Shown one piece after another: positions 1 through 64,000 of a stretch of DNA of 64,000 nt (position 1 is the first letter of the stretch; each line of letters begins with the position of its first letter). The notes under the pieces were generated by a model. That model worked only from the letters and a program-made list of their open reading frames with translations. It ran no database searches and had not been told where the DNA came from. This DNA comes from Arcobacter roscoffensis (GTDB lineage: Bacteria > Campylobacterota > Campylobacteria > Campylobacterales > Arcobacteraceae): the NCBI RefSeq assembly GCF_024267655.1, contig NZ_CP100595.1, positions 2,790,001 through 2,854,000 on the forward strand, given 5' to 3'. The position numbers were made by a program, and so were the translations under genes.

Positions 1-84
1 AAAACACCTACTTCATCTATGGATTCAAATCATAATGAAGAAAAAACAAGAGATACTTCATCTTTAGAAGCACTATTTAAATAA
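1..84 (+). CDS. 3' end of an unidentified protein (partial)
   Basis: An open frame enters from the left edge and ends at TAA 82-84, one base before the cysS start. Only 27 residues are visible; they are hydrophilic and Ser/Thr/Glu-rich, ending in LEALFK. In related Campylobacterota a murJ-type gene often precedes cysS, but this tail is too short to assign. The tight spacing suggests it is co-transcribed with cysS. Confidence 0.6.
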   Translation, partial: KTPTSSMDSNHNEEKTRDTSSLEALFK

Positions 85-85
85 C

Positions 86-1489
86 ATGAAAACTATAAAT
101 ATATTTGATTCAGTAAAGAAGAAAAAAGTTCCATTTGAAGCTATCAAGAAAAATCAAGTAAAAATATATGTGTGTGGGCCAACAGTTTATGATGACTCAC
201 ACTTAGGTCATGCAAGAAGTGCAATTGCCTTTGATTTACTTCATAGGATGTTTAAAATAAACAACTATGAAGTAACAATGACAAAAAACTTTACTGATAT
301 TGATGATAAAATCATAAAAAAAATGTACGAAACTTCTAGAACACTTGAAGATATTACTACTTCTTATATCAACGCTTACAAAAACGACATGAAAGCTTTA
401 AATGTATTAGATAATACTTTAGAGCCAAAAGCAACACAAAATCTTGAAATTATGAAAGATATGATTAATAACCTAATGTCTAAAGATGTTGCTTATAAAA
501 CTAGCGATGGTATATATTTTGATACATCAAAAGATGAAACTTATGGTTCTATTTCTTCAATGGCTAGTGATGAAAACTCTCAATCAAGAGTAGAAACAAA
601 TACTGAAAAAAGAAACCCTTCTGATTTTGCCTTATGGAAATTTGCTAAAGAAAATGATGTAAGTTTTGAAGCTTCTTTTGGTTTGGGTCGTCCAGGATGG
701 CATATTGAGTGTTCTGCTATGATAAAAGAGCATTTAGCTTATGAAGATGGTGATTATCAAATTGATATTCATGGAGGAGGAGCTGATTTACTATTTCCTC
801 ACCATGAAAATGAAGCCGCTCAAACTAGATGTGATTCAAAACAGCATTTAGCAAAATACTGGATGCATAATGGTTTTGTAAATATCAATGGTGAAAAAAT
901 GAGTAAGTCACTTGGTAATTCATTTTTCTTAAAAGATATTTTAAAATCATACTCAGGTGAAGTTGTAAGATTCTATCTTATTACAGCACACTACAGAGCA
1001 AACTTTAATTTCAATGAAGAGGATTTAATAGCTTCTAAAAAAAGATTAGACAAGTTTTATAGAGTTAAAAAAAGAGTTTATGGTGGAGGAAAATCTGCTG
1101 TAAACAAAGATTTTAAAGCTGCAATTATTGAAGCTTTAAATGATGATTTAAACACTTCAAAAGCTCTTTCAGTTATAGATGAATTTATCAATAATGCGAA
1201 TGAAAGACTAAATGAAAACCCAAAAGATAAGGCTTTTAAAAAAGAACTAGTAGCATCTTTAGAATTTATTGAAGAAGCTTTAGGTTTTGGAGGAAGTGAC
1301 GCCTATGAGTATTTCCAATTTGGAATTGATGAGCAAACAAAAAATAAAATTGAAGAACTTATTTCAAAAAGAACTGAAGCTAAAAAAGCTAAAGATTTTG
1401 AAACAGCAGATAAAGTAAGAGATGAATTATCAGCTATGAGTATCAACTTAATGGACACACCAAATGGTGTTGTTTGGGAAAAACAATAG
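86..1489 (+). CDS. cysS: Cysteinyl-tRNA synthetase
   Basis: Class I aminoacyl-tRNA synthetase that charges tRNA-Cys in the cytoplasm. The 467 residues match the usual family length. Visible signatures are the zinc ligand Cys30 in CGPTVYDDSHLGH, the HIGH-type motif HLGH (39-42), the second zinc-site region GWHIECSAM (Cys209), FPHHENE (about 237-243), and KMSKS at 271-275. A C-terminal helical region with the KAKDFETADKVRDEL segment is also typical. The ATG lies one base after the preceding stop, so translation is probably coupled. A hairpin follows the stop codon. The assignment is secure. Confidence 0.97.
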   Translation: MKTINIFDSVKKKKVPFEAIKKNQVKIYVCGPTVYDDSHLGHARSAIAFDLLHRMFKINNYEVTMTKNFTDIDDKIIKKMYETSRTLEDITTSYINAYKNDMKALNVLDNTLEPKATQNLEIMKDMINNLMSKDVAYKTSDGIYFDTSKDETYGSISSMASDENSQSRVETNTEKRNPSDFALWKFAKENDVSFEASFGLGRPGWHIECSAMIKEHLAYEDGDYQIDIHGGGADLLFPHHENEAAQTRCDSKQHLAKYWMHNGFVNINGEKMSKSLGNSFFLKDILKSYSGEVVRFYLITAHYRANFNFNEEDLIASKKRLDKFYRVKKRVYGGGKSAVNKDFKAAIIEALNDDLNTSKALSVIDEFINNANERLNENPKDKAFKKELVASLEFIEEALGFGGSDAYEYFQFGIDEQTKNKIEELISKRTEAKKAKDFETADKVRDELSAMSINLMDTPNGVVWEKQ

Positions 1490-1516
1490 AGCCTAACTTA
1501 ATTTAGGCTTTATTTC
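1490..1516 (+). terminator. Rho-independent-type terminator after cysS
   Basis: The stem AGCCTAA (1490-1496) pairs with TTAGGCT (1503-1509) and is followed by a T-rich tract. It begins immediately after the cysS stop. Confidence 0.7.
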
Positions 1517-1566
1517 TTAATTTAAATCAACTTCTTAATTATTATCTTAATATTAGATTTTTTCAA

Positions 1567-1597
1567 TATAATATATGTACTTACAAATTATAAAGGA
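1567..1597 (+). promoter_or_regulatory. -10 box and RBS of the BCCT transporter gene
   Basis: TATAAT at 1567-1572 lies 38 bases before the ATG, and AAAGGA at 1592-1597 is a well-spaced ribosome binding site. In such AT-rich DNA the -10 call is by position and match only. Confidence 0.45.
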
Positions 1598-1605
1598 AAT
1601 ATAAA

Positions 1606-3585
1606 ATGACAAGTAAATTAAATAAAACTGTATTTTTTATATCTTCTGCTTTGATTATTACTTTAGCACTTTTTGCTTCTGTTTTTCCAAAAGTAGCAGA
1701 TAGTTTTTTTAAAGCTTTACAATCTGTAATAGTAGAAAATGGTAGTTGGTTTTATGTACTAACTGTAGCTATTATCTTAATAACTGTTGCTTTTTTAGCT
1801 TTTTCAAAATATGGAGACATTAAACTAGGGCCTGATCACTCAACATCTGATTATACGAATTTATCTTGGTTTGCTATGCTTTTCTCAGCAGGTATGGGTA
1901 TTGGTTTAATGTTTTTTGGTGTAGCAGAACCTGTAATGCACTTTTTAAATCCACCTGTTGGAGATGGAAGTACCGTTGAGGCTGCAAGAGAAGCTATGAG
2001 AATTACATTCTTTCACTGGGGATTACATGCTTGGGCTATATATGCAATTGTTGCAATTATTTTAGCCTTCTTTAGTTATAGACATAATCTACCACTTACT
2101 TTAAGATCTGCACTTTATCCAATTATAGGGGATAAAATTTATGGACCTATTGGACATGCTGTTGATATTTTTGCAGTTATTGGAACATTATTTGGAGTTG
2201 CTACATCTCTTGGATATGGTGTTTTGCAAGTAAATACTGGATTAAACTACTTATGGGATGTGCCTGTTAGCCCTACTGTTCAAGTAATATTAATTCTTGG
2301 AGTAACTGCACTTGCAACATTATCTGTAACTACAGGACTGGATAAAGGTATCAAAAGATTATCTGAATTAAATCTTTTATTAGCTGTAGGACTTTTACTA
2401 TTTATTTTAGTAGTTGGACCAACTGTATTTTTACTTCAAGCTTATGTACAAAACATAGGTTCATATGCCTCAAATATTTTAAGTAGTACTTTTAATCTAT
2501 TTGCCTATGAAAAAACTGATTGGATTGGAGGATGGACTATTCTTTACTGGGCTTGGTGGATATCATGGTCACCATTTGTAGGTCTGTTTATTGCTAGAAT
2601 TTCTAGAGGTAGAACAATTAGAGAGTTTACACTGGGTGTTTTATTAGTTCCAACTGGATTTACTTTAATGTGGATGACATTCTTTGGAAATTCAGCTATT
2701 AATCTAATTCTAGCTGATGGAATTACACAACTTGGAACAACTGTATCAAATGATGTTACTGTTGCACTATTTGCATTTTTAGAGAACTTTCCTTTTGCTG
2801 CTTTTACTTCTGTGATTGCAACAATTATGGTTATTGTATTCTTTGTTACATCATCGGATTCAGGTTCAATGGTAATTGATATGCTTTGTTCAAACGGTAA
2901 TGATAATACTCCAATTTGGCAAAGAGTTTATTGGGCTGTAGGAGAAGGTGTAGTAGCATCTGTTTTAATCCTTGCTGGAGGCTTAGCTGCCTTGCAGACC
3001 ATGACCATTGCTAGTGCTTTACCATTTAGTATTGTCTTACTAGTTGCAACTTATGGACTTATAAAAGCATTAAGACTTGATATTGCAAAAAAAGAGAGTT
3101 TACAATACTCTACAACTATGGCATCATCAACAACTAATTCAGAAGACTGGGATAAAAGACTTAATAATATTGTAAACTATCCAACTAAAAAGAATGTTAG
3201 AAGATTCTTAGAAAAAGTTGTAAAACCAGCTATGGAAGATGTTGCAAAAGTATTAAGAAAAAATGAGTTTGATGTAGAAGTAAAAATGAATGAAACTAAC
3301 GATACTGTAAGTTTAGTTGTAAACCTTGGAGAAGAGACTAATTTTGGTGAAAATAAAAACTTCTTATATGAAGTAAAAAATATATCAAGAATTAAGCCTG
3401 CTTTTGTAAATGAAGATAAAAGTGAAGAAGAAAGAGCAGAGGATGAATTATACTTTTGTGCAATTGTTCACTTAATTGAAGGTGGACAAGACTATGACAT
3501 TATGGCTTGGGAGAAAGATAGTATTAGAAGTGATATTGTTGATCAATACGAAAAACATATGCACTTTATGCACTTAATTAACTAA
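1606..3585 (+). CDS. BCCT-family betaine/choline/carnitine transporter
   Basis: Secondary transporter of quaternary ammonium compounds (compatible solutes) in the inner membrane. The 659 residues give about 12 hydrophobic segments up to residue ~490. They include the glycine-rich GMGIGLMFFGVAEP stretch in TM3 and the aromatic substrate-site/EMF-type segment WAWWISWSPFVGLFIARISRGRT, both BCCT hallmarks. A hydrophilic C-terminal extension of roughly 160 residues resembles that of BetT, where it contributes to osmotic regulation. The substrate cannot be fixed from sequence; choline or glycine betaine is likely. The gene stands alone with its own promoter and terminator, fitting an osmostress-responsive uptake gene. 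Confidence 0.93.
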   Translation: MTSKLNKTVFFISSALIITLALFASVFPKVADSFFKALQSVIVENGSWFYVLTVAIILITVAFLAFSKYGDIKLGPDHSTSDYTNLSWFAMLFSAGMGIGLMFFGVAEPVMHFLNPPVGDGSTVEAAREAMRITFFHWGLHAWAIYAIVAIILAFFSYRHNLPLTLRSALYPIIGDKIYGPIGHAVDIFAVIGTLFGVATSLGYGVLQVNTGLNYLWDVPVSPTVQVILILGVTALATLSVTTGLDKGIKRLSELNLLLAVGLLLFILVVGPTVFLLQAYVQNIGSYASNILSSTFNLFAYEKTDWIGGWTILYWAWWISWSPFVGLFIARISRGRTIREFTLGVLLVPTGFTLMWMTFFGNSAINLILADGITQLGTTVSNDVTVALFAFLENFPFAAFTSVIATIMVIVFFVTSSDSGSMVIDMLCSNGNDNTPIWQRVYWAVGEGVVASVLILAGGLAALQTMTIASALPFSIVLLVATYGLIKALRLDIAKKESLQYSTTMASSTTNSEDWDKRLNNIVNYPTKKNVRRFLEKVVKPAMEDVAKVLRKNEFDVEVKMNETNDTVSLVVNLGEETNFGENKNFLYEVKNISRIKPAFVNEDKSEEERAEDELYFCAIVHLIEGGQDYDIMAWEKDSIRSDIVDQYEKHMHFMHLIN

Positions 3586-3589
3586 AAAT

Positions 3590-3612
3590 AAAAGAGGATT
3601 CTTCCTCTTTTA
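3590..3612. terminator. Bidirectional terminator hairpin
   Basis: AAAGAGGA (3591-3598) pairs with TCCTCTTT (3603-3610), with A and T tracts on either side. It lies between the convergent transporter gene and the small ORF, and overlaps the latter's stop codon. Confidence 0.7.
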
Positions 3613-3798
3613 TAAACTCTTTTTTAATAACTCTGGCATCTTTTGTGCTATTTGCTTAAAATCATATTTAAAACTTTTTACTACAACTTTATATAAGTCA
3701 TGGTTTTCATACTTTTTATGCCACTTATCTTCTTTATTTTCATAAAGATTATAATATTCAAATCGCAAACGTAATGCTTCTTTTAATAAATTCTCCAT
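3610..3798 (-). CDS. Small hypothetical protein (62 aa)
   Basis: A 62-residue charged, probably helical protein rich in Lys, Glu and Tyr, with no motif I recognise. It lies between two terminator hairpins downstream of rpsR. I see no good ribosome binding site before the ATG, so expression would rely on read-through or a leaderless start. The composition looks protein-like rather than like a shadow frame, and no other gene competes for the space. Its reality is uncertain. Confidence 0.45.
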   Translation of the reverse strand: MENLLKEALRLRFEYYNLYENKEDKWHKKYENHDLYKVVVKSFKYDFKQIAQKMPELLKKSL

Positions 3799-3811
3799 AG
3801 TAACATATAAA

Positions 3812-3847
3812 AAAAAAGGGGAAGAGGTAAAACCTCTTCCCCTTTTA
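3812..3847. terminator. Strong terminator after rpsR
   Basis: A nearly perfect hairpin with a GGGGAAGAGGT / ACCTCTTCCCC stem (about 3818-3842) is flanked by A and T tracts. It should end the leftward rpsF-ssb-rpsR transcript. Confidence 0.85.
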
Positions 3848-3866
3848 GATTTATAAAAACTTATAC

Positions 3867-4124
3867 TTATCTAGCGTATGCAGAATCAGTAACGTTTTTA
3901 GTATCAACAATGTAAGGAACTAAAGCCATGTGTCTAGCTCTTTTGATTGCTTTCTCTACCATTTCTTGAGAGTTTTTAGAGTTTCCAGTAAGTCTTCTAG
4001 GCATAATTTTACCTCTTTCAGACATAGAAATCTTTAATAAATCTGTGTTTTTGTAATCAATGAAATCAACTTTCATTTCAGTGTATTTACAATATTTTTT
4101 TCCGTATTTTCTTCTTTCAGCCAT
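3867..4124 (-). CDS. rpsR: 30S ribosomal protein S18
   Basis: Small-subunit ribosomal protein that pairs with S6 on the 30S platform. The 85 residues contain the family core: [19 protein letters not shown], then [12 protein letters not shown], and the basic C-terminal helix [14 protein letters not shown]. It is the last gene of the conserved rpsF-ssb-rpsR operon, 17 bases after ssb, and is followed by a strong terminator. The assignment is secure. Confidence 0.97.
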
Positions 4125-4141
4125 TTTATAATCCTTTTTTT

Positions 4142-4678
4142 CTAGAACGGTATTTCATCTTCGTCTATATCTATTTCAGGTATTTTTTGTTCAGGCATTT
4201 GTTGTGCTTGATTGTTCATACCACCATAGTTGTTTTGCGTATTACTATTTTGAGAATTCATATTATTGTATTGATTTGCAGCTGGTTGATTATACGATCC
4301 ACCTTGTGGATTATAACCTTGGTTGTCCCCAGATGTGTTATTCATTGAATCACTCTTAGAATCTAACATTTTCATAGTGTCAACTCTTAAAGAGTGTCTA
4401 TTTCTGTTAGTTCCATCCTGAGCAGTCCATTGTTCAAATACAAGTCTTCCCTCTAATAAAACTTTAGAACCTTTTCTTAGGTATTGATTAGCAACTTCAG
4501 CTGATCTACCAAAAATATTAAAATCTAAAAAACAAACTTCATCTTTTTGTTCACCCGTAGATGTTTTATATTTATATGAAGTTGCAATAGCAGATTTAGC
4601 AATAGCTGCACCTGAAGGTAAATATCTTAGTTCAATATCTCTAGTAAGATTTCCAACCATAATTACTTTGTTATACAT
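4142..4678 (-). CDS. ssb: Single-stranded DNA-binding protein
   Basis: Binds ssDNA during replication, repair and recombination. The 178 residues have an N-terminal OB fold ([20 protein letters not shown] onward to about residue 105). A flexible Asn/Gln/Gly-rich linker follows, then the acidic C-terminal tip DIDEDEIPF that recruits partner proteins. It lies between rpsF and rpsR, the classical bacterial arrangement. Length and ends fit the family. Confidence 0.97.
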
Positions 4679-4701
4679 AAGTAGTTCCTGTCTTTATTTT
4701 A

Positions 4702-5055
4702 TTAGTTAGCTTTTTTAGCTGCCTCGTCGCTCATTTTAGTCCATGCAGCGATTTCTTTTTTGTTTTCATATTTAATGAAAATAAATCTAATGATGTTTTC
4801 GTTGAACTTGTAGTTTCTTTCAAGTTCTTTGATACTTGTAGGCTCACCTTTGAAGTAAATTACAAAGTAATAACCTCTTTTGTTTCCTTCAATTTCGTAA
4901 GCTAATTGCTTAGTTCCCATATCGTCACAAGATACAACTTCTCCACCATTTTTAGCAATATTTGCTTTTACAGTTTCAATTTGAGCTTGAGTCTCTTCTT
5001 CAGTTAAAGTAGGTTTAACAATAAACATTGTTTCGTAATGTTTTAATTTTGACAT
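4702..5055 (-). CDS. rpsF: 30S ribosomal protein S6
   Basis: Small-subunit ribosomal protein, the partner of S18. The 117 residues open with the family signature [16 protein letters not shown]. The middle reads [23 protein letters not shown], given here in part, and a basic C-terminal tail follows. It is the first gene of rpsF-ssb-rpsR, with a clear AAGGAG-type site just upstream of its ATG. Confidence 0.97.
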
Positions 5056-5137
5056 CTATTTTTCTCCTTATAGTGTTTGCCGGTATCTTTACATTTCCTA
5101 ATATCAGCAAGGATGAATTTTTGTAAAGTCCGTGATT

Positions 5138-6118
5138 TTATCTAAATAAAACTGTAAACTTTCTTAGAGTTGCTTGTAAATACAAGTTTTGATTAGTGAT
5201 TTTTGAAGTTTTAAAATCTAGTTCAATATCTAGTAGATATTCCATCATATCAGCAAAGACTTCTGGCTTAATATTTATTGCTAATTTTGATTTCTTTTCC
5301 CAAATATTTTTTGGAGGAACAAAACCTAATATCTCTTTTGGATTTGGAGCACCCATTGTTCTAGCATATGAACTTATCATAAATAATTGTTGTACATAAG
5401 AAGTTACTTGTGATAAAAGATATATCTCATTTACACCCTCTTCTAATAAAAGTTGTAAATCATCACTTATATCTTTTCCTTGAATTAAATCATTTAAAAA
5501 GTCTTCAAAAGATACATCACCTATTCCAAAACAGTGGCTATTTATTATATTTGAAGTAATTTTTACATCTAATACAGCAAGTTTTTTTAAATCATTCATA
5601 CATAAAGATAAATCATTTTTATGCATAAAAAATAGATGATTTAAAGCAGAAACTTCATAGTTTATACCCAAAGTCCTAGCTTCATTTTCTAAAATTTTTA
5701 CAGCTTCATGATTTGCAGGAGAGAACATTCTAATACTAACTGAATTTGTTTTATCACTAAAGTAAGTTCCCATAGTTTTAAATTCGCTATCTCCTAAACA
5801 TGAGAAGATAACTGTACTGTTACTATTTGTATTACAAGCTTCTATAAGCTCCATGATTTCTTTTTTAGGTCTTTTTTTATCTAATTTTATTAAAAGTATA
5901 TTATTGTCAGAAAATAGTGAAGATTGCAAAAGCTTATCTTTTGCATATTTGAAATCGTAATCATCAAAATATAGTTTTTCTACGTCTTCTTTACTACCAT
6001 GTAATGCTAATATTTTAGAAGCATAATATTCAACTAAAAAAGTTGATTGACCAAAAAACATATAAGCATTAAATTTTTTATTCTGTTTTAAATGATTATC
6101 AAATTCGTTTCTATACAT
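5138..6118 (-). CDS. holA: DNA polymerase III delta subunit
   Basis: Clamp-loader delta subunit, which opens the sliding clamp for loading. About 326 residues. The N-terminal part has the family look (YMFFGQSTFLVEYYASKIL, then KLYFDDYDF and NILLIKLDKKRPKKE), followed by the C-terminal collar-like helical region. The upstream ATG at 6130 would have a Shine-Dalgarno site only one base away. The ATG at 6118 has AGGA about 13 bases upstream, so I prefer it. The gene is divergent from fliW and upstream of rpsF. Delta subunits diverge strongly, so the call rests on overall pattern. Confidence 0.85.
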   Translation of the reverse strand: MYRNEFDNHLKQNKKFNAYMFFGQSTFLVEYYASKILALHGSKEDVEKLYFDDYDFKYAKDKLLQSSLFSDNNILLIKLDKKRPKKEIMELIEACNTNSNSTVIFSCLGDSEFKTMGTYFSDKTNSVSIRMFSPANHEAVKILENEARTLGINYEVSALNHLFFMHKNDLSLCMNDLKKLAVLDVKITSNIINSHCFGIGDVSFEDFLNDLIQGKDISDDLQLLLEEGVNEIYLLSQVTSYVQQLFMISSYARTMGAPNPKEILGFVPPKNIWEKKSKLAINIKPEVFADMMEYLLDIELDFKTSKITNQNLYLQATLRKFTVLFR

Positions 6119-6180
6119 AAAATATATCATATCCTAAGTATACTTTCAATAAAATTGTGTCACTACAAAAAAGGCTTTAA

Positions 6181-6549
6181 ATGTACGAAATTACTATTCC
6201 CTTACTGGGATTTGATGAAACTAAAAATGTAAAATTAGAAAAACTAGATGATTATTTTTCAACATTGATTCTTGATAAAGAGAATTTAATCAATTTTACA
6301 ATAGTAAATATTAAGTATTTACAACATGCCGCTTTTGATTTTAATATTGAAGATGAAATCTTAGAAAAAATGCATATTAGAGCAAGAGAAGATTTTGATA
6401 TATATTTTTCTGTAGTACTTCAAGATCCTATTGAAAAATCAATAGTAAATCTTGTAGCACCTATCTTAATAAACAAAAGACACAACTTAATAGGTCAATA
6501 TATTATAAAAGATAAAATACCTAAACTTTTTACAAATTTAAGAGAGTAA
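6181..6549 (+). CDS. fliW: Flagellar assembly factor FliW
   Basis: FliW binds CsrA and relieves its block on flagellin translation, and it also binds flagellin. The 122 residues match family length. Recognisable parts are the N-terminal LLGFDETKNVKLEKL and the C-terminal NLVAPILINKRHNLIGQYI, the most conserved FliW segment. A good AAAAAGG site precedes the ATG. It ends one base before the rnr stop on the opposite strand, so the two genes converge. Confidence 0.88.
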   Translation: MYEITIPLLGFDETKNVKLEKLDDYFSTLILDKENLINFTIVNIKYLQHAAFDFNIEDEILEKMHIRAREDFDIYFSVVLQDPIEKSIVNLVAPILINKRHNLIGQYIIKDKIPKLFTNLRE

Positions 6550-6550
6550 A

Positions 6551-8401
6551 TTAATACTTAATTGAAGCAATTATTTGTTTTGTAAGAACATTAGCTTCTT
6601 TTATTTTCACTCTTAATTTAGAATATAAAATCTGTCCTTTATAGTTTTCTAAAGTAACTTTCATTCCCTTAGCCTTATCATAACAAACAGCCTTATTCCT
6701 TTCAATATCAATAACTTTTACTTTTATTTCTGTTCCAATATTTTTTTCTGCCCATCTAGCATACTTTCTATCTTCAAAATCCCAAACAAGTTTATCAACT
6801 TCACGCTCTCTTGTAGAGATATACTCACAAATCTCATCTATGTTTTCAGGAGTATTCTTACTTTTTAGCATTCTATGTAATACTAAATCTGAATACCTTC
6901 TAATAGGACTAGTAAAATGAGAATATGACTTAAAGCCTAAACCAAAGTGCCCTAAATTTCTAGAGCTATATTTTGCTTGTGTTTGTGCATGAATAATAAG
7001 CTCATCAATCTCTTCACTTAATACACTATGAGAGGCTTTATCTTGAATATGAGTAATTGTATCATGCACATCACTTTTAAGTTTTACTTTAACACCTAAG
7101 ATATTTACATCATCTACTAATTGAGATATGGCTTTAAAAGGTGGTTCTTCATGTATTCTAAAAATTCCAATGCTATTTACTTTTTTACTAGCTTGAATAT
7201 TTGCTAAAAGCATACACTCTTCTATCAATTGATGTGAAGCTGTTGATTCTTCTTCATCTATACCAAAAAGCTGTCCATTTTTAAGCTTTAGTCTAAATTC
7301 GCTTGTTCTAAAGTCATATCCTTTTTCAAGTCTTTTTGCTCTAAAACTTTTAGTTACATCATACAAAGGTAGTAAGTAATTAAAAATTTCTTTCTCTATA
7401 TTATTATACTGATCAAGATGTCCTTCTAAAACCCTATCAATTCTTCCATATGAAAACTTCTTATGAGAGTTAATAATAGCTTCAAAAAGTTCTGCTTTTT
7501 TTACATCTTTATTCTCTAAATCTAAATGCATTTTAAAAACATAAGAGTACCTATCAACTCCTTCTTTTAATGAACACATATCTTCACTTAATTCATTTGG
7601 AAGCATAGGTAAAACTTTGCCAGGAAGATATACAGAAGTTGATTTTTTAAAGGCTAACTTATCAAGTTCACTGCCCTCTTTTACAAAATATGAAACATCA
7701 GCAATTGCTACATATAAAATTGCATCTTTTTCATCATAATAGATAGCATCATCATGGTCTTTTGCACTATTTGGATCTATTGTACAAAAAGGTAAATCTC
7801 TTAAATCAACTCTTTGTTTTTCATCATCCATAATAGCATTCACTTCTAAAGGTTTTTCAAGTCTTACTGTCTCATTATAAAGATGTAAAGATATAAATTC
7901 GTCAACTTTTGGATCTTTTATATTTCCAATGTTTTTTATTAAATCCAATGTTTTATTATCTACTAATAAAACATCCCCTTCTTCATATTTTGAAGCACCT
8001 TTGTTTTCAAGTTCTATATTCTCTTTTATTGTATAAAATTTTTTATCTTTTATATAAAGAAGGACTTCTCCATCTTTACCATCTAATACTCTTAATACTT
8101 TTGCTTTGACTTTACTTCTAGGATTAAATACTCTTTTTGCTAAAACGAAATCTCCATCATAAGCACCTGATAAGTGCTCAAAATCTAAACTTATATCTTT
8201 GTGCTCGTTAGATAAGTCTTTTAATCTTGCTCTTTTGTTTTGTAGCTTTATAAAACCTACTTTATATTTAGAGTTTAATAGATATTTATCATCTTGCTTT
8301 AGTATAATCTCTTCTTCTATAAGCTCTTCTAGCTTAATCATTTCATCAGTAGTAAAATCATCTTTATTTTGTAATATTTTTTTAAATATTGAACTATACA
8401 A
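6551..8401 (-). CDS. rnr: Ribonuclease R (RNase II/R family)
   Basis: 3'-5' exoribonuclease that degrades structured RNA. The 616 residues are a little short for RNase R. Order: an N-terminal OB/cold-shock region (about 60-150), the RNB catalytic domain with the acidic active-site motif CTIDPNSAKDHDDAIYY near residue 210, and the SHFTSPIRRYSDLVLHRML motif near 490. A C-terminal S1-like domain starts around WAEKNIGTEIKVKVID. In this phylum a single RNase R-type enzyme usually serves; RNase II would be the only alternative name. Confidence 0.93.
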   Translation of the reverse strand: MYSSIFKKILQNKDDFTTDEMIKLEELIEEEIILKQDDKYLLNSKYKVGFIKLQNKRARLKDLSNEHKDISLDFEHLSGAYDGDFVLAKRVFNPRSKVKAKVLRVLDGKDGEVLLYIKDKKFYTIKENIELENKGASKYEEGDVLLVDNKTLDLIKNIGNIKDPKVDEFISLHLYNETVRLEKPLEVNAIMDDEKQRVDLRDLPFCTIDPNSAKDHDDAIYYDEKDAILYVAIADVSYFVKEGSELDKLAFKKSTSVYLPGKVLPMLPNELSEDMCSLKEGVDRYSYVFKMHLDLENKDVKKAELFEAIINSHKKFSYGRIDRVLEGHLDQYNNIEKEIFNYLLPLYDVTKSFRAKRLEKGYDFRTSEFRLKLKNGQLFGIDEEESTASHQLIEECMLLANIQASKKVNSIGIFRIHEEPPFKAISQLVDDVNILGVKVKLKSDVHDTITHIQDKASHSVLSEEIDELIIHAQTQAKYSSRNLGHFGLGFKSYSHFTSPIRRYSDLVLHRMLKSKNTPENIDEICEYISTREREVDKLVWDFEDRKYARWAEKNIGTEIKVKVIDIERNKAVCYDKAKGMKVTLENYKGQILYSKLRVKIKEANVLTKQIIASIKY

Positions 8402-8550
8402 TTTATAGCTTCCTTATTTTTTCTAAGTTTTTAATATGTAGTTTATCTAAATTTCTTTTGAATTATTGTTATTTAATGTTATTAAGATGTAATTATTTAG
8501 ACTAATTAGTCAATTTTAACTACTTTTCCTAAACTTTCAGTTTTTTTTGA

Positions 8551-8576
8551 TATAATTACAAAAATTTTTACTGAGG
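8551..8576 (+). promoter_or_regulatory. -10 box and RBS of ilvC
   Basis: TATAAT at 8551-8556 is preceded by a T-rich run, typical of sigma70-type promoters in this phylum. GAGG at 8573-8576 is the ribosome binding site for the ATG at 8585. Confidence 0.6.
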
Positions 8577-8581
8577 GTTAA

Positions 8582-9607
<1,026 letters not shown>

Positions 9608-9612
9608 TCTAA

Positions 9613-9640
9613 TTTAAGGAAGATTTATCTTCCTTAAATA
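9613..9640 (+). terminator. Hairpin after ilvC
   Basis: TTTAAGGAAGA (9613-9623) pairs perfectly with TCTTCCTTAAA (9628-9638). The T tract after it is weak, so termination may be partial and leave read-through into the next gene at 9650. Confidence 0.6.
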
Positions 9641-9649
9641 CTTTCTTCC

Positions 9650-10753
9650 ATGACTAAAAAAACAAGAAAAAAATCACCCAAAAAAACTAAAAAAAACGGT
9701 TCTATATCAAAAGTAAAACTAATAAATATATTTTTATTAGTATTTTTATTTGCATTTATAGCTTCAGCGCTTAGCTACTTTATTATGCAAAATGAAAAAA
9801 AAGATACTCCTAAAAATATTGTAGAAGAAAAAAGTGTTAAACAATTTCAAGAAAAAAAACTTGATGAGTTTTTTAAACTAGAAGAAAACCCAAAAGATGC
9901 CTTTGAAGAGTACACACAAGAGTTTAATAAAGACCACATAGATAAACCAATAAAAACTATTAAAGAAGAGATTAAAAAGAAACAAGAAGAAATAGTTACA
10001 ATAGAAGAAAAGCCTTTAATCAAAGAAGTGATAAAGGAAGAAAAAAAAGATGACAAATCGCAGTTCTTAAAAAAATCTTTATATAAATATGATGGTGTAA
10101 GTAAACCTAAAATAGTAATTATGATTGATGATGTAAGTTCAACTAGACAAAAAAAAGCTATTTTAGATATAGGATATAAAGTAAATATGGCCTTTTTACC
10201 ACCAACAAAGGGTCATCCAAACTCAGCGAAACTTGCTCAAGACTTACCTTTTCATATGATTCATTTTCCTATGCAAGCTTCAAGTAAATTTAAAGGTCCA
10301 GAAAAAAATACCTTAAAAATAACTCACTCTTACGAACATATAGAACAAAGAGTTAAAGACTTAAGAAAATGGTATCCAAATGCAGTTTTTACTAACAATC
10401 ATACAGGTTCAGTATTTACACAAAATGAAGAAGCTATGGATAAACTATTTAGAGCTTTAAAAAAGTATAACTTTATCTTTGTAGATAGTAGAACAACAGC
10501 AAAATCAGTTGCTAAAAAAATGGCTAAAAAATATAATATGCCTTATATTGTAAGAAACACTTTTATAGATAATAAAAAAGAGTATGCTTATATTCAAAAC
10601 CAACTAAAAAAAGCTATTAAAATAGCTAAAAAGAGAGGTTATGCCATAGCTATTGGGCATCCTCACCATATGACTATAAAAGTTTTAAGAGAATCAAAAC
10701 ACCTACTTAAAGGACTAGAGCCAATTTTTGTAAACGAATTGCCTTATTTATAA
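9650..10753 (+). CDS. Divergent polysaccharide deacetylase family protein
   Basis: The 367 residues start with a Lys-rich cytoplasmic tail and one membrane segment (about 25-47), followed by a long Lys/Glu-rich linker to ~150. The C-terminal domain has the divergent (YibQ/DUF610-type) polysaccharide deacetylase pattern: IVIMIDDVSSTRQ, AFLPPTKGHPNSAKLAQ, FHMIHFPMQA, NNHTGSVFT and YAIAIGHPHHMT. The protein should sit in the inner membrane with its enzyme domain in the periplasm. The substrate is unknown. It lies 43 bases after ilvC and just before dprA. Confidence 0.85.
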   Translation: MTKKTRKKSPKKTKKNGSISKVKLINIFLLVFLFAFIASALSYFIMQNEKKDTPKNIVEEKSVKQFQEKKLDEFFKLEENPKDAFEEYTQEFNKDHIDKPIKTIKEEIKKKQEEIVTIEEKPLIKEVIKEEKKDDKSQFLKKSLYKYDGVSKPKIVIMIDDVSSTRQKKAILDIGYKVNMAFLPPTKGHPNSAKLAQDLPFHMIHFPMQASSKFKGPEKNTLKITHSYEHIEQRVKDLRKWYPNAVFTNNHTGSVFTQNEEAMDKLFRALKKYNFIFVDSRTTAKSVAKKMAKKYNMPYIVRNTFIDNKKEYAYIQNQLKKAIKIAKKRGYAIAIGHPHHMTIKVLRESKHLLKGLEPIFVNELPYL

Positions 10754-10761
10754 AATATTGA

Positions 10762-10794
10762 TATAATAACTTACTTTATTATAGTGAGTTATTT
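10762..10794 (+). promoter_or_regulatory. dprA promoter and 5' hairpin
   Basis: TATAAT at 10762-10767 lies 28 bases before the dprA ATG. AATAACTTACT and AGTGAGTTATT form an imperfect hairpin (10766-10794) that would occlude the initiation region. Whether it regulates dprA is unknown. Confidence 0.35.
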
Positions 10795-11066
10795 ATGATT
10801 AAAACCATTGATTTAAAAATCCCCCAACTTGAAAATATGAAAAAGTATCCAGAAAATCTTTTTTATATAGGAAATACCCAACTTATTCAAACCCCTATGG
10901 TTTCCATAGTAGGTACACGAAAACCAAATTCTTACACTAAAGAGTTTACACATAAACTATCATCAAAGTTATCTTTACATGGTATAACTATTGTAAGTGG
11001 TGCTGCTATGGGTGTAGATGCTATTGCTCATAAAGCTTGTCAAGAGTATAGAACAATTGCAGTTGT
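10795..11066 (+). pseudogene. dprA: dprA, 5' part, interrupted by a Tn7-like transposon
   Basis: DprA protects incoming ssDNA and loads RecA during natural transformation. This fragment holds the first ~90 codons, including VSIVGTRKPNSY and SGAAMGVDAIAHKA of the Rossmann-like domain. It ends in the 5-bp target duplication GTTGT (11062-11066). Beyond this the frame reads through the transposon end and stops at 11124, giving a chimeric 109-residue product. Joining 10795-11066 to 29550-30054 gives 777 bases, one uninterrupted frame of 258 codons plus stop. It crosses the junction as RTIAVVANGLDIRYP, the expected DprA sequence. The gene is therefore broken only by the insertion. Confidence 0.95.
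11062..11066 (+). repeat. Target-site duplication GTTGT, left copy
   Basis: These five bases are repeated exactly at 29545-29549 on the other side of the element. A 5-bp duplication is characteristic of Tn7-family transposition. Confidence 0.92.
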
Positions 11067-11114
11067 TGTAACTTACAACAACAAACTTAAATATACAACA
11101 ACAAACTTAAATAT
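11067..11114 (+). repeat. Transposon left end with tandem TnsB-type sites
   Basis: The terminus TGTAACTT (11067-11074) is followed by two perfect tandem copies of a 20-base unit, ACAACAACAAACTTAAATAT, at 11075-11094 and 11095-11114. The same core recurs, inverted, at the right end. These are best read as TnsB binding sites. Confidence 0.85.
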
Positions 11115-11130
11115 ACAAAGGTAAATTTAA

Positions 11131-12318
11131 ATGCATACTTACAGTTTGAGAAAATCTTATAATTCAAGATTTATGATTACTACACATTATTTTCAGAAAT
11201 TATACAAATTAAATGAAATAGTTGAAATAAAAGATAAAGAGTATTTTAACAAAGAAGAATATGGTTATTTATATATTTTTCCACAATTTAAACTATTCAT
11301 TCCATGTAAAGAAATTTTGAACAAGTTTTATCTTTCAGATAAATTTATTGAAAAGATGTTATTTTCAGCAAGAATAGAAGAAGTAATTGATTCTTATACA
11401 TTTTTAAATATAAATCCTACTAATGAAAATACTTGTAATAAAATGCACAGATCTAGTAATATACTTAAGTTAATTTGCAATAAAAATATAAGTAAAGAAG
11501 CAATTAAATTTTTATCGAGAATACTTTTTGATAAAAGGATAAAAGAGATGTATAATTATCATTACTTTCAAAAAGTTATAAATCCAAATGAGCAAATAAA
11601 AAGCTATTTCCCTTACATAGGAACATTAATGATCCATGCAAATATCTTAACATATGATAATATCCATATTGTAGAAAATTTTACTACAACTATTCCAAAT
11701 TATTTTTCCCATATACTTTATGCTACAAATAAAAACACACAGATAAGTGCATATAAAACTATAGAACTAGAACACTATTATAGCAATTATATTACAAATG
11801 ATAAATATGAAACTTTTCATAAAAAAGTTATAGAATCACTTTCAAATAATTACAGTTTTAAACTAATTTCTTATGCTATAGATCAAAATATATTAGACTA
11901 TTCAACTACACTAATTTACGATAAATCAAGTTATTGTATTTACTTTTCTTATTCATTAATTGAATATAAACAAGAAAGAATTTTAATTATTTATTTTTCA
12001 AATGAAGATTATTTGAATAGGAATTATATATTTAGAAACTTTAATATTAATGATGCTGATGAATTTATTAAAAAAATAAGTCATTTAATTAATAAAGGTC
12101 AAACTAATTATGATGAAATTAAAAAATATGTAAAAGAATATTATGACGTAAATTTTTATCCATTTAACATCCCTCTAAGCTTTTTTTTCACAGATCGATA
12201 TAAAGTACAAGATTTAATAGAATATCTTACAAATTTTTTGAATAATGATTTCCAAAAAAACATTAACTATTTTACTTTATATAGAAACTATAAATATGAA
12301 GATAAAGATTTTTACTAA
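11131..12318 (+). CDS. Unrecognised 395-aa cargo protein
   Basis: I do not recognise this protein. It has 395 residues, is very rich in Tyr, Asn, Ile and Phe, and shows no signal peptide, P-loop or zinc motif. Many HYF/YFP-type aromatic clusters are present, e.g. INYFTLYRNYKYEDKDFY at the C-terminus. It is the first gene inside the left end, only 64 bases from the tip and read inward. AAAGG at 11117-11121 serves as ribosome binding site. Transcription may come from the dprA promoter through the transposon tip. It is the only intact rightward cargo gene in the left half of the element and could be a defence or immunity component; that is a guess from location alone. Confidence 0.7.
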   Translation: MHTYSLRKSYNSRFMITTHYFQKLYKLNEIVEIKDKEYFNKEEYGYLYIFPQFKLFIPCKEILNKFYLSDKFIEKMLFSARIEEVIDSYTFLNINPTNENTCNKMHRSSNILKLICNKNISKEAIKFLSRILFDKRIKEMYNYHYFQKVINPNEQIKSYFPYIGTLMIHANILTYDNIHIVENFTTTIPNYFSHILYATNKNTQISAYKTIELEHYYSNYITNDKYETFHKKVIESLSNNYSFKLISYAIDQNILDYSTTLIYDKSSYCIYFSYSLIEYKQERILIIYFSNEDYLNRNYIFRNFNINDADEFIKKISHLINKGQTNYDEIKKYVKEYYDVNFYPFNIPLSFFFTDRYKVQDLIEYLTNFLNNDFQKNINYFTLYRNYKYEDKDFY

Positions 12319-12926
12319 AACTTAAATATCTTGAAGATATTAGAAGAATTATTTATACCTCTAACATCATTAAATCTGTTCATAAACAGTTTAGAAAGCT
12401 TACAAAAACTAAATGAAAATAGTTTGCTTAAGCTTTTGTATATGACATACAGAATGCTTATGCCCATTTGAAACTGGTCCTTAACTATTTTATAGTTGGC
12501 AATATTTTTGAAGGTAGAATAGATGAATCTTTAAACTTAAGACTTAAAAAGTGGTTTTAGCTGTTCAAAAAGTCCTAAGGGTTTAAAAGAATCTCTAAAT
12601 TCTACTTCTTGAACACTATTTGGAACAAATTACATATCTGAATAAAGGTTATAAATCCAATAAGTAAGATTTTCTAATTTTATTCCAAAATTTAGAGGTT
12701 GAGAGAGACTTTAAAGAATTTTGTGTCCTATTTAACGTTGAGATATTAACCATCTTGAAAGTAATTATATGGTGACTTTTGGTTATCCTATCTTAATTTA
12801 GAATTCTAAACTTTTAATATAAATTTATCTCTTTTCTATATCTTAACACGAATACCTTTACTTTTAATACTAAAAAAAAGATATGTAATTACTGTTTTTT
12901 TAAACACTTAATAATAATTACCTCGT
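12319..12926. other. Gene-free cargo spacer with degraded coding remnants
   Basis: No intact gene. A rightward remnant at about 12432-12560 reads FIVGNIFEGRIDESLNLRLK and then stops. A leftward remnant at 12537-12710 contains TYWIYNLYSDM, an in-frame TAA, then FVPNSVQEVEFRDSFKPLG. Both could be decayed transposase or cargo genes, but I cannot name the family. The segment 12715-12742 (AGAATTTTGTGTCCTATTT core) recurs at 24725-24752. Confidence 0.5.
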
Positions 12927-13817
12927 TTATGATTCTATTTTTTCGGCACGAATAATTAATTCAGGAAAGATTTTATTTAATTCTTGAAAATAATCCTCTC
13001 TTAATAATAAATCACATCCTTCAAGTGTAGCAATATTTGAATCGTGACCTACAAATGAAGCTCCATTACCTATTAAATCTTTTCTCCATTGTCTAAATTC
13101 TAATACAACTTCATTATTTTCATTTATTGCTCTTAATCCTTTGTTAAAATTATCAAGTTTTAACAAAAATTCTTTTATAAAATAACTATTAAACCACAGA
13201 ATATGAGTTGTTTCAATACTATTCATCAAAGTACATAAACCTACTAAATTCATTTCATTTCTACAAAAGTCATTATTCCAAATATTATTTGATGTTTGAT
13301 TACAAAATAATCGGTTTATATCTATTGCATGGGGTATAATTCCCTCAAAAAGAATAGATTGCCCTTTTCTTCCTATGTCATGAGAGTCTTTAATTATTTC
13401 TCTTTCAAACCTTGCAATTCTTACAAAGTTTTCTTCTACATTAAATTCTTTAATAAAACCCTCTTGAATTTCAGATGGTTTTTTAATATTAGGTCTGTCA
13501 ATTACAGAATTTTGACTAGCTAAGATACTTTTAATATCGATGCTAACATCTTCTTCAAAAACAACTGAATCTTTATAGTTATCAAACAAAAATTTATTTA
13601 CTTCTTCAAAAATGATATTTTCAACTAGAATATTAGTAGATAACATTTTATAAATAGGATTAGAAAATACATCATCTAATATATAGCCTTTTTCTTCAAT
13701 ATTTATTTTAATATTGTTAATGACTTCATCTGTATCTATTCCTATATCCTTTAGATATATAATATATTTATGATTTAAAACCATATTTTCTACTCTATCA
13801 AATTTAAACATTTTCAA
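12927..13817 (-). CDS. Unrecognised partner of the Avs-like NTPase (296 aa)
   Basis: The ATG at 13817 overlaps the end of the large NTPase gene by 14 bases, so the two are translationally coupled and likely work together. I do not recognise a family. The 296 residues are soluble and acidic, with no membrane segment or P-loop. A conserved-looking centre reads ESILFEGIIPHAIDI-like (actual: SILFEGIIPHAIDINRLF, about 158-175). C-terminal segments are EFRQWRKDLIGNGASFVG and SNIATLEGCDLLLRED. It could be a regulator, a specificity factor or a second effector. It is followed by a Glu/Ser tail and no obvious terminator. Confidence 0.75.
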   Translation of the reverse strand: MKMFKFDRVENMVLNHKYIIYLKDIGIDTDEVINNIKINIEEKGYILDDVFSNPIYKMLSTNILVENIIFEEVNKFLFDNYKDSVVFEEDVSIDIKSILASQNSVIDRPNIKKPSEIQEGFIKEFNVEENFVRIARFEREIIKDSHDIGRKGQSILFEGIIPHAIDINRLFCNQTSNNIWNNDFCRNEMNLVGLCTLMNSIETTHILWFNSYFIKEFLLKLDNFNKGLRAINENNEVVLEFRQWRKDLIGNGASFVGHDSNIATLEGCDLLLREDYFQELNKIFPELIIRAEKIES

Positions 13818-16800
13818 TTCTTTTTAATAATTCTTCTAAAATATTTTTTATATATAAATTCTCAAAATTTTGTAATTCTATAATATCATCTTTAAAATTT
13901 TGGAAAAAACTTAAATCATCTTCAATTTGTATTAGAAATAGTTCTAATAAACTAGCAATTGAAATATGTGGAAAGTATTTAAGATTATGTAAATACCATT
14001 TTATAGGTTTGATTAATAAATCTTTGTTATAGTTAAATATGTAGTTTATGGCAAAAATTATTTCTTTTTGTACTAAAGAATCCAAGTATGTCATTTTAGT
14101 TAATATCATTGCTATAGCAAATTCATTATCATTCATATTTTTTAATTCTTTATCTTTCACTTCTTTCCATTTAAATTCACTTTCATTTGGTAGCCTATAT
14201 TCTACTTGTTCAAATCCAGTTTTATACATAGATAAGACTTCTTCTTTATTTATACCTGCATATTCAAAAGCAATAATTAAATTTGCAGTAGATTTAGCAC
14301 CATAACCAAAATTTGAAAAGATTTTAAATAAACATTTTGCTAATACATTTAAAATTTCATTTTCATCTATAGCTATAGCATCTTTTAAAGCTTCTTTATT
14401 AATAAATTGTCTATACCAACCATCTTTAGAATAAATAAAGATATTAACCAAAAGAAAAATTTTTGTATTATTTTGTATGTCTAATTTATTAATTAATTTT
14501 CTTATATTTTCAAAATAAGTTTCTCCTCTTGGAAGTCTTTTATGAATTAAAGAAATTAAGACTTTCTTAATAGTTGAGCTTTCATTATTTTCTTTTAAGA
14601 AATGAAATAAATAGTTTAAATCCTTATCTGATAAATCATCCTTATTCTCATAATATTCAATAATATTATCAGTTGTTTTCTCGGTTGAAGAAAAGGTATC
14701 AATGCTAAATTGTTTATTTATTGTTTCACTTAAACTATCTTTTGAATAAGATAAAAAATCATTTCTATTTTCTATTTCTTTTATATGTATAGATATATTT
14801 AAAATATTTTTTAGCACTTCTATTTTTTTACTTGTTTTTTCAGTTAATTTATCATAAAAATTATTTAAATCTCTGGATAAAATATTTATTAATGATTGCT
14901 TAGCTAACTTTTCATCTGTTTGAATAATGTTGTAAATATTATCTACAAAACTATTTATATAGCTATTCTTACAATTTGTTGGAGATAATTTATGTAGAAA
15001 ATTTAAAATTATGTGATCAATCTTATTGGTATTATATTTAATATAATCTACAAACATAAAGTCTAGTTTCCAAAAGTTAGGACGATTTAACAGCTGATTT
15101 AATAAGTACATAGAAGAAAGTTTACTATCAACTTTTAAAAATTCTTCAAACCATTCTGTAGTCAACCAACAAGTATTTTTACCATCATCTGTATGTTTCA
15201 TTACTGCGTCAGTTAAATATTTTAATTTTTTTGCATATTTTTTTGCAAATTTGTGTTCAATATTATTTATACTATTTAAAGGTTCAATTATTTCTTCTAA
15301 TGTCCTATCTTTATGAAAAGTATAACTAGTTATTAAAGTAACTGCATCATATAACTCTTTTTTTGCATCATTTATCTCACCAATATTAGATAAAAGAATT
15401 GATTTCTTTAACTTATAATCAAGATGGTAATTATAATTCTCACTTCTACCTTCATCTATTTTTCTATAAAGTTCTAAAACATATTCCTTATTATCATCAT
15501 TTAAATAATTAAACAATATATCCATTAACATTCCATAGGGTAGTACACCACCTTGACTCCCTTTGATATAAGTCATTGTTCCAAAAGAAATTATTTCTAA
15601 ACATTCAATTATTTCTTTCCAAACAGCAGGAATACGAACATAAGATAAAGCTCTTTCAATACTTTTCTTCATCAAAAAACTTTGATTTCTTGTTAAATCA
15701 CATGCTCTTGGGGTTCCTTTAAATGGCTCAACATCACTTGCTAAAAATTTGAGTTTTTCTAAAACTTCATTACTTAATGTTTCATTATCTACATTATTAA
15801 CTAATTCATTTTCAATAATACAGATATCTATTTCAAAATGTATCCAGTTATAAAAGAAATTATAATAAGGGATAGTTTCTTTGAAAGATTTTAATCTTCC
15901 TATATCGTGTATACCATATTTATTGATAGTAGAAAAGAAATTTTCTACTATTCCTTCTTGATAATGATTTTGAATAAAATCTAAATTTAAATCATCAAGT
16001 TCTATTTCTGAATTAGGGGAAAGTAATCTATCATTTACATTTATCTCTATAAGAACTTTATTAATTAAATTAGGATCTATAGAATATAAATTAGCTACTT
16101 CATTGATTTTTTCAATTCCTAATTTAAAATAAATCTCTTCGATTAAAATATTTAAGAATTCAGAATAATTAGGTGTAAATATGTTGTCTTTATTTTCTTT
16201 AATAAAGTCATCAATATTATTTAATGAGATTATATAGCATATATAGTATTTGAATTTTTCTAGTTCAATACTTCCATCAAAAAAGTTTTCTATTAAATTC
16301 CAATCAATTGGATAATCATAATTATCTAAAATATAAAATGCTTTTGCAGTGATTGAATAACTGAAGTTTTGTTCTCCATCAAAAAATAGCATTTCATATG
16401 CTCTATTAAAGCCATAGATTAAACCTACTGCCTCAAAGTATAACTCAAAGTTTTCTAAAAATTCACTATTATAATCTTCTGATATAGTAGTATAAATAGT
16501 TCTGTTTATTTCACTAAGATAAACAAATAAAGACCAGTCTAAAGTTTCTTTTGCAATATATAAAAAGTTATCATAATTTATTTTGATAATATCTTCTGAA
16601 TAACCATTATATAGACTCTTTGTGAGAAAATCTACAGAAGCATATGTTTTTACCTTTTTAAATTTTTTTAATTTAATATAATATTTTAACAAATGTCTAT
16701 AAGATTTTGCATGTTCATAAAAGTCTTGTTCTTTTAACCATTTAGCGATTACTTTATATATTTCATCTATATTTGCATTTGCTTTAAGCTTTTCAACATT

Positions 16801-18585
16801 AAATCTCCTAAAACTATCATGGTATAGTTTTATCCCACCCCTTGAAATGTTTTCAGCTATAACTGGAGATAAAATTTTTAAATTATCCTCTAAATGATGA
16901 GTAAAAGTAATGATTTCACTTAATTCAGTTCTTGTAACTGAAAACTCTAAACATGCTAATACTTCAGATGTAATATTATTATTAATTTGCTCTGATAAAT
17001 ATTCATAGTAAGATTTTAAATTAAACTCATATTGTGGTAGAGCTTCAATTGCTTCAAGGCTACTTCCTTGAACTAATAAAGTTTTAATAATATATGTCAA
17101 ATAAAGTGGATTTCCCTCACTTTTTTCAAAAATATATTCTGATAATGACTTAGTATCTATTAAGCCATCTTCTAATAAGTATTTATCCATCAATTCAATA
17201 GTGTCATCTATATTCCACTTAGGAATTTTCTCTTCTATATAACTAAAACTTTCTACTAAAGTACGAATTTCATTTACAGGCTGAGAACCTAGAATAATAG
17301 AAATATTTTTAGAAATATTTATTTGTGAGATAAAATCAATTATTTTTGTTTTTTCTTGAGATAAAGTAACAGAATTTTTTAATACTCTATCTATATGGTC
17401 TAAGCCATCTATTATTATGATTAATTCTTCATCTATATGTGATAAAAGTATATTTAATTCATTTAAGTCTGATGCAAATAATTTATCTTTAACTTCTTTT
17501 AAATTAGGAAATTCTTTTATTATATCTGCAATAAGGTTACCAAAGAATACATCTGATGTAACTCTTTTTTCATAAAAGCTTTCATCCTCTGTACTAGTAA
17601 AACAATAATGTCTAATAACTTTTTTAGAAGTATCACTTAAATGTTCAATAAAGTTAGTTAAAAACCAAGATTTCCCACTTCCTGGTTCTCCAATTAGTAG
17701 TGTTTTATTATTCTCGATAACTTTAGTATAAAAAGAAGAAAACTTATCAAGACTTTTTATATTTTTTGTTTGGTCTATTTCGAATTTCTGTTTAATATTT
17801 CCAAAATCTGTTTTAACTCTCAAATCAATTAGTATATCTTCTAATGATTTTTCAGATGAGCTAGCTCTATATTCTCCAATTTTTTTTGCAAATCTTTCTA
17901 AAAAATCAACAATGTAAATATCTTCATTGGGGTAAACACCTATTCCTAGTCTTTCTGCTTGTTTAAGTAAAATATTTTCTAAATCACTTGGATTTGATAT
18001 ATTTAGGCTAGCTTTCGGTAATTCTATTTCTATAATAAGTTCATCACAAAATTTTTTAAAATCATCTCTTTCAACACTATTTTCTCGTACATATCTTTTT
18101 AGGCTATCCCATCTATTAAATTTTTCAGGGTTTTCTTCCCATAATACATCTAAATCAATTTTGAAAAGTTTTGTTGTAAAATTGGAAAATGATGATTTGC
18201 CATCAGATAAAGGAGCTAATACTTTTTTTATGTTATCTTCTGTTGGTTCATCCCAAGCTAAACATAATCTAAATTCACTTTTATCTGAATTCAGTTGTTG
18301 CCATGAGTTATAAAGTTCATAAATAGCTAATTTGTAATTGCTATCATTTGAAAAATCATCTTTTGCTAACTCTTTTGCTGTAGTTTCATTACTATATTTA
18401 ATTTGTTTTCTTTGAATATAAGTTCCACTTGTTATTACTAAATCATCAAACCTATCATTATCAATATGCTTTTTATCAATAGAAAATATACTATCTTTAT
18501 TTCCTTTCAAAAGTTCATCTAAAATGAAATAAATTGTTAATAAATCTTGGTAAGCATAACCTTCATGTGCAGTATTTAAACTCAA
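13804..18585 (-). CDS. Avs-like STAND NTPase with N-terminal DUF4297/Cap4-type nuclease
   Basis: A 1593-residue protein. N-terminus (about 1-200): EGYAYQDLLTIYFILDELL (8-26), then FDDLV (46-50) and the Q-x-K motif in IQRKQIK (57-63), the pattern of DUF4297/Cap4-type PD-(D/E)xK nucleases. Next comes a P-loop NTPase: Walker A GEPGSGKS (299-306), Walker B LIIIIDGLDHID (about 387-398) and a STAND-like helical part with SEGNPLYLTYI. The remaining ~1000 residues are repetitive helices, likely a TPR-like sensor. This architecture is that of AVAST (Avs) antiphage proteins, which sense phage terminase or portal and then degrade DNA. The ligand here is unknown. It overlaps the 296-aa gene downstream. 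Confidence 0.85.
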   Translation of the reverse strand: MSLNTAHEGYAYQDLLTIYFILDELLKGNKDSIFSIDKKHIDNDRFDDLVITSGTYIQRKQIKYSNETTAKELAKDDFSNDSNYKLAIYELYNSWQQLNSDKSEFRLCLAWDEPTEDNIKKVLAPLSDGKSSFSNFTTKLFKIDLDVLWEENPEKFNRWDSLKRYVRENSVERDDFKKFCDELIIEIELPKASLNISNPSDLENILLKQAERLGIGVYPNEDIYIVDFLERFAKKIGEYRASSSEKSLEDILIDLRVKTDFGNIKQKFEIDQTKNIKSLDKFSSFYTKVIENNKTLLIGEPGSGKSWFLTNFIEHLSDTSKKVIRHYCFTSTEDESFYEKRVTSDVFFGNLIADIIKEFPNLKEVKDKLFASDLNELNILLSHIDEELIIIIDGLDHIDRVLKNSVTLSQEKTKIIDFISQINISKNISIILGSQPVNEIRTLVESFSYIEEKIPKWNIDDTIELMDKYLLEDGLIDTKSLSEYIFEKSEGNPLYLTYIIKTLLVQGSSLEAIEALPQYEFNLKSYYEYLSEQINNNITSEVLACLEFSVTRTELSEIITFTHHLEDNLKILSPVIAENISRGGIKLYHDSFRRFNVEKLKANANIDEIYKVIAKWLKEQDFYEHAKSYRHLLKYYIKLKKFKKVKTYASVDFLTKSLYNGYSEDIIKINYDNFLYIAKETLDWSLFVYLSEINRTIYTTISEDYNSEFLENFELYFEAVGLIYGFNRAYEMLFFDGEQNFSYSITAKAFYILDNYDYPIDWNLIENFFDGSIELEKFKYYICYIISLNNIDDFIKENKDNIFTPNYSEFLNILIEEIYFKLGIEKINEVANLYSIDPNLINKVLIEINVNDRLLSPNSEIELDDLNLDFIQNHYQEGIVENFFSTINKYGIHDIGRLKSFKETIPYYNFFYNWIHFEIDICIIENELVNNVDNETLSNEVLEKLKFLASDVEPFKGTPRACDLTRNQSFLMKKSIERALSYVRIPAVWKEIIECLEIISFGTMTYIKGSQGGVLPYGMLMDILFNYLNDDNKEYVLELYRKIDEGRSENYNYHLDYKLKKSILLSNIGEINDAKKELYDAVTLITSYTFHKDRTLEEIIEPLNSINNIEHKFAKKYAKKLKYLTDAVMKHTDDGKNTCWLTTEWFEEFLKVDSKLSSMYLLNQLLNRPNFWKLDFMFVDYIKYNTNKIDHIILNFLHKLSPTNCKNSYINSFVDNIYNIIQTDEKLAKQSLINILSRDLNNFYDKLTEKTSKKIEVLKNILNISIHIKEIENRNDFLSYSKDSLSETINKQFSIDTFSSTEKTTDNIIEYYENKDDLSDKDLNYLFHFLKENNESSTIKKVLISLIHKRLPRGETYFENIRKLINKLDIQNNTKIFLLVNIFIYSKDGWYRQFINKEALKDAIAIDENEILNVLAKCLFKIFSNFGYGAKSTANLIIAFEYAGINKEEVLSMYKTGFEQVEYRLPNESEFKWKEVKDKELKNMNDNEFAIAMILTKMTYLDSLVQKEIIFAINYIFNYNKDLLIKPIKWYLHNLKYFPHISIASLLELFLIQIEDDLSFFQNFKDDIIELQNFENLYIKNILEELLKRIENV

Positions 18586-18681
18586 AACAGACCTTTTATA
18601 AAATATTAATTTGTATTATAACTAAAAAGCAAATATTACTGAATGTTCCACAAAGTGCACTTTTTGAACATACTCCAAAAC

Positions 18682-18753
18682 TTCAAGTTTCTTTGAGAAA
18701 AGCTTTTCATTAGTAAAATGCTCTAAAAGTAAGAGATTATAGAGTGTTAGACT
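18682..18753 (+). repeat. Diverged direct repeat between cargo modules, copy 1
   Basis: TTCAAGTTTCTTTGAGAAAA begins a 72-base segment that aligns along its whole length with 24651-24720 in the same orientation. It lies in the gap between the Avs-like gene and the nuclease gene, so with copy 2 it brackets the nuclease/AbiC/resolvase module. Confidence 0.7.
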
Positions 18754-18766
18754 TCATTGACATAAC

Positions 18767-19813
18767 CTATTTACTGCTAAGATTGTTAGAGTTTTGAGTT
18801 GTTTTAAAATGATAGACACCTCTCTTTTCTAACTTATCAACAAAAAAATGAACACCTAAAAATTCTTTTTTCATTGACAATTCTTCTCCTTCTGGAATAT
18901 CATTGTCATCTTGTAAATAATCTTCAAATTCTATATTATAATTTGGAAATATTTTATTTATTTTTTCAAGTTCATTTTTCCCAATAACATTTTGATTTCG
19001 CTTTGAGTATTTATTTGGATACAAAAGATTAAACGAAGATGATAATTTCCAATGGTCACATATTCGATGTTCATTGTAATATTTGTAGTGTCTATTGTAT
19101 ATATTCGTCAAACAGACAAAATCAACTCTATCAAATTCACTATGTGATATAAAACTATTATCAGTGAAGAATCCACTGTATCCAAAAAGATAATTTCTCC
19201 ATGTATGCATATCAACAGTATCATCGCAACATACAACTAGAATATTTATACTTGTCAAAGAAGAGTCCTCAACTTTTGATTGCGTAGATATTAAAAAATC
19301 TTTTAATATATTATCAAGATTTTTCTTTTCAATAAAATCAAATTTATCTTTTAATATTTCTTTAATAGCTTCTTCCAGATTATTTTTATCTTTTAAAGAA
19401 GGTGCTCTATTTATAAAAGATATTTCGATTGTATTTTTATCTTTTTTATTGTAAACATAACTAGGACATTTAACTTCAATATTATATTGTACGCAGTCTT
19501 TTTTAATTGTAAAATCTACATCCTTTGGCGGAGTTATTTTATTTTCATAGATAAATTCAAAATTATCATTTAAAAATTCATTCATTACTGTTAGTTCACA
19601 GGCAGTTTGAATATATTGCAATTCATTAAACTTGTTATTTATTTGTAATTTTTTTAACAAGCCATTCATCTTTTTTGAAGAAATTTTTTGATTCAACCTT
19701 TGAATAATATCTCTTACACCTTTAATATAATAATCATAATTAATACTTATTTTTCTAAGATAATGTTCCTCTTGTTTTATACTCTTTAGTTGTTCATAAA
19801 AATCTAATTGCAT
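18767..19813 (-). CDS. Putative PD-(D/E)xK nuclease, stand-alone cargo gene
   Basis: A 348-residue soluble protein with a coiled-coil-like N-terminus (1-65). A restriction-endonuclease-like core follows: TACELTVMNEFL (Glu73), KDVDFTIKK (Asp98/Asp100) and YNIEVKCPS (Glu113-x-Lys115), i.e. E...D...ExK. This is the usual arrangement of PD-(D/E)xK enzymes, although the family is too divergent to name. Further Cys/His/Trp-rich segments (VVCCDDTVDMHTWRNYLFGY; YNRHYKYYNEHRICDHW) follow. It lies alone between the Avs-like gene and the three-gene operon. Cutting of invading DNA is inferred from motif and location. A housekeeping role is unlikely in a transposon cargo. Confidence 0.65.
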   Translation of the reverse strand: MQLDFYEQLKSIKQEEHYLRKISINYDYYIKGVRDIIQRLNQKISSKKMNGLLKKLQINNKFNELQYIQTACELTVMNEFLNDNFEFIYENKITPPKDVDFTIKKDCVQYNIEVKCPSYVYNKKDKNTIEISFINRAPSLKDKNNLEEAIKEILKDKFDFIEKKNLDNILKDFLISTQSKVEDSSLTSINILVVCCDDTVDMHTWRNYLFGYSGFFTDNSFISHSEFDRVDFVCLTNIYNRHYKYYNEHRICDHWKLSSSFNLLYPNKYSKRNQNVIGKNELEKINKIFPNYNIEFEDYLQDDNDIPEGEELSMKKEFLGVHFFVDKLEKRGVYHFKTTQNSNNLSSK

Positions 19814-20019
19814 TTATATCCTAATAACCGTAGTGAAAGACGATGTAAGCCTAATGACACTTCAAAGTATTTTCTAACTCAACATATTTAAAATAAATTC
19901 TTTATCAGATTTTTATTATTTTTTCAATTAATAATATTTTGTTTAGAAATACAATATTTTTTTCAATTTCATTAATTGACATAATTATCTTTTGTCTATA
20001 TGATCAGAATGAAAGTTAC

Positions 20020-20976
20020 TTAACCCAAATCATTTACAGATACACCTATTTGAACAAATAGCGGTCTTAATTCTTCTTTTGTTAATGGCCATTTTTTTAT
20101 TAAAGTAGACCTTTTATTAATTATCATATAATAGATGAAAAATATTATAGGTTGTGAATTTAAAAAGGTTTTATTAAACGTTTTTTTTACTAGTTTTTTA
20201 TATTCTTCATAACTAGATATGTCAATTGAGTTATTATTAAATTCTTCTGCAAAAGAGTCCATAATAAAATAATTATATTTTTCAGAAATAGTTACTTCTT
20301 TACCTATTGTCTTTTCTAATAATAGTGTTAGTTTTTGTAAGGAATTAAAAGCAGCAATTTCATTCATTTGTTTATTCACTTCTTCAAAATAATCATCAGT
20401 TGCTTCTAAAAAAGCCATACTTTTAGCTACAACTCTTTTAACCTTTGCATCAGGATCAAAACTTGGTTTATAGACTCTACTATGAGAGAGTTCACTATAT
20501 GCATGTTGAAGTAGAGTTCTTACTTGAACTTCACATGTTGTACCTTTAGGTATTATAACATTATTGTATTCAATATCCAAGTTTGCTGTTAATATATAAT
20601 GCATTGATTGATAGTCAAATGCTAATGGTTCATCAAGTCTTTCCTTTTCGAAATCTCTATCTTTTGAGCAAACCCATCTTGAATCTGATTTTGTAATTAT
20701 ATCATCGAGAATATGAATTTCACTATTCAATAATAAAACAAAACGAATACCTACTTTATCAGTAATTTCAAGATATGGATTTTTATAGTTTTTGTTTCTA
20801 TAGTAAGCTTTTGCAATTAAAGATAGCGTATCTTTTATTCTAACTTTTGGTTCTATTTGAAAACTTAAATTATTTGCTTTTGCTTTTACTTTTATTTCTT
20901 TTAGTATAAAACTACCCCAATTAAAATAAAGTTCAGACTCTTCTTCATATTTTTTTATAAACTCTTGTTCCGTCAC
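20020..20976 (-). CDS. RelA/SpoT-domain nucleotide (pyro)phosphotransferase, defence-type
   Basis: A 318-residue protein with a stand-alone RelA/SpoT synthetase domain (about 20-200) and a ~110-residue C-terminal extension I do not recognise. Catalytic features look intact: basic VRIKDTLSLIAKAY (Arg46, Lys48), Mg-ligand Asp73 in TDKVGIRFV, the base-stacking Tyr122 in DYQSMHY, and Glu149 in EVQVRT followed by LLQHAYSELSH. No HD hydrolase, TGS or ACT domain, so it is not the housekeeping Rel. Small enzymes of this fold act as toxins (ToxSAS, CapRel) that make alarmones or pyrophosphorylate tRNA. Its start overlaps the NdpA-like gene by four bases (ATGA type), so it is last in a coupled operon. 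Confidence 0.85.
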   Translation of the reverse strand: MTEQEFIKKYEEESELYFNWGSFILKEIKVKAKANNLSFQIEPKVRIKDTLSLIAKAYYRNKNYKNPYLEITDKVGIRFVLLLNSEIHILDDIITKSDSRWVCSKDRDFEKERLDEPLAFDYQSMHYILTANLDIEYNNVIIPKGTTCEVQVRTLLQHAYSELSHSRVYKPSFDPDAKVKRVVAKSMAFLEATDDYFEEVNKQMNEIAAFNSLQKLTLLLEKTIGKEVTISEKYNYFIMDSFAEEFNNNSIDISSYEEYKKLVKKTFNKTFLNSQPIIFFIYYMIINKRSTLIKKWPLTKEELRPLFVQIGVSVNDLG

Positions 20977-22040
20977 TTATCAAGTCCACTAATTTTACCT
21001 GCAATTTCAATACTTGTAATAAATTTATTATCTCTTTCAAATTCATCAATTATTTGTACATTCTCATCAAACGCTTCAGAAGGAGCTGAAATTTTTACTT
21101 TATTTGAGAATGTTACTTTTCTAATACGAAGTTTTGATTTAATATCAGTTATATCTTTTGTAATTGTTCTATTAAAATCTTCTTTTCCTACAACATTTTG
21201 TAAATGATTATTGAACTCATTTCTTTTGATATCTTCTGCAATGTATTGATCTGCAAACTCAGTTACGTTTATAGTTGCAGATTCAGATTTTAAATATGAA
21301 TATAAATGGGTATGCATATCTAAAGTATCTTCTTCATCAAAATTGTTATCTATAAACTTTTTTGCCTCATGATAGAATTTACTTGTAAGATATTTATCTG
21401 TATGTGAGATCTTACATCCTAAAAATCTATCATAAAAGTAGAGTGCCATTCCATTCTCTTCTGATCTAGACATATTAAAATCATAAACAAATGCACGCAA
21501 ATCATTATTTGTCTCAGATTCCATAAATATACCAATTTTATATAACTTTTGTTGAGGAGTTAATAATAAGTCTCTAACGTACGTAATTGTATTATTGTTT
21601 GATTTTTGAAATCCACCTTGAAGCTCAGCTTTAATAATTGCGACATATTTATTTTCATCTAAACTTGTAACTCCATCAATTACAACAACAATTCCACCTG
21701 GCAAATTTCTTGCAGTTTGTGCTCTTGCCAAGTTGTTAGCTATGTTGGCTGATTTCTCAATAAAATTATTTTGAGAATTGTTCTCTAAAATGCTTTTAAT
21801 ATGACTGTATACTGAATTATCTTCTTTATTTTCAATATCCATCTCAATTGATTTAGAATCTTTACCAACAGCTTCTATTATTCTCGTAGCTAACTCTTCT
21901 TTTCCATCATCATCTAAGTTTGTTAGTGCAGTTGATATATTTGGTGTTACAATTTCTCTTTGTTCATTTCTTTGAAATATCTCATGTGTAATAATTCTAT
22001 CTATATTCAAATTTGTAAATTCATGTAGTGGCATACTCAT
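20973..22040 (-). CDS. YejK/NdpA-like nucleoid-associated protein
   Basis: A 355-residue protein resembling the 37-kDa nucleoid-associated (NA37/YejK/NdpA) family. An N-terminal region has INIDRIITHEIF-like sequence (actual NLNIDRIITHEIFQRNEQRE, about 9-28). A beta-rich core follows: GGIVVVIDGVTSLDENKYVAI (in part), IKAELQGGF, KIGIFME, and a FYDRFLGCKISHTDKYLTS segment typical of the family. A hydrophilic C-terminal part ends it. It probably binds DNA. It overlaps the AbiC-like gene upstream by 20 bases and the Rel-like gene downstream by 4, so it is the middle of a coupled operon and may be the DNA-sensing or antitoxin-like component. Confidence 0.75.
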   Translation of the reverse strand: MSMPLHEFTNLNIDRIITHEIFQRNEQREIVTPNISTALTNLDDDGKEELATRIIEAVGKDSKSIEMDIENKEDNSVYSHIKSILENNSQNNFIEKSANIANNLARAQTARNLPGGIVVVIDGVTSLDENKYVAIIKAELQGGFQKSNNNTITYVRDLLLTPQQKLYKIGIFMESETNNDLRAFVYDFNMSRSEENGMALYFYDRFLGCKISHTDKYLTSKFYHEAKKFIDNNFDEEDTLDMHTHLYSYLKSESATINVTEFADQYIAEDIKRNEFNNHLQNVVGKEDFNRTITKDITDIKSKLRIRKVTFSNKVKISAPSEAFDENVQIIDEFERDNKFITSIEIAGKISGLDK

Positions 22041-22956
22041 CCTTAAATTTATTTTGTTTATTTTCTAAATATTTTTTCCATTTATCACTTTTACCAAAAA
22101 TATTTTTATCAAATTTACTTATTAGGTTATCATCTAAGTATTTAATTGGCAAATGCTCAAAAAACTCAAAGTGTTCTAGTAAAGATTTAAATTTTTTTCT
22201 TCCTATTTTACTTAAGCAATGATATGCAAGTAAAGTAAGTTCTGATTTTGAGAATAAAGACCTAAAAAGATAAACATATTTTTTAGATTTAAAATCTTGA
22301 TTATTATCTTCTTCATCTTTAATGAATTTTAAAATTTGATATATGAAGCCATAATAATTGCTAATTTTATCCTCATAATAATTATAAAATTTTTCATATT
22401 GTGCTTCTTTAGAAAATAAGTTTAACTTTGTATAAGATTTACATATATCATGAAGTTGTCTTATTGTATCTCTATCTTTTGAATCTTCATTTCTTTCAAG
22501 TTCTATGAAGTTGTCAATAAATTTAACCATAAATTTATTATCTACATATTTAGAAACATTAAATTTTTTTAATGATAAATTTAATACAATTGAATTATGA
22601 ACATCTATCATTTTAAAAAATGTATTTTCAAATATCTGAAGTTTTGCTGATTCACTTTGATCTTGTAAAGCACGAGAAGAAGCTCTAATTTCTTTTCTAG
22701 TTTCACTTAATTCTTGAGTTTGAATTTTAATTGTGGTTAAAAGAGCTATAAGACTTAAAAAAGCTAAAAGTGGATTAAGTGATCCACCTACAAAATCTCC
22801 AAATGTACCCCAATCACCTTGGTTAGAAGATAATTTATAGAATCCAAACTTAGAAAAATATAATATTAGAACAATTAAAATCATTATTCCGGCAATTATA
22901 ATATATCTTTTAAAAGGGCTTTTTATTTCTTTAACTTGTTCATCTTGACTATTCAT
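22021..22956 (-). CDS. putAbiC-like membrane protein (putative phage abortive infection protein)
   Basis: A 311-residue inner-membrane protein with two N-terminal membrane segments (about 17-37 and 58-75). Between them is GDWGTFGDFVGGSLNPLLAF, the hallmark of the putative phage abortive infection (putAbiC) family. A coiled-coil-like stretch (TQELSETRKEIRASSRALQ) and then a helical cytoplasmic domain beginning FENTFFKMIDVHNSIV follow. First gene of the operon with the NdpA-like and Rel-like genes (overlaps of 20 and 4 bases). Members of this family are linked to abortive infection; the mechanism is not known to me. Here it may anchor or sense at the membrane. Confidence 0.8.
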   Translation of the reverse strand: MNSQDEQVKEIKSPFKRYIIIAGIMILIVLILYFSKFGFYKLSSNQGDWGTFGDFVGGSLNPLLAFLSLIALLTTIKIQTQELSETRKEIRASSRALQDQSESAKLQIFENTFFKMIDVHNSIVLNLSLKKFNVSKYVDNKFMVKFIDNFIELERNEDSKDRDTIRQLHDICKSYTKLNLFSKEAQYEKFYNYYEDKISNYYGFIYQILKFIKDEEDNNQDFKSKKYVYLFRSLFSKSELTLLAYHCLSKIGRKKFKSLLEHFEFFEHLPIKYLDDNLISKFDKNIFGKSDKWKKYLENKQNKFKDEYATT

Positions 22957-23699
22957 ATATACCTACATTGACTTTTTTAATAATAGAATAATATTATAAA
23001 ATAATTAAATTTGTATTAAAGTTGATTCTTGAATATATAAAGGCAATTAAATAAACATTTTTTAGGTGTATATTTTAAAAATTTTATTGTGCCAAACAAT
23101 GATCCCAAAATAACTATATTAAAATTTATAGTAATAGTTAATTATTAGTAGTACTTATGTATAAAGATTTATATTTTTTTAAATTTTTACCAAGTCTGTC
23201 ATTGTTTTATTAGAAAATAGTGTCAATGAAAAAGGATTATTTATGTGTAATTTTATATAGGATGATGTCGAAAAATTAGTTAGAACTATATAATGCGCAG
23301 ATAGAACATAAAGAGTTAAGTATAAAGTACCCCTATGCTGATTTTATATTAATTAGAATATTTGAAGACTTAGCAGATATTGTACAACAATATAATGGTT
23401 TCACAGATAGACATTTACTAACTTATGGAGAATTAGGAGAAATGTTTGCAGAAATAGTTATGGACTTAAAATGCATAAATCTAATACTGAAAGTGCAGAG
23501 GAAAAAATAGAAGATGTACCAACTGTGTACCAAATAGAATTTCATATATAATAGTATAAAACTTTATTTATTCTAAAGTATCCTAAAGTAGGGTGTTTTA
23601 AAATTTTTTACTATTCGTTATATATAAAATAGCCTAAAATAAATAACTTACACAAAAATTGATATAAAGATAACTTAAAATAACAAGTTCAACAACCTA
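22957..23699. other. Cargo spacer between AbiC-like operon and small membrane ORF
   Basis: A 743-base region with no intact gene. It contains the decayed small gene at 23262-23551 and otherwise very AT-rich sequence, including whatever promoter drives the leftward AbiC-like operon. No clear operator or repeat was seen. Confidence 0.5.
23262..23551 (+). pseudogene. Degraded small cargo gene
   Basis: From ATG at 23262 the frame reads MMSKN, hits TAG at 23277-23279, then continues as LELYNAQIEHKELSIKYPYA and on through ADIVQQYNGFTDRHLLTYGE to EIVMDLK. There a frame change is needed to continue as MHKSNTESAEEKIEDVP and end at TAA 23549-23551. One nonsense and one frameshift change thus separate it from an approximately 95-residue acidic protein. 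I do not recognise the family. An intact smaller protein starting downstream of the stop cannot be excluded. Confidence 0.5.
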
Positions 23700-23885
23700 T
23701 TATATTTGGCAATCTTTAGCTTTAGGATAGAAATATGCAGAACTACCATAAGTGATTGCAAATACTATAAGACTTATTATTGAGTTACTAGTAAATAATT
23801 GTGTAATAGTTACTGCAACTGCTGCTAATGAAAAAATGATAACTAACTTGATTATAAACCCATAGGGTGTGCATTGTCCTAGCAT
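23700..23885 (-). CDS. Small two-helix membrane protein (61 aa)
   Basis: A 61-residue protein with two hydrophobic stretches (about 9-29 and 34-52), a short Cys-containing N-terminus (MLGQCTPYGF) and a PKAKDCQI tail. A GAGG-like site lies upstream of its ATG. It looks like a small inner-membrane peptide and could be a hypothetical conserved protein or the membrane part of a toxin system. No family recognised. Confidence 0.5.
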   Translation of the reverse strand: MLGQCTPYGFIIKLVIIFSLAAVAVTITQLFTSNSIISLIVFAITYGSSAYFYPKAKDCQI

Positions 23886-24057
23886 TTAAACCTCTTATAT
23901 GTTTTTAATGAAGTATAGCAGAATATTCTTCAGTAAATAACTGTATTGCTGGAAAACTTAAGCTTCACAAATAGTTCTTTTATTATGGAGAAATACACTA
24001 CTTTACATTCCTTCAAATATATGAGATAAATAGTAAATTCAACATAAAGGATTTATT

Positions 24058-24620
24058 ATGAATGTAGGTTATGCAAGAGTTTCAACTTCAAGCCAAAATC
24101 TTGAGAATCAAATTGATCAACTCAAGAGTTCAGGCTGTGAAAAGTTCTTCTCAGAAAAAAGATCAGAAAAGAATGAATCAGATCGTGAACAGTTTAATAT
24201 TATGATGGATTTTGTAAGGGAAGGAGATGTACTTTATATTACAAAACTTGACAGACTAGCAAGGTCTGTAATAGACCTTCCTAATATTGCAAAGTTTTTA
24301 GAGAGCAAAGATGTAAATCTTAGAGTATTACATCAAAATATTGATACAACATCTCCAGCAGGTAGATTATTATTTACAATGTTAGGTGCTATTGCAGAAT
24401 TTGAACGTGATTTAATAAATGAACGTGTTAGAGAAGGAATTGAAGCTGCAAAGAAAAAAGCTGTTCAATTTGGTAGAAAAGCTATTCTTAGTACTAAAGA
24501 AAGGAATATTATATACAAACAGCGTGAAAAAAGAAAACCTGTTGCATTCTGTCCAAGATTTTTCATGTAGCACATAATACAATCTATAGAGCAATCAAAG
24601 ATCTAGCTAAAAAGAAGTAG
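24058..24620 (+). pseudogene. Serine recombinase/resolvase with C-terminal frameshift
   Basis: Resolvase/invertase-family site-specific recombinase. The catalytic domain is intact: GYARVSTSSQNLENQID with Ser9, the YITKLDRLARS arginines, and AEFERDLINERVREGIEAAKKK of the long E helix. From ATG 24058 the frame stops at 24570 (170 residues). After a one-base shift near 24544 the DNA continues as KIFHVAHNTIYRAIKDLAKK, the normal helix-turn-helix tail, to TAG 24618-24620. A single deletion thus removes the DNA-binding domain. It may once have resolved cointegrates or shuffled cargo. A sequencing error in the read would also explain it. Confidence 0.8.
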
Positions 24621-24650
24621 TCAATTTGACTACTTCCATATGTTCAAAAT

Positions 24651-24752
24651 TTCAAGTCTTTTTGGGAAAAGCTTTATATTACAAAAACTGCTCAAAAAGT
24701 AAGAAATTAAGGAATAGACTGCTCAGAATTTTGTGTCCTATTTTCTGTTGAT
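24651..24752 (+). repeat. Composite intergenic repeat next to the resolvase
   Basis: Bases 24651-24720 align with 18682-18753, and bases 24725-24752 (AGAATTTTGTGTCCTATTT core) align with 12715-12742. All copies are in the same orientation and in gaps between cargo modules. They may be old resolution sites or remnants of an insertion sequence end. Confidence 0.6.
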
Positions 24753-24796
24753 AGATCAGTTTAATTTTAGATGCAAAAGTTAAGTAAATTTACATA

Positions 24797-25930
24797 TTAA
24801 ATCTCTTTCAGTTTAAAAAAATAGTTTCTTGTCTTAAAAAGTCTTTGTAGATTTGCTTTTGAAATATTAATATTATTTCTTTTGAAATATTTTTTGGCAT
24901 TCTCAATCTCTTCTTTTGTAATCATATCTCCAAAAGCAGAATATCTAGGAGTTGTATCATTAACTAAAGTATCATACCAAAATGATAAATATTTAATTTC
25001 TTTTACCATATCCCAATATGTTAATTGATTCTTGTTAATAAAACTTTTAAAATTTTTTGGATAATTATCAAAAATATCCATTATTAATCCAAATAAAGCA
25101 AAAAGTTCTTGATTATTTAATCGATTAAAAACTGGTGGTGATATTTTAATATGTTCAGCTAATTTATTTTTTAAAATTTTAAATAATGGATTCTTATTTA
25201 CAAAATATGAGTGTTTTCTTAAAAGTATTAATTTTGTAATTTGTATTATTGTTATAAAAAACACAAAAGAGTATACCCATCTATCTTCAAATTTTATATA
25301 ACCTTTTTTTAAAATATTCATTAATTTGTTTTGAGCATTTATCCCGTTTATTAAATCTCTTTTTAAAATTTGTATTTTTGATTTTCTCAAATCAAATCCA
25401 CATTTATGACAATATAGAAAACTTTTTTTATTCTGATACATTTTAGTAAGAGAAACTTTACTATTACATTCAGGACATACATCGTATAAAAAGCAATTAT
25501 GTTTTGCACAAACTGTAATAAATATTAATTTCCAAGTTTGTCTAAAATAAGGAATTTTATCTTTTTTAAGGCATATTGGACAAAACTTCATATTTGAAAT
25601 AAACATTTTATTGGTTGCATTTACTATTTCATCTTCATATAAATATCCTGTATATTTACCTAAGGTTAAAGATGAAATATCAATTTTATTTCTTGTTTTT
25701 TTTGTAAATATTTTAATTAAATCATTATTTAATGCAACATCTAGATCACGCTTGAATATATCTCTATATTCTAATCCAAAATGAGTATTTAAAAACGTTT
25801 GAGGGTGAATATAGTGTAAATAAGAAGTTCTTGCAAACCATGACAAAAAGCTTTCATCATGCAATACACTAGGAATAATTAAAAAAAACTTGTCTTTTAA
25901 ACTTGCCGGTTTTAGGTTTTTACTTATCAT
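24797..25930 (-). CDS. tniQ: TniQ/TnsD-family target-selection protein
   Basis: Adaptor that recognises target DNA and recruits TnsC. The 377 residues open with the TniQ pattern PSVLHDESFLSWFARTSYLH (about 15-34). Zinc-binding clusters follow: FCPICLKK, then CAKHNCFLYDVCPECNSK and LYCHKCGFDL (together about 135-195), and a helical C-terminal region. It is longer than minimal TniQ and shorter than TnsD of Tn7. It overlaps tnsC by four bases and is last in tnsA-tnsB-tnsC-tniQ. It is the only target selector in the element, so the choice of dprA as insertion site may depend on it. Confidence 0.92.
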   Translation of the reverse strand: MISKNLKPASLKDKFFLIIPSVLHDESFLSWFARTSYLHYIHPQTFLNTHFGLEYRDIFKRDLDVALNNDLIKIFTKKTRNKIDISSLTLGKYTGYLYEDEIVNATNKMFISNMKFCPICLKKDKIPYFRQTWKLIFITVCAKHNCFLYDVCPECNSKVSLTKMYQNKKSFLYCHKCGFDLRKSKIQILKRDLINGINAQNKLMNILKKGYIKFEDRWVYSFVFFITIIQITKLILLRKHSYFVNKNPLFKILKNKLAEHIKISPPVFNRLNNQELFALFGLIMDIFDNYPKNFKSFINKNQLTYWDMVKEIKYLSFWYDTLVNDTTPRYSAFGDMITKEEIENAKKYFKRNNINISKANLQRLFKTRNYFFKLKEI

Positions 25931-26862
25931 TCATAAAATAATTTACTATTTTTATCTGCTTTCTCTAAAGATCTAAATTTACATTTTTTAATTTCTTCTA
26001 ATGTAATAGTCTCACTTTTCGTTCTTATTGCATATATTGCAGCTTCTTTTAATAATTCTGATATATCCCCAATATATCCTTGTGATATTTCTAAAAGTTC
26101 CTTAATTAAACTAGCATTTACAGAAGATTGTTTTTTCAATGGAAAAGATGAAATGAATGTTGAAACTAAATTAATTAGCTCTTTATTTTCTTTCCATCTA
26201 GGCAAGAAAACTGGTCGAAATCTACTAATAATCTGTTCATCAGTACTTAAAGCTCTTAATGCATCTTTTATGCCTGATAATACGATTGGAATTTTAAGAG
26301 TATTACTTAAATTCTTAATGGCATTCATTATTTGTTTTTGTCTTGCAACAGAGCCACTTAATATATTATGTATCTCATCTATTATTACCATTTCAACATT
26401 AAGTATTTTTAAGTAATGTTCTACCAAATGTTGTTTTCTTGAAATTGACATTCCATCGTTAAATGGAGCATCAATTATATGTAGTATTTCACTATATAAT
26501 CTACTCTCACTTGGTTCTGCAGGAGCAACTACATAAAGTATAGGTATACCTATTGCATTATAGTCATTTAAGAATTTTTCTTTTATTTTCTTATTATCTT
26601 TTTCATAGTTATCATATGGGGGATATTTATTAATAAATTCTTCTAATAATGTTGTTTTTCCATTAGTAGATGCCCCAACTAATAGAATACTCGAAATTCG
26701 ACTTTTATCTTTTTCATACTTTTTTAAATCCTCTAGAATATTAAATATTTCTTGTGCTTTAGGATAATTAACCCATTTATTCTTTTTAATATATTTAATT
26801 CTCTCTTCATCTGTTTCATTTAGAAGGGATTGAGCTCTTGGTTTTAAATTTATCTTTACCAT
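25927..26862 (-). CDS. tnsC: TnsC/TniB-family AAA+ transposition ATPase
   Basis: ATP-dependent regulator that links the target-site adaptor to the transposase. 311 residues. The N-terminal TniB-like lead (RIKYIKKNKWVNYPKAQEI) is followed by Walker A GASTNGKTT (about 63-71), Walker B VEMVIIDEIHNIL (about 155-167) and the sensor region IVLSGIKDALRAL. A winged-helix-like lid with QGYIGDISELLKEAA follows. It starts two bases after the tnsB stop and overlaps tniQ, consistent with one transcript. Confidence 0.93.
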   Translation of the reverse strand: MVKINLKPRAQSLLNETDEERIKYIKKNKWVNYPKAQEIFNILEDLKKYEKDKSRISSILLVGASTNGKTTLLEEFINKYPPYDNYEKDNKKIKEKFLNDYNAIGIPILYVVAPAEPSESRLYSEILHIIDAPFNDGMSISRKQHLVEHYLKILNVEMVIIDEIHNILSGSVARQKQIMNAIKNLSNTLKIPIVLSGIKDALRALSTDEQIISRFRPVFLPRWKENKELINLVSTFISSFPLKKQSSVNASLIKELLEISQGYIGDISELLKEAAIYAIRTKSETITLEEIKKCKFRSLEKADKNSKLFYE

Positions 26863-26864
26863 AT

Positions 26865-28721
26865 TTAATTTTCCGTAATATCATAAATCTGAATATCTTT
26901 ATAAAGTTCATCAGTGTTTTCAGTATCTATTTCACTATATTTATCATTGAGTTTTTCATTATTTTTAGAAACCATCTCTTTTATTTTTTTTGATTTGTTT
27001 TTGTATTTTTTTAGATGTGCTTTATGCGTTGATTCTATATTATCTTCAATTTCATATAATTTTTCGTAAGCATCAAAAATATCATCTTCATTATAATTTC
27101 TAATTTTTTGCTCTTTTAAATATTTTTTTACTGCATAAAGATCCCACAAAGTCATTGCAGGTGCTGATATTTTTCGGTAAGGTACTTCAAAATATTCTTT
27201 TAATTCTGAATCATAAAAATATATTCTCTGAATATTCATAGGATCTCTTTTTATTTTATGACTTACTCTTCTATTTTCATCATTTTTAATTCCTATCCAG
27301 TGTCTTAAAACATCAGAATAATATGTAACTCCATCAATTGTAATACCATCCTTTTGAACTGTTCTCATTACAGTGGGTAATAAAGATATCTTAACATCTT
27401 CGATATTATCTAAAACAGGAGGTAAACCTACACCTGGATTTTCATCATTACCTATAATTCCTTTTAAATATTTTTGTTCAGGAGTCATACATATTTCACT
27501 GTGATACTTTTTATGGTAAATATTTACAATATAGTGTAATAACCAAGTAGTAAATTCTTCAATTGTATATGATGCATGTTTATCAGAGTCATAATCTCCT
27601 TTTTCAGCAATGTCAGAAAATGTAGTTCCGGGAAGATTATGAATATCTCCATTATGAGTTTTAAACGCTCTTTCAATATGTGGGCCAAATTGTGGTCTGC
27701 CAACTGGTCTTTTTTGAAGAGAGATACTATACTCATCACATACTCTTTGCATATCTTCACAAACTAAATCAGGACCATTATCAACGCCAATTATACGTGG
27801 TATTCCAAATATTTCCCACTCTCCTTCAACACCATATTTTTTTAATAAATTATCTTTTTTTGTAAAAATATTAAACATACATTGAGATACATTATAAAAA
27901 GCTGGACCTAAGAAAGACACATATACACCAACTACCATTCGAGAATAAACATCTATTGCCATTGTTAAAGTAGGACGACCCAAAGGTTTACGATATATAC
28001 GATCAACTAATCTTATATCAAGTGGTGTATGATCAATTTGAACAAAATCAAAAGGGAATTTACCTGCAGGGAATTTACCATCATAATTTTTAAATTGCTC
28101 TTGTGCTTTCTTATATCCATCTCTTCGTTTTACAACTTTTTTAGGCTCAATCTGAGATATTCTATATCTAATTGTATTTCTATGTGGTGCTTTAAGATTT
28201 TCATGTCTGCAGGCAAGATAAATTTTATTATAAACTCTATTAAAACTATATCTTTGTTGATTTAAATAGACATTTTCTAAAATATCATTAATAATTTCAT
28301 CAACTTTTGCATCTAATCTATTTCCTTTTTTCCCTCTTTTTGCAGTTCCTGAAACTAAAGAACTAACTTCTCCAGTTTGCTCATAACGTTTAATCCAATT
28401 ATATAAAGTAACATAACTATATCCATGCTCTTTTGCAATTTTTTCAACATCATTTTTTGTTCTACTTACAAAAACCAAATCTTTTATAATATCTTCCCGT
28501 CTTAATGCCTCTGCCCACTCTTCACGAGAATAACTATCAATATATCTGTTCTTATGAGTCTCTACAACATTAGATTGTAAATCATCTATAGAAACTACAA
28601 AAACATCATGGGTGTATATATTTTGAATTTTTAAGCTTTTAAAGTCTACAGTTTTTAATACTTTCCACTGTTCACCCATGTAATTAACAATTGAGCCTGA
28701 TTTTAAATCTATTTTTCCCAT
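26865..28721 (-). CDS. tnsB: TnsB transposase (DDE, Mu/rve type)
   Basis: Transposase that binds both ends and joins 3' ends to target DNA. The 618 residues have an N-terminal helix-turn-helix region (about 60-125: GYSYVTLYNWIKRYEQTGE), a second DNA-binding part, then the rve-type catalytic core with DFVQIDHTPLDI (first Asp), IIGVDNGPDLVCEDM (second Asp) and RPQFGPHIERAFKT (Glu). A C-terminal Mu-type beta domain and a basic tail follow. It overlaps tnsA by 13 bases. Presence of tnsA implies cut-and-paste transposition. Confidence 0.95.
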   Translation of the reverse strand: MGKIDLKSGSIVNYMGEQWKVLKTVDFKSLKIQNIYTHDVFVVSIDDLQSNVVETHKNRYIDSYSREEWAEALRREDIIKDLVFVSRTKNDVEKIAKEHGYSYVTLYNWIKRYEQTGEVSSLVSGTAKRGKKGNRLDAKVDEIINDILENVYLNQQRYSFNRVYNKIYLACRHENLKAPHRNTIRYRISQIEPKKVVKRRDGYKKAQEQFKNYDGKFPAGKFPFDFVQIDHTPLDIRLVDRIYRKPLGRPTLTMAIDVYSRMVVGVYVSFLGPAFYNVSQCMFNIFTKKDNLLKKYGVEGEWEIFGIPRIIGVDNGPDLVCEDMQRVCDEYSISLQKRPVGRPQFGPHIERAFKTHNGDIHNLPGTTFSDIAEKGDYDSDKHASYTIEEFTTWLLHYIVNIYHKKYHSEICMTPEQKYLKGIIGNDENPGVGLPPVLDNIEDVKISLLPTVMRTVQKDGITIDGVTYYSDVLRHWIGIKNDENRRVSHKIKRDPMNIQRIYFYDSELKEYFEVPYRKISAPAMTLWDLYAVKKYLKEQKIRNYNEDDIFDAYEKLYEIEDNIESTHKAHLKKYKNKSKKIKEMVSKNNEKLNDKYSEIDTENTDELYKDIQIYDITEN

Positions 28722-29380
28722 ATATCACTTCCTGTTTTAATTACCACTTTGTTTGTTATTTTTTCATCAAGATCTAGAAGATAAGTATTAATAAAAAGAT
28801 AATTCCATATATAAGGTAGATATTGTAACTGTTCCATTTTATTGTTACTCAATTGAGGTAATAATTGTTCTACAGTAATATCATTATTTAAATTTTTAAG
28901 GGTGTTTTCTATTTGTGAATATTTTTCTTCATCTTCTTGAAGGTATGCAAAGTTATATAAAAAGTTTAAATTGTCTAAATAGATACTATCTATATCTTCA
29001 TCTGTTGCTATTTCAAGTTCTATATCTATTTGTTCAGAAAAATATGTAATTAAAAAATCAAGTTTTTCTTTTAGCTCAATATCATCTCTTATATTATTTG
29101 CATATTTAACTTCAAAATATTTTTGTGTATTATCATAATATGTCACCAAACAATCCGGTGTATATCTATAACTAATTCCATCTTTATATTCATAATTAAT
29201 TCTTAGAGGTTGTTCCTCATAGCTTAGAACTTCATCATCAAATTCTAGTGTCATATAAAAATCTCTTTCTAGGATTGATTCATATGCAATTTGTTTATTG
29301 TTCTTAAAGCTCTTAAAATGTCCAGTTGATGAAATATAGCTTTTTTTAATTTTTCTAACACCCATATAAGTATTATACAT
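28709..29380 (-). CDS. tnsA: TnsA endonuclease
   Basis: Cuts the 5' ends of the element, with TnsB cutting the 3' ends. The 223 residues have the restriction-like active site of TnsA: YESILERDFYMTL (Glu), RYTPDCLVTYYD (Asp) and KYFEVKYAN (Glu-x-Lys), followed by a helical C-terminal region that contacts TnsC in Tn7. The ATG at 29380 directly abuts AAAGAG; an alternative ATG at 29365 is possible. It is the first gene of the transposition operon, about 165 bases from the right tip, so its promoter probably overlaps the TnsB sites and may be autoregulated. Confidence 0.92.
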   Translation of the reverse strand: MYNTYMGVRKIKKSYISSTGHFKSFKNNKQIAYESILERDFYMTLEFDDEVLSYEEQPLRINYEYKDGISYRYTPDCLVTYYDNTQKYFEVKYANNIRDDIELKEKLDFLITYFSEQIDIELEIATDEDIDSIYLDNLNFLYNFAYLQEDEEKYSQIENTLKNLNNDITVEQLLPQLSNNKMEQLQYLPYIWNYLFINTYLLDLDEKITNKVVIKTGSDIWEK

Positions 29381-29408
29381 CTCTTTCTATAATTCTTCAA
29401 GTTGAAAC

Positions 29409-29544
29409 TTATTTAAGTTTATTTTTGGATTTATAAATTTATTTAAGTTTTTTATTGTTCATATTTAAATTTATTCTTGTAGGATCATTTATTAAAATAT
29501 AAATTTTCTGGGAATTTTATTTAAGTTTGTTTTTGTAAACTACA
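29409..29544 (-). repeat. Transposon right end with four TnsB-type sites
   Basis: Read on the minus strand, CAAAAACAAACTTAAATAA-like units occur at 29517-29535, 29439-29457 and 29409-29427. A weaker copy lies at 29461-29479. The outermost tip is TGTAGTTTAC (29535-29544). They match the left-end units in reverse orientation. Two sites on the left and three or four on the right resemble the asymmetric ends of Tn7. Confidence 0.85.
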
Positions 29545-29549
29545 GTTGT
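29545..29549 (+). repeat. Target-site duplication GTTGT, right copy
   Basis: Exact match to 11062-11066. The next base, T29550, completes the Val codon of dprA. Confidence 0.92.
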
Positions 29550-30054
29550 TGCAAATGGATTAGATATAAGATACCCTAGTGTAAATAAAAACCTAATTGA
29601 AAGTATTGAACAAAAAGGCTTAGTCTTATCTGCTTATGAAGAAAAACAAAAAGCAAGAAACTATACTTTTGTTCTAAGAAATGAAATAGTTGTAGCCTTA
29701 GGTGAAGTTCTTATTGTTACACAAGCTGATTTAAATTCAGGAAGTTTAACTTCTGTTGAATATGCACTTAAAATGGGCAAAAAAGTCTATACCCTACCCC
29801 ATAGAATAAATGAAAGTTTAGGTACACAAAAACTAGTACAAGAAGGCTTAATTGAAGCAATATATGATATTGATACCTTTGTAAATATATTTGCTAAAAC
29901 TTCTTTTATTAAGCCTTTAAAAGATGATTTTTTAGAATACTGTCAAGGCTCACCTACTTATGATGAAGCTGTTTTAAAATATAGCGATAAAGTTTTTGAA
30001 TATGAACTTCTTGGAAAAATTCAAATTAAAAATGGAAAAGTTTTTGTTTTATAA
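29550..30054 (+). pseudogene. dprA: dprA, 3' part, separated from its start by the transposon
   Basis: The frame continues from the left fragment as ANGLDIRYPSVNKNLIE, then the ssDNA-binding/oligomer region NEIVVALGEVLIVTQADLNS, SGSLTSVEYALKMGKKVYTL (in part) and the C-terminal winged-helix-like part ending KNGKVFVL. No stop or frameshift is seen. An internal ATG at 29773 could give a 93-residue fragment, but it lacks the nucleotide-binding fold and should not be functional. Confidence 0.93.
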
Positions 30055-30123
30055 AAAGCAATATTTTACTATATAATATTTTTATATTTATATATCATAT
30101 GCTAAAAAATTCAAGGACTTAAT

Positions 30124-30696
30124 ATGAATTTAAAAGTAGCTCAAATAAGTGATGTTGATTCAATTTTAAAACTACATTATAAGTATCAAGTAGATTCAAT
30201 AAAAGAAGATGATAAAAAAGATGGTTTTGTAACAACTGCTTTTACTAAAGAGCAGTTAGAAGATATTATAAAAAAAGAACAAGGTATTTTTATTGCAGTT
30301 GATGAAAAGGAAGAAGTTTTAGCATATGTTATGTCTGCTTCATGGCAATACTGGTCAAAATGGCCTATGTTTGCTTTTATGATTGAAGACTTACCAAACC
30401 TTAATATATACAAAGGTAAAAAAATTACAGTAGATAATTCATATCAGTATGGGCCTGTATGTGTAGACAAAAAAGTAAGGGGTACTGGTATTTTAGAAAA
30501 GCTATTTGATTTTGCTCTTGATTATATGTCTAAAAGATATGAAATTTTAGTAACTTTTGTGAATAAAATAAACCCAAGATCATATGAAGCCCATAAAAGA
30601 AAGCTTGGACTTGAAGTAATCCAAGAATTTCAATACAATAACAATAACTACTACGAATTAGTATATGATACAAGTAAAAGAGTTTCACAAAGGTAA
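30124..30696 (+). CDS. GNAT-family N-acetyltransferase
   Basis: A 190-residue acetyltransferase fold. The N-terminal strand-helix reads NLKVAQISDVDSILKLHYKY. The acetyl-CoA binding region YGPVCVDKKVRGTGILEKLFDFAL (about 117-140, in part) carries the V-x-x-x-x-R-G-x-G type loop. The C-terminal part has KINPRSYEAHKRKLGLEVIQEF. The substrate is unknown. It is followed after two bases by an AraC-type regulator, so the two are co-transcribed. Confidence 0.85.
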   Translation: MNLKVAQISDVDSILKLHYKYQVDSIKEDDKKDGFVTTAFTKEQLEDIIKKEQGIFIAVDEKEEVLAYVMSASWQYWSKWPMFAFMIEDLPNLNIYKGKKITVDNSYQYGPVCVDKKVRGTGILEKLFDFALDYMSKRYEILVTFVNKINPRSYEAHKRKLGLEVIQEFQYNNNNYYELVYDTSKRVSQR

Positions 30697-30698
30697 GA

Positions 30699-31484
30699 AT
30701 GTCTAAGATTTTTTATATAGATAATCACTTCAAAAATATAACTATGAATAAGCACTTCCATGAGGAGTATACTATTAGTTTAGTATATGAGGGAGTGCAT
30801 ACTTTTATCACTGAAAAAGGTACTTTAAACGCAAGAGCAAACTCACTTCAAATAATCAATCCTTTTGAATACCACAGTACCCAAAAAAGTACTTGGTCTC
30901 ATTTAAATATAATGATTCCAAAAGCTATCTTTGAACAAACAGCAAAAAACATACTTCAAAAAGAAATAGATTTTAGTATTACTTTAGAAAATATTATAAG
31001 TGATGAAGTAAGTATATCACTATTTAAAGACTTGTATGAAAGCTTAGAAAATGAGAATGTAAATGAAATACTAATCGATAGCAATCTTATAAATTTTGTA
31101 GAAAATTTACTTGAATTTCATTCACTCATAAAAGAAGAAAATATTAAAGCTACAAATTTAAATAAAGACAAAATAGAAAAGAGTCTTAAGTATATAGAAA
31201 AAAATATATACAGACAAGATTTAAATCTTGAAGATATCGCTTCACATATAAACTTATCAAAATATCACTTTTTAAGAGAGTTTAAAAAGAAAACTGGACT
31301 AACTGTGAATCAATTTATTCAAGTAAAAAAAGTTGTAAAAATAAGAGAACTTCAAAAACAAAACTTACCTCTTAGTCATATAGCATATGAGTGTGGTTTT
31401 ACAGACCAATCTCATATGATAAAAGTATTTAAAAAACACGTAGGATATACTCCAAGTAAAGTAAAAAACTCTACTACAAGTTAA
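30699..31484 (+). CDS. AraC-family transcriptional regulator
   Basis: A 261-residue regulator. The N-terminal cupin-like effector domain contains HFHEEYTISLVYEGVHTF and NPFEYHSTQ (about 20-70). The C-terminal double helix-turn-helix contains LNLEDIASHINLSKYHFLRE and LSHIAYECGFTDQSHMIKVF (about 175-255), followed by HVGYTPSKV. It probably controls its own operon with the GNAT gene. Its end overlaps the convergent nhaA stop by four bases. Confidence 0.92.
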   Translation: MSKIFYIDNHFKNITMNKHFHEEYTISLVYEGVHTFITEKGTLNARANSLQIINPFEYHSTQKSTWSHLNIMIPKAIFEQTAKNILQKEIDFSITLENIISDEVSISLFKDLYESLENENVNEILIDSNLINFVENLLEFHSLIKEENIKATNLNKDKIEKSLKYIEKNIYRQDLNLEDIASHINLSKYHFLREFKKKTGLTVNQFIQVKKVVKIRELQKQNLPLSHIAYECGFTDQSHMIKVFKKHVGYTPSKVKNSTTS

Positions 31485-32674
31485 TCTACACTACAGTGTT
31501 TTTTATTTTTTGTTATTCTTAAAATTAAATATCCTAATACCCCTGATAGTACAGAACCTATTAGAATTGCTAATTTATCTGTATAAAAAAAGGCATCTGA
31601 ATCATTATAAGCTAGTGAGTCAATAAATAAACTCATGGTAAAACCAATACCTGTTAATACTGAAATTCCATATATCTGAAGCCATGTGGTGCATTTAGGA
31701 AGTTTTGCGAGTTTTAGTTTCACAGCAAGATAAGTAAAACTTAACACTCCAATTTGTTTCCCTAAAAATAGACCTAAAATAATACCTAAAGATACTGGGT
31801 TTGAGATTTTTTCAATAGACATTTCTCTTAAATCAATCCCTGCATTTACAAAAGCAAATATAGGTAAAACATAAAAAGCAACCCAAAAGTGTATATGATG
31901 TTGCAAGGTTTTCACAGGTGATATTCTTTTTTGTTTTTCTTCATCTTTTAAATTTAAAGGAATAGCAAAAGCCAATATGATACCAGTTAAAGTAGCATGA
32001 ACCCCTGATTTTAAAATAAAAATCCATAAGAATATCCCTACAAGTAAATATGCTCCTAAAAGTTTTATTTGCATTTTATTCATAAGGTATAAAATCACAA
32101 TTGTAAAAAAAGCCAATGATAATGCTTCAAAAGATACATTTGAAGTATAAAAAAATGCAATAATTAAAATTGCTCCTAAATCATCAAATATAGCTAATGC
32201 CATTAAAAATATTTTAAGAGAAGTTGGAACTCTATTTCCAAGAAGAGCTACAATTCCTAAAGCAAAAGCAATATCTGTAGCAGTTGGAATTGCCCAACCT
32301 CTAAGGGCAAAATCATCATTATAGTTAAAGAATACAAAGAAAAGTGCAGGAACTAACATACCTCCAATAGCTGCAATTCCTGGAAGAGCTATTTTTGAAA
32401 AGGAGGATAAATGACCTAATATTAACTCTCTTTTTATTTCTAAACCAATAAGCAAAAAGAAAATAGCCATTAAGCCATCATTTACCCATAGAATTAAGGG
32501 TTTTGATATATCTAAGGAATCACCAAATTTAAATACTATTGGTGTATGTAAGAAGGTATTATAAAATTCTGATAAAAATGTATTACTAAAAATCAAAGCA
32601 ATACAGGTTACTATCATTAATATAATACCTGAGGTAGACTCATTTTTTAAAAATTTTCTAACTAAAACCTTCAT
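31481..32674 (-). CDS. nhaA: Na+/H+ antiporter NhaA
   Basis: Electrogenic sodium-proton antiporter of the inner membrane for pH and sodium homeostasis. The 397 residues form about 12 hydrophobic segments. Diagnostic parts are WVNDGLMAIFFLLIGLEIKR near residue 65-84, the ion-binding PTATDIAFALGIVALLG (the two Asp of the site lie here and in LAIFDDLGAILIIA), and the C-terminal GIGFTMSLFIDSLAY. Length is typical. Monocistronic; possibly a marine or saline lifestyle trait together with the BCCT transporter. Confidence 0.96.
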   Translation of the reverse strand: MKVLVRKFLKNESTSGIILMIVTCIALIFSNTFLSEFYNTFLHTPIVFKFGDSLDISKPLILWVNDGLMAIFFLLIGLEIKRELILGHLSSFSKIALPGIAAIGGMLVPALFFVFFNYNDDFALRGWAIPTATDIAFALGIVALLGNRVPTSLKIFLMALAIFDDLGAILIIAFFYTSNVSFEALSLAFFTIVILYLMNKMQIKLLGAYLLVGIFLWIFILKSGVHATLTGIILAFAIPLNLKDEEKQKRISPVKTLQHHIHFWVAFYVLPIFAFVNAGIDLREMSIEKISNPVSLGIILGLFLGKQIGVLSFTYLAVKLKLAKLPKCTTWLQIYGISVLTGIGFTMSLFIDSLAYNDSDAFFYTDKLAILIGSVLSGVLGYLILRITKNKKHCSVD

Positions 32675-32753
32675 TTTATTTCCACCTTTTAAAAAGAGTT
32701 GGTTTTAATTATCATTCTATTACAAAAATGTTTATTTTTAGTTAAAAAACAAA

Positions 32754-34058
32754 TTAATGTCTTAACTGATAAGTAATATCTCCTGCTCCAACTCCTAAAA
32801 TTATTCCTTCATCTAATACAGAAATAATCTTATCATCTTTTATAAGTTCAATCTTTCCATCACTTGTTTTTAATCTATCAACAAAAACTGGATTATATGA
32901 AGCAAACTCTTTTTGGAAGTCTATATCAAGTACAACTTCACCTGGAATTGTCCAAATAGGAAGTATAATTAACTCATCACATCTTCTAAAACATTTTTTA
33001 AAACCTTCTAAATTATCATGTGTTCTTGAATATTTATGTGGTTGCCAAATTACAACTCTTTTATCTAGATTTGTAAGGTTGTCATAAACTTCAACTGATT
33101 TCATAGTGGCTTCAATTTCTGTTGGATGGTGGGCATAATCATCAATTACAACCATTTTATCATGCTTTTGAACTATATCAAATCTTTTTTTAATACCCTT
33201 ATAGTTTAAAAGATTTTCTCTAATAGTTTCAACATCAAGCTCTTCTAAGGCTGCTAAAATAGCAAGGGAAGCATCTAAGGCAATATGATAACCAAAACCC
33301 CAAACTTCAAAAGAACCTAAATCTTTTAAATCAAATCTTGTAAAAGGCTCTCCATCTTTTAGTAAAAAACATAAGTTTTTAATATCAGCACTTGGATATA
33401 AAAAGTTTGGATTTTTAATATTTAGTTTCTTGATATATTCATCTTCACCATTTAAAACATTTTTTTGACCTAAATTTATAAACTTCTCATAGGCTTGAAA
33501 AAACTTCTCATAATCATAATGATAATATTCCATATGCTCAGGTTCTGCATTTGTAACAATCGAGCAATAAGGATTTGAAAGTAAAAAAGAAGCATCTGAT
33601 TCATCAGCTTCAAAAGCAACTAAATCATTTACATATCTAAAGTTTGAGCCAAAATCTTTTGATATAGCTCCTATAAGTGCTGAACTATCTAAAATTGAAG
33701 CTAAGATAGCTGTTGTTGTTGATTTACCATGAGCTCCTGCAACACAATAGTTTTTCTTATCACCTAAAATAATAGGTAAGGCTTCTTTTCGTGAAAGTGT
33801 TCTAATTTGCTTAAGTCTTGACTCAATTAATTCTGGATTTTCATCAGTAACAGCTGCTGAGTAAATTACTAAATCTAAACCATCACTAATATTTGAAGCA
33901 TCTTGAGGACATGAAACTTTTATTCCCTCTTTTTCTAACTCTTTAGTAATAGGAGTACTTTTCATATCTGAACCACATACTTCATGACCATCATTTTTTA
34001 AAAATCTAGCTAAGGCTGAAAGTCCAATTCCACCTATTCCAATAAAATGAACTTTCAT
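32754..34058 (-). CDS. murC: UDP-N-acetylmuramate-L-alanine ligase
   Basis: Adds L-Ala to UDP-MurNAc in peptidoglycan synthesis, in the cytoplasm. The 434 residues show the N-terminal Rossmann motif HFIGIGGIGLSALARFL (about 4-20), the ATP loop GAHGKSTTTAIL (about 108-119), TNAEPEHMEYY and DDYAHHPTEIEATM in the central and C-terminal domains, and WQPHKYSRT. It follows a small hypothetical gene without a gap and ends the leftward cluster from the TrkA-domain gene. Confidence 0.96.
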   Translation of the reverse strand: MKVHFIGIGGIGLSALARFLKNDGHEVCGSDMKSTPITKELEKEGIKVSCPQDASNISDGLDLVIYSAAVTDENPELIESRLKQIRTLSRKEALPIILGDKKNYCVAGAHGKSTTTAILASILDSSALIGAISKDFGSNFRYVNDLVAFEADESDASFLLSNPYCSIVTNAEPEHMEYYHYDYEKFFQAYEKFINLGQKNVLNGEDEYIKKLNIKNPNFLYPSADIKNLCFLLKDGEPFTRFDLKDLGSFEVWGFGYHIALDASLAILAALEELDVETIRENLLNYKGIKKRFDIVQKHDKMVVIDDYAHHPTEIEATMKSVEVYDNLTNLDKRVVIWQPHKYSRTHDNLEGFKKCFRRCDELIILPIWTIPGEVVLDIDFQKEFASYNPVFVDRLKTSDGKIELIKDDKIISVLDEGIILGVGAGDITYQLRH

Positions 34059-34643
34059 CTAGGCATCCAGTAAGGGTTGTAGTTTTTTATATTGTTCTTG
34101 TAAAAGCTCTTTATTCTCTTCTAAAAATTTATTTGGAATAAATTTAAAGTCAACTAAGAAATATCCATACTTTTCATTTGAACTATTCATGTCTAAATTA
34201 ACTTCTGTTTCATAAAAATCATCTAAAGAGATATTTTTAGCAAGTACTACTAAAAGTACATTTAATGCTTGCTCTAAAATTTCATCATCAATAATATTTG
34301 CTAAAACAAAAACTAACTCTTTTGCTCCATCAAAGTTATCATATGACCATTTCTCAATTGCATGCTCATAAAAAGCTCTTACATAAAGTAAATTATTATC
34401 AACTAAATCAAGTTTTTTATTCTCATTTACTATTTTTTCAACATTTTCAAATGCAGTTATTAAAATAGCTTCATATAAAGAGTTTATTTTCTCTTCATCT
34501 AAACCAAGAACAAGCATAGAATCAAGTGTTTCATACATAGCTGAAATGTCTTTATTCTCCATAGATGAAACCCTCGTCTCTTCTAAATATTTTAAAAATT
34601 CAGGGTTAGTTCTTGCTTCATTTAACTCATTTTTGTCCATCAA
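34059..34643 (-). CDS. Hypothetical protein (194 aa)
   Basis: A soluble, acidic, mostly helical 194-residue protein without recognised motif. It begins MMDKNELNEARTNPEFLKYL and ends KKLQPLLDA. It overlaps the aminotransferase gene by 17 bases and ends just before murC, so it is translationally coupled to both. It is probably a conserved Campylobacterota protein. No function is proposed. Confidence 0.75.
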   Translation of the reverse strand: MMDKNELNEARTNPEFLKYLEETRVSSMENKDISAMYETLDSMLVLGLDEEKINSLYEAILITAFENVEKIVNENKKLDLVDNNLLYVRAFYEHAIEKWSYDNFDGAKELVFVLANIIDDEILEQALNVLLVVLAKNISLDDFYETEVNLDMNSSNEKYGYFLVDFKFIPNKFLEENKELLQEQYKKLQPLLDA

Positions 34644-35763
34644 TAAAATCCTTTAATCTAGTTAATACCTCTTTAGTTTTTTGTGCATTTTCAACTAATG
34701 CAATTCTTACATATCCTTTACCAATACCATTTCTTCCTAGGAAACTTCCTGGTAAAACTTTTATATGTTTTTGTTTATAAAGCTCTTTTGTAAATTCTAG
34801 TTCATCTTTTACTTCAAGCCAGATATAAAAAGTTGCTTTTGGAGGATTTATTCCTAAAATTTCTTTTGCTAATTGAAAGTTTTCTTTATAAACTGCTCTA
34901 AACTCATCTACGTGCTCTTTATTATTCCAAGCAACTGCAGCAGTTATTTGTAAAGGCACAGGTGAAGCACATCCAACATAAGTTCTATATTTCATATAAG
35001 CTTTTAGAATCTCTTCATCACCTGCTACAAAACCTGATCTAAGACCTGGAGCTGAACTTCTTTTTGAAATAGAGTTCATTACAAGTACATTTTTAAAACT
35101 AGTGTTTCCAACTTCTATACTTGCTTCTAAAAGTGATGCTGGTTTATCATCTTCATCAAAATAAATCTCTGAATAACACTCATCATTTATTAAAATAAAA
35201 TCAAACTCTAAAGCTTTTTTAACCCAAAGACCTAGTTCTTCTTTTGTCATTTCAGCAGATGTTGGATTATTTGGATAGTTTAAAATTACTAAATCACATC
35301 TTTTAAGTTCTTCATCACTAAGCTGTGCTTTAAAATCATTTTCTTTTGTTAAATCTATGTGAATAACTTCAGCTCTACTAGCAATCGCTGCACCTTCATA
35401 AATTTGATAAAAAGGATTAGTAAAAGCAATAACAGGATCTTTTTTATCAAAAAGAGCAAATTGAGGAAAGTTAAAAAGTGCTTCTCTTGTACCAAAAGTA
35501 GGAATTACTTCACTTTGTTTAATATCAACATTAAATCTTTCTTTTACAAAATTTACCATTGCTTGTTTTAACTCAGGTAAACCTCCACTTGCAGGATACT
35601 TCTTTAAAGAAGCAGTTGTTTCCTTTAAAGTTTTTTGAATAAAACCAGGTGTTTCAAATTTTGGCTCACCTATAGTTAAAGCTGATAACTCATATTCTTC
35701 ATTAGGAACTACATCAGCTAATAGTTCATTTAACCTTTCAAAAGGGTATTTTTCAAAATTCAT
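34627..35763 (-). CDS. dapC: PLP-dependent class I/II aminotransferase, probably succinyldiaminopimelate transaminase
   Basis: Fold-type I aminotransferase. From the ATG at 35763 it has 378 residues. An in-frame ATG at 35799 would overlap the upstream gene. The 35763 start has AAGGA about 10 bases upstream and matches the usual N-terminus FEKYPFERLNELLADV. The PLP site is visible as NSISKRSSAPGLRSGFVAGD with the Schiff-base lysine in SISKR, and NYPNNPTSAEMTKEEL as the cofactor loop. The arginine near FYIWLEV/GYVRIALV binds the substrate carboxylate. The DapC role is by similarity to Campylobacterota homologues near murC; other amino donors are possible. Confidence 0.8.
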   Translation of the reverse strand: MNFEKYPFERLNELLADVVPNEEYELSALTIGEPKFETPGFIQKTLKETTASLKKYPASGGLPELKQAMVNFVKERFNVDIKQSEVIPTFGTREALFNFPQFALFDKKDPVIAFTNPFYQIYEGAAIASRAEVIHIDLTKENDFKAQLSDEELKRCDLVILNYPNNPTSAEMTKEELGLWVKKALEFDFILINDECYSEIYFDEDDKPASLLEASIEVGNTSFKNVLVMNSISKRSSAPGLRSGFVAGDEEILKAYMKYRTYVGCASPVPLQITAAVAWNNKEHVDEFRAVYKENFQLAKEILGINPPKATFYIWLEVKDELEFTKELYKQKHIKVLPGSFLGRNGIGKGYVRIALVENAQKTKEVLTRLKDFIDGQK

Positions 35764-35782
35764 TATAAAACTTATCCTTAAT

Positions 35783-37216
35783 TTAATTTTGCTCTTCAAC
35801 TACTGGAATTAGAAGTTGATTATATTGATTCATATCAAAAGAGATATAATCTGTATTTGTATAAAAAAACTTAATAGAAAATCTTTTTTTAAACATCTCT
35901 TTTTTCAATGGTAAAATTTGAAGCATATTTTTTTGCTTTTTTAATTTTCTTATTGGATTTTCAGTACTTGAAATAATCTCTACTTTTTCATTAAAGATTT
36001 TTGCAAGATTCTCAAAGTGATCTAAAAGATTTGATTTATCTTCTTCTTCACCAATTGGATCTAAATCAAAAATTTTAGTTTTTGTTTTTATCTGACTTGC
36101 AACATCAAAAACCATAGGAGATATTTGTTCATAAGATGGTGTATCATTTAAAACTACAACTGTGCTTTTTACAGATTTTAGTTTTTCATTTCCTAATTTA
36201 AAAATAGGTACTTTAAAATCAATTAGTTTTGAAATAGCCTCTTTATTTTTAAACATCTCTTGAGTTAAAATAATCATACCTATGTCGTATTTTCTAAAGT
36301 CTTCTCTTAGTATTTTAAAGATTCCTGTATTTCCATAATCAATTATTAGTGTAATTGTAGGGAAATGCCTTAGTTCATCTTTTATAAAATTCATAATACC
36401 AACAGTAGTTGGTCTAGTAATTCTTACTATTAATTTTCTATTTTTTAGTCTTTGATTTAAAAACTTAGCTTCTAAAATAGCTTTTCTTACGCTCTCTTCT
36501 TTTTGCAAATATAAATCTAAATATAAATAGATGTTATGACCAAAAGGCATAGGAAACTGCCCTTGATTTTTTCCGATTGCATTAAATACTTGCATTAAAA
36601 CATAAGGCTTACCAACTACTAAAATTACGTCGTTTGGTTTTAGTACAAGTGAGGGTTTAATAGTAAGAAGTTGTTGGTTTCTATATAAGGCAAAAATCTT
36701 CCATTTTTTTTGTTCAATCGAACCTATATATCTATAAGCATATGAACTACCAAATGGAATTCTGATTTCCATAATTTCACCTTGTTTAAGACCAATATTT
36801 TGGGCAACTACAGGAATATTTGGAAGTCTTTCAACCATTCCATTTGCTAAAACCTCAATACCTTTATAAACATTTACATAAGGATCATCAACCTCTAAAC
36901 CCCAATAATCAAGTACATTCATTTGAAGATTTTGTTTATGTTCTCTAATATTTTTTATTACACTTATCATCTCATCTTTTGAGTTAAGTGCTATTAAAAC
37001 TTCTGTGTGAATATTCTTATCTAAAACCATAGATAGTTTAGATTTTGAAGTTGGATCAAATTTATAAAAAGTAAAGTTTGAAGGTTTTTGAACAGGTAAT
37101 ATCAAATCACTCATGTAAATCACATCATATGCATTTTCATTAGTGTTAGCCTCAACAATTCTATGCATCAGCTTCTTAGCAACAATACCATCTAAAATTA
37201 TCAATATCTTTTTCAT
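35783..37216 (-). CDS. TrkA-domain (COG3400-type) putative regulator protein
   Basis: A 477-residue cytoplasmic protein. The N-terminal NAD-binding-like region reads KKILIILDGIVAKKLMHRIVE. A TrkA-C/RCK_C-like segment (EIMEIRIPFGSSYAYRYIGS ... KPSLVLKPNDVILVVGKPYVL, quoted in parts) follows at about 145-215. The remainder has no known motif. The family is usual in Campylobacterota and probably senses a ligand to control ion transport. No channel gene is adjacent. It is the first gene of the leftward cluster to murC. Confidence 0.75.
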   Translation of the reverse strand: MKKILIILDGIVAKKLMHRIVEANTNENAYDVIYMSDLILPVQKPSNFTFYKFDPTSKSKLSMVLDKNIHTEVLIALNSKDEMISVIKNIREHKQNLQMNVLDYWGLEVDDPYVNVYKGIEVLANGMVERLPNIPVVAQNIGLKQGEIMEIRIPFGSSYAYRYIGSIEQKKWKIFALYRNQQLLTIKPSLVLKPNDVILVVGKPYVLMQVFNAIGKNQGQFPMPFGHNIYLYLDLYLQKEESVRKAILEAKFLNQRLKNRKLIVRITRPTTVGIMNFIKDELRHFPTITLIIDYGNTGIFKILREDFRKYDIGMIILTQEMFKNKEAISKLIDFKVPIFKLGNEKLKSVKSTVVVLNDTPSYEQISPMVFDVASQIKTKTKIFDLDPIGEEEDKSNLLDHFENLAKIFNEKVEIISSTENPIRKLKKQKNMLQILPLKKEMFKKRFSIKFFYTNTDYISFDMNQYNQLLIPVVEEQN

Positions 37217-37379
37217 TTTGATATTATATCTTAATTAAATTAATAGTAGATTTCAATAAAAACTTCATACATCTCTAAAAAATTATTTATACTTAAATCT
37301 ACTGTTTTACTGATATCAATTTAATTATTTTAACTAAAATAAATAGCTTAATATATTTAGAAAATCAATTTTAATATGC

Positions 37380-37400
37380 TATAATATTTTACTAAAGGAT
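37380..37400 (+). promoter_or_regulatory. -10 box and RBS of the TadG-like gene
   Basis: TATAAT at 37380-37385 and AAAGGA at 37395-37400 precede the ATG at 37405. Confidence 0.5.
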
Positions 37401-37404
37401 AGTC

Positions 37405-38376
37405 ATGAAAAAAGCATTTATTGATCAAATTATGTTAGGGATTTTTCTTTTCGCAACCCTTATAATTATAGGTGCGACTATACTAGATGATATTGAAGCT
37501 AGAAATAAATATTATAAACTTAAAGCTTTAACCAATAATGCTGCATTAAGTGCTGCAAAATACTATATTGATGTTGAAAATGATACAGATAATGCGGAAA
37601 CTATTGCAAATAATATCTTACTTAAAACTTCCCTTGGTGCACAAATAAAAGATGAAATCACATATACTTGGGATTTTATATCTGACCCTTATACAGTAAC
37701 AGTTTCACTTCCAAATTACACACATGAAACCTTTTGGTATAAATTCCTTGATTTAGCAAGTTTTGATTTAAACACAAGCTCTGTAGCAATAATAGCAGAC
37801 TTAACAGAGACATCAGACTTATCACCATTTGGAATAAATGGATGTGATGATTCACATTTATTTAAAGACAATATAATAACATTTAATCTAAGTGGTCATA
37901 GAGGATATGCAGATACAGATTATGATGAATTTTATGGAGTTGATTTAGGAAATGCTTGTACAGCATCAGGTAATTCAAATTGGTCACATTTCAAAAATGA
38001 AATAAAATATTTTTATACTGATGATGGTTTTATAAGTAATGATCAGGATGTATTAGAAACAGACATATATACAGACTTTTGTGTTCCTTTAGTTGATTCT
38101 CTAGCAAAAGAACAAGATAATGACCCTAAACAAATAAGTCAATCTTTTAAAAATTTAGAAAACTCTTACGATTTAACAGGTGCAAGAATGCATATGGCAC
38201 TATTTGAGTGTGGAAGTACAGCTGATAATCTATTAATTAATAAATTCATAGAAGTTGAACTTTTAGCAAATCCAAGTACAACATATAAAAAAGTTAATGG
38301 TGATTATGACCAATTTGAATTTCAACTAAGAATCATTGGAACAAAAACAAAAGATACAGTAAAACTAGTTAAGTAA
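37405..38376 (+). CDS. TadG-like pilus-associated protein
   Basis: A 323-residue protein with one N-terminal membrane segment (about 9-27: IMLGIFLFATLIIIGATIL) followed by helical ARNKYYKLKALTNNAALSAA, the arrangement of TadE/TadG pseudopilin-like proteins. A large periplasmic region with paired cysteines follows (GINGCDDS, GNACTAS, DFCVPL, LFECGS). It lies 5 kb from the end of the Tad operon and on the other strand, so it is a detached part of that system by inference. The last 12 bases overlap the convergent histidine kinase gene. Confidence 0.7.
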   Translation: MKKAFIDQIMLGIFLFATLIIIGATILDDIEARNKYYKLKALTNNAALSAAKYYIDVENDTDNAETIANNILLKTSLGAQIKDEITYTWDFISDPYTVTVSLPNYTHETFWYKFLDLASFDLNTSSVAIIADLTETSDLSPFGINGCDDSHLFKDNIITFNLSGHRGYADTDYDEFYGVDLGNACTASGNSNWSHFKNEIKYFYTDDGFISNDQDVLETDIYTDFCVPLVDSLAKEQDNDPKQISQSFKNLENSYDLTGARMHMALFECGSTADNLLINKFIEVELLANPSTTYKKVNGDYDQFEFQLRIIGTKTKDTVKLVK

Positions 38377-40005
38377 TTTTTCTTCATCTTTTTGTTTTAA
38401 AGGTATTTCAATAATAAAGCTCACGCCCTTATCTATATTTTTAGCGTAAATTTTACCTTTCATATTTTGTTCAATAATCATTTTTGACATATAAAGACCA
38501 ATTCCAGTACCCTTTCCTTGCTCTTTTGTAGTGAAATATGGTTCAAATATTTTAAGCATAACTTCTTCGTCTATTCCACCAGCATTATCACTTATAAATA
38601 TTTTTCCCATATCTTCATGCTTTTTTAGCTTCACACAAACTTCAGGTTTTGCAACTCTTTTTTCGATTAAAGCATCTTTTGCATTTGACAAAATATTTAG
38701 TAAAGCTTGAGCAAACTCATTTGGAAAACCAAAAACCTCTAAGCCTTTGTCAATATCTCTTTTCACACTAATATTATAGTTTTTAAATGTAGAACCAATT
38801 AGTTCCAATGAGCTATTTAAACTCTCATGAAGTAAAAAATTCTCTTTTTTCTTATTTGGAATAAAGAAGTTTCTAAAATCATCAATAGTTTTTGACATCA
38901 TAGTAGTTAAATCTAAAGACTCATCAATTGATTTTTTCATAAACTCTTCATTTAGTTTTCCTATTTTATAAGATAAATCAATATTTTGAATAATAATTCC
39001 CAAAGCATTTAAAGGCTGTCTCCATTGATGGGCAATATTTCCTACCATTTCACCCATTGCAGCAAGTCTTGATTGTTGTAAAAGCATCTGTTCTTGCTCT
39101 TTTCTTTTCTCAATCTCTTTTTTTACTTTTGTATCAAGGTTTTTATTTAACTCTTCTAGTTGTTCTGATTTTTCATTTAGACTTTTATTTGCTTTTTCTA
39201 AATCTGCTGTTCTTTCTTGTACTCTTTTTTCTAAATCTGCTTGATATTTTTTAAGACTTTTTTGAGATGTACTAAGCTGTGAAATCATAGAATTAAAAGC
39301 TTTAGTTAACTCTCCTACCTCATCATTGCTAACATTATCAACTTTTATAACATCTAAATTATCAGAACTTACTTGAGATACTGTTTTATTAAGTTCAACA
39401 ATAGGTCGAACGAAAGTTCTTGCTATATAAAAAGAAATTACAAAAGCTAAAAATGTAAAAGAGAAAAATAACACTAAATACTGAGCATAAAGATGCTCTA
39501 ACTTTTCATAATATTTCTTTAAATCTAAACTAATATGAAGCCAGCCCCAAGTAATACCTGATATTTCCATTGGATATACATAGTGAAAAACTTCTTCATT
39601 TAAAAATGGTGAATGAACCATAGAACTTATAGGCGTTTTCTTTTGCATTTTAGTAAAAGTTTCACTAATTTCTTGTTTATGTTCCCAAGACTCTTTTCTA
39701 ATTATGAAGTAATCTTTTTCATTAGATTTTGAGATTATTACATTTTTTACTTTGTCTGCTTTTTTTATATATTGTTTATTAAAATCAATAATTGAGGAGT
39801 CATCATCAATTAATAAAGATTTAGAAATTACAAAAGTAATAGATTGAGCTAAACTTTTTGCTTCTGACTGCATAAGTTCTAATACTGCTTTTTTCTGTAA
39901 AGACACTCCAATTACAGCAAAAATAATAGTAATCAAGGTGATTCCTAAAAAAAGAAGAACATATACTTTTTTAAATAGCTTATTTTTACTGTAATTTGTT
40001 TCCAT
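38365..40005 (-). CDS. Membrane sensor histidine kinase
   Basis: A 546-residue kinase. The first membrane segment is at about 13-33, followed by a periplasmic sensor domain to ~165, a second membrane segment (about 168-190), a HAMP domain (RTFVRPIVELNKTVSQVS) and a long coiled coil (about 245-310). The dimerisation/phosphoacceptor region is GEMVGNIAHQWRQPLNAL, with the HQWRQPLN signature common in Campylobacterota. The HATPase domain has LLNILSNAKDAL (N box), ISDNAGGIDE (G1) and GKGTGIGLYMSKMI (G2). It starts one base after the TolC-like gene and no adjacent partner is in the same operon; the regulator at 41581 is a candidate. Confidence 0.93.
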   Translation of the reverse strand: METNYSKNKLFKKVYVLLFLGITLITIIFAVIGVSLQKKAVLELMQSEAKSLAQSITFVISKSLLIDDDSSIIDFNKQYIKKADKVKNVIISKSNEKDYFIIRKESWEHKQEISETFTKMQKKTPISSMVHSPFLNEEVFHYVYPMEISGITWGWLHISLDLKKYYEKLEHLYAQYLVLFFSFTFLAFVISFYIARTFVRPIVELNKTVSQVSSDNLDVIKVDNVSNDEVGELTKAFNSMISQLSTSQKSLKKYQADLEKRVQERTADLEKANKSLNEKSEQLEELNKNLDTKVKKEIEKRKEQEQMLLQQSRLAAMGEMVGNIAHQWRQPLNALGIIIQNIDLSYKIGKLNEEFMKKSIDESLDLTTMMSKTIDDFRNFFIPNKKKENFLLHESLNSSLELIGSTFKNYNISVKRDIDKGLEVFGFPNEFAQALLNILSNAKDALIEKRVAKPEVCVKLKKHEDMGKIFISDNAGGIDEEVMLKIFEPYFTTKEQGKGTGIGLYMSKMIIEQNMKGKIYAKNIDKGVSFIIEIPLKQKDEEKLLN

Positions 40006-40006
40006 A

Positions 40007-41455
40007 TTATTTTAACTCTTTTCCTACTAATTTATCTATTTTTGCTAATGAGATTAAATAATCATGTACATACTTTAAATAATCTGCTTTTACATAGGCT
40101 TCTATGTATTGAGCTTGAACTACATCTTTTGGCTCAACTGCTTCTATTTGATAAGCTCTTATATTTAATTCTCTACTGTCTTTAGCAAGTTTTTTTGCTT
40201 TTTTAAGTGTTTTGATTTGTTTAAAACCAATCAGTGCATTTGTTAACTCATTTTTTACTTGCATAGCAACAGCATCTTTTAACATATCTTTTATTAGATA
40301 CATTTTCTTTTTTTCAGCAATTTTTTCTTCAACTTCACTTGTAGTTTTAAAGCCATCAAATAATGGTAAGTTTGCTGCAAAACCTATATTCCATCTATTT
40401 CTTTGGTCTTCATTTAAAAAACCATACTCATATGAATTATAAGTTCTTGAAACCTCACCCATAAAAGCAAGAGTTGGATAATGACCTGCTTTTTTCTCTT
40501 TTATTTGCTCTCTTGTTATTTTTAAGGCTATATCTATTTCATTTATATCTTTATTTGAAGAGTATGCTTTTTCAACTAATTTTGCAAGAGTATAGTTTGG
40601 AGGAACAAGTCTGCTTGTATAAGAGATATTTACATCACTATCCCATGATAAACCCATTGAGTTTATAAGTGCAGATTTTACAAGATTTTTATTTGCTTCA
40701 AGTTTTGAAACTATTGATTCTATTAATGTAACTGTAACTTGAACTGATAAATAATCTGTCTTTTTAACAGTTAAAGACTCACCACTTTCATAAAACTTTT
40801 TTGTTAAATCAGAAATAAATTGCATTCTCTCATAAGAGTCTTTTGCGATTTTATGTAATTCATTTGTTAGAACATAACCATAGAAATACTTCTTAGTATC
40901 AAATACTACGCTTTCTTCTTCTCTTTTCATAGCATTAAAAGCAATTTGCTTATTTAGTTTTGCTTGCTCTATAATAGCTGAGATTTTTCCACCTGTATAG
41001 ACTGGGTATTGTAGGTTTATTGAGCCTTTTACTGTATCTCTACCGTAACTTGTTGTATCTAAGTCTGCACTAATGCTTCCAGCAGGGAAAGCACTTGCAG
41101 GAGTATTTGCAATTGCAGTTTGTTGTGCTTGTCTTACCACTGCATTAGATTCTTTTAAAGTATTAGCTAAAGCCAAAGTCTTAGTTAATTCTGATGAAAG
41201 AGTAAAACTACCTCTTTGCTGATAAATAGGACTTTCATCTTTTCTAATACCCACTAACATAGCATTTATAGTTGGATAGTTTGCACTTAATGCTTGATTG
41301 TATTGAGCATTTGCAACTTCTAAAGCTAGTTTTGAAACCTTATTTCTTTTATTGTTTTCTAAAGCTATTTGAATAGCTTCTTCTAGTGTGATTGATTTTA
41401 ATTCTTTTGAGTATAAAAAACTAATACTTAGCATGAAAACTAAAAGTAATTTCAT
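40007..41455 (-). CDS. TolC-family outer-membrane efflux protein
   Basis: A 482-residue protein with a signal peptide (MKLLLVFMLSISFLYS) and two outer-membrane-efflux repeats. The family look appears in LKSITLEEAIQIALENNK at the mature N-terminus, QYPVYTGGKISAIIEQAKLN near 190 and ANLPLFDGFKTTSEVEEKI near 370. It should form the outer-membrane channel of a type I secretion or efflux system. No inner-membrane partner is next to it. It shares a leftward operon with the histidine kinase. Confidence 0.9.
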   Translation of the reverse strand: MKLLLVFMLSISFLYSKELKSITLEEAIQIALENNKRNKVSKLALEVANAQYNQALSANYPTINAMLVGIRKDESPIYQQRGSFTLSSELTKTLALANTLKESNAVVRQAQQTAIANTPASAFPAGSISADLDTTSYGRDTVKGSINLQYPVYTGGKISAIIEQAKLNKQIAFNAMKREEESVVFDTKKYFYGYVLTNELHKIAKDSYERMQFISDLTKKFYESGESLTVKKTDYLSVQVTVTLIESIVSKLEANKNLVKSALINSMGLSWDSDVNISYTSRLVPPNYTLAKLVEKAYSSNKDINEIDIALKITREQIKEKKAGHYPTLAFMGEVSRTYNSYEYGFLNEDQRNRWNIGFAANLPLFDGFKTTSEVEEKIAEKKKMYLIKDMLKDAVAMQVKNELTNALIGFKQIKTLKKAKKLAKDSRELNIRAYQIEAVEPKDVVQAQYIEAYVKADYLKYVHDYLISLAKIDKLVGKELK

Positions 41456-41580
41456 TTATGACCTTTGTGTTAAATATTTATTATTATATCTAAAATTAAA
41501 TAATATTAATTAAAGCTAGATTTAATAACTTTTTTATACAAGTATAGATACTATAAGATATCAAAAGAGGCCTAAACATA

Positions 41581-42063
41581 ATGATAAATGAACAAATGCT
41601 AAAAGACATAACAGTATTATATGTAGAAGATGACAATGCCATACAACAAAACACTATAGTAACATTAGAACTTGTAAATGCCAAAATTATCCCAGCAGTT
41701 GATGGAATGGATGGTTTAGAAAAATTTAAAGCCAATGAAGAAGAGATTGATATTATAGTAACTGATCTTTCTATGCCTAATATGGATGGTTTAGAAATGA
41801 TTGAGGAGATAAAAAAAATCAATAGAGATGTGCCAGTCTTAATCACAACCGCTCACCAAGATATAAGCTACTTAAAACAGGCAATAGAACTTGGTGTTAC
41901 CTCTTATATAATCAAACCCATTGATATTAGAAATATTATTAAATCAATTTCAAAAGCCATTGAGCCTGTAAATGAAAGAAAAGAATTACTTCTAAAAATC
42001 AAAACTCTAAAAGAAGAGAATGAGAGTTTAAAAAAACAACTAGAAGAAAAAATATCAAGATAA
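41581..42063 (+). CDS. Single-domain response regulator with coiled-coil tail
   Basis: A 160-residue receiver domain: acidic pair in LYVEDDNA (14-20), phosphoacceptor Asp62 in VTDLSMPNMDG, conserved Thr in VLITTAHQD and Lys in SYIIKPID. A short coiled coil (KELLLKIKTLKEENESLKKQ) takes the place of an output domain, so it may signal by protein contact. It is oriented with tgt and divergent from the TolC-kinase operon, its likely partner. Confidence 0.92.
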   Translation: MINEQMLKDITVLYVEDDNAIQQNTIVTLELVNAKIIPAVDGMDGLEKFKANEEEIDIIVTDLSMPNMDGLEMIEEIKKINRDVPVLITTAHQDISYLKQAIELGVTSYIIKPIDIRNIIKSISKAIEPVNERKELLLKIKTLKEENESLKKQLEEKISR

Positions 42064-42106
42064 TTTAGATATAATTGCGAAATTTTAATCAAGGTTGATA
42101 GAATAT

Positions 42107-43228
42107 ATGCAATTTAAAATCGATGCAACACAAAATAAAGCTAGGGCTTGTACTATAAAAACAGCCCATAGTACTATTGAAACACCTGTATTTATGCCAG
42201 TAGGAACTCAAGCAACTGTAAAAGCTATGGATGCAAATGACCTACTTAGTATGGGTGCAAAAATTATACTTGGAAATACATACCATTTATATTTAAGACC
42301 AGGAAGTAAAATCATCAAAAAACTTGGTGGACTTCATGGTTTCTCAAAATTTCCAAACTCATTTCTTACAGATAGTGGAGGATTTCAAGCCTTTTCACTA
42401 AGTGACAACTCAAAACCTGATGATAATGGTATTATGTTTAAATCACATATTGATGGAAGTAAACACTACTTTACACCGCAAAGTGTACTTGATACACAAT
42501 ATGATTTAGGTAGTGATATTATGATGATTTTAGATGATTTAGTTGCTCTTCCAAATACTAGTGAGAGAATTAAAGAATCAATTGAAAGAACAACAAAGTG
42601 GGCAAAAGAAGCTATAACTTACCATAAAAGCCAACAAGAAAAAGGTATAGGTGTTGATCAAAATATCTTTGCAATTATTCAAGGTGGAACAGATAAAGAG
42701 TTTAGAAAATTAAGTGCCGAGCAGTTATGTTCTTTAACTGATTATGATGGATATGCTATTGGTGGATTAAGTGTAGGTGAACCAAACCAAGATATGTATG
42801 ATACAGTTGAGTGGACAACACAGTTTATGCCAGAAGATAAACCAAGATACCTTATGGGTGTTGGACTTCCTGAGGACTTAATAGAAAACATCCATAGAGG
42901 TGTTGATATGTTTGATTGTGTTATGCCTACTAGAAATGCAAGAAATGGTACTTTATTTACATCATTTGGAAGAATGAATATAAGAAAAGCTGAATTTAAA
43001 GAAGACCCTAGACCTATAGATGAAGAGTGTGATTGTTATGCTTGTCAAAACTTCACAAGAGCATACTTAAATCATCTTTATAGAGCAGGTGAAATGACAT
43101 ACTTTAGACTTGCATCAATTCACAATATTCACTACTATTTAAATCTTATGAAACAAGCAAGAGCTGCTATTTTAGAGAATAGATGGGATGAATTTAGAGC
43201 TGAGTTTTATGAAAAAAGAGCTAAATAA
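42107..43228 (+). CDS. tgt: tRNA-guanine transglycosylase
   Basis: Exchanges guanine for preQ1 at the wobble position of queuosine tRNAs. 373 residues from ATG 42107. The start at TTG 42095 directly abuts the AAGG site, so the ATG with that site 12 bases upstream is preferred. Visible are [28 protein letters not shown] with the catalytic-side Asp, [30 protein letters not shown] with the second Asp nearby ([13 protein letters not shown]), and the zinc site [17 protein letters not shown]. The stop lies inside a terminator hairpin. Confidence 0.96.
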
Positions 43229-43240
43229 GCTCTTTTTTTA
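43212..43240. terminator. Bidirectional terminator between tgt and the secretin gene
   Basis: AAAAAGAGCT pairs with AGCTCTTTTT around a short loop, ending in a T tract. It overlaps the tgt stop codon and lies at the end of the convergent Tad operon. Confidence 0.75.
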
Positions 43241-44818
43241 ATATCCTAAAATCTCTTTTACTCTTTGCTCATGTAAGCTTTGAGAGTCTTCTTTTGTATT
43301 TTCTTTGTTATTGAAACTTTTGTTTTTCTCTTTTTGTACTGCTTTTTTATCACTTTCAAATTTTTCATCTATAGCTTTTGTAAATGTAGTTTTTTGTAAG
43401 AACTCTTGTTGTTGATTGTTTGCTTTTGGATCAACTATTTCAGGTGTGATGAAAAATACTAATTCACTTTTCCCCTCTTTAAAAGCTTTACTTGTAAATA
43501 AAAAGCCTAATACTGGAATATCCCCAAGTAATGGTATTTTTTCTATATCACTTGCATTTTTTCTATTTATTAAACCACCTAAAACTATAGTTGATTTATT
43601 TGCTACTACTACATTTGTAGTAATTGATTTTTCTGTAATATTAGGTATTCCATCAACTGTATTTGCAAAATCTGCAGCACTTGATTTAGTAATTATATTT
43701 AGTTTTATAAATCTTTCATCTACAATATTTTTAGCTTTTATGTTTAGTTGTAAACCATACTTTATCTCTTTTAACTCTGTTGCAGGAACACCCTGAGAAG
43801 TTGTAGTTTGAGTTCTAATATTTAAAGTACCCCCTGCTAAAAAGTCTGCTTCTTGATTTTCTAATGTTAAAAGTGTTGTTTCATCTAAAACCTCAGCTAC
43901 ACCTTTTGAAGATAAGTAGTTTAAAGTAAGACCTGCATTAAAATATTTACCAAGATAGTTTGCAGCACCAGTTAAGCCACCTGTTAGGGATACTGCATCT
44001 TTCATAAGATTATCAATAGCTCCATTTACTAATGTATTTCTTTGATTATTAACTAAACTTCTTTTACTACTATCAATTGAAGTCCAAGTATCAGGAACAA
44101 CTGTTGTATTACCATTATTGTCAACTACTTCCTTATAATTATTTACTTTATAACCTGCACTATACGAGTTTAAAGCTTCATTGTAATATTTCCCATCATC
44201 TGTAATAACTTCCATATAGTTCTTGCTTGATACAAACCAATTATTCTTTAAATCAAGCCCTTTATCATTATTTACTTCAACAGCATAAAGCTTTATTCTT
44301 ACCATCTTATCTGGATTTTCAAGTGTTGCTAAATCTACCAAATCTGTTTCTAGATTTATACCTGCTTTTTTAAATAAATCTAAAATCTTGTCTTTTTGTT
44401 TTTGGTTCTTTACACTTCCACTTAAAATTACTTTTCCATTAGTTTGTTTTACTTTTAATTTAGGACTTATTATATGTGCAACTTCAACTATAGTGTTTAA
44501 ATTCTCAGTGATATTTATATTTATATGTAATGAACTTGAATCATAAAAAGTAACTAGGATATTTCCATTTCCAAGCTTTTTAGTAAACACTTTTATAGCT
44601 TGCAATGGTTTTTCATGATTTTCTAAAAAGTCTACATCTATCATAGACTCATCACTTACTTTTATATTCTTAATCATCTTTTTGAACTCAAAGACTTTAA
44701 ATGAACCCTTACTTACTGATATATTTTTATCATGTAGATTTGTACTTATAAGCTCGTTGGTATTTCCTAGACTTAAAAATATACATAAAATAAATAAACT
44801 TTTTAATATTACTTTCAT
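43238..44818 (-). CDS. rcpA: Tad pilus secretin (RcpA/CpaC-like)
   Basis: Outer-membrane channel through which the Flp pilus passes. 526 residues. A signal peptide (about 1-20) is followed by the pilus-secretin N-terminal domain (VSKGSFKVFEFKKMIKNIKV), a BON-like segment (KLKVKQTNGKVILSGSVKNQ) and the secretin core. The core contains TLENQEADFLAGGTLNIRTQ, NKSTIVLGGLINRKN and the signature VPLLGDIPVLGFLFTSKAF with LVFFITPEIVDP. A charged Lys/Glu tail ends it. Last gene of the Tad operon. Confidence 0.93.
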   Translation of the reverse strand: MKVILKSLFILCIFLSLGNTNELISTNLHDKNISVSKGSFKVFEFKKMIKNIKVSDESMIDVDFLENHEKPLQAIKVFTKKLGNGNILVTFYDSSSLHININITENLNTIVEVAHIISPKLKVKQTNGKVILSGSVKNQKQKDKILDLFKKAGINLETDLVDLATLENPDKMVRIKLYAVEVNNDKGLDLKNNWFVSSKNYMEVITDDGKYYNEALNSYSAGYKVNNYKEVVDNNGNTTVVPDTWTSIDSSKRSLVNNQRNTLVNGAIDNLMKDAVSLTGGLTGAANYLGKYFNAGLTLNYLSSKGVAEVLDETTLLTLENQEADFLAGGTLNIRTQTTTSQGVPATELKEIKYGLQLNIKAKNIVDERFIKLNIITKSSAADFANTVDGIPNITEKSITTNVVVANKSTIVLGGLINRKNASDIEKIPLLGDIPVLGFLFTSKAFKEGKSELVFFITPEIVDPKANNQQQEFLQKTTFTKAIDEKFESDKKAVQKEKNKSFNNKENTKEDSQSLHEQRVKEILGY

Positions 44819-44827
44819 AACTCTCTC

Positions 44828-45271
44828 CTAGTTAAAGCTAAGTGTTAAACTACACTCTTTTTTATATTCACTACTCTCATTATAAACCACTGCTTTTGAG
44901 TTTATATTATTACTTCCTGTTAGAATAATATTATTTGGCAATGTTCCAGATACATTTACTATTACTTGTCTACTTGAATCACTTGTATCTTCTGTACAAG
45001 AAATACCAGCTGTTGTAACTGTTTGTACATAATCACCCTTGATTCTATTAATACCATCAGCAATATCGCTTTCAGTTTCATCTAGTGCTACCATCCTTGC
45101 TGTATAATTAGCAATTGAATCTGCATTTTCACTAGCTTTTAGTGCATTTGAATAATCAATAATAAAAAATAAAATGCTTACAAAAGATATAAATATCACA
45201 ATCCATAAAATGATTTGCTCAACTACTGCATCTTTGAAGTTAGGTTTATTTTTTAGAGTTTGACTTTTCAT
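44828..45271 (-). CDS. TadE-like pseudopilin
   Basis: A 147-residue protein with one N-terminal membrane helix (about 18-40: VEQIILWIVIFISFVSILFF) in the TadE/TadF arrangement, then a periplasmic part containing two cysteines (GISCTED, KKECSLTL). It probably acts as a minor pseudopilin in Flp pilus assembly. It overlaps the CpaB-like gene by four bases and precedes the secretin gene by nine. The sequence is divergent, and the position supports the call. Confidence 0.7.
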   Translation of the reverse strand: MKSQTLKNKPNFKDAVVEQIILWIVIFISFVSILFFIIDYSNALKASENADSIANYTARMVALDETESDIADGINRIKGDYVQTVTTAGISCTEDTSDSSRQVIVNVSGTLPNNIILTGSNNINSKAVVYNESSEYKKECSLTLSFN

Positions 45272-46473
45272 CTTTTACCTGCTTTTTCTACTGCCTTTGA
45301 ATATGAAATCTCATTTGCAACTTTTGAGCTTACAAATTGACCATCACAAGTCCTATACCAAGTATCTAGTTTTTCCACATAAGGAATAATTGTATTTTTT
45401 TCTAAAATACTTTTTTTGCTTGACCTAGTTGTTGGTTCATTCCTTATATAAAATCTAGCAGATGTTCCTATGATAAATTTATCTTTTATAGAATTACATA
45501 TTTTTTGAGAATCAACTTTTATCTCTACACTTCTTTTTTTAGTTTTACTATCACCTTTATCATTTGTATAATCAATAACTGCACTTTTAGTAATAGTATT
45601 TACTTTTGATTTATACCATTGATATTTATAAACTTTTGGTTTATATGCTTTTTTTACTTTCTTTGTCTCTTTATCTAAAGACTTTTTTATTTCTTTTTTA
45701 AGCTCTTTTGTTTCTTCTTTTGTCATTTCATCAAGAGCTTTTATTTGTATAGACTCTTTTGTTTTTACCATCCATAATTGATTACCTTTATTGTAATCTT
45801 TGATTAGTGAAATTAAAACATTTGGGTTTATATCAAGTATTAGTTCATTTGCTTTTACATTTACTAACTCTTCTACTACTTTTTTCTTTATCACTTTTTT
45901 AATTTTCTCTTTGGTAATACTTGAAGACTCGTTTAAACCATCTTTTATAAATCCTAAAACCTTTATATTCTTTGCTACATACTGAACATCAAAATCTAAG
46001 TATTTACCTTTACTGTTTGGCTGTCCTTTTGGTAAAACAGATATAATATTTATAAAGTCACCTTGAACAAGAGTATAGTTAGGGTTATCAAACATATCAA
46101 ATTTCATATTATAACTACTACTTGTAAAGTCAAGAACTTTTGCTCTTTCTCTTTCAATTTGCGTTGATAGTTTTTGTTTTAGGAACATCTCATTTTTAAA
46201 GATTTTTTCACTTGTATACTTTCCAATGATCTCTTTTTTCATCAATGGTTTATTTAATAGAAACTGCTTTGCTATTTTTGTTTGGGCCATTTGTTTTACA
46301 GTAATTAAAGTACCTTTTGGTATATCAGCTTTTGCAATATAAATTGTGACAAGTTCATTTTTACTTTTTTGGGCTTGCTTATTTTTTTTGAAAAAATAAA
46401 AAGCAGCTCCAAGTGCTGAAAATAGCAATGAGGCTAGTATTAGTATTATAATTATTTGTTTGTTAGCTTGCAT
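45268..46473 (-). CDS. Flp pilus assembly protein CpaB/RcpC with a C-terminal SH3-like domain
   Basis: A 401-residue periplasmic protein anchored by one N-terminal helix (about 7-28). A SAF domain (LVTIYIAKADIPKGTLITVK, about 41-60) and the RcpC-type middle (YTLVQGDFINIISVLPKGQP) place it in CpaB/RcpC. The family is usually about 250-300 residues. Here a Lys-rich linker leads to a C-terminal SH3-like domain (FIIGTSARFYIRNEP ... TWYRTCDGQFVSSKVAN, in parts) that may bind peptidoglycan. It lies between tadC and the TadE-like gene in the operon. Confidence 0.82.
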   Translation of the reverse strand: MQANKQIIIILILASLLFSALGAAFYFFKKNKQAQKSKNELVTIYIAKADIPKGTLITVKQMAQTKIAKQFLLNKPLMKKEIIGKYTSEKIFKNEMFLKQKLSTQIERERAKVLDFTSSSYNMKFDMFDNPNYTLVQGDFINIISVLPKGQPNSKGKYLDFDVQYVAKNIKVLGFIKDGLNESSSITKEKIKKVIKKKVVEELVNVKANELILDINPNVLISLIKDYNKGNQLWMVKTKESIQIKALDEMTKEETKELKKEIKKSLDKETKKVKKAYKPKVYKYQWYKSKVNTITKSAVIDYTNDKGDSKTKKRSVEIKVDSQKICNSIKDKFIIGTSARFYIRNEPTTRSSKKSILEKNTIIPYVEKLDTWYRTCDGQFVSSKVANEISYSKAVEKAGKR

Positions 46474-46491
46474 GTAAAATCCTTATTAAAT

Positions 46492-47337
46492 TTATATTCC
46501 AATTGTTAATGTCCCACCCATAATAGGGAAAACAATAAATGCTCCAAATGCTGGTAAAACAAAAAGGAAAATAATCAGCATTAAATACATATTTAAAGTA
46601 TTAACCTTCCCTTTTATTTTATAGAATTTCTCTTTTCTCATATCATCTGATTGCATTGTAAAAATATTTTTCACTCCAATACCTGTTTCTTCACTAAGTA
46701 TTAAAAAATCAACTATCTTGTCAAGTTGTCTACTATCAACCCTATTTTTAAGATTTTCATATGCAACTTTAGTAGAGTAGTTTGTCATTTCATATTCTAA
46801 AATAGAAATCTCTTTTAATAACTCTTCATCAATTATTCCATGAGCTCTTTTCGAAACTTCAAAAAAGGCATTTTTTAAACTTCCCCCTGCTTCAAGAATT
46901 ACATTTACTAAATCAAGAAAAATACCTAAATCTCTATCTATTTTTTCGATTCTCTCTGCTTTTGCAATTGATAGGTAAAACTTACCTCCAAATGTAATAC
47001 ATAAAATACCTGCGATTACACTAAATACACCCACTATAAAAGAGAAGAAAAATGGTAACACTCCCATAATAATTATTCCAATCAAAGCAAAAAGCAATCT
47101 TGCTTCTGTGTACTCTTTATAAGTAATTCCCGCTTGAATCAATTGCATATTCAAACTATCATTACTTTTATTTTCACCTTTTTTTTGCTCTTCAATAATT
47201 GCTTTATTATCTAACTTTGAAAGAAGCACTATATTTTTTTGTTGCTTTTTTCTTTGTAAAATTAGCATAACTACGATTATCGTAACTGCTATTAACATTG
47301 GTGCTAATATAAATACAACAAGTGTTTTATCCATCAT
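46492..47337 (-). CDS. tadC: Tad pilus platform protein TadC
   Basis: Inner-membrane type II secretion F-domain protein. 281 residues with membrane segments at about 6-26, 80-100, 103-122 and 248-275. The F domain has DLGIFLDLVNVILEAGGSLK near 140-160 and FLILSEETGIGVKNIF. It overlaps tadB by four bases. TadB and TadC form the platform for the TadA motor. Confidence 0.92.
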   Translation of the reverse strand: MMDKTLVVFILAPMLIAVTIIVVMLILQRKKQQKNIVLLSKLDNKAIIEEQKKGENKSNDSLNMQLIQAGITYKEYTEARLLFALIGIIIMGVLPFFFSFIVGVFSVIAGILCITFGGKFYLSIAKAERIEKIDRDLGIFLDLVNVILEAGGSLKNAFFEVSKRAHGIIDEELLKEISILEYEMTNYSTKVAYENLKNRVDSRQLDKIVDFLILSEETGIGVKNIFTMQSDDMRKEKFYKIKGKVNTLNMYLMLIIFLFVLPAFGAFIVFPIMGGTLTIGI

Positions 47338-48260
47338 TTTATCTTTGTTAGTAAGCTATTTACAAATAGTCCAAAAGAAATCCAAACAATAATAAAAAAC
47401 ATTTGGATTTTACCTGTGTCACTACCAAAAAAGTGAGCATTTAGAGAATCATTTAATGCACTATTCATCATAATATATGTAAAAATAATAAGTCCTATAA
47501 TCATATAAGTACCCACTTTTATCTCTTTTGTAGAAGATGTTATTTCTTGTTTTATTTCCCCTTGGTCATGTAATGTTTTTCTCAATTTTTCTAAAGTATT
47601 TGAAAATTTACCACCTGATTTTCTACCAATTGAAATAGTAAGATAAAAAATTCTAAGTTCTTTAGACTCAATAAGTTTAAACATCTTTTCAAAGCATTTA
47701 TCTTCACCTATAACTGATTTTTCATTTATATAAATACCTAAAACTTTTTGTGCAAGTTTTGACTTTGAGGTAAGAATTGATTTTTTTAAGGCTTGCTCAA
47801 ACCCTACTCCACTTCTCATCATACTTGTCACCTTATCAATAATCTCTTTTAATGCGAAGTTAAACTCTTCTTGTCTAGCTTTTATAAGATTTACTAAAAC
47901 CAAGTAAGGAAAACCCATAAATATAAAAAATGTACATATAAATATAAGAATAGATCCTGCAATTAAAAAAATAAAAAAGCTTGTTAGAAGTCCAAAACCA
48001 ACACAAATAAGTAAAAATACATACTCTGCACCTTGTGTAGAAAAACCAGCAAACCTAAGTTTTTTTCTTAAAAAATTTGTATCATCTTCAAAAGCATTAT
48101 CAGTTCTATTATTATCTAAAATTTTACTATTTGTATTTACTAATGTATTTATAATTACTTTTTGTTGATTCATTTTTATATAAAATGAGTATAAATAAAA
48201 AGCAAAACTTATAAATAATATAGGAATTACTATGATAAAAAATAGAACTAAATTACTCAT
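47334..48260 (-). CDS. tadB: Tad pilus platform protein TadB
   Basis: A 308-residue inner-membrane F-domain protein with N-terminal, middle (about 80-125) and C-terminal membrane segments. Family patterns are KEIIDKVTSMMRSGVGFEQA, LKKSILTS and FYLTISIGRKSGGKFSNTLE. It follows tadA after three bases and overlaps tadC by four, the usual tadA-tadB-tadC order. Confidence 0.92.
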   Translation of the reverse strand: MSNLVLFFIIVIPILFISFAFYLYSFYIKMNQQKVIINTLVNTNSKILDNNRTDNAFEDDTNFLRKKLRFAGFSTQGAEYVFLLICVGFGLLTSFFIFLIAGSILIFICTFFIFMGFPYLVLVNLIKARQEEFNFALKEIIDKVTSMMRSGVGFEQALKKSILTSKSKLAQKVLGIYINEKSVIGEDKCFEKMFKLIESKELRIFYLTISIGRKSGGKFSNTLEKLRKTLHDQGEIKQEITSSTKEIKVGTYMIIGLIIFTYIMMNSALNDSLNAHFFGSDTGKIQMFFIIVWISFGLFVNSLLTKIK

Positions 48261-48263
48261 AAC

Positions 48264-49865
48264 TTACTCTTCTTTCATCTTTAAAAAGTGTGGCCATTTA
48301 TGGAAAAGTTGAGGATCTCTATCAATAAATACTTTTAAAAACTCATCCTTCCAACCACACATAACTGATGGTAAATCTGTTTCTAATGCTTCAATAAGCA
48401 TTGATTTTGGCATTTCAAAATTTGGGTCAAATACTCTTTTATCAATATCAACCCCAAACATATTCATTTGATTAATAGTTCTTGTTGGAGTTGCGAGAGT
48501 TTGAAACTCTCCTTTTGTTTTTTTAAGATCACTCGTATCTCTTTTAAACTCAAAGATATTATTTAAAGATACGACACCATTATCTTCCATTCTTCGCTCA
48601 ATCTCTGAAATAGCAACTAACTTTCTCGTACCATCTGGAAATCTAACTAATTGTATTATTAAATCAACTGCTGAGACAATTTGAGTTCTAATAAAGTTTA
48701 TATTTGCGCTTGGTCTGGCTTCTAAATACATATTTTCAATTCTTACAAGAGCTTCTTTTGTACTATCAGCATGAACTGTTGTCATTGAACCAGGATGTCC
48801 AGTATTCATAGCATTTAACATTGTTACAATCTCAGGACCCCTACACTCACCTACAATAATTCTTCTAGGACTTGATCTTAATGCTGATCTTAAAAGATAT
48901 TCTAAAGGAATAGCACCTTTACCCTCTTCATTTGCCATTCTTGACTCATAAGATCTAATAGAATGACAAGGCATTTGAGGTTGCATCTCTTTTGTATCTT
49001 CAATAACCATAAGTTGTTCATTTCCATCTACAAACCTTGTCATTGCATTTAAGAAAGTTGTTTTACCACTTGATGTACCACCAGATACAATAATATTACA
49101 TTTTCCTTTTGAAACTTTTACTAGGAAATATGCCATTTTCATATCCATCTGACCTGCATCAATTAGCATCTCTAATAAAAGTGGGATTTCATTAAATTTT
49201 CTAATTGTCACACAACTTCCGCCATTTGCAGCAATAGGAGGAATTTGAACTTCTACTCTTGAACCATCATTTAACTTACTTGAAATAATAGGATGGGCTT
49301 CATCAATTTTTCTATTATTTTCAGCAAGCATTTTATCTATAATTTTTCTAAGTTCTTCTTCACTTCTAAAAGTAAAAGGTGTTTGCTCCGTCTTACCTTT
49401 ATAAATAATATCAACATAATCTTTTGTATTTATAATTACATCATTTAAGCCATCTTTAGCAATATCAAATATAGTAGAGATATGTCCATAGCCTACAATA
49501 TTGTTTATAATCATTTGTTTTATATCTTCTAGATATTCTTTAGATAAAGCTCTTGATTCATTATTGTATGATTGAATATAATCAGGTAAAACCTCTTCTA
49601 AGTTTTCTTCAGTAATTTTCTGGTCTGATTTTAAGTTCATCATAAAACTATCATTTATTCTTAAGGCTAAATCATACAACTCTTTATTTGTATAAATCTC
49701 AGGAAATTCTAATAAAGAGTTTACCGCTTGCTTTTTTATTTTTGTAATTTTCTCTTTTGTCTCTTTTAAAAGTGAATCTTCTTCTGTAGATTCTTCAACA
49801 ACACTATCATCTAAACTAATGCTATTTTTTTCTTGGTCTTCAATTAAATCTCTTAAACTTCTCAT
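48264..49865 (-). CDS. tadA: Tad pilus assembly ATPase TadA/CpaF
   Basis: Secretion-type hexameric ATPase that powers pilus extension and perhaps retraction. 533 residues. An acidic N-terminus is followed by a CpaF N-domain, then Walker A SGGTSSGKTTF (261-271), ATP-box motif MVIEDTKEMQ, the Walker B-like LLRSALRSSPRRIIVGECRG (about 325-345) and the His box AMNTGHPGSMTTVHAD. It abuts tadZ (shared base at 49865) and tadB. The C-terminal extension after residue 450 is not recognised. Confidence 0.95.
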   Translation of the reverse strand: MRSLRDLIEDQEKNSISLDDSVVEESTEEDSLLKETKEKITKIKKQAVNSLLEFPEIYTNKELYDLALRINDSFMMNLKSDQKITEENLEEVLPDYIQSYNNESRALSKEYLEDIKQMIINNIVGYGHISTIFDIAKDGLNDVIINTKDYVDIIYKGKTEQTPFTFRSEEELRKIIDKMLAENNRKIDEAHPIISSKLNDGSRVEVQIPPIAANGGSCVTIRKFNEIPLLLEMLIDAGQMDMKMAYFLVKVSKGKCNIIVSGGTSSGKTTFLNAMTRFVDGNEQLMVIEDTKEMQPQMPCHSIRSYESRMANEEGKGAIPLEYLLRSALRSSPRRIIVGECRGPEIVTMLNAMNTGHPGSMTTVHADSTKEALVRIENMYLEARPSANINFIRTQIVSAVDLIIQLVRFPDGTRKLVAISEIERRMEDNGVVSLNNIFEFKRDTSDLKKTKGEFQTLATPTRTINQMNMFGVDIDKRVFDPNFEMPKSMLIEALETDLPSVMCGWKDEFLKVFIDRDPQLFHKWPHFLKMKEE

Positions 49866-51472
49866 TATTTACTCTTTTTAAATAAAGATGAAAAGAATCC
49901 TTCTTTGCTTTTTTTATCTTCACTGTAATAGAACTCTTTTTTCTTTAAAATATCTTCAAGTTTTTCTATAAATAGTGACTCTTTTGCACTTTGACTTGCT
50001 AACTCACAGTAATTCCAGCATTTACCTAAAGTCTTATAATCATTTGGTATTTTATAGTCATCAAACTGTATCTTATCTCCACTTGTCATATTTAAAATTG
50101 AAGTTACGTCATTTACAGAGATTGCATTTTGTGAATCATATCTATTTACAATAAATGATATTTTCTCTTTTAAACCTGCTCTTTTCATCAAAGAATAAAA
50201 AGTTTTTACTTTTGAGATATGAGGAAGGTTCATTTCAGTCAAAAGCCATATTTCATTTACAATATCATATATGGTAGTCTTTAGATTTGAAGCATCTGCT
50301 AAACCTAAATCTATAATTATAAAATTGAAATAATCACTTGAATTTGATACATACTCTAAAAGTTTGCTAATAAACACATCTTTTTCTATATACTCTTTAT
50401 CTATATGCTTTTGTATTCCAGTAACACAATAAAAGTTTTCACGGATTTTAGATAAACCATTTTGTAGATTATTCTCTAAATGAAATTCACTTGTATTTAT
50501 TAAATCAACTATAGTTTTATTTGGGAGCGGGTTTTTTTGTAAAAATAAATTGCTCACAGCTTTTGTAGTTGATAAATCAATATATAAAATATTTTTATCA
50601 GGTAAATTTTGTGATAGTAAATCAGACATATTCATACCAATAGTTGTAGTTCCAATACCCCCAGATATTCCACTTAAAGCTATGATTTTATTACCGTATT
50701 TGTTTTTATTTAGAAGTTCATTTCTTGTATTTAAAATTATTTCTTTTATTGCTTCAGCTTTAAATTCATTTATTGAAATATAGTTTTGAATACCTAATTT
50801 TCCACAATACATCGATAGTTTATGATCATTTGGACCTATTACAATTATTAATTCATTTAGTGATTTAATTACGGATTCATATTTTTTAATATTTCTTTCA
50901 TCATCAATCAAATAAACAATTATATGTTTTGTTTCTTTATTTTTAATTGTTGAGATATGTTTTTCAATTGAGTTATCAACTATAACATCTACATTGAAAA
51001 GTCCTTCTAAGCCACCTTTTAGATTTTGTGCAAACATATCTAAAGTATCATCGTGGAATAAAAATATATTAAAAGATACATCTGAACCTAAAAGTTTTTT
51101 CTCTAACTCTTTTTGTTTATTTAGATATTTTATTAGTTTATTTAGAAGTTTTTTTATAATTGAACTAGATTTTATTCTTTTATTTATTGAAATATATCCA
51201 TATACAAGCTTATCTTTTCTTAATGTAATTTTGTATTTCTGGTCTTCATGGCTTTTTTCATCAAGAACATTTCCATCTTTATCAATAGTTAAGTTATGAA
51301 AGAAATTGTTATATTCATATTCATATTTATAATATGAAATATCATCTAAATTTGTAAGATCTGCAAATAGTTCTAAAGCCTCTTGTATTTGAGTGTTTAA
51401 AATACTATTTTCTTTATTTGAATCAAGTTTATCTTTAAAATCATCTAATGTCATATTTCTTCCTAATTTCAT
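49865..51472 (-). CDS. tadZ: Tad pilus localisation protein TadZ/CpaE-like
   Basis: A 535-residue protein with an N-terminal region of unknown fold (about 1-130), a receiver-like domain (about 145-245) and a MinD/ParA-type ATPase domain. The nucleotide loop reads SGISGGIGTTTIGMN, lacking the usual lysine of GKT, as is common in CpaE-like members. FIIIDLGLADASN is the Walker B-like part. TadZ proteins position the Tad machine at the cell pole. It lies between tadV and tadA in the operon. Confidence 0.85.
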   Translation of the reverse strand: MKLGRNMTLDDFKDKLDSNKENSILNTQIQEALELFADLTNLDDISYYKYEYEYNNFFHNLTIDKDGNVLDEKSHEDQKYKITLRKDKLVYGYISINKRIKSSSIIKKLLNKLIKYLNKQKELEKKLLGSDVSFNIFLFHDDTLDMFAQNLKGGLEGLFNVDVIVDNSIEKHISTIKNKETKHIIVYLIDDERNIKKYESVIKSLNELIIVIGPNDHKLSMYCGKLGIQNYISINEFKAEAIKEIILNTRNELLNKNKYGNKIIALSGISGGIGTTTIGMNMSDLLSQNLPDKNILYIDLSTTKAVSNLFLQKNPLPNKTIVDLINTSEFHLENNLQNGLSKIRENFYCVTGIQKHIDKEYIEKDVFISKLLEYVSNSSDYFNFIIIDLGLADASNLKTTIYDIVNEIWLLTEMNLPHISKVKTFYSLMKRAGLKEKISFIVNRYDSQNAISVNDVTSILNMTSGDKIQFDDYKIPNDYKTLGKCWNYCELASQSAKESLFIEKLEDILKKKEFYYSEDKKSKEGFFSSLFKKSK

Positions 51473-51490
51473 CTTTGAAGATTATATTCT

Positions 51491-51919
51491 TTACAAAAAT
51501 ATATTCAAATAACTTAATATATTTACTATTATAACAGAAATAAACATAACTGGTACCATAGCAGCAACTCTTCTTTTCTTCACCTTTTGCATAAATAATA
51601 AAACTATAGTTTGAAGTAAACCTGTAATTATTAGAAAAACCGCAAAGGGTTTTAATCCTAAAAATAGTGCTACAAGCATCATATATTTTATGTCTCCACC
51701 ACCAAGTATCATTTGCCTATTTATAAGCATAAGAGTAATAAAAAAAAGAAGAACAACTAAAGATAAAACAATAGAACTTATATATATTTTCGATTCAAAA
51801 AAACCAAATATTAAAAGCATTATTGCCATTGTAAGTAAAATATTATTTGGTACTAAGTATTTTTTGTAGTCAGTATATGATAAAACTGTAGAAAATATAT
51901 AAAAGATTATTGCAAACAC
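51491..51919 (-). CDS. tadV: Prepilin peptidase TadV/CpaA
   Basis: An inner-membrane aspartic protease (A24 family) that cleaves Flp prepilins. The 142 residues give about five membrane segments. The two catalytic aspartates lie in LSYTDYKKYLVPN (about 13-25) and GGGDIKYMMLVA (about 73-84). The length is that of the short TadV type without methylase domain. Second gene of the Tad operon. Confidence 0.93.
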   Translation of the reverse strand: MFAIIFYIFSTVLSYTDYKKYLVPNNILLTMAIMLLIFGFFESKIYISSIVLSLVVLLFFITLMLINRQMILGGGDIKYMMLVALFLGLKPFAVFLIITGLLQTIVLLFMQKVKKRRVAAMVPVMFISVIIVNILSYLNIFL

Positions 51920-51931
51920 ATTTGTCTTTTC

Positions 51932-51975
51932 AAGTATTAAGCAAAAGGCTTAAGCCTTTTTACTTAAATACTACT
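51932..51975 (-). terminator. Hairpin between flp and tadV (partial terminator/attenuator)
   Basis: AAAAGGCTTA/AGCCTTTT forms the centre of a longer imperfect stem with AAGTATT and AATACT arms. It starts at the flp stop. It could let pilin be made in excess over the machinery and stabilise the flp mRNA. Confidence 0.65.
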
Positions 51976-52165
51976 CAGAAGTAGAACCAGTTACTTCAGT
52001 AATTTTATTAGTTGCTGCTGTTTCAACTTTTGTTTTTTCACCATCTACCCAAGTATTTAGACCAACTACTGCTCCAACACCAACAATTACTAATAATAAA
52101 GTTACAAGAATTTTATCCATTGCACCTTTTTCACTTTTTAATCTTCTTTTTAAAAAATCTAACAT
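51971..52165 (-). CDS. flp: Flp-type (type IVb) pilin
   Basis: A 64-residue precursor. A basic leader MLDFLKRRLKSEKG is followed by AMDKILVTLLLVIVGVGAVV, a prepilin-like cleavage site after Gly14 and a hydrophobic helix, then a short polar C-terminus. The usual Glu-Tyr pair of Flp pilins is not present; Asp17 near the cleavage site is the nearest acidic residue, so it is divergent. Its place as first gene of the Tad operon, with AAGGAG before the ATG and a c-di-GMP riboswitch in its leader, supports it as the major pilin. Confidence 0.82.
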   Translation of the reverse strand: MLDFLKRRLKSEKGAMDKILVTLLLVIVGVGAVVGLNTWVDGEKTKVETAATNKITEVTGSTSE

Positions 52166-52247
52166 TTTGTTCTCCTTGCTTTGATAAGTATTAAAGTTAT
52201 TTTTAAAGGTAGTCAGTATTGCAATTTTTATTAAATAATAAATAAGA

Positions 52248-52325
52248 ATGCAACCCGGCTATCTCAATCAAGACCCGTGGCTTTCCGTCCTTACCTCACG
52301 ATAAGTTTGGCTATCACTAATATGT
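52248..52325 (-). ncRNA. Cyclic-di-GMP-I (GEMM) riboswitch in the flp leader
   Basis: The minus strand shows GEMM-I consensus blocks in order: GCCAAAC at about 52312-52306, GTGAGGTAAGGACGGAAAGC (52299-52280, the tetraloop/receptor arm), CCACGGGTCT to 52271, and AGCCGGGTTGC (52260-52250). The riboswitch ends about 85 bases before the flp ATG. GEMM riboswitches bind c-di-GMP and control motility, adhesion and pilus genes. I see no clear terminator in the expression platform, so whether it acts as an ON or OFF switch is open. Confidence 0.9.
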
Positions 52326-52539
52326 CGTTATTGTAATTGTTACACATATACTCTTAACTATTACTTAAATGTATCATAAAAGTATTATTTACATGTATTT
52401 AAATAATTTTTATAACTTTGTTATTTATTATCATTGTAATTATTGTATCTTAGTTATATAAATTGTTTGATTTCTGCTTAAAGCCTCTACAAACTCTTTT
52501 TAGATATAATCCCTTTTATATACAAGAATAAGGAAAACT
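52326..52539. promoter_or_regulatory. Divergent promoter region, flp leader and gatC
   Basis: The gatC side has TATAAT at 52505-52510 and AAGGAA at about 52530-52535. The flp side needs a leftward promoter upstream of 52326, but no clear box stands out in the AT-rich sequence. Confidence 0.45.
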
Positions 52540-52830
52540 ATGACTGTAGATGATAAACTAATTGAGAAATTATCAAGACTTTCTAGTTTAGAGATTGATG
52601 AGTCAAGAAAAGAGAACTTAAAATCTGAACTAGCTGATATTATCAACTTCGTTGAAAATTTAAATGAGATTGATGTATCAAAAATTGAAGCTACATTTAG
52701 CACTGTTGAAGGTGGAACACCTTTAAGAGAAGATGAGGCTAAACAAGATTTAGAGTTATCAAATCATATTTTAAAAAATGCTCCTGAGTCAGAAGATGGA
52801 TACTTTAAAGTTCCAAAGATTATTGAGTAA
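52540..52830 (+). CDS. gatC: Asp/Glu-tRNA amidotransferase subunit C
   Basis: Small stabilising subunit of GatCAB, which converts Glu-tRNA-Gln and Asp-tRNA-Asn to the amidated forms. The 96 residues match the family: LIEKLSRLSSLEIDE at the N-terminus, ELADIINFVENLNEIDVS, then PLREDEAK and a C-terminal YFKVPKIIE. The RBS AAGGAA is well placed. The ArsC-like selenoprotein gene follows after 17 bases and may be co-transcribed. Confidence 0.95.
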   Translation: MTVDDKLIEKLSRLSSLEIDESRKENLKSELADIINFVENLNEIDVSKIEATFSTVEGGTPLREDEAKQDLELSNHILKNAPESEDGYFKVPKIIE

Positions 52831-52847
52831 TAAATAAAAGGAAAACA

Positions 52848-53189
52848 ATGTTTAAGGTTTACGGAATTAAAACCTGAAACTCTGTTAGAAAAGCCTTAAG
52901 GTTTTTTAAGGACAACAATATAGAAGTAGAATTCTTTGATACTAAAAAAGAAACACCTACTTCAACTTCTATCGAGTTTTGGATTGAAAAAGCGGGTATT
53001 GATTTAGTTTTCAATAGTAGAGGAACTAAATATAGAAGTTTAAAGTTAAAAGAGCTTAATCTTGACGAGCAAGGTAAGTTTGAGTGGTTATGTAAAGAGC
53101 CAATGCTTTTAAAAAGACCTATAGTTGAACTAAGCAATGATGTAGTTATTGGTTTCAATGAGGATGATTATAAAGCTAAATTTTTATAA
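52848..53189 (+). CDS. ArsC/Spx-family selenoprotein (UGA-encoded Sec at residue 10)
   Basis: From ATG 52848 (RBS AAAGGAAA) the frame reads MFKVYGIKT-UGA-NSVRKALRFF and then runs open to TAA 53187-53189, 113 residues. The family has Cys at exactly this point (YGIKNC-type N-terminus). The rest fits, e.g. FWIEKAGIDLVFNSRGTKYR and LLKRPIVELSNDVVIGFNED. The UGA (52875-52877) is followed after 16 bases by the hairpin CCTTAA-GGTTTT-TTAAGG (52894-52911). Its loop starts with GG, as in bacterial SECIS elements. The enzyme is probably a thiol/selenol oxidoreductase or arsenate reductase-like. An alternative is a pseudogene with a nonsense change, but the conserved position and hairpin argue against it. 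Confidence 0.85.
52894..52911 (+). promoter_or_regulatory. SECIS-like hairpin
   Basis: A 6-bp perfect stem CCTTAA/TTAAGG with loop GGTTTT. The loop begins 22 bases after the UGA, within the range of known bacterial SECIS elements. It would recruit SelB. Confidence 0.7.
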
Positions 53190-53191
53190 TA

Positions 53192-53228
53192 AAAAAAAGG
53201 GAAAGATTTAAAATCTTTCCCTTTTTTT
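53192..53228. terminator. Bidirectional terminator between selenoprotein gene and aroG
   Basis: A long perfect hairpin, AAAGGGAAAGATTT pairing with AAATCTTTCCCTTT, flanked by A and T tracts. It serves both converging genes. Confidence 0.9.
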
Positions 53229-53250
53229 ATGTACTGTAAAAAGATATAAA

Positions 53251-54615
53251 TTAAACTATTATATCTTTTCTTGCTTCTTTTAAAGTATCAGCAATCATAA
53301 ATGCTAACTCTAAAGCTTGGTCAGCATTTAATCTTGGATCACATTGAGTATGGTATCTACTTGCTAATCCTTCTTTTGTAATAGCAGAACTTGCACTACC
53401 TGTACATTCAGTTACATCTTGTCCTGTCATTTCTAAGTGAATACCACCTGCATATGTTCCCTCTGCTCTATGAATTTGGAAGAATTTTCGCACTTCACTT
53501 AAAATAGCTTCAAAATCTCTTGTTTTGTAGCCATTATCAGTTTTGATAGTATTTCCATGCATTGGATCAGATGACCATAATACATTTTTCCCTTCTTTTT
53601 TAACTCTTGCTAATAATTTAGGGAAGTGATCTTCAATTTTATTTGCACCCATTCTAACAATAAGATTTAATCTTCCTGCTTCATTTTCTGGGTTTAATTT
53701 GTCAATTAATTGAATTAATTCATCTTCTCTCATAGAAGGTCCAACTTTACAAGCAATCGGGTTTTTTATACCTCTAAAATACTCAATATGAGCATCTTTT
53801 AAATCTCTTGTTCTATCCCCTATCCATAACATATGAGCAGCACAGTTAAACCAATCACCAGTGATTGAATCTTTTCTTGTAAGTGCTTCTTCATAGTTAA
53901 GTAAAAGTGCTTCATGTGAAGTAAACAGTGATGTTTCACTTAATTGAGCAGTATTTTCACTTGTGATACCACATGACTTCATAAAATTAAGTGCTTCTGA
54001 AATTCTATTTGATACATTTTGGTATCTTTCATCTAGTTCATGGTCTTTTAAGAAACCTAAATTCCATAATTGAACTTGATTTAAATCAGCCATACCACCT
54101 CTTGAAAATGCTCTTAAAAGGTTCATAGTTGCAGCACTTTGATTGTAAGCTTTTAATAATTTCTTAGCTTTTGGATTTCTAGCTTTTTCTGTAAAAGCCA
54201 TATCATTTACAATATCACCTCTATATGAAGGTAAAGAAATACCATTAATCTCTTCAAAGTCTGAACTTCTTGGTTTTGCAAACTGACCAGCAACTCTTCC
54301 AACTTTTACTACTGGACATCCACCAGAGAAAGTTAAAACTACTGCCATTTGCATCATAACTTTAAATAAATCTTTAATGTTATTTGCATCAAATGAAGCA
54401 AATGATTCAGCACAATCTCCCCCTTGTAAAAGAAAAGCCTTTCCATTTACAACATCTGCTAACTTACTTTTTAGACTTAGTGCTTCACCTGCAAAAATTA
54501 AAGGTGGATATGAAGCTAGTTCATTCTCTACTTTTTTTAATTTTTCTAAATCATTATATGTTGGTTGTTGTTTGATTGGAAAATCTCTCCAACTACTTGG
54601 ATTCCAAGTTTTCAT
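53251..54615 (-). CDS. aroG: DAHP synthase, class II
   Basis: First step of the shikimate pathway, joining phosphoenolpyruvate and erythrose 4-phosphate. The 454 residues belong to the plant-like class II type: [16 protein letters not shown] at the N-terminus, [20 protein letters not shown] (Cys metal ligand), [42 protein letters not shown] and [17 protein letters not shown]. All key motifs are present. Monocistronic, ending at a strong terminator. Confidence 0.95.
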
Positions 54616-54728
54616 TTCTTTGCCTTTTTTGTTAATTTAATAATAAGTGATTTTATCCAAAGTATACTTAATAAAAAAATTTGATTTTGTTACTAAATTG
54701 TAACTATATAGGGGCTTATGTAAGCTTT

Positions 54729-54753
54729 GGCATATTAGAGTTTCTAATATGCC
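54729..54753 (-). terminator. Hairpin after the transaldolase gene
   Basis: GGCATATTAGA pairs perfectly with TCTAATATGCC around a 3-base loop. It lies just past the tal stop, but the T tract is weak. Confidence 0.55.
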
Positions 54754-54759
54754 TAAAAT

Positions 54760-55752
54760 TTATGCTACTAATTTTGAAAGTAATTCTTTAAAAGATACCT
54801 TAAAAGCATCAAGTCCTTCTGTTAAAAGTTTTTCATAGATGTCTTTCATATTAACACCTTTTTCTTCTAATAATTGGAAGTACTCATCGCACTGTTTTTC
54901 TGTCATAATATCAGACTCTTCTTTTGAACCAACCTGCACCCAATCTTCAATAGTTGCTAAAGGAGCAGTATTCACTGAGTTTGGATAGATTAAATTATCA
55001 ACATAATAAGAAGGCTCTAAATCGTCACCTTTTACACCAGTACTTGCAAAAAGTGTTCTTATGTTTTTGTTTTCAAACTTATTTACTTCATGGTAACACT
55101 TTGTTGCATTTACAATTCCAAGTTTTGAAGCTTCTAAACCTTTTGAAATGAAATCACTGTCACATAATCTATCAAATCTTGAAACAAATACAGAAATTAC
55201 AGCTTTTATATCTTTATTTGATTCTTTAATTCCCTCATCTAAAGCTTGAGCACATTTAATAGCTTGATCAACTGAGAAAATAAGTGTTGCATTTACATGA
55301 ATACCTCTTGATGTTAACTCTCTCATTGCAATATACCCAGCTTGTGTAGCAGGAACTTTAATCATTACATTATCAGCACCAATAGAATTATGTAATCTAA
55401 TACCTTCTTCTATTGTACCATGTGCATCATCACAAAGTGTTGGGTCAACTTCAATAGAGATAAACCCATCATCTGCATCATTTTTATGTAATTCATCAAG
55501 TAAACAAGCAGCTCTTTTAATATCAGTTAAAGCTAACTCTTCATAAATTGTTTTAGCATTGTTTGCTTGTAACATATCAAGTTGTTGTTTATATGCAACC
55601 GAGTTAGTGATAGATGATGCAAAAATTGCAGGATTTGAAGTAGCCCCTTGGATCACTTCATCTTTAATAATCTCTTGAAATCTATTTTCTAAGAAATCTC
55701 TTTCAATAAAATCACACCATAAAGAGTAGTTAATTTCTTCTTTTAAACTCAT
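54760..55752 (-). CDS. tal: Transaldolase
   Basis: Pentose phosphate enzyme transferring a dihydroxyacetone unit. 330 residues. Active-site segments are WCDFIERDFLENRFQE and GATSNPAIFASSI at the N-terminus, ISIEVDPTLCDDAHGT, the Schiff-base lysine in NVMIKVPATQAGYIAM, and ALDEGIKESNKD with VFVSRFDRLCD. The protein resembles the Campylobacterota/actinobacterial type. It follows serB by 11 bases in one leftward unit. Confidence 0.95.
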   Translation of the reverse strand: MSLKEEINYSLWCDFIERDFLENRFQEIIKDEVIQGATSNPAIFASSITNSVAYKQQLDMLQANNAKTIYEELALTDIKRAACLLDELHKNDADDGFISIEVDPTLCDDAHGTIEEGIRLHNSIGADNVMIKVPATQAGYIAMRELTSRGIHVNATLIFSVDQAIKCAQALDEGIKESNKDIKAVISVFVSRFDRLCDSDFISKGLEASKLGIVNATKCYHEVNKFENKNIRTLFASTGVKGDDLEPSYYVDNLIYPNSVNTAPLATIEDWVQVGSKEESDIMTEKQCDEYFQLLEEKGVNMKDIYEKLLTEGLDAFKVSFKELLSKLVA

Positions 55753-55763
55753 GTTTGTTTCCC

Positions 55764-56384
55764 TTATAAATTATCTAAGATTTTTGTTAAGTCTTTTGTG
55801 TCGACTATAATATTAGCTTCTTTCTTTAATACTTCTTTAGCACAAAAAGCAACTCTAGTATCAGCATGAGCGAACATTGATAAGTCATTTGCACCATCAC
55901 CACACACTAAAGTATCAGCTTTTGAAACACCTAAAATATTTTGTAATCTTTGAATCATATCACCTTTTGAATATCCAAACATCATATCTCCACCAACAAG
56001 TCCAGTTAAGATACCATCTCTTTCATGTAATACATTTGAGAAATCAGCATCAAGTCCTAGCTTATCTTTTGCAGGAGATGTTCCTATTCTAAATCCACCT
56101 GAAAAACATACTACTTTATATCCCATCTTTTTAAGTTCAGGAATAATCTCATATGCCCCTGGCATTAAAGGTAAATCTTTACAAATCTCAACAGCTTTAG
56201 CATACTCTAAACCTTCAAGTAAAGATACTCTTTCAATTAAAGATTCAAAAAAGTCTAACTCTCCAGCCATTGCTTTTTCAGTAATTCCTGCAACTTTTTC
56301 CTCTAATCCTAAAGGCTTTGCAAGAAAGTCAATAGTTTCTCCATCCATAAGTGTTGAATCAAAATCAAATACAGCTAATTTCAT
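55764..56384 (-). CDS. serB: Phosphoserine phosphatase
   Basis: Last step of serine synthesis. A 206-residue HAD-family enzyme. The nucleophile motif FDFDSTLMDGETIDFLA (Asp7, Asp9) is followed by the motif II Ser in CFSGGFRIGT, the motif III Lys region and GDGANDLSMFAHADTRVAFC of motif IV. The N-terminal ACT domain of the E. coli enzyme is absent, usual in this group. It is upstream of tal. Confidence 0.95.
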   Translation of the reverse strand: MKLAVFDFDSTLMDGETIDFLAKPLGLEEKVAGITEKAMAGELDFFESLIERVSLLEGLEYAKAVEICKDLPLMPGAYEIIPELKKMGYKVVCFSGGFRIGTSPAKDKLGLDADFSNVLHERDGILTGLVGGDMMFGYSKGDMIQRLQNILGVSKADTLVCGDGANDLSMFAHADTRVAFCAKEVLKKEANIIVDTKDLTKILDNL

Positions 56385-56449
56385 TAATTTTCCCTAGTTT
56401 TATTCTTTAAAGGTTATAATAATATCTAAAATTAACTAAAGGAAACTGA

Positions 56450-56830
56450 TTGAAATTAGCTTGCATTGATATAGGACTTAAAAGAATAGGAGTTGCAATT
56501 TGTGTTGGCTCAGATATTGTTACGCCACAAGAAGCAATATTGCGAAAAAATAGAAATCAAGCCTCAAATGATGTAAATGCTTTTTTAAAAGAGTGGGAAA
56601 TAGAAAAATTAATAGTTGGATTTCCAAGTGCCAGTGAAGATATGCAAAAAAGAATAAACCACTTTGTTAAACTACTAGAACTTGATATACCTTATGAATT
56701 TCAAGAAGAAAACATGAGTTCAATAGAAGCCGAAGATATGATGAAAGGCCAAATTAAATACAAAAGAGATGGAAGAGTTGACTCCCTTGCTGCAAAAATT
56801 ATACTAGAGAGATATTTAGCAAAGAACTAA
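56450..56830 (+). CDS. ruvX: Holliday-junction resolvase-like YqgF/RuvX
   Basis: A 126-residue RNase H-fold protein involved in rRNA maturation and possibly junction resolution. Motifs are CIDIGLKRIGVAICVGSDIV at the N-terminus (catalytic Asp), KLIVGFPSAS, EFQEENMSSIEAEDM and RVDSLAAKIILERYL at the C-terminus. Start codon is TTG at 56450 with AAAGGA eight bases upstream; no better ATG or GTG is available. Confidence 0.92.
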   Translation: MKLACIDIGLKRIGVAICVGSDIVTPQEAILRKNRNQASNDVNAFLKEWEIEKLIVGFPSASEDMQKRINHFVKLLELDIPYEFQEENMSSIEAEDMMKGQIKYKRDGRVDSLAAKIILERYLAKN

Positions 56831-56864
56831 TACTAAATATCTCTAAAAAATTCAAGTTTAAACT

Positions 56865-57215
56865 CTACTTTTTAGTGTTGTGAACCACAGCAATTGCTAA
56901 GCCTTGGTCATGAGTAATAGATAAATAAGACTTTTTAATCTTATACTTTTTTCTTATTTCTTTTTTGTATTTTATTTTTGGAGCACCAAGCTTTGATTTT
57001 TTGATTTTAATATCATGAAAACCACACTCTTTACCAATACCAGTACCCAAAGCCTTTGAAGCAGCCTCTTTAGCAGCCCAAAAACCAGCAGCGCTTTCAG
57101 GTCTTTTTATAAGCGCAATTTCCTCATCATCTAAAAATCTTTCATAAGCCTTTCGCCCAAACTTCTCATGCATTCTTTTTATTCTATCAACAGAAGCTAC
57201 ATCTATACCTATCAT
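56865..57215 (-). CDS. acpS: Holo-[acyl-carrier-protein] synthase
   Basis: Transfers 4'-phosphopantetheine from CoA to apo-ACP. The 116 residues show the family signatures MIGIDVASVDRIKRMHEKFG (Mg-binding Asp) and FWAAKEAASKALGTGI (Glu and Lys of the active site), with SYLSITHDQGLAIAVV at the C-terminus. Length typical. It converges with ruvX. Confidence 0.94.
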   Translation of the reverse strand: MIGIDVASVDRIKRMHEKFGRKAYERFLDDEEIALIKRPESAAGFWAAKEAASKALGTGIGKECGFHDIKIKKSKLGAPKIKYKKEIRKKYKIKKSYLSITHDQGLAIAVVHNTKK

Positions 57216-57348
57216 TATTTTAACCTATATATTCAATTTAATAATTATAGCGTTGTTTCACATAAATTATATGTAAATTATTTTATACAATAATTAATTT
57301 TATTTTAGATAAAATAAAAATAATAAAATAATATAAGGAAACAAAACA

Positions 57349-57996
57349 ATGTCAAAATTAAAAGTTGCTTTAATAACTACAGCTTTAATTACACTATTTA
57401 GTGGTTGTGCAACAGAAAGTTCACACTCTATAAAAGTACCAGAAAATAAAGTTGAAAGAGTATCATACAATGGTAAAAAGATGATGATTTCAATTGGTAG
57501 ATTTGATAATAGATCTGCATACAACAATGGTATATTTTCAAATGGTAAAGATAGATTAGGGAATCAAGCACAAACAATATTAACTACAAGTTTGCAACAA
57601 AGTGGTCATTTCTTAGTTCTTGATAGAACAAACTTAAGTGTATTAAAACAAGAAAGTAACTTTTCAAAAGTAAATCAAAATATAAAAGGTGCTAAATATG
57701 TTATTACAGGGGATGTAGTAGAATTTGGTAGAAAAACTGTAGGTGATCACCAGTTTTTTGGAATACTAGGAAAAGGTAAAAAACAAGTGGCTTATGCAAA
57801 AGTTAATCTAAATGTTATTGATGTTAGTACTACTGCTGTAGTATATTCATCTCAAGGTGCAGGAGAATTTGCATTATCAAATAGAGAGATTATTGGATTT
57901 GGTGGAACAGCTGGTTATGATGCAACTTTAAATGACAAAGTTTTAAGTTTAGCAATTAATGAAGCAGTAAATAACTTAACAAAAAAAGTTCATTAA
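57349..57996 (+). CDS. CsgG-family lipoprotein
   Basis: A 215-residue outer-membrane/periplasmic lipoprotein. The signal LITTALITLFSGCATE ends in a lipobox with Cys20. A CsgG-like curli-assembly fold follows: KKMMISIGRFDNRS, LTTSLQQSGHFLVLDRTNL, AKYVITGDVVEFG and AYAKVNLNVIDVSTTAVVYS. It is the first gene of a three-gene lipoprotein cassette (CsgG, DUF4810, DUF799). Such cassettes are widespread in Proteobacteria-like Gram-negatives; their joint function is unknown to me. Confidence 0.88.
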   Translation: MSKLKVALITTALITLFSGCATESSHSIKVPENKVERVSYNGKKMMISIGRFDNRSAYNNGIFSNGKDRLGNQAQTILTTSLQQSGHFLVLDRTNLSVLKQESNFSKVNQNIKGAKYVITGDVVEFGRKTVGDHQFFGILGKGKKQVAYAKVNLNVIDVSTTAVVYSSQGAGEFALSNREIIGFGGTAGYDATLNDKVLSLAINEAVNNLTKKVH

Positions 57997-58009
57997 AAAG
58001 GTATTATAA

Positions 58010-58366
58010 GTGAAATATTTTATTAATACTTTTATACTAGGTAGTTTAGTAGTTTTACTAACTGCTTGTGGTAGTAATGCTAATCAAACTATTTATCATT
58101 GGGATAAAGCTTATATTGATTCTGTATATGAATCATTAAATGAAGAAGGTGATATAAATACACAAATCTCTAATTTAGAAAAAATAATACAAGATAGTTA
58201 TACAAATAAGAAAAAAATTGCTCCTGGACTATATGCACAATTAGGACTTTTATACTCTAAAATTGGAAATAATTCTAAATCAATAATGAATTTAGATAAA
58301 GAAATGGAAATGTTCCCTGAATCAAAACAGTATATTAGTTTTTTAAAAAATAAAGGGGTAAAATAA
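58010..58366 (+). CDS. DUF4810-family lipoprotein
   Basis: A 118-residue lipoprotein from GTG 58010 with AAAGG upstream. The signal FILGSLVVLLTACGSN contains a lipobox Cys. A short TPR-like helical domain follows (NTQISNLEKIIQDSYTNKKK, then GLYAQLGLLYSKIGNNSKSI). It overlaps the DUF799 gene by one base, which places it in the CsgG-DUF4810-DUF799 cassette. Confidence 0.85.
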   Translation: MKYFINTFILGSLVVLLTACGSNANQTIYHWDKAYIDSVYESLNEEGDINTQISNLEKIIQDSYTNKKKIAPGLYAQLGLLYSKIGNNSKSIMNLDKEMEMFPESKQYISFLKNKGVK

Positions 58367-59031
58367 TGAAAAATATTTTTACTATTGTATTTTCAATTAC
58401 TATGATGATTTTCTTATCAGGTTGTGCTAAAAATCAAGAGTTATATGATTATAGTTCTTTTACTAAAAATAAACCTAAGTCTATTTTAGTTGTATTACCA
58501 ACAAATGAGTCTTTAGATATAAAAGGTAGTTCAGCTACACTAGCTAACTCAATTTTACCTTTAAGTGAAGCTGGTTATTATGTTTTTCCTCCTGTATTAG
58601 TAAATGAAACATTTAAACACAATGGAGTATATGAAGCAAAAGAAATTAGAAATGTTTCTTTAGAAAAATTAAAAGAGATTTTTGGAGCAGACTCTGTACT
58701 TTATATAAATGTTAAAAAATACGGTAATAACTACGCAGTTTTAGCAAGTAAAACTGAAATTGAATTAGAAGCTAAACTAGTAGATTTACATAGTGGCAAA
58801 ACACTTTGGAATAAAGAAACTAAATTTATCAAATCTTCTGGTGATAGTGGTGGAGGATTAATCGGAATGTTAGTTACTGCTGTAGTTACTCAAATTGTAA
58901 ATGAATCAACTGATCAAGCATATGAAGCATCAATGATTGCAAATAATATCTTATTTAGAACAAATTGCAATGATTGTATTTTATATGGAAGCTACTCACC
59001 AAACTTTAATAAAGACCTACAGCTAAAATAG
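58366..59031 (+). CDS. DUF799-family lipoprotein (GNA1162-like)
   Basis: A 221-residue lipoprotein with lipobox FLSGCAKN (Cys20). The domain has KPKSILVVLPTNESLDIKGS, SEAGYYVFPPVLVNETF and KLVDLHSGKTLWNKETKF, typical of DUF799/GNA1162. Last gene of the cassette. In Neisseria a related protein is surface-exposed, and here it may take part in envelope assembly. Confidence 0.87.
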   Translation: MKNIFTIVFSITMMIFLSGCAKNQELYDYSSFTKNKPKSILVVLPTNESLDIKGSSATLANSILPLSEAGYYVFPPVLVNETFKHNGVYEAKEIRNVSLEKLKEIFGADSVLYINVKKYGNNYAVLASKTEIELEAKLVDLHSGKTLWNKETKFIKSSGDSGGGLIGMLVTAVVTQIVNESTDQAYEASMIANNILFRTNCNDCILYGSYSPNFNKDLQLK

Positions 59032-59156
59032 CTTAAAATAACATCAACTTAAAATTATTAAGAGAGGAATTAAAATAAAACTCTCTTAATAACTAATACT
59101 TAATATCTTTTATCTTTTTTAATTATCTCAAAATCATTTTTATTGAAAATTCTATA

Positions 59157-59189
59157 ATAATATTGAATTTTCAATATTATTAGTATAAA
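59157..59189 (+). promoter_or_regulatory. Operator palindrome and -10 box of the marR gene
   Basis: ATAATATTGAA (59157-59167), a TT spacer and TTCAATATTAT (59170-59180) form a perfect inverted repeat. TATAAA at 59184-59189 follows it directly. A further TATTGAAAATTC lies at 59141-59152. The placement next to the MarR gene suggests autorepression. Confidence 0.6.
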
Positions 59190-59209
59190 ATACATCAAAA
59201 GGAACTAAA

Positions 59210-59662
59210 ATGAAAGAGATATTAAGAGAGATAGGAATGATTTCTAGATGTTTAGCCACTATTAGCGATATTGAGTTTAAAGACATACAACTGGGAAAAA
59301 ATCAATACTTATACTTAGTAAGAGTTTATGAGAACCCAGGAATTATTCAAGAAAAACTCTCCCAACTACTAAAAGTAGATAGAACAACTACAGCTAAGGC
59401 TGTTAAAAAACTAATAGAGCAAGGCTACCTTGAAAAGGTGCAAACACAAGACAATAAAAAAGAATTTAAGCTATTTTGTACTCAAAAAGGCAAAGATATT
59501 TACTCTTTTTTAGAAAAAGAAGAAAACCATAGTTCTAAAATATCCTTAGTTGACTTTAATAAAGAAGAAGAAAAAGAGCTATTAAAAAAGCTTCACTCTA
59601 TGAGAATACGTATTGAGAATGAGTGGCAAGAAATAAAAAAAGGGAAAAAAAGAGATTATTAA
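59210..59662 (+). CDS. MarR-family transcriptional regulator
   Basis: A 150-residue winged helix protein. The DNA-binding part is LSQLLKVDRTTTAKAVKKLI, followed by the wing YLEKVQTQDNKKEFKLFCTQ. N- and C-terminal helices would form the dimer. A perfect palindrome overlaps its promoter. It abuts the next gene with no gap, so the acetyltransferase is probably a co-regulated target. Confidence 0.93.
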   Translation: MKEILREIGMISRCLATISDIEFKDIQLGKNQYLYLVRVYENPGIIQEKLSQLLKVDRTTTAKAVKKLIEQGYLEKVQTQDNKKEFKLFCTQKGKDIYSFLEKEENHSSKISLVDFNKEEEKELLKKLHSMRIRIENEWQEIKKGKKRDY

Positions 59663-60097
59663 ATGAAAATTGAAATAAAAAATTTTAACGAATTAACAAA
59701 TACTGAGATTTATAATATTTTAAAAATTAGAGCAGAGGTTTTTGTTGTTGAACAAAATTGTCTTTACAACGATATTGATGATAAAGACTTAGAAGCTATT
59801 CATATGTTTATAAAAGAAGGCTCAAATATAGTTGCATATTTGCGAGTTTTAAAAAAGTGTGATGAGAAAATATCATTTGGTAGAGTTTTAGTAGAAAGAA
59901 ACTCTAGAAAAAAAGGTTATGCAATTGAACTTATTTCAAAGGCTCTAAACCTAATAAATGAAAAATGGCCTGAAAAAAACATAATTATTGAAGCTCAATC
60001 ATATCTAAAGAAATTTTACGAAAGTTTTAGTTTCAAAGCCATAAAAAGTGAGCATCTTGAAGATGGTATTCCTCATTATTGGATGGAAAAATCTTAA
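59663..60097 (+). CDS. GNAT acetyltransferase, ElaA-like
   Basis: A 144-residue GNAT protein: ILKIRAEVFVVEQNCLYNDI and DKDLEAIHMF of the ElaA type, then the acetyl-CoA loop SFGRVLVERNSRKKGYAIEL and the C-terminal YLKKFYESFSFKAIKSEHLE ending IPHYWMEKS. The substrate is unknown. Coupled to the MarR gene. Confidence 0.88.
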   Translation: MKIEIKNFNELTNTEIYNILKIRAEVFVVEQNCLYNDIDDKDLEAIHMFIKEGSNIVAYLRVLKKCDEKISFGRVLVERNSRKKGYAIELISKALNLINEKWPEKNIIIEAQSYLKKFYESFSFKAIKSEHLEDGIPHYWMEKS

Positions 60098-60163
60098 GAT
60101 ATTAAATCACAGATAAAAAATGCTAAAATATCTCAAAATAAAATGAAAAAGGTTAAGAATTAG

Positions 60164-61123
60164 ATGCAAGTATTGGGGAAAAAGCTGTTATACCTTATCA
60201 TCATGCTTTTTATAATTAGTTTGATTTCATTTATAGCTATAAATGCAGCGCCAAACTCTTTTTTTGCAAGTGGGCAGTTAAACCCTAATATTACAGAAGA
60301 GTCAATTGCTCAATTAAAAGCTATTTATGGTTTAGACAAGCCTTTATATGTACAGTATTTCTCTTGGCTTATTGCTATGGTTCAACTTGACTTTGGTATT
60401 TCCTTTGCTAGTGGTTCGCAAGTAAAAGATGAGATTTTAAGTCGAATTCCAATCACACTTATAATAAATGTGATTTCTATGGTATTTATCTTTTTCATCT
60501 CACTATATCTTGGAATAAAAGCAGCTTTAAATAAAAATAGTTTTTTTGATAGATTTACAGGACAGTTATCACTTCTTAGTTTTTCTATGCCTTCTTTTTA
60601 TTTAGCCTTGCTTTTAGTTTTAATTTTTGCTATAAACTTCGAAGTTTTACCAATAGCAGGATTACACTCAGTACCAGATGATGGAAGTTTAGCCTACTAT
60701 TTAGACTTTGCATGGCATTTAATACTTCCTATTTCTATTATAATTTTTAGTGGAATTGGAAGTTTGACTTTATATATTAGATCACTAACTATTGAGATTT
60801 TAAAGTCTGATTATATTTTCTTTGCAAAGGCTAGAGGTTTAAATAACAAACAAATATTAAGATACTATATCTTACCAAATCTATATCCACCAGTTATTAC
60901 ACTACTTGGATTATCACTTCCAGGAATCATTGGTGGTTCAGTAATACTTGAAACAATTTTTTCTATTGATGGAATGGGACTTTTATTTTTCCAAAGTGCT
61001 TTAGCTCATGACTATCCTGTTATTATGGGAATATTAATCATTGGAGCATTTTTAACACTACTTGGAAATATCCTAGCAGATTTATTCTTGCTAAAACTAA
61101 ACCCAAACTATGATGGAAAATAA
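60164..61123 (+). CDS. ABC transporter permease, DppB/OppB type
   Basis: A 319-residue inner-membrane permease of the peptide/nickel uptake family, with about six membrane helices. The N-terminal LAAIYGLDKPL-like segment reads LKAIYGLDKPLYVQYFSWLI. The EAA loop SDYIFFAKARGLNNKQILRY (about 223-242) contacts the ATPase, and GLSLPGIIGGSVILETIFSI follows. No other transporter subunit is adjacent, so partners must be elsewhere. panC follows after 23 bases. Confidence 0.9.
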   Translation: MQVLGKKLLYLIIMLFIISLISFIAINAAPNSFFASGQLNPNITEESIAQLKAIYGLDKPLYVQYFSWLIAMVQLDFGISFASGSQVKDEILSRIPITLIINVISMVFIFFISLYLGIKAALNKNSFFDRFTGQLSLLSFSMPSFYLALLLVLIFAINFEVLPIAGLHSVPDDGSLAYYLDFAWHLILPISIIIFSGIGSLTLYIRSLTIEILKSDYIFFAKARGLNNKQILRYYILPNLYPPVITLLGLSLPGIIGGSVILETIFSIDGMGLLFFQSALAHDYPVIMGILIIGAFLTLLGNILADLFLLKLNPNYDGK

Positions 61124-61146
61124 AAAATTTAATTAAGGAAACATAA

Positions 61147-61965
61147 TTGAAAGTTTTAAAAACTATAGACGAGCTACAAGAAGTTAGAAAAAATATTAAC
61201 TCAACAGTTGGCTTTGTTCCAACAATGGGAGCTTTACATGATGGACATATCTCTTTAATCAAAAAAGCAAGATGTGAAAATGAGATAGTTATAGTATCTA
61301 TCTTTGTAAACCCTACACAATTTCTTCCAGGAGAGGATTTAGATGCATATCCAAGACGTGATGAAGCAGATAAAAAAATCTGTGAGATGTGCAAAGTTGA
61401 TTATGTATTTATGCCTGAGATTTCTACTATGTATGGAAGTGAAGAGATTTTGATAAAAGCTCCAAATAAAAGCTATATGCTAGAAGGTAAAAGCAGACCA
61501 GGTCATTTTGATGGTGTTTTACAAGTTGTTTTAAAACTATTTGGCTTAGTTCAACCAACAAATGCTTATTTTGGAAAGAAAGATGCACAACAACTATCAC
61601 TTATAGAACAAATGGTTAAAAACCTTTTCTTGCCTATAAATATAGTGCCATGTGATATTGTAAGAGAAAAAGATGGACTTGCTATGAGTTCAAGAAATGT
61701 ATATCTTGATGAAACTCAAAGAAAAGACGCCTTGCTTATTTCAAAATCACTTTATAGTGCTGCTTCACTTATAGCAAAAGGTGAATTTGAAGTAAAAAAA
61801 ATAAAAGAGAAAATCCATGAAGTTATGAAAGACTTAGATGTGGAATATGTAGCTATTGTAAATAAAGAGTTTGATGAGATAGAAACAATTGAACTAAAAA
61901 ACACAGTAATTCTTGTAGTTGCAAGATTTGGGAATACAAGACTACTTGATAATATTTGGCTATAA
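61147..61965 (+). CDS. panC: Pantothenate synthetase
   Basis: Joins pantoate and beta-alanine using ATP. The 272 residues begin at TTG 61147 with AAGGAA upstream. Motifs are FVPTMGALHDGHISLIKKA (HIGH-type HDGH), VSIFVNPTQFLPGEDLDAYP, MLEGKSRPGHFDGVLQVVLK, NAYFGKKDAQQL, and KDGLAMSSRNVYL of the KMSKS-like loop. Length and all motifs are typical. Confidence 0.96.
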   Translation: MKVLKTIDELQEVRKNINSTVGFVPTMGALHDGHISLIKKARCENEIVIVSIFVNPTQFLPGEDLDAYPRRDEADKKICEMCKVDYVFMPEISTMYGSEEILIKAPNKSYMLEGKSRPGHFDGVLQVVLKLFGLVQPTNAYFGKKDAQQLSLIEQMVKNLFLPINIVPCDIVREKDGLAMSSRNVYLDETQRKDALLISKSLYSAASLIAKGEFEVKKIKEKIHEVMKDLDVEYVAIVNKEFDEIETIELKNTVILVVARFGNTRLLDNIWL

Positions 61966-62073
61966 AGCAGCAAAAAACAAATAAAAAAACCCTATTCTTT
62001 TTTCACAATTTTATTTAAATTTAAACTTTTACTAAATTTATGATAAAATTGCGAAAAAAGTAATAGGTAACAA

Positions 62074-63426
62074 ATGAAATTTACAACTCAAAATCCTGAT
62101 AAATCATTACATCTAGTATCACTTGGCTGTACAAAAAACCTTGTTGATTCAGAAGTAATGCTTGGAAAACTAAAAGATTATACACTTACAGATGATACTT
62201 CAAACGCAGATGTTATTATTGTAAATACATGTGGTTTTATTGACTCGGCAAAAGAAGAGAGTATCAATACAATTTTAAATTTACATGATGAAAGAAAAGA
62301 AGAATCAGTTCTAGTTATGGCTGGTTGTTTAAGTGAAAGATATAAAGAAGATTTACAAAAAGAACTACCTGAAATCGATGTATTTACAGGTGTTGGTGAC
62401 TATGATAGAATTGATGAACTTGTAAATGCAAAAAGATCAAACTTTACAAATGATGTATTTTTAGCAAATGATACAAATGATAGAGTAATCACAGGTTCAA
62501 ACTACCACGCTTATGTAAAACTAAGTGAAGGATGTAATCAAGCTTGTTCTTTCTGTGCAATCCCTAGTTTCAAAGGGAAACTTCACTCAAGAACTCTTGA
62601 ATCTTTAGAAAAAGAAGTAAAATCACTTATATCTCAAGGCTTTACAGACTTTTCATTTGTATCACAAGACTCTTCTTCATTCTTAAGAGACTTAGGAGAA
62701 AAAGATGGTTTAGAACAACTTGTTTCGTGCGTTGAAAAAATTGAGGGTATAAAAACTGCTAGAATCTTATATCTTTATCCATCAACTACTACTTTATCAC
62801 TTATTGATAAAATTGCAGATTCAAATGTATTTGTAAACTACTTTGATATGCCACTTCAACACATCACACCTTCGATGCTAAAAATTATGAAAAGAGGAAA
62901 AGGTGTTGAAAAACTGATTGAACTTATGGATCATATGAAATCAAAGCCAAACTCTTTTGTAAGAACTACATTTATTGCAGGTCATCCAGGTGAAACACAA
63001 GAAGACTTTGAAGCTTTAGCAAAATATATTGAAGAGTATAAATTTGATAGAGCAAATGTATTTTCTTACTCTGATGAAGAAGGAACAACAGCTTCAAAAT
63101 CAGATGCAAAAGTAGAACAAGAAATTATTGATGAAAGAGCTGATATTTTAGGTGAAATCATTGCTCAAACAACTCAAGAATCACTTGAAAAAGAAATAGG
63201 TCAAACTTTTGAGGTTTATGTGGATGGTGAGAGTGATGAACACGAATACTTATTAAGTGCTAGAAAAACTATCTGGGCTCCTGATATTGATGGTGAAATT
63301 TACATCAATGATAATGAATTAGTAGATGAAAAAGGTGAACAAAAACAGTTAGAGTTTGGGAAAATTTATACTGTAAAAGTCACAGAACTTATAGGTGATA
63401 AACTACTAGCAACTGTTATCAAATAA
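62074..63426 (+). CDS. rimO: Ribosomal protein S12 methylthiotransferase
   Basis: Radical-SAM enzyme adding a methylthio group to Asp of ribosomal protein S12. 450 residues. The N-terminal UPF0004 domain holds three Cys (LVSLGCTKNLVDSEVMLG, VNTCGFIDSAKEES, MAGCLSERY). The radical-SAM motif is CNQACSFCAIPSFKGKLHSR, and a C-terminal TRAM domain (about 385-450) follows. The S12-type rather than MiaB-type is suggested by GCTKNLVDSE. tilS starts one base after the stop. Confidence 0.95.
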   Translation: MKFTTQNPDKSLHLVSLGCTKNLVDSEVMLGKLKDYTLTDDTSNADVIIVNTCGFIDSAKEESINTILNLHDERKEESVLVMAGCLSERYKEDLQKELPEIDVFTGVGDYDRIDELVNAKRSNFTNDVFLANDTNDRVITGSNYHAYVKLSEGCNQACSFCAIPSFKGKLHSRTLESLEKEVKSLISQGFTDFSFVSQDSSSFLRDLGEKDGLEQLVSCVEKIEGIKTARILYLYPSTTTLSLIDKIADSNVFVNYFDMPLQHITPSMLKIMKRGKGVEKLIELMDHMKSKPNSFVRTTFIAGHPGETQEDFEALAKYIEEYKFDRANVFSYSDEEGTTASKSDAKVEQEIIDERADILGEIIAQTTQESLEKEIGQTFEVYVDGESDEHEYLLSARKTIWAPDIDGEIYINDNELVDEKGEQKQLEFGKIYTVKVTELIGDKLLATVIK

Positions 63427-63427
63427 C

Positions 63428-64000
63428 ATGAACTTAAACTTTAGTGCAATAAAAGAGTCAAAAAACCTCCTTGCTTTTTCAGCAGGAATAGACTCTTGCG
63501 CATTATTCTTTCTTCTTCTTAAAGAAAATATTCCTTTTGATATTGCTATTGTTGATTATAATCTAAGAGAACAATCAAAAGAAGAAGTAACTTATACAAA
63601 AAACCTTGCTAAAAAATATAATAAAAAAGTTTTCATAAAAGAAGTATTTTTAGAAGGCTCAAATTTTGAAAAAAAAGCAAGAGATATAAGATATGCTTTC
63701 TTTGAAGAACTTATCAAAGAGCATAACTACACTACTTTAATTACAGCACATCAACTAAATGATAAATTAGAATGGTTTATGATGCAATTTTCAAAAGGTG
63801 CAGGACTAAGTGAACTTATTGGCTTTAATACATGGGAAGAAAAAGAGTTTTATAAAATCTACAAGCCTCTTTTAAATACTACGAAAGAGGAACTAGAAAA
63901 CTACCTAAAAACAAATGAATTAAAATACTTTATAGATGAAACGAATAGTGATACAAAATACAAAAGAAACTATTTTAGACACAACTTTAGTGATAAGTTT
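63428..64000 (+). CDS. tilS: tRNA(Ile)-lysidine synthetase, N-terminal part (partial)
   Basis: The frame from ATG 63428 is open to the right edge, giving 191 residues. It shows the PP-loop region LLAFSAGIDSCALFFLLLKE (usually SGGxDS; here the first Gly is Ala), IAIVDYNLREQSKEE, and TLITAHQLNDKLEWFMMQFS, then RNYFRHNFS near the edge. TilS modifies the anticodon C34 of tRNA-Ile to lysidine. The C-terminus is outside the window. Confidence 0.88.
   Translation, partial: MNLNFSAIKESKNLLAFSAGIDSCALFFLLLKENIPFDIAIVDYNLREQSKEEVTYTKNLAKKYNKKVFIKEVFLEGSNFEKKARDIRYAFFEELIKEHNYTTLITAHQLNDKLEWFMMQFSKGAGLSELIGFNTWEEKEFYKIYKPLLNTTKEELENYLKTNELKYFIDETNSDTKYKRNYFRHNFSDKF

Follow-up and report, generated by a model that had tools for sequence, protein, structure and literature searches.

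A predicted YffB-type selenoprotein of the ArsC superfamily that alternates with cysteine forms in Arcobacteraceae

In this study, a forward-strand gene at positions 52848-53189 of the window (the whole 64,000-nucleotide stretch of DNA analysed, C1:2790001-2854000 of a genome assembled as one contig of 3.15 Mb) was investigated, and we observed that it almost certainly encodes a selenoprotein, judging from its sequence and those of its relatives. Our preferred reading, to which we give a probability of roughly 0.86, is that the gene specifies a YffB-type protein in which selenocysteine (Sec) would replace the lone catalytic cysteine by means of SelB and a hairpin past the UGA codon, and which would act in a glutaredoxin-like manner. 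According to this reading, the Sec form would be confined to Arcobacteraceae, where it would alternate with Cys forms, and relict SECIS hairpins would persist in the Poseidonibacter group.

The frame comprises 113 residues (MFKVYGIKT-U-NSVRKAL...), harbors a single TGA, taken as selenocysteine at residue 10 (52875-52877), and terminates at the TAA of 53187-53189. A sequence-only reading had proposed that a UGA at codon 10 interrupts an otherwise open frame and stands for the redox Cys of the family; the frame is as described, and in the alignment the TGA coincides with the catalytic Cys of homologues, which is the catalytic position of the ArsC/YffB fold. Conservation on both sides of the UGA, as had likewise been claimed, was confirmed in the orthologues, and the dN/dS of 0.12-0.29 obtained 3' of the TGA indicates purifying selection on the frame. 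Since the sole start-like codon in frame past the TGA is the ATG of codon 86, the rest of the frame can hardly be translated on its own. Ordinary gene finders would cut such a gene short at its apparent stop, or overlook it. The neighbours, both identified by eye, are gatC (Asp/Glu-tRNA amidotransferase subunit C; 52540-52830, forward strand) upstream and a convergent class II DAHP synthase gene (53251-54615, reverse strand) downstream.

With regard to family membership, the protein passed the Pfam ArsC model (PF03960, 65.7 bits against a cut-off of 24) and the NCBIfam model TIGR01617 (arsC_related, 91.7 bits against 75). Scores below the cut-offs were obtained with the YffB equivalog NF008107 (PRK10853; 64.9 against 121 bits), the TIGR00014 arsenate reductase with its UxxS motif (41.7 against 106) and NF041106, ArsC_rel_Se_1, with its UxxC motif (28.6 against 85); the motif of the window protein is U-N-S-V, with neither UxxS nor a Cys at +3. 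The AlphaFold2 model of the 113-residue protein reached a mean pLDDT of 95, and in structure comparisons, Foldseek among them, the nearest match was the Pseudomonas YffB structure 1rw1 (TM 0.93, Z 18.9), with Spx and ArsC ranking lower. The YffB proteins of P. aeruginosa (PA3664, 1RW1) and Brucella (2KOK) share with it the fold, the length, the place of the redox residue, the G-X3-[C/U]-X3-[K/R] pattern (G6-X3-U10-X3-R14 in the window protein) and the KRP motif; they differ in having Cys where Sec is predicted here, and the score of the YffB equivalog model is likewise a point of difference.

During the orthologue search, 200 genomes were covered, with the window genome as the only member of its genus, and 156 gave a match; the named records among the orthologues belong to Poseidonibacter, Arcobacter, Aliarcobacter and Halarcobacter, of the family Arcobacteraceae. 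One TGA was found in the orthologue of 18 genomes including the window genome, all of them Arcobacteraceae and all with the TGA exactly at codon 10 (18/18), and every further orthologue read had TGT or TGC there. In a phylum-wide sample of 397 genomes, in-frame TGA was absent from the listed matches outside Arcobacteraceae. As far as searched, the Sec state is therefore limited to this family, alternating with Cys at one locus. Every Arcobacteraceae locus read, be it Sec or Cys, has a gatC homologue 6-165 nt upstream, and a convergent DAHP synthase homologue lies downstream in most of them, whichever form they carry; this common context indicates that the Sec and Cys genes are versions of one locus and not an inserted extra copy. 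Random stops in the gene of close relatives, which the sequence-only reading had named as evidence against its proposal, were absent among the listed matches, save for one TAA in a Cys form (G018), and TGA always stood at codon 10. That Cys orthologue (L054, G018:C2) ends at the TAA after residue 104, a possible C-terminal truncation; standing close to the C-terminal end of a Cys gene, the TAA was rejected as a counterpart of the codon-10 stop. One Sec genome, G099, shows 3% contamination and belongs to a genus that is otherwise Cys, so its contig may be misplaced. Two distant contig matches (L101 and L102), which by eye are a glutaredoxin-like and a thioredoxin-domain protein, were rejected as orthologues, and no relatives were found in the viral contigs searched.

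Downstream of the UGA, an apical hairpin of the bacterial SECIS kind (CCUUAA, loop GGUUUU, UUAAGG; 52894-52911, forward strand) was identified, whose stem begins exactly 16 nt past the UGA, the distance that had been given from the sequence, and whose loop G follows after 22 nt. A 6-bp G-loop hairpin is present at this place in 18/18 Sec forms and absent in 45 of the 46 ordinary Cys forms, and it resembles the epsilon-proteobacterial SECIS elements, which are hairpins of 5/6 bp with an invariant loop G (PMC4607533). Across the 18 aligned sequences (13 distinct, hence few, and related), 97% of cells pair and two pairs show compensatory change; the covariation score was higher than in any of 500 shuffles or any slid register, and a plain count of doubly changed pairs in these same sequences showed no excess over shuffles. 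In G082 the 5' arm is shifted by one base and the peptide is changed, with six pairs still formed. A possible lower stem of UGUU (52883-52886) with AACA (52914-52917), spanning 52883-52917 on the forward strand, is paired in 98% of cells and is nearly invariant, leaving little covariation to judge the pairing by. Taken by itself, the window hairpin was not significant by folding energy, nor by stem length under synonymous-codon randomisation, in which a 6-bp G-loop stem arose in 24% of sequences encoding the same peptide, because the peptide itself favours such a stem; when two G-C pairs were also required, the share fell to 0.4%. A stem from one genome is thus weak evidence, and the weight of the hairpin comes from its cross-genome conservation and covariation. 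A covarying, SECIS-like structure does follow the UGA, in line with the sequence-only reading. The window hairpin is built with the rare codons GCC and AGG, which account for 2% of the Ala and 3% of the Arg codons, respectively. Two other pairings, a pseudoknot of AAAACC with the loop GGUUUU and an upstream UUAAGG with CCUUAA, were dropped on inspection, being broken in several Sec forms.

Upstream, a further stem (AGGUUU/AAACCU; 52855-52875, forward strand) extends as far as the U of the UGA and is found mainly in Sec forms: with at least 6 bp and two G-C pairs, it was detected in 16/18 Sec forms, 3/7 Cys forms of the Poseidonibacter group and 0/46 other Cys forms, counts that ignore kinship. 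In G008, G014 and G051 it is re-formed in a shifted register (AGGAUUU/AAAUCCU), for which the chance under synonymous randomisation was about 5e-5 in the two of these genomes tested, and in G002 and G021 it reads CAAGUUU/AAACUUG. In the window this stem is the core of a 17-nt inverted repeat, 82% complementary, at 52844-52886, an interval that includes the start codon as well as the UGA. Whether bacterial recoding signals may reach 5' of the UGA is a question posed by this upstream stem.

The Sec machinery SelA, SelB, SelC and SelD, whose presence had been predicted from the window, was detected in full: selA at C1:1165958-1167277 (572 bits against a cut-off of 268), selB beside it at C1:1164117-1165931 (291 against 242), a divergent tRNA-Sec with anticodon tca (UCA) at C1:1167343-1167439, and selD at C1:1242174-1243094 (358 against 125). 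The selD gene of the window genome (L043) itself harbors one in-frame TGA near its start and is thus a selenoprotein gene. When the Arcobacteraceae genomes were limited to those of 90% completeness or more, SelB was found in 16/16 Sec genomes vs 49/65 Cys genomes (p=0.019), and with incomplete genomes kept the association was not significant (p=0.078); both values ignore kinship. The two Sec genomes with no SelB match are incomplete, G063 (86%, with selA fragments) and G016 (74%).

A probable trace of the passage between the two states was also observed in the Poseidonibacter group (genus g5), where 6/7 Cys orthologues carry a G-loop hairpin whose stem has 6 bp or more, compared with 1/46 Cys forms elsewhere. 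Five of these genes (L029, L030, L031, L035 and L036), with TGT or TGC at codon 10, retain an intact SECIS-like hairpin over codons 10-21 that includes the rare GCC and AGG codons. These hairpins are probably relict SECIS elements, and a recent reversion from Sec to Cys in the group is the simplest reading, although the protein tree, in which at least four changes between the Sec and Cys states are required, leaves their direction unsettled.

Several other explanations of the codon-10 UGA were weighed. A TGA is one base away from TGT and TGC, and hence a nonsense mutation, a pseudogene or a sequencing error in an ordinary Cys gene might be supposed; this is largely refuted and retains next to no probability, as the same TGA occurs in 18 independently assembled genomes, the frame past it is under purifying selection with no further random stops, and a covarying hairpin and the full Sec machinery accompany it. 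Selection on the frame implies full-length decoding but names no residue, which leaves room for a UGA that is suppressed or reassigned to another amino acid such as Trp or Cys. We consider this scarcely credible, since homologues have Cys and never Trp at the site, the tRNA with the tca anticodon is tRNA-Sec by structure, SelD has a UGA where SelD proteins usually hold Sec, and the layout of the hairpin is that of known bacterial SECIS elements (PMC4607533). The very early position of the UGA, with stems on either side of it in Sec forms, could further suggest that it serves mainly as a selenium-dependent switch, tuned by both stems, at which translation would stop after nine residues when selenium is lacking. 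Cys orthologues at the same locus require no switch, however, an early Sec is customary in thioredoxin-fold proteins, and because the next gene is convergent there is nothing further on the strand to control, making this reading very improbable.

The remaining alternative accepts Sec and differs as to its role: the protein might be an Spx-like transcription regulator that uses Sec as an oxidant sensor instead of a reductase. It draws on the title of the passed model TIGR01617 (Spx/MgsR family RNA polymerase-binding regulatory protein) and on the Spx structures, which rank close behind YffB (Z 17.0 vs 18.9) and have a similar ArsC-like fold. On the other hand, Spx/MgsR proteins have about 131 residues vs 113 here, the Spx models gave 26-33 bits against cut-offs of 123-159, the CxxC of Spx is replaced by U-N-S-V, single-Cys YffB proteins have been judged unlikely to behave as Spx (PMC3169414), and the neighbours are housekeeping genes; we therefore regard a regulator as unlikely. 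Accordingly, of the ArsC/Spx-like label first given to the gene, the ArsC superfamily part is upheld by TIGR01617 and the Spx-like part is not, given the missing CxxC and the YffB structure 1rw1 as nearest neighbour.

Returning to the YffB-type selenoprotein, we infer that it functions as a single-selenol, glutaredoxin-like oxidoreductase. By analogy with the known bacterial system, SelB and Sec-tRNA(UCA) would bind the hairpin past the UGA and Sec would be inserted at codon 10, giving a 113-residue protein of the ArsC/thioredoxin fold whose catalytic Cys is replaced by Sec. The selenolate, placed where helix 1 begins, would then probably attack an oxidised substrate, in the way of single-Cys YffB or monothiol glutaredoxins, and because a CxxC partner is absent, either a small thiol or a further redoxin may resolve the mixed selenide-sulfide. 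YffB proteins have been proposed as glutathione-dependent thiol reductases, and glutathione bound beside the GX3CX3K motif has been reported for two Cys homologues (PMC3169414). As to glutathione synthesis, the best GshB-like match in the genome falls below the model cut-off. At another locus the genome carries the gene of a canonical Cys arsenate reductase (L001, IWHNPRCSKSR), and this speaks against a window protein devoted chiefly to reducing arsenate.

Selenoproteins of the ArsC superfamily are as such already known (PMC2398784, PMC13188914). An ArsC-like selenoprotein was reported from Desulfotalea (PMC1794560), UxxS and UxxC types were found in ocean metagenomes (PMC2398784), and two ArsC-type entries appear both in a 2022 review (PMC9312934) and in one of May 2026, which names TIGR00014 (UxxS) and NF041106 (UxxC) (PMC13188914). 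Both of these families share with the window protein the superfamily and the Sec at the catalytic position, but the YffB-type protein, with its U-x-S-V motif, matches neither of them by score or by motif. A 2015 survey of epsilon-proteobacterial selenoproteins, from the same phylum, lists Fdh, SelD, SelW, thioredoxin, peroxidase-like and DUF466 proteins and leaves ArsC/YffB unmentioned (PMC4607533), and our literature search for selenocysteine in Spx or YffB proteins found no relevant report, though papers or annotations beyond its reach could report it. With this gene, the ArsC superfamily would gain a subfamily that contains Sec, and Arcobacteraceae a selenoprotein absent from the catalogues and family models examined. 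Because close relatives, part of them in culture, differ in having Sec or Cys at a single locus, and some keep probable relict SECIS hairpins, one can test directly what Sec offers over Cys to this enzyme and by which route reversion proceeds. A more far-reaching proposal, which we hold as tentative and at somewhat less than even odds, combines a third ArsC-superfamily selenoprotein type (YffB, U-x-S) with the two hairpins flanking the UGA as one extended recoding element and a Poseidonibacter clade undergoing Sec-to-Cys reversion with intact relict SECIS hairpins.

Other elements were noticed around the gene. Between the convergent genes, at 53199-53227, lies a GGGAAAGATTT/AAATCTTTCCC hairpin with runs of A and T, which by eye resembles a bidirectional terminator. 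On the reverse strand, a c-di-GMP-I-GGC riboswitch (RF03167, 59.7 bits against a gathering score of 59) was detected at 52245-52320, where it directly precedes a small pilin-like gene (51971-52165, reverse strand) and an apparent Tad/Flp pilus operon extending to 47334; it would link c-di-GMP to pilus expression.
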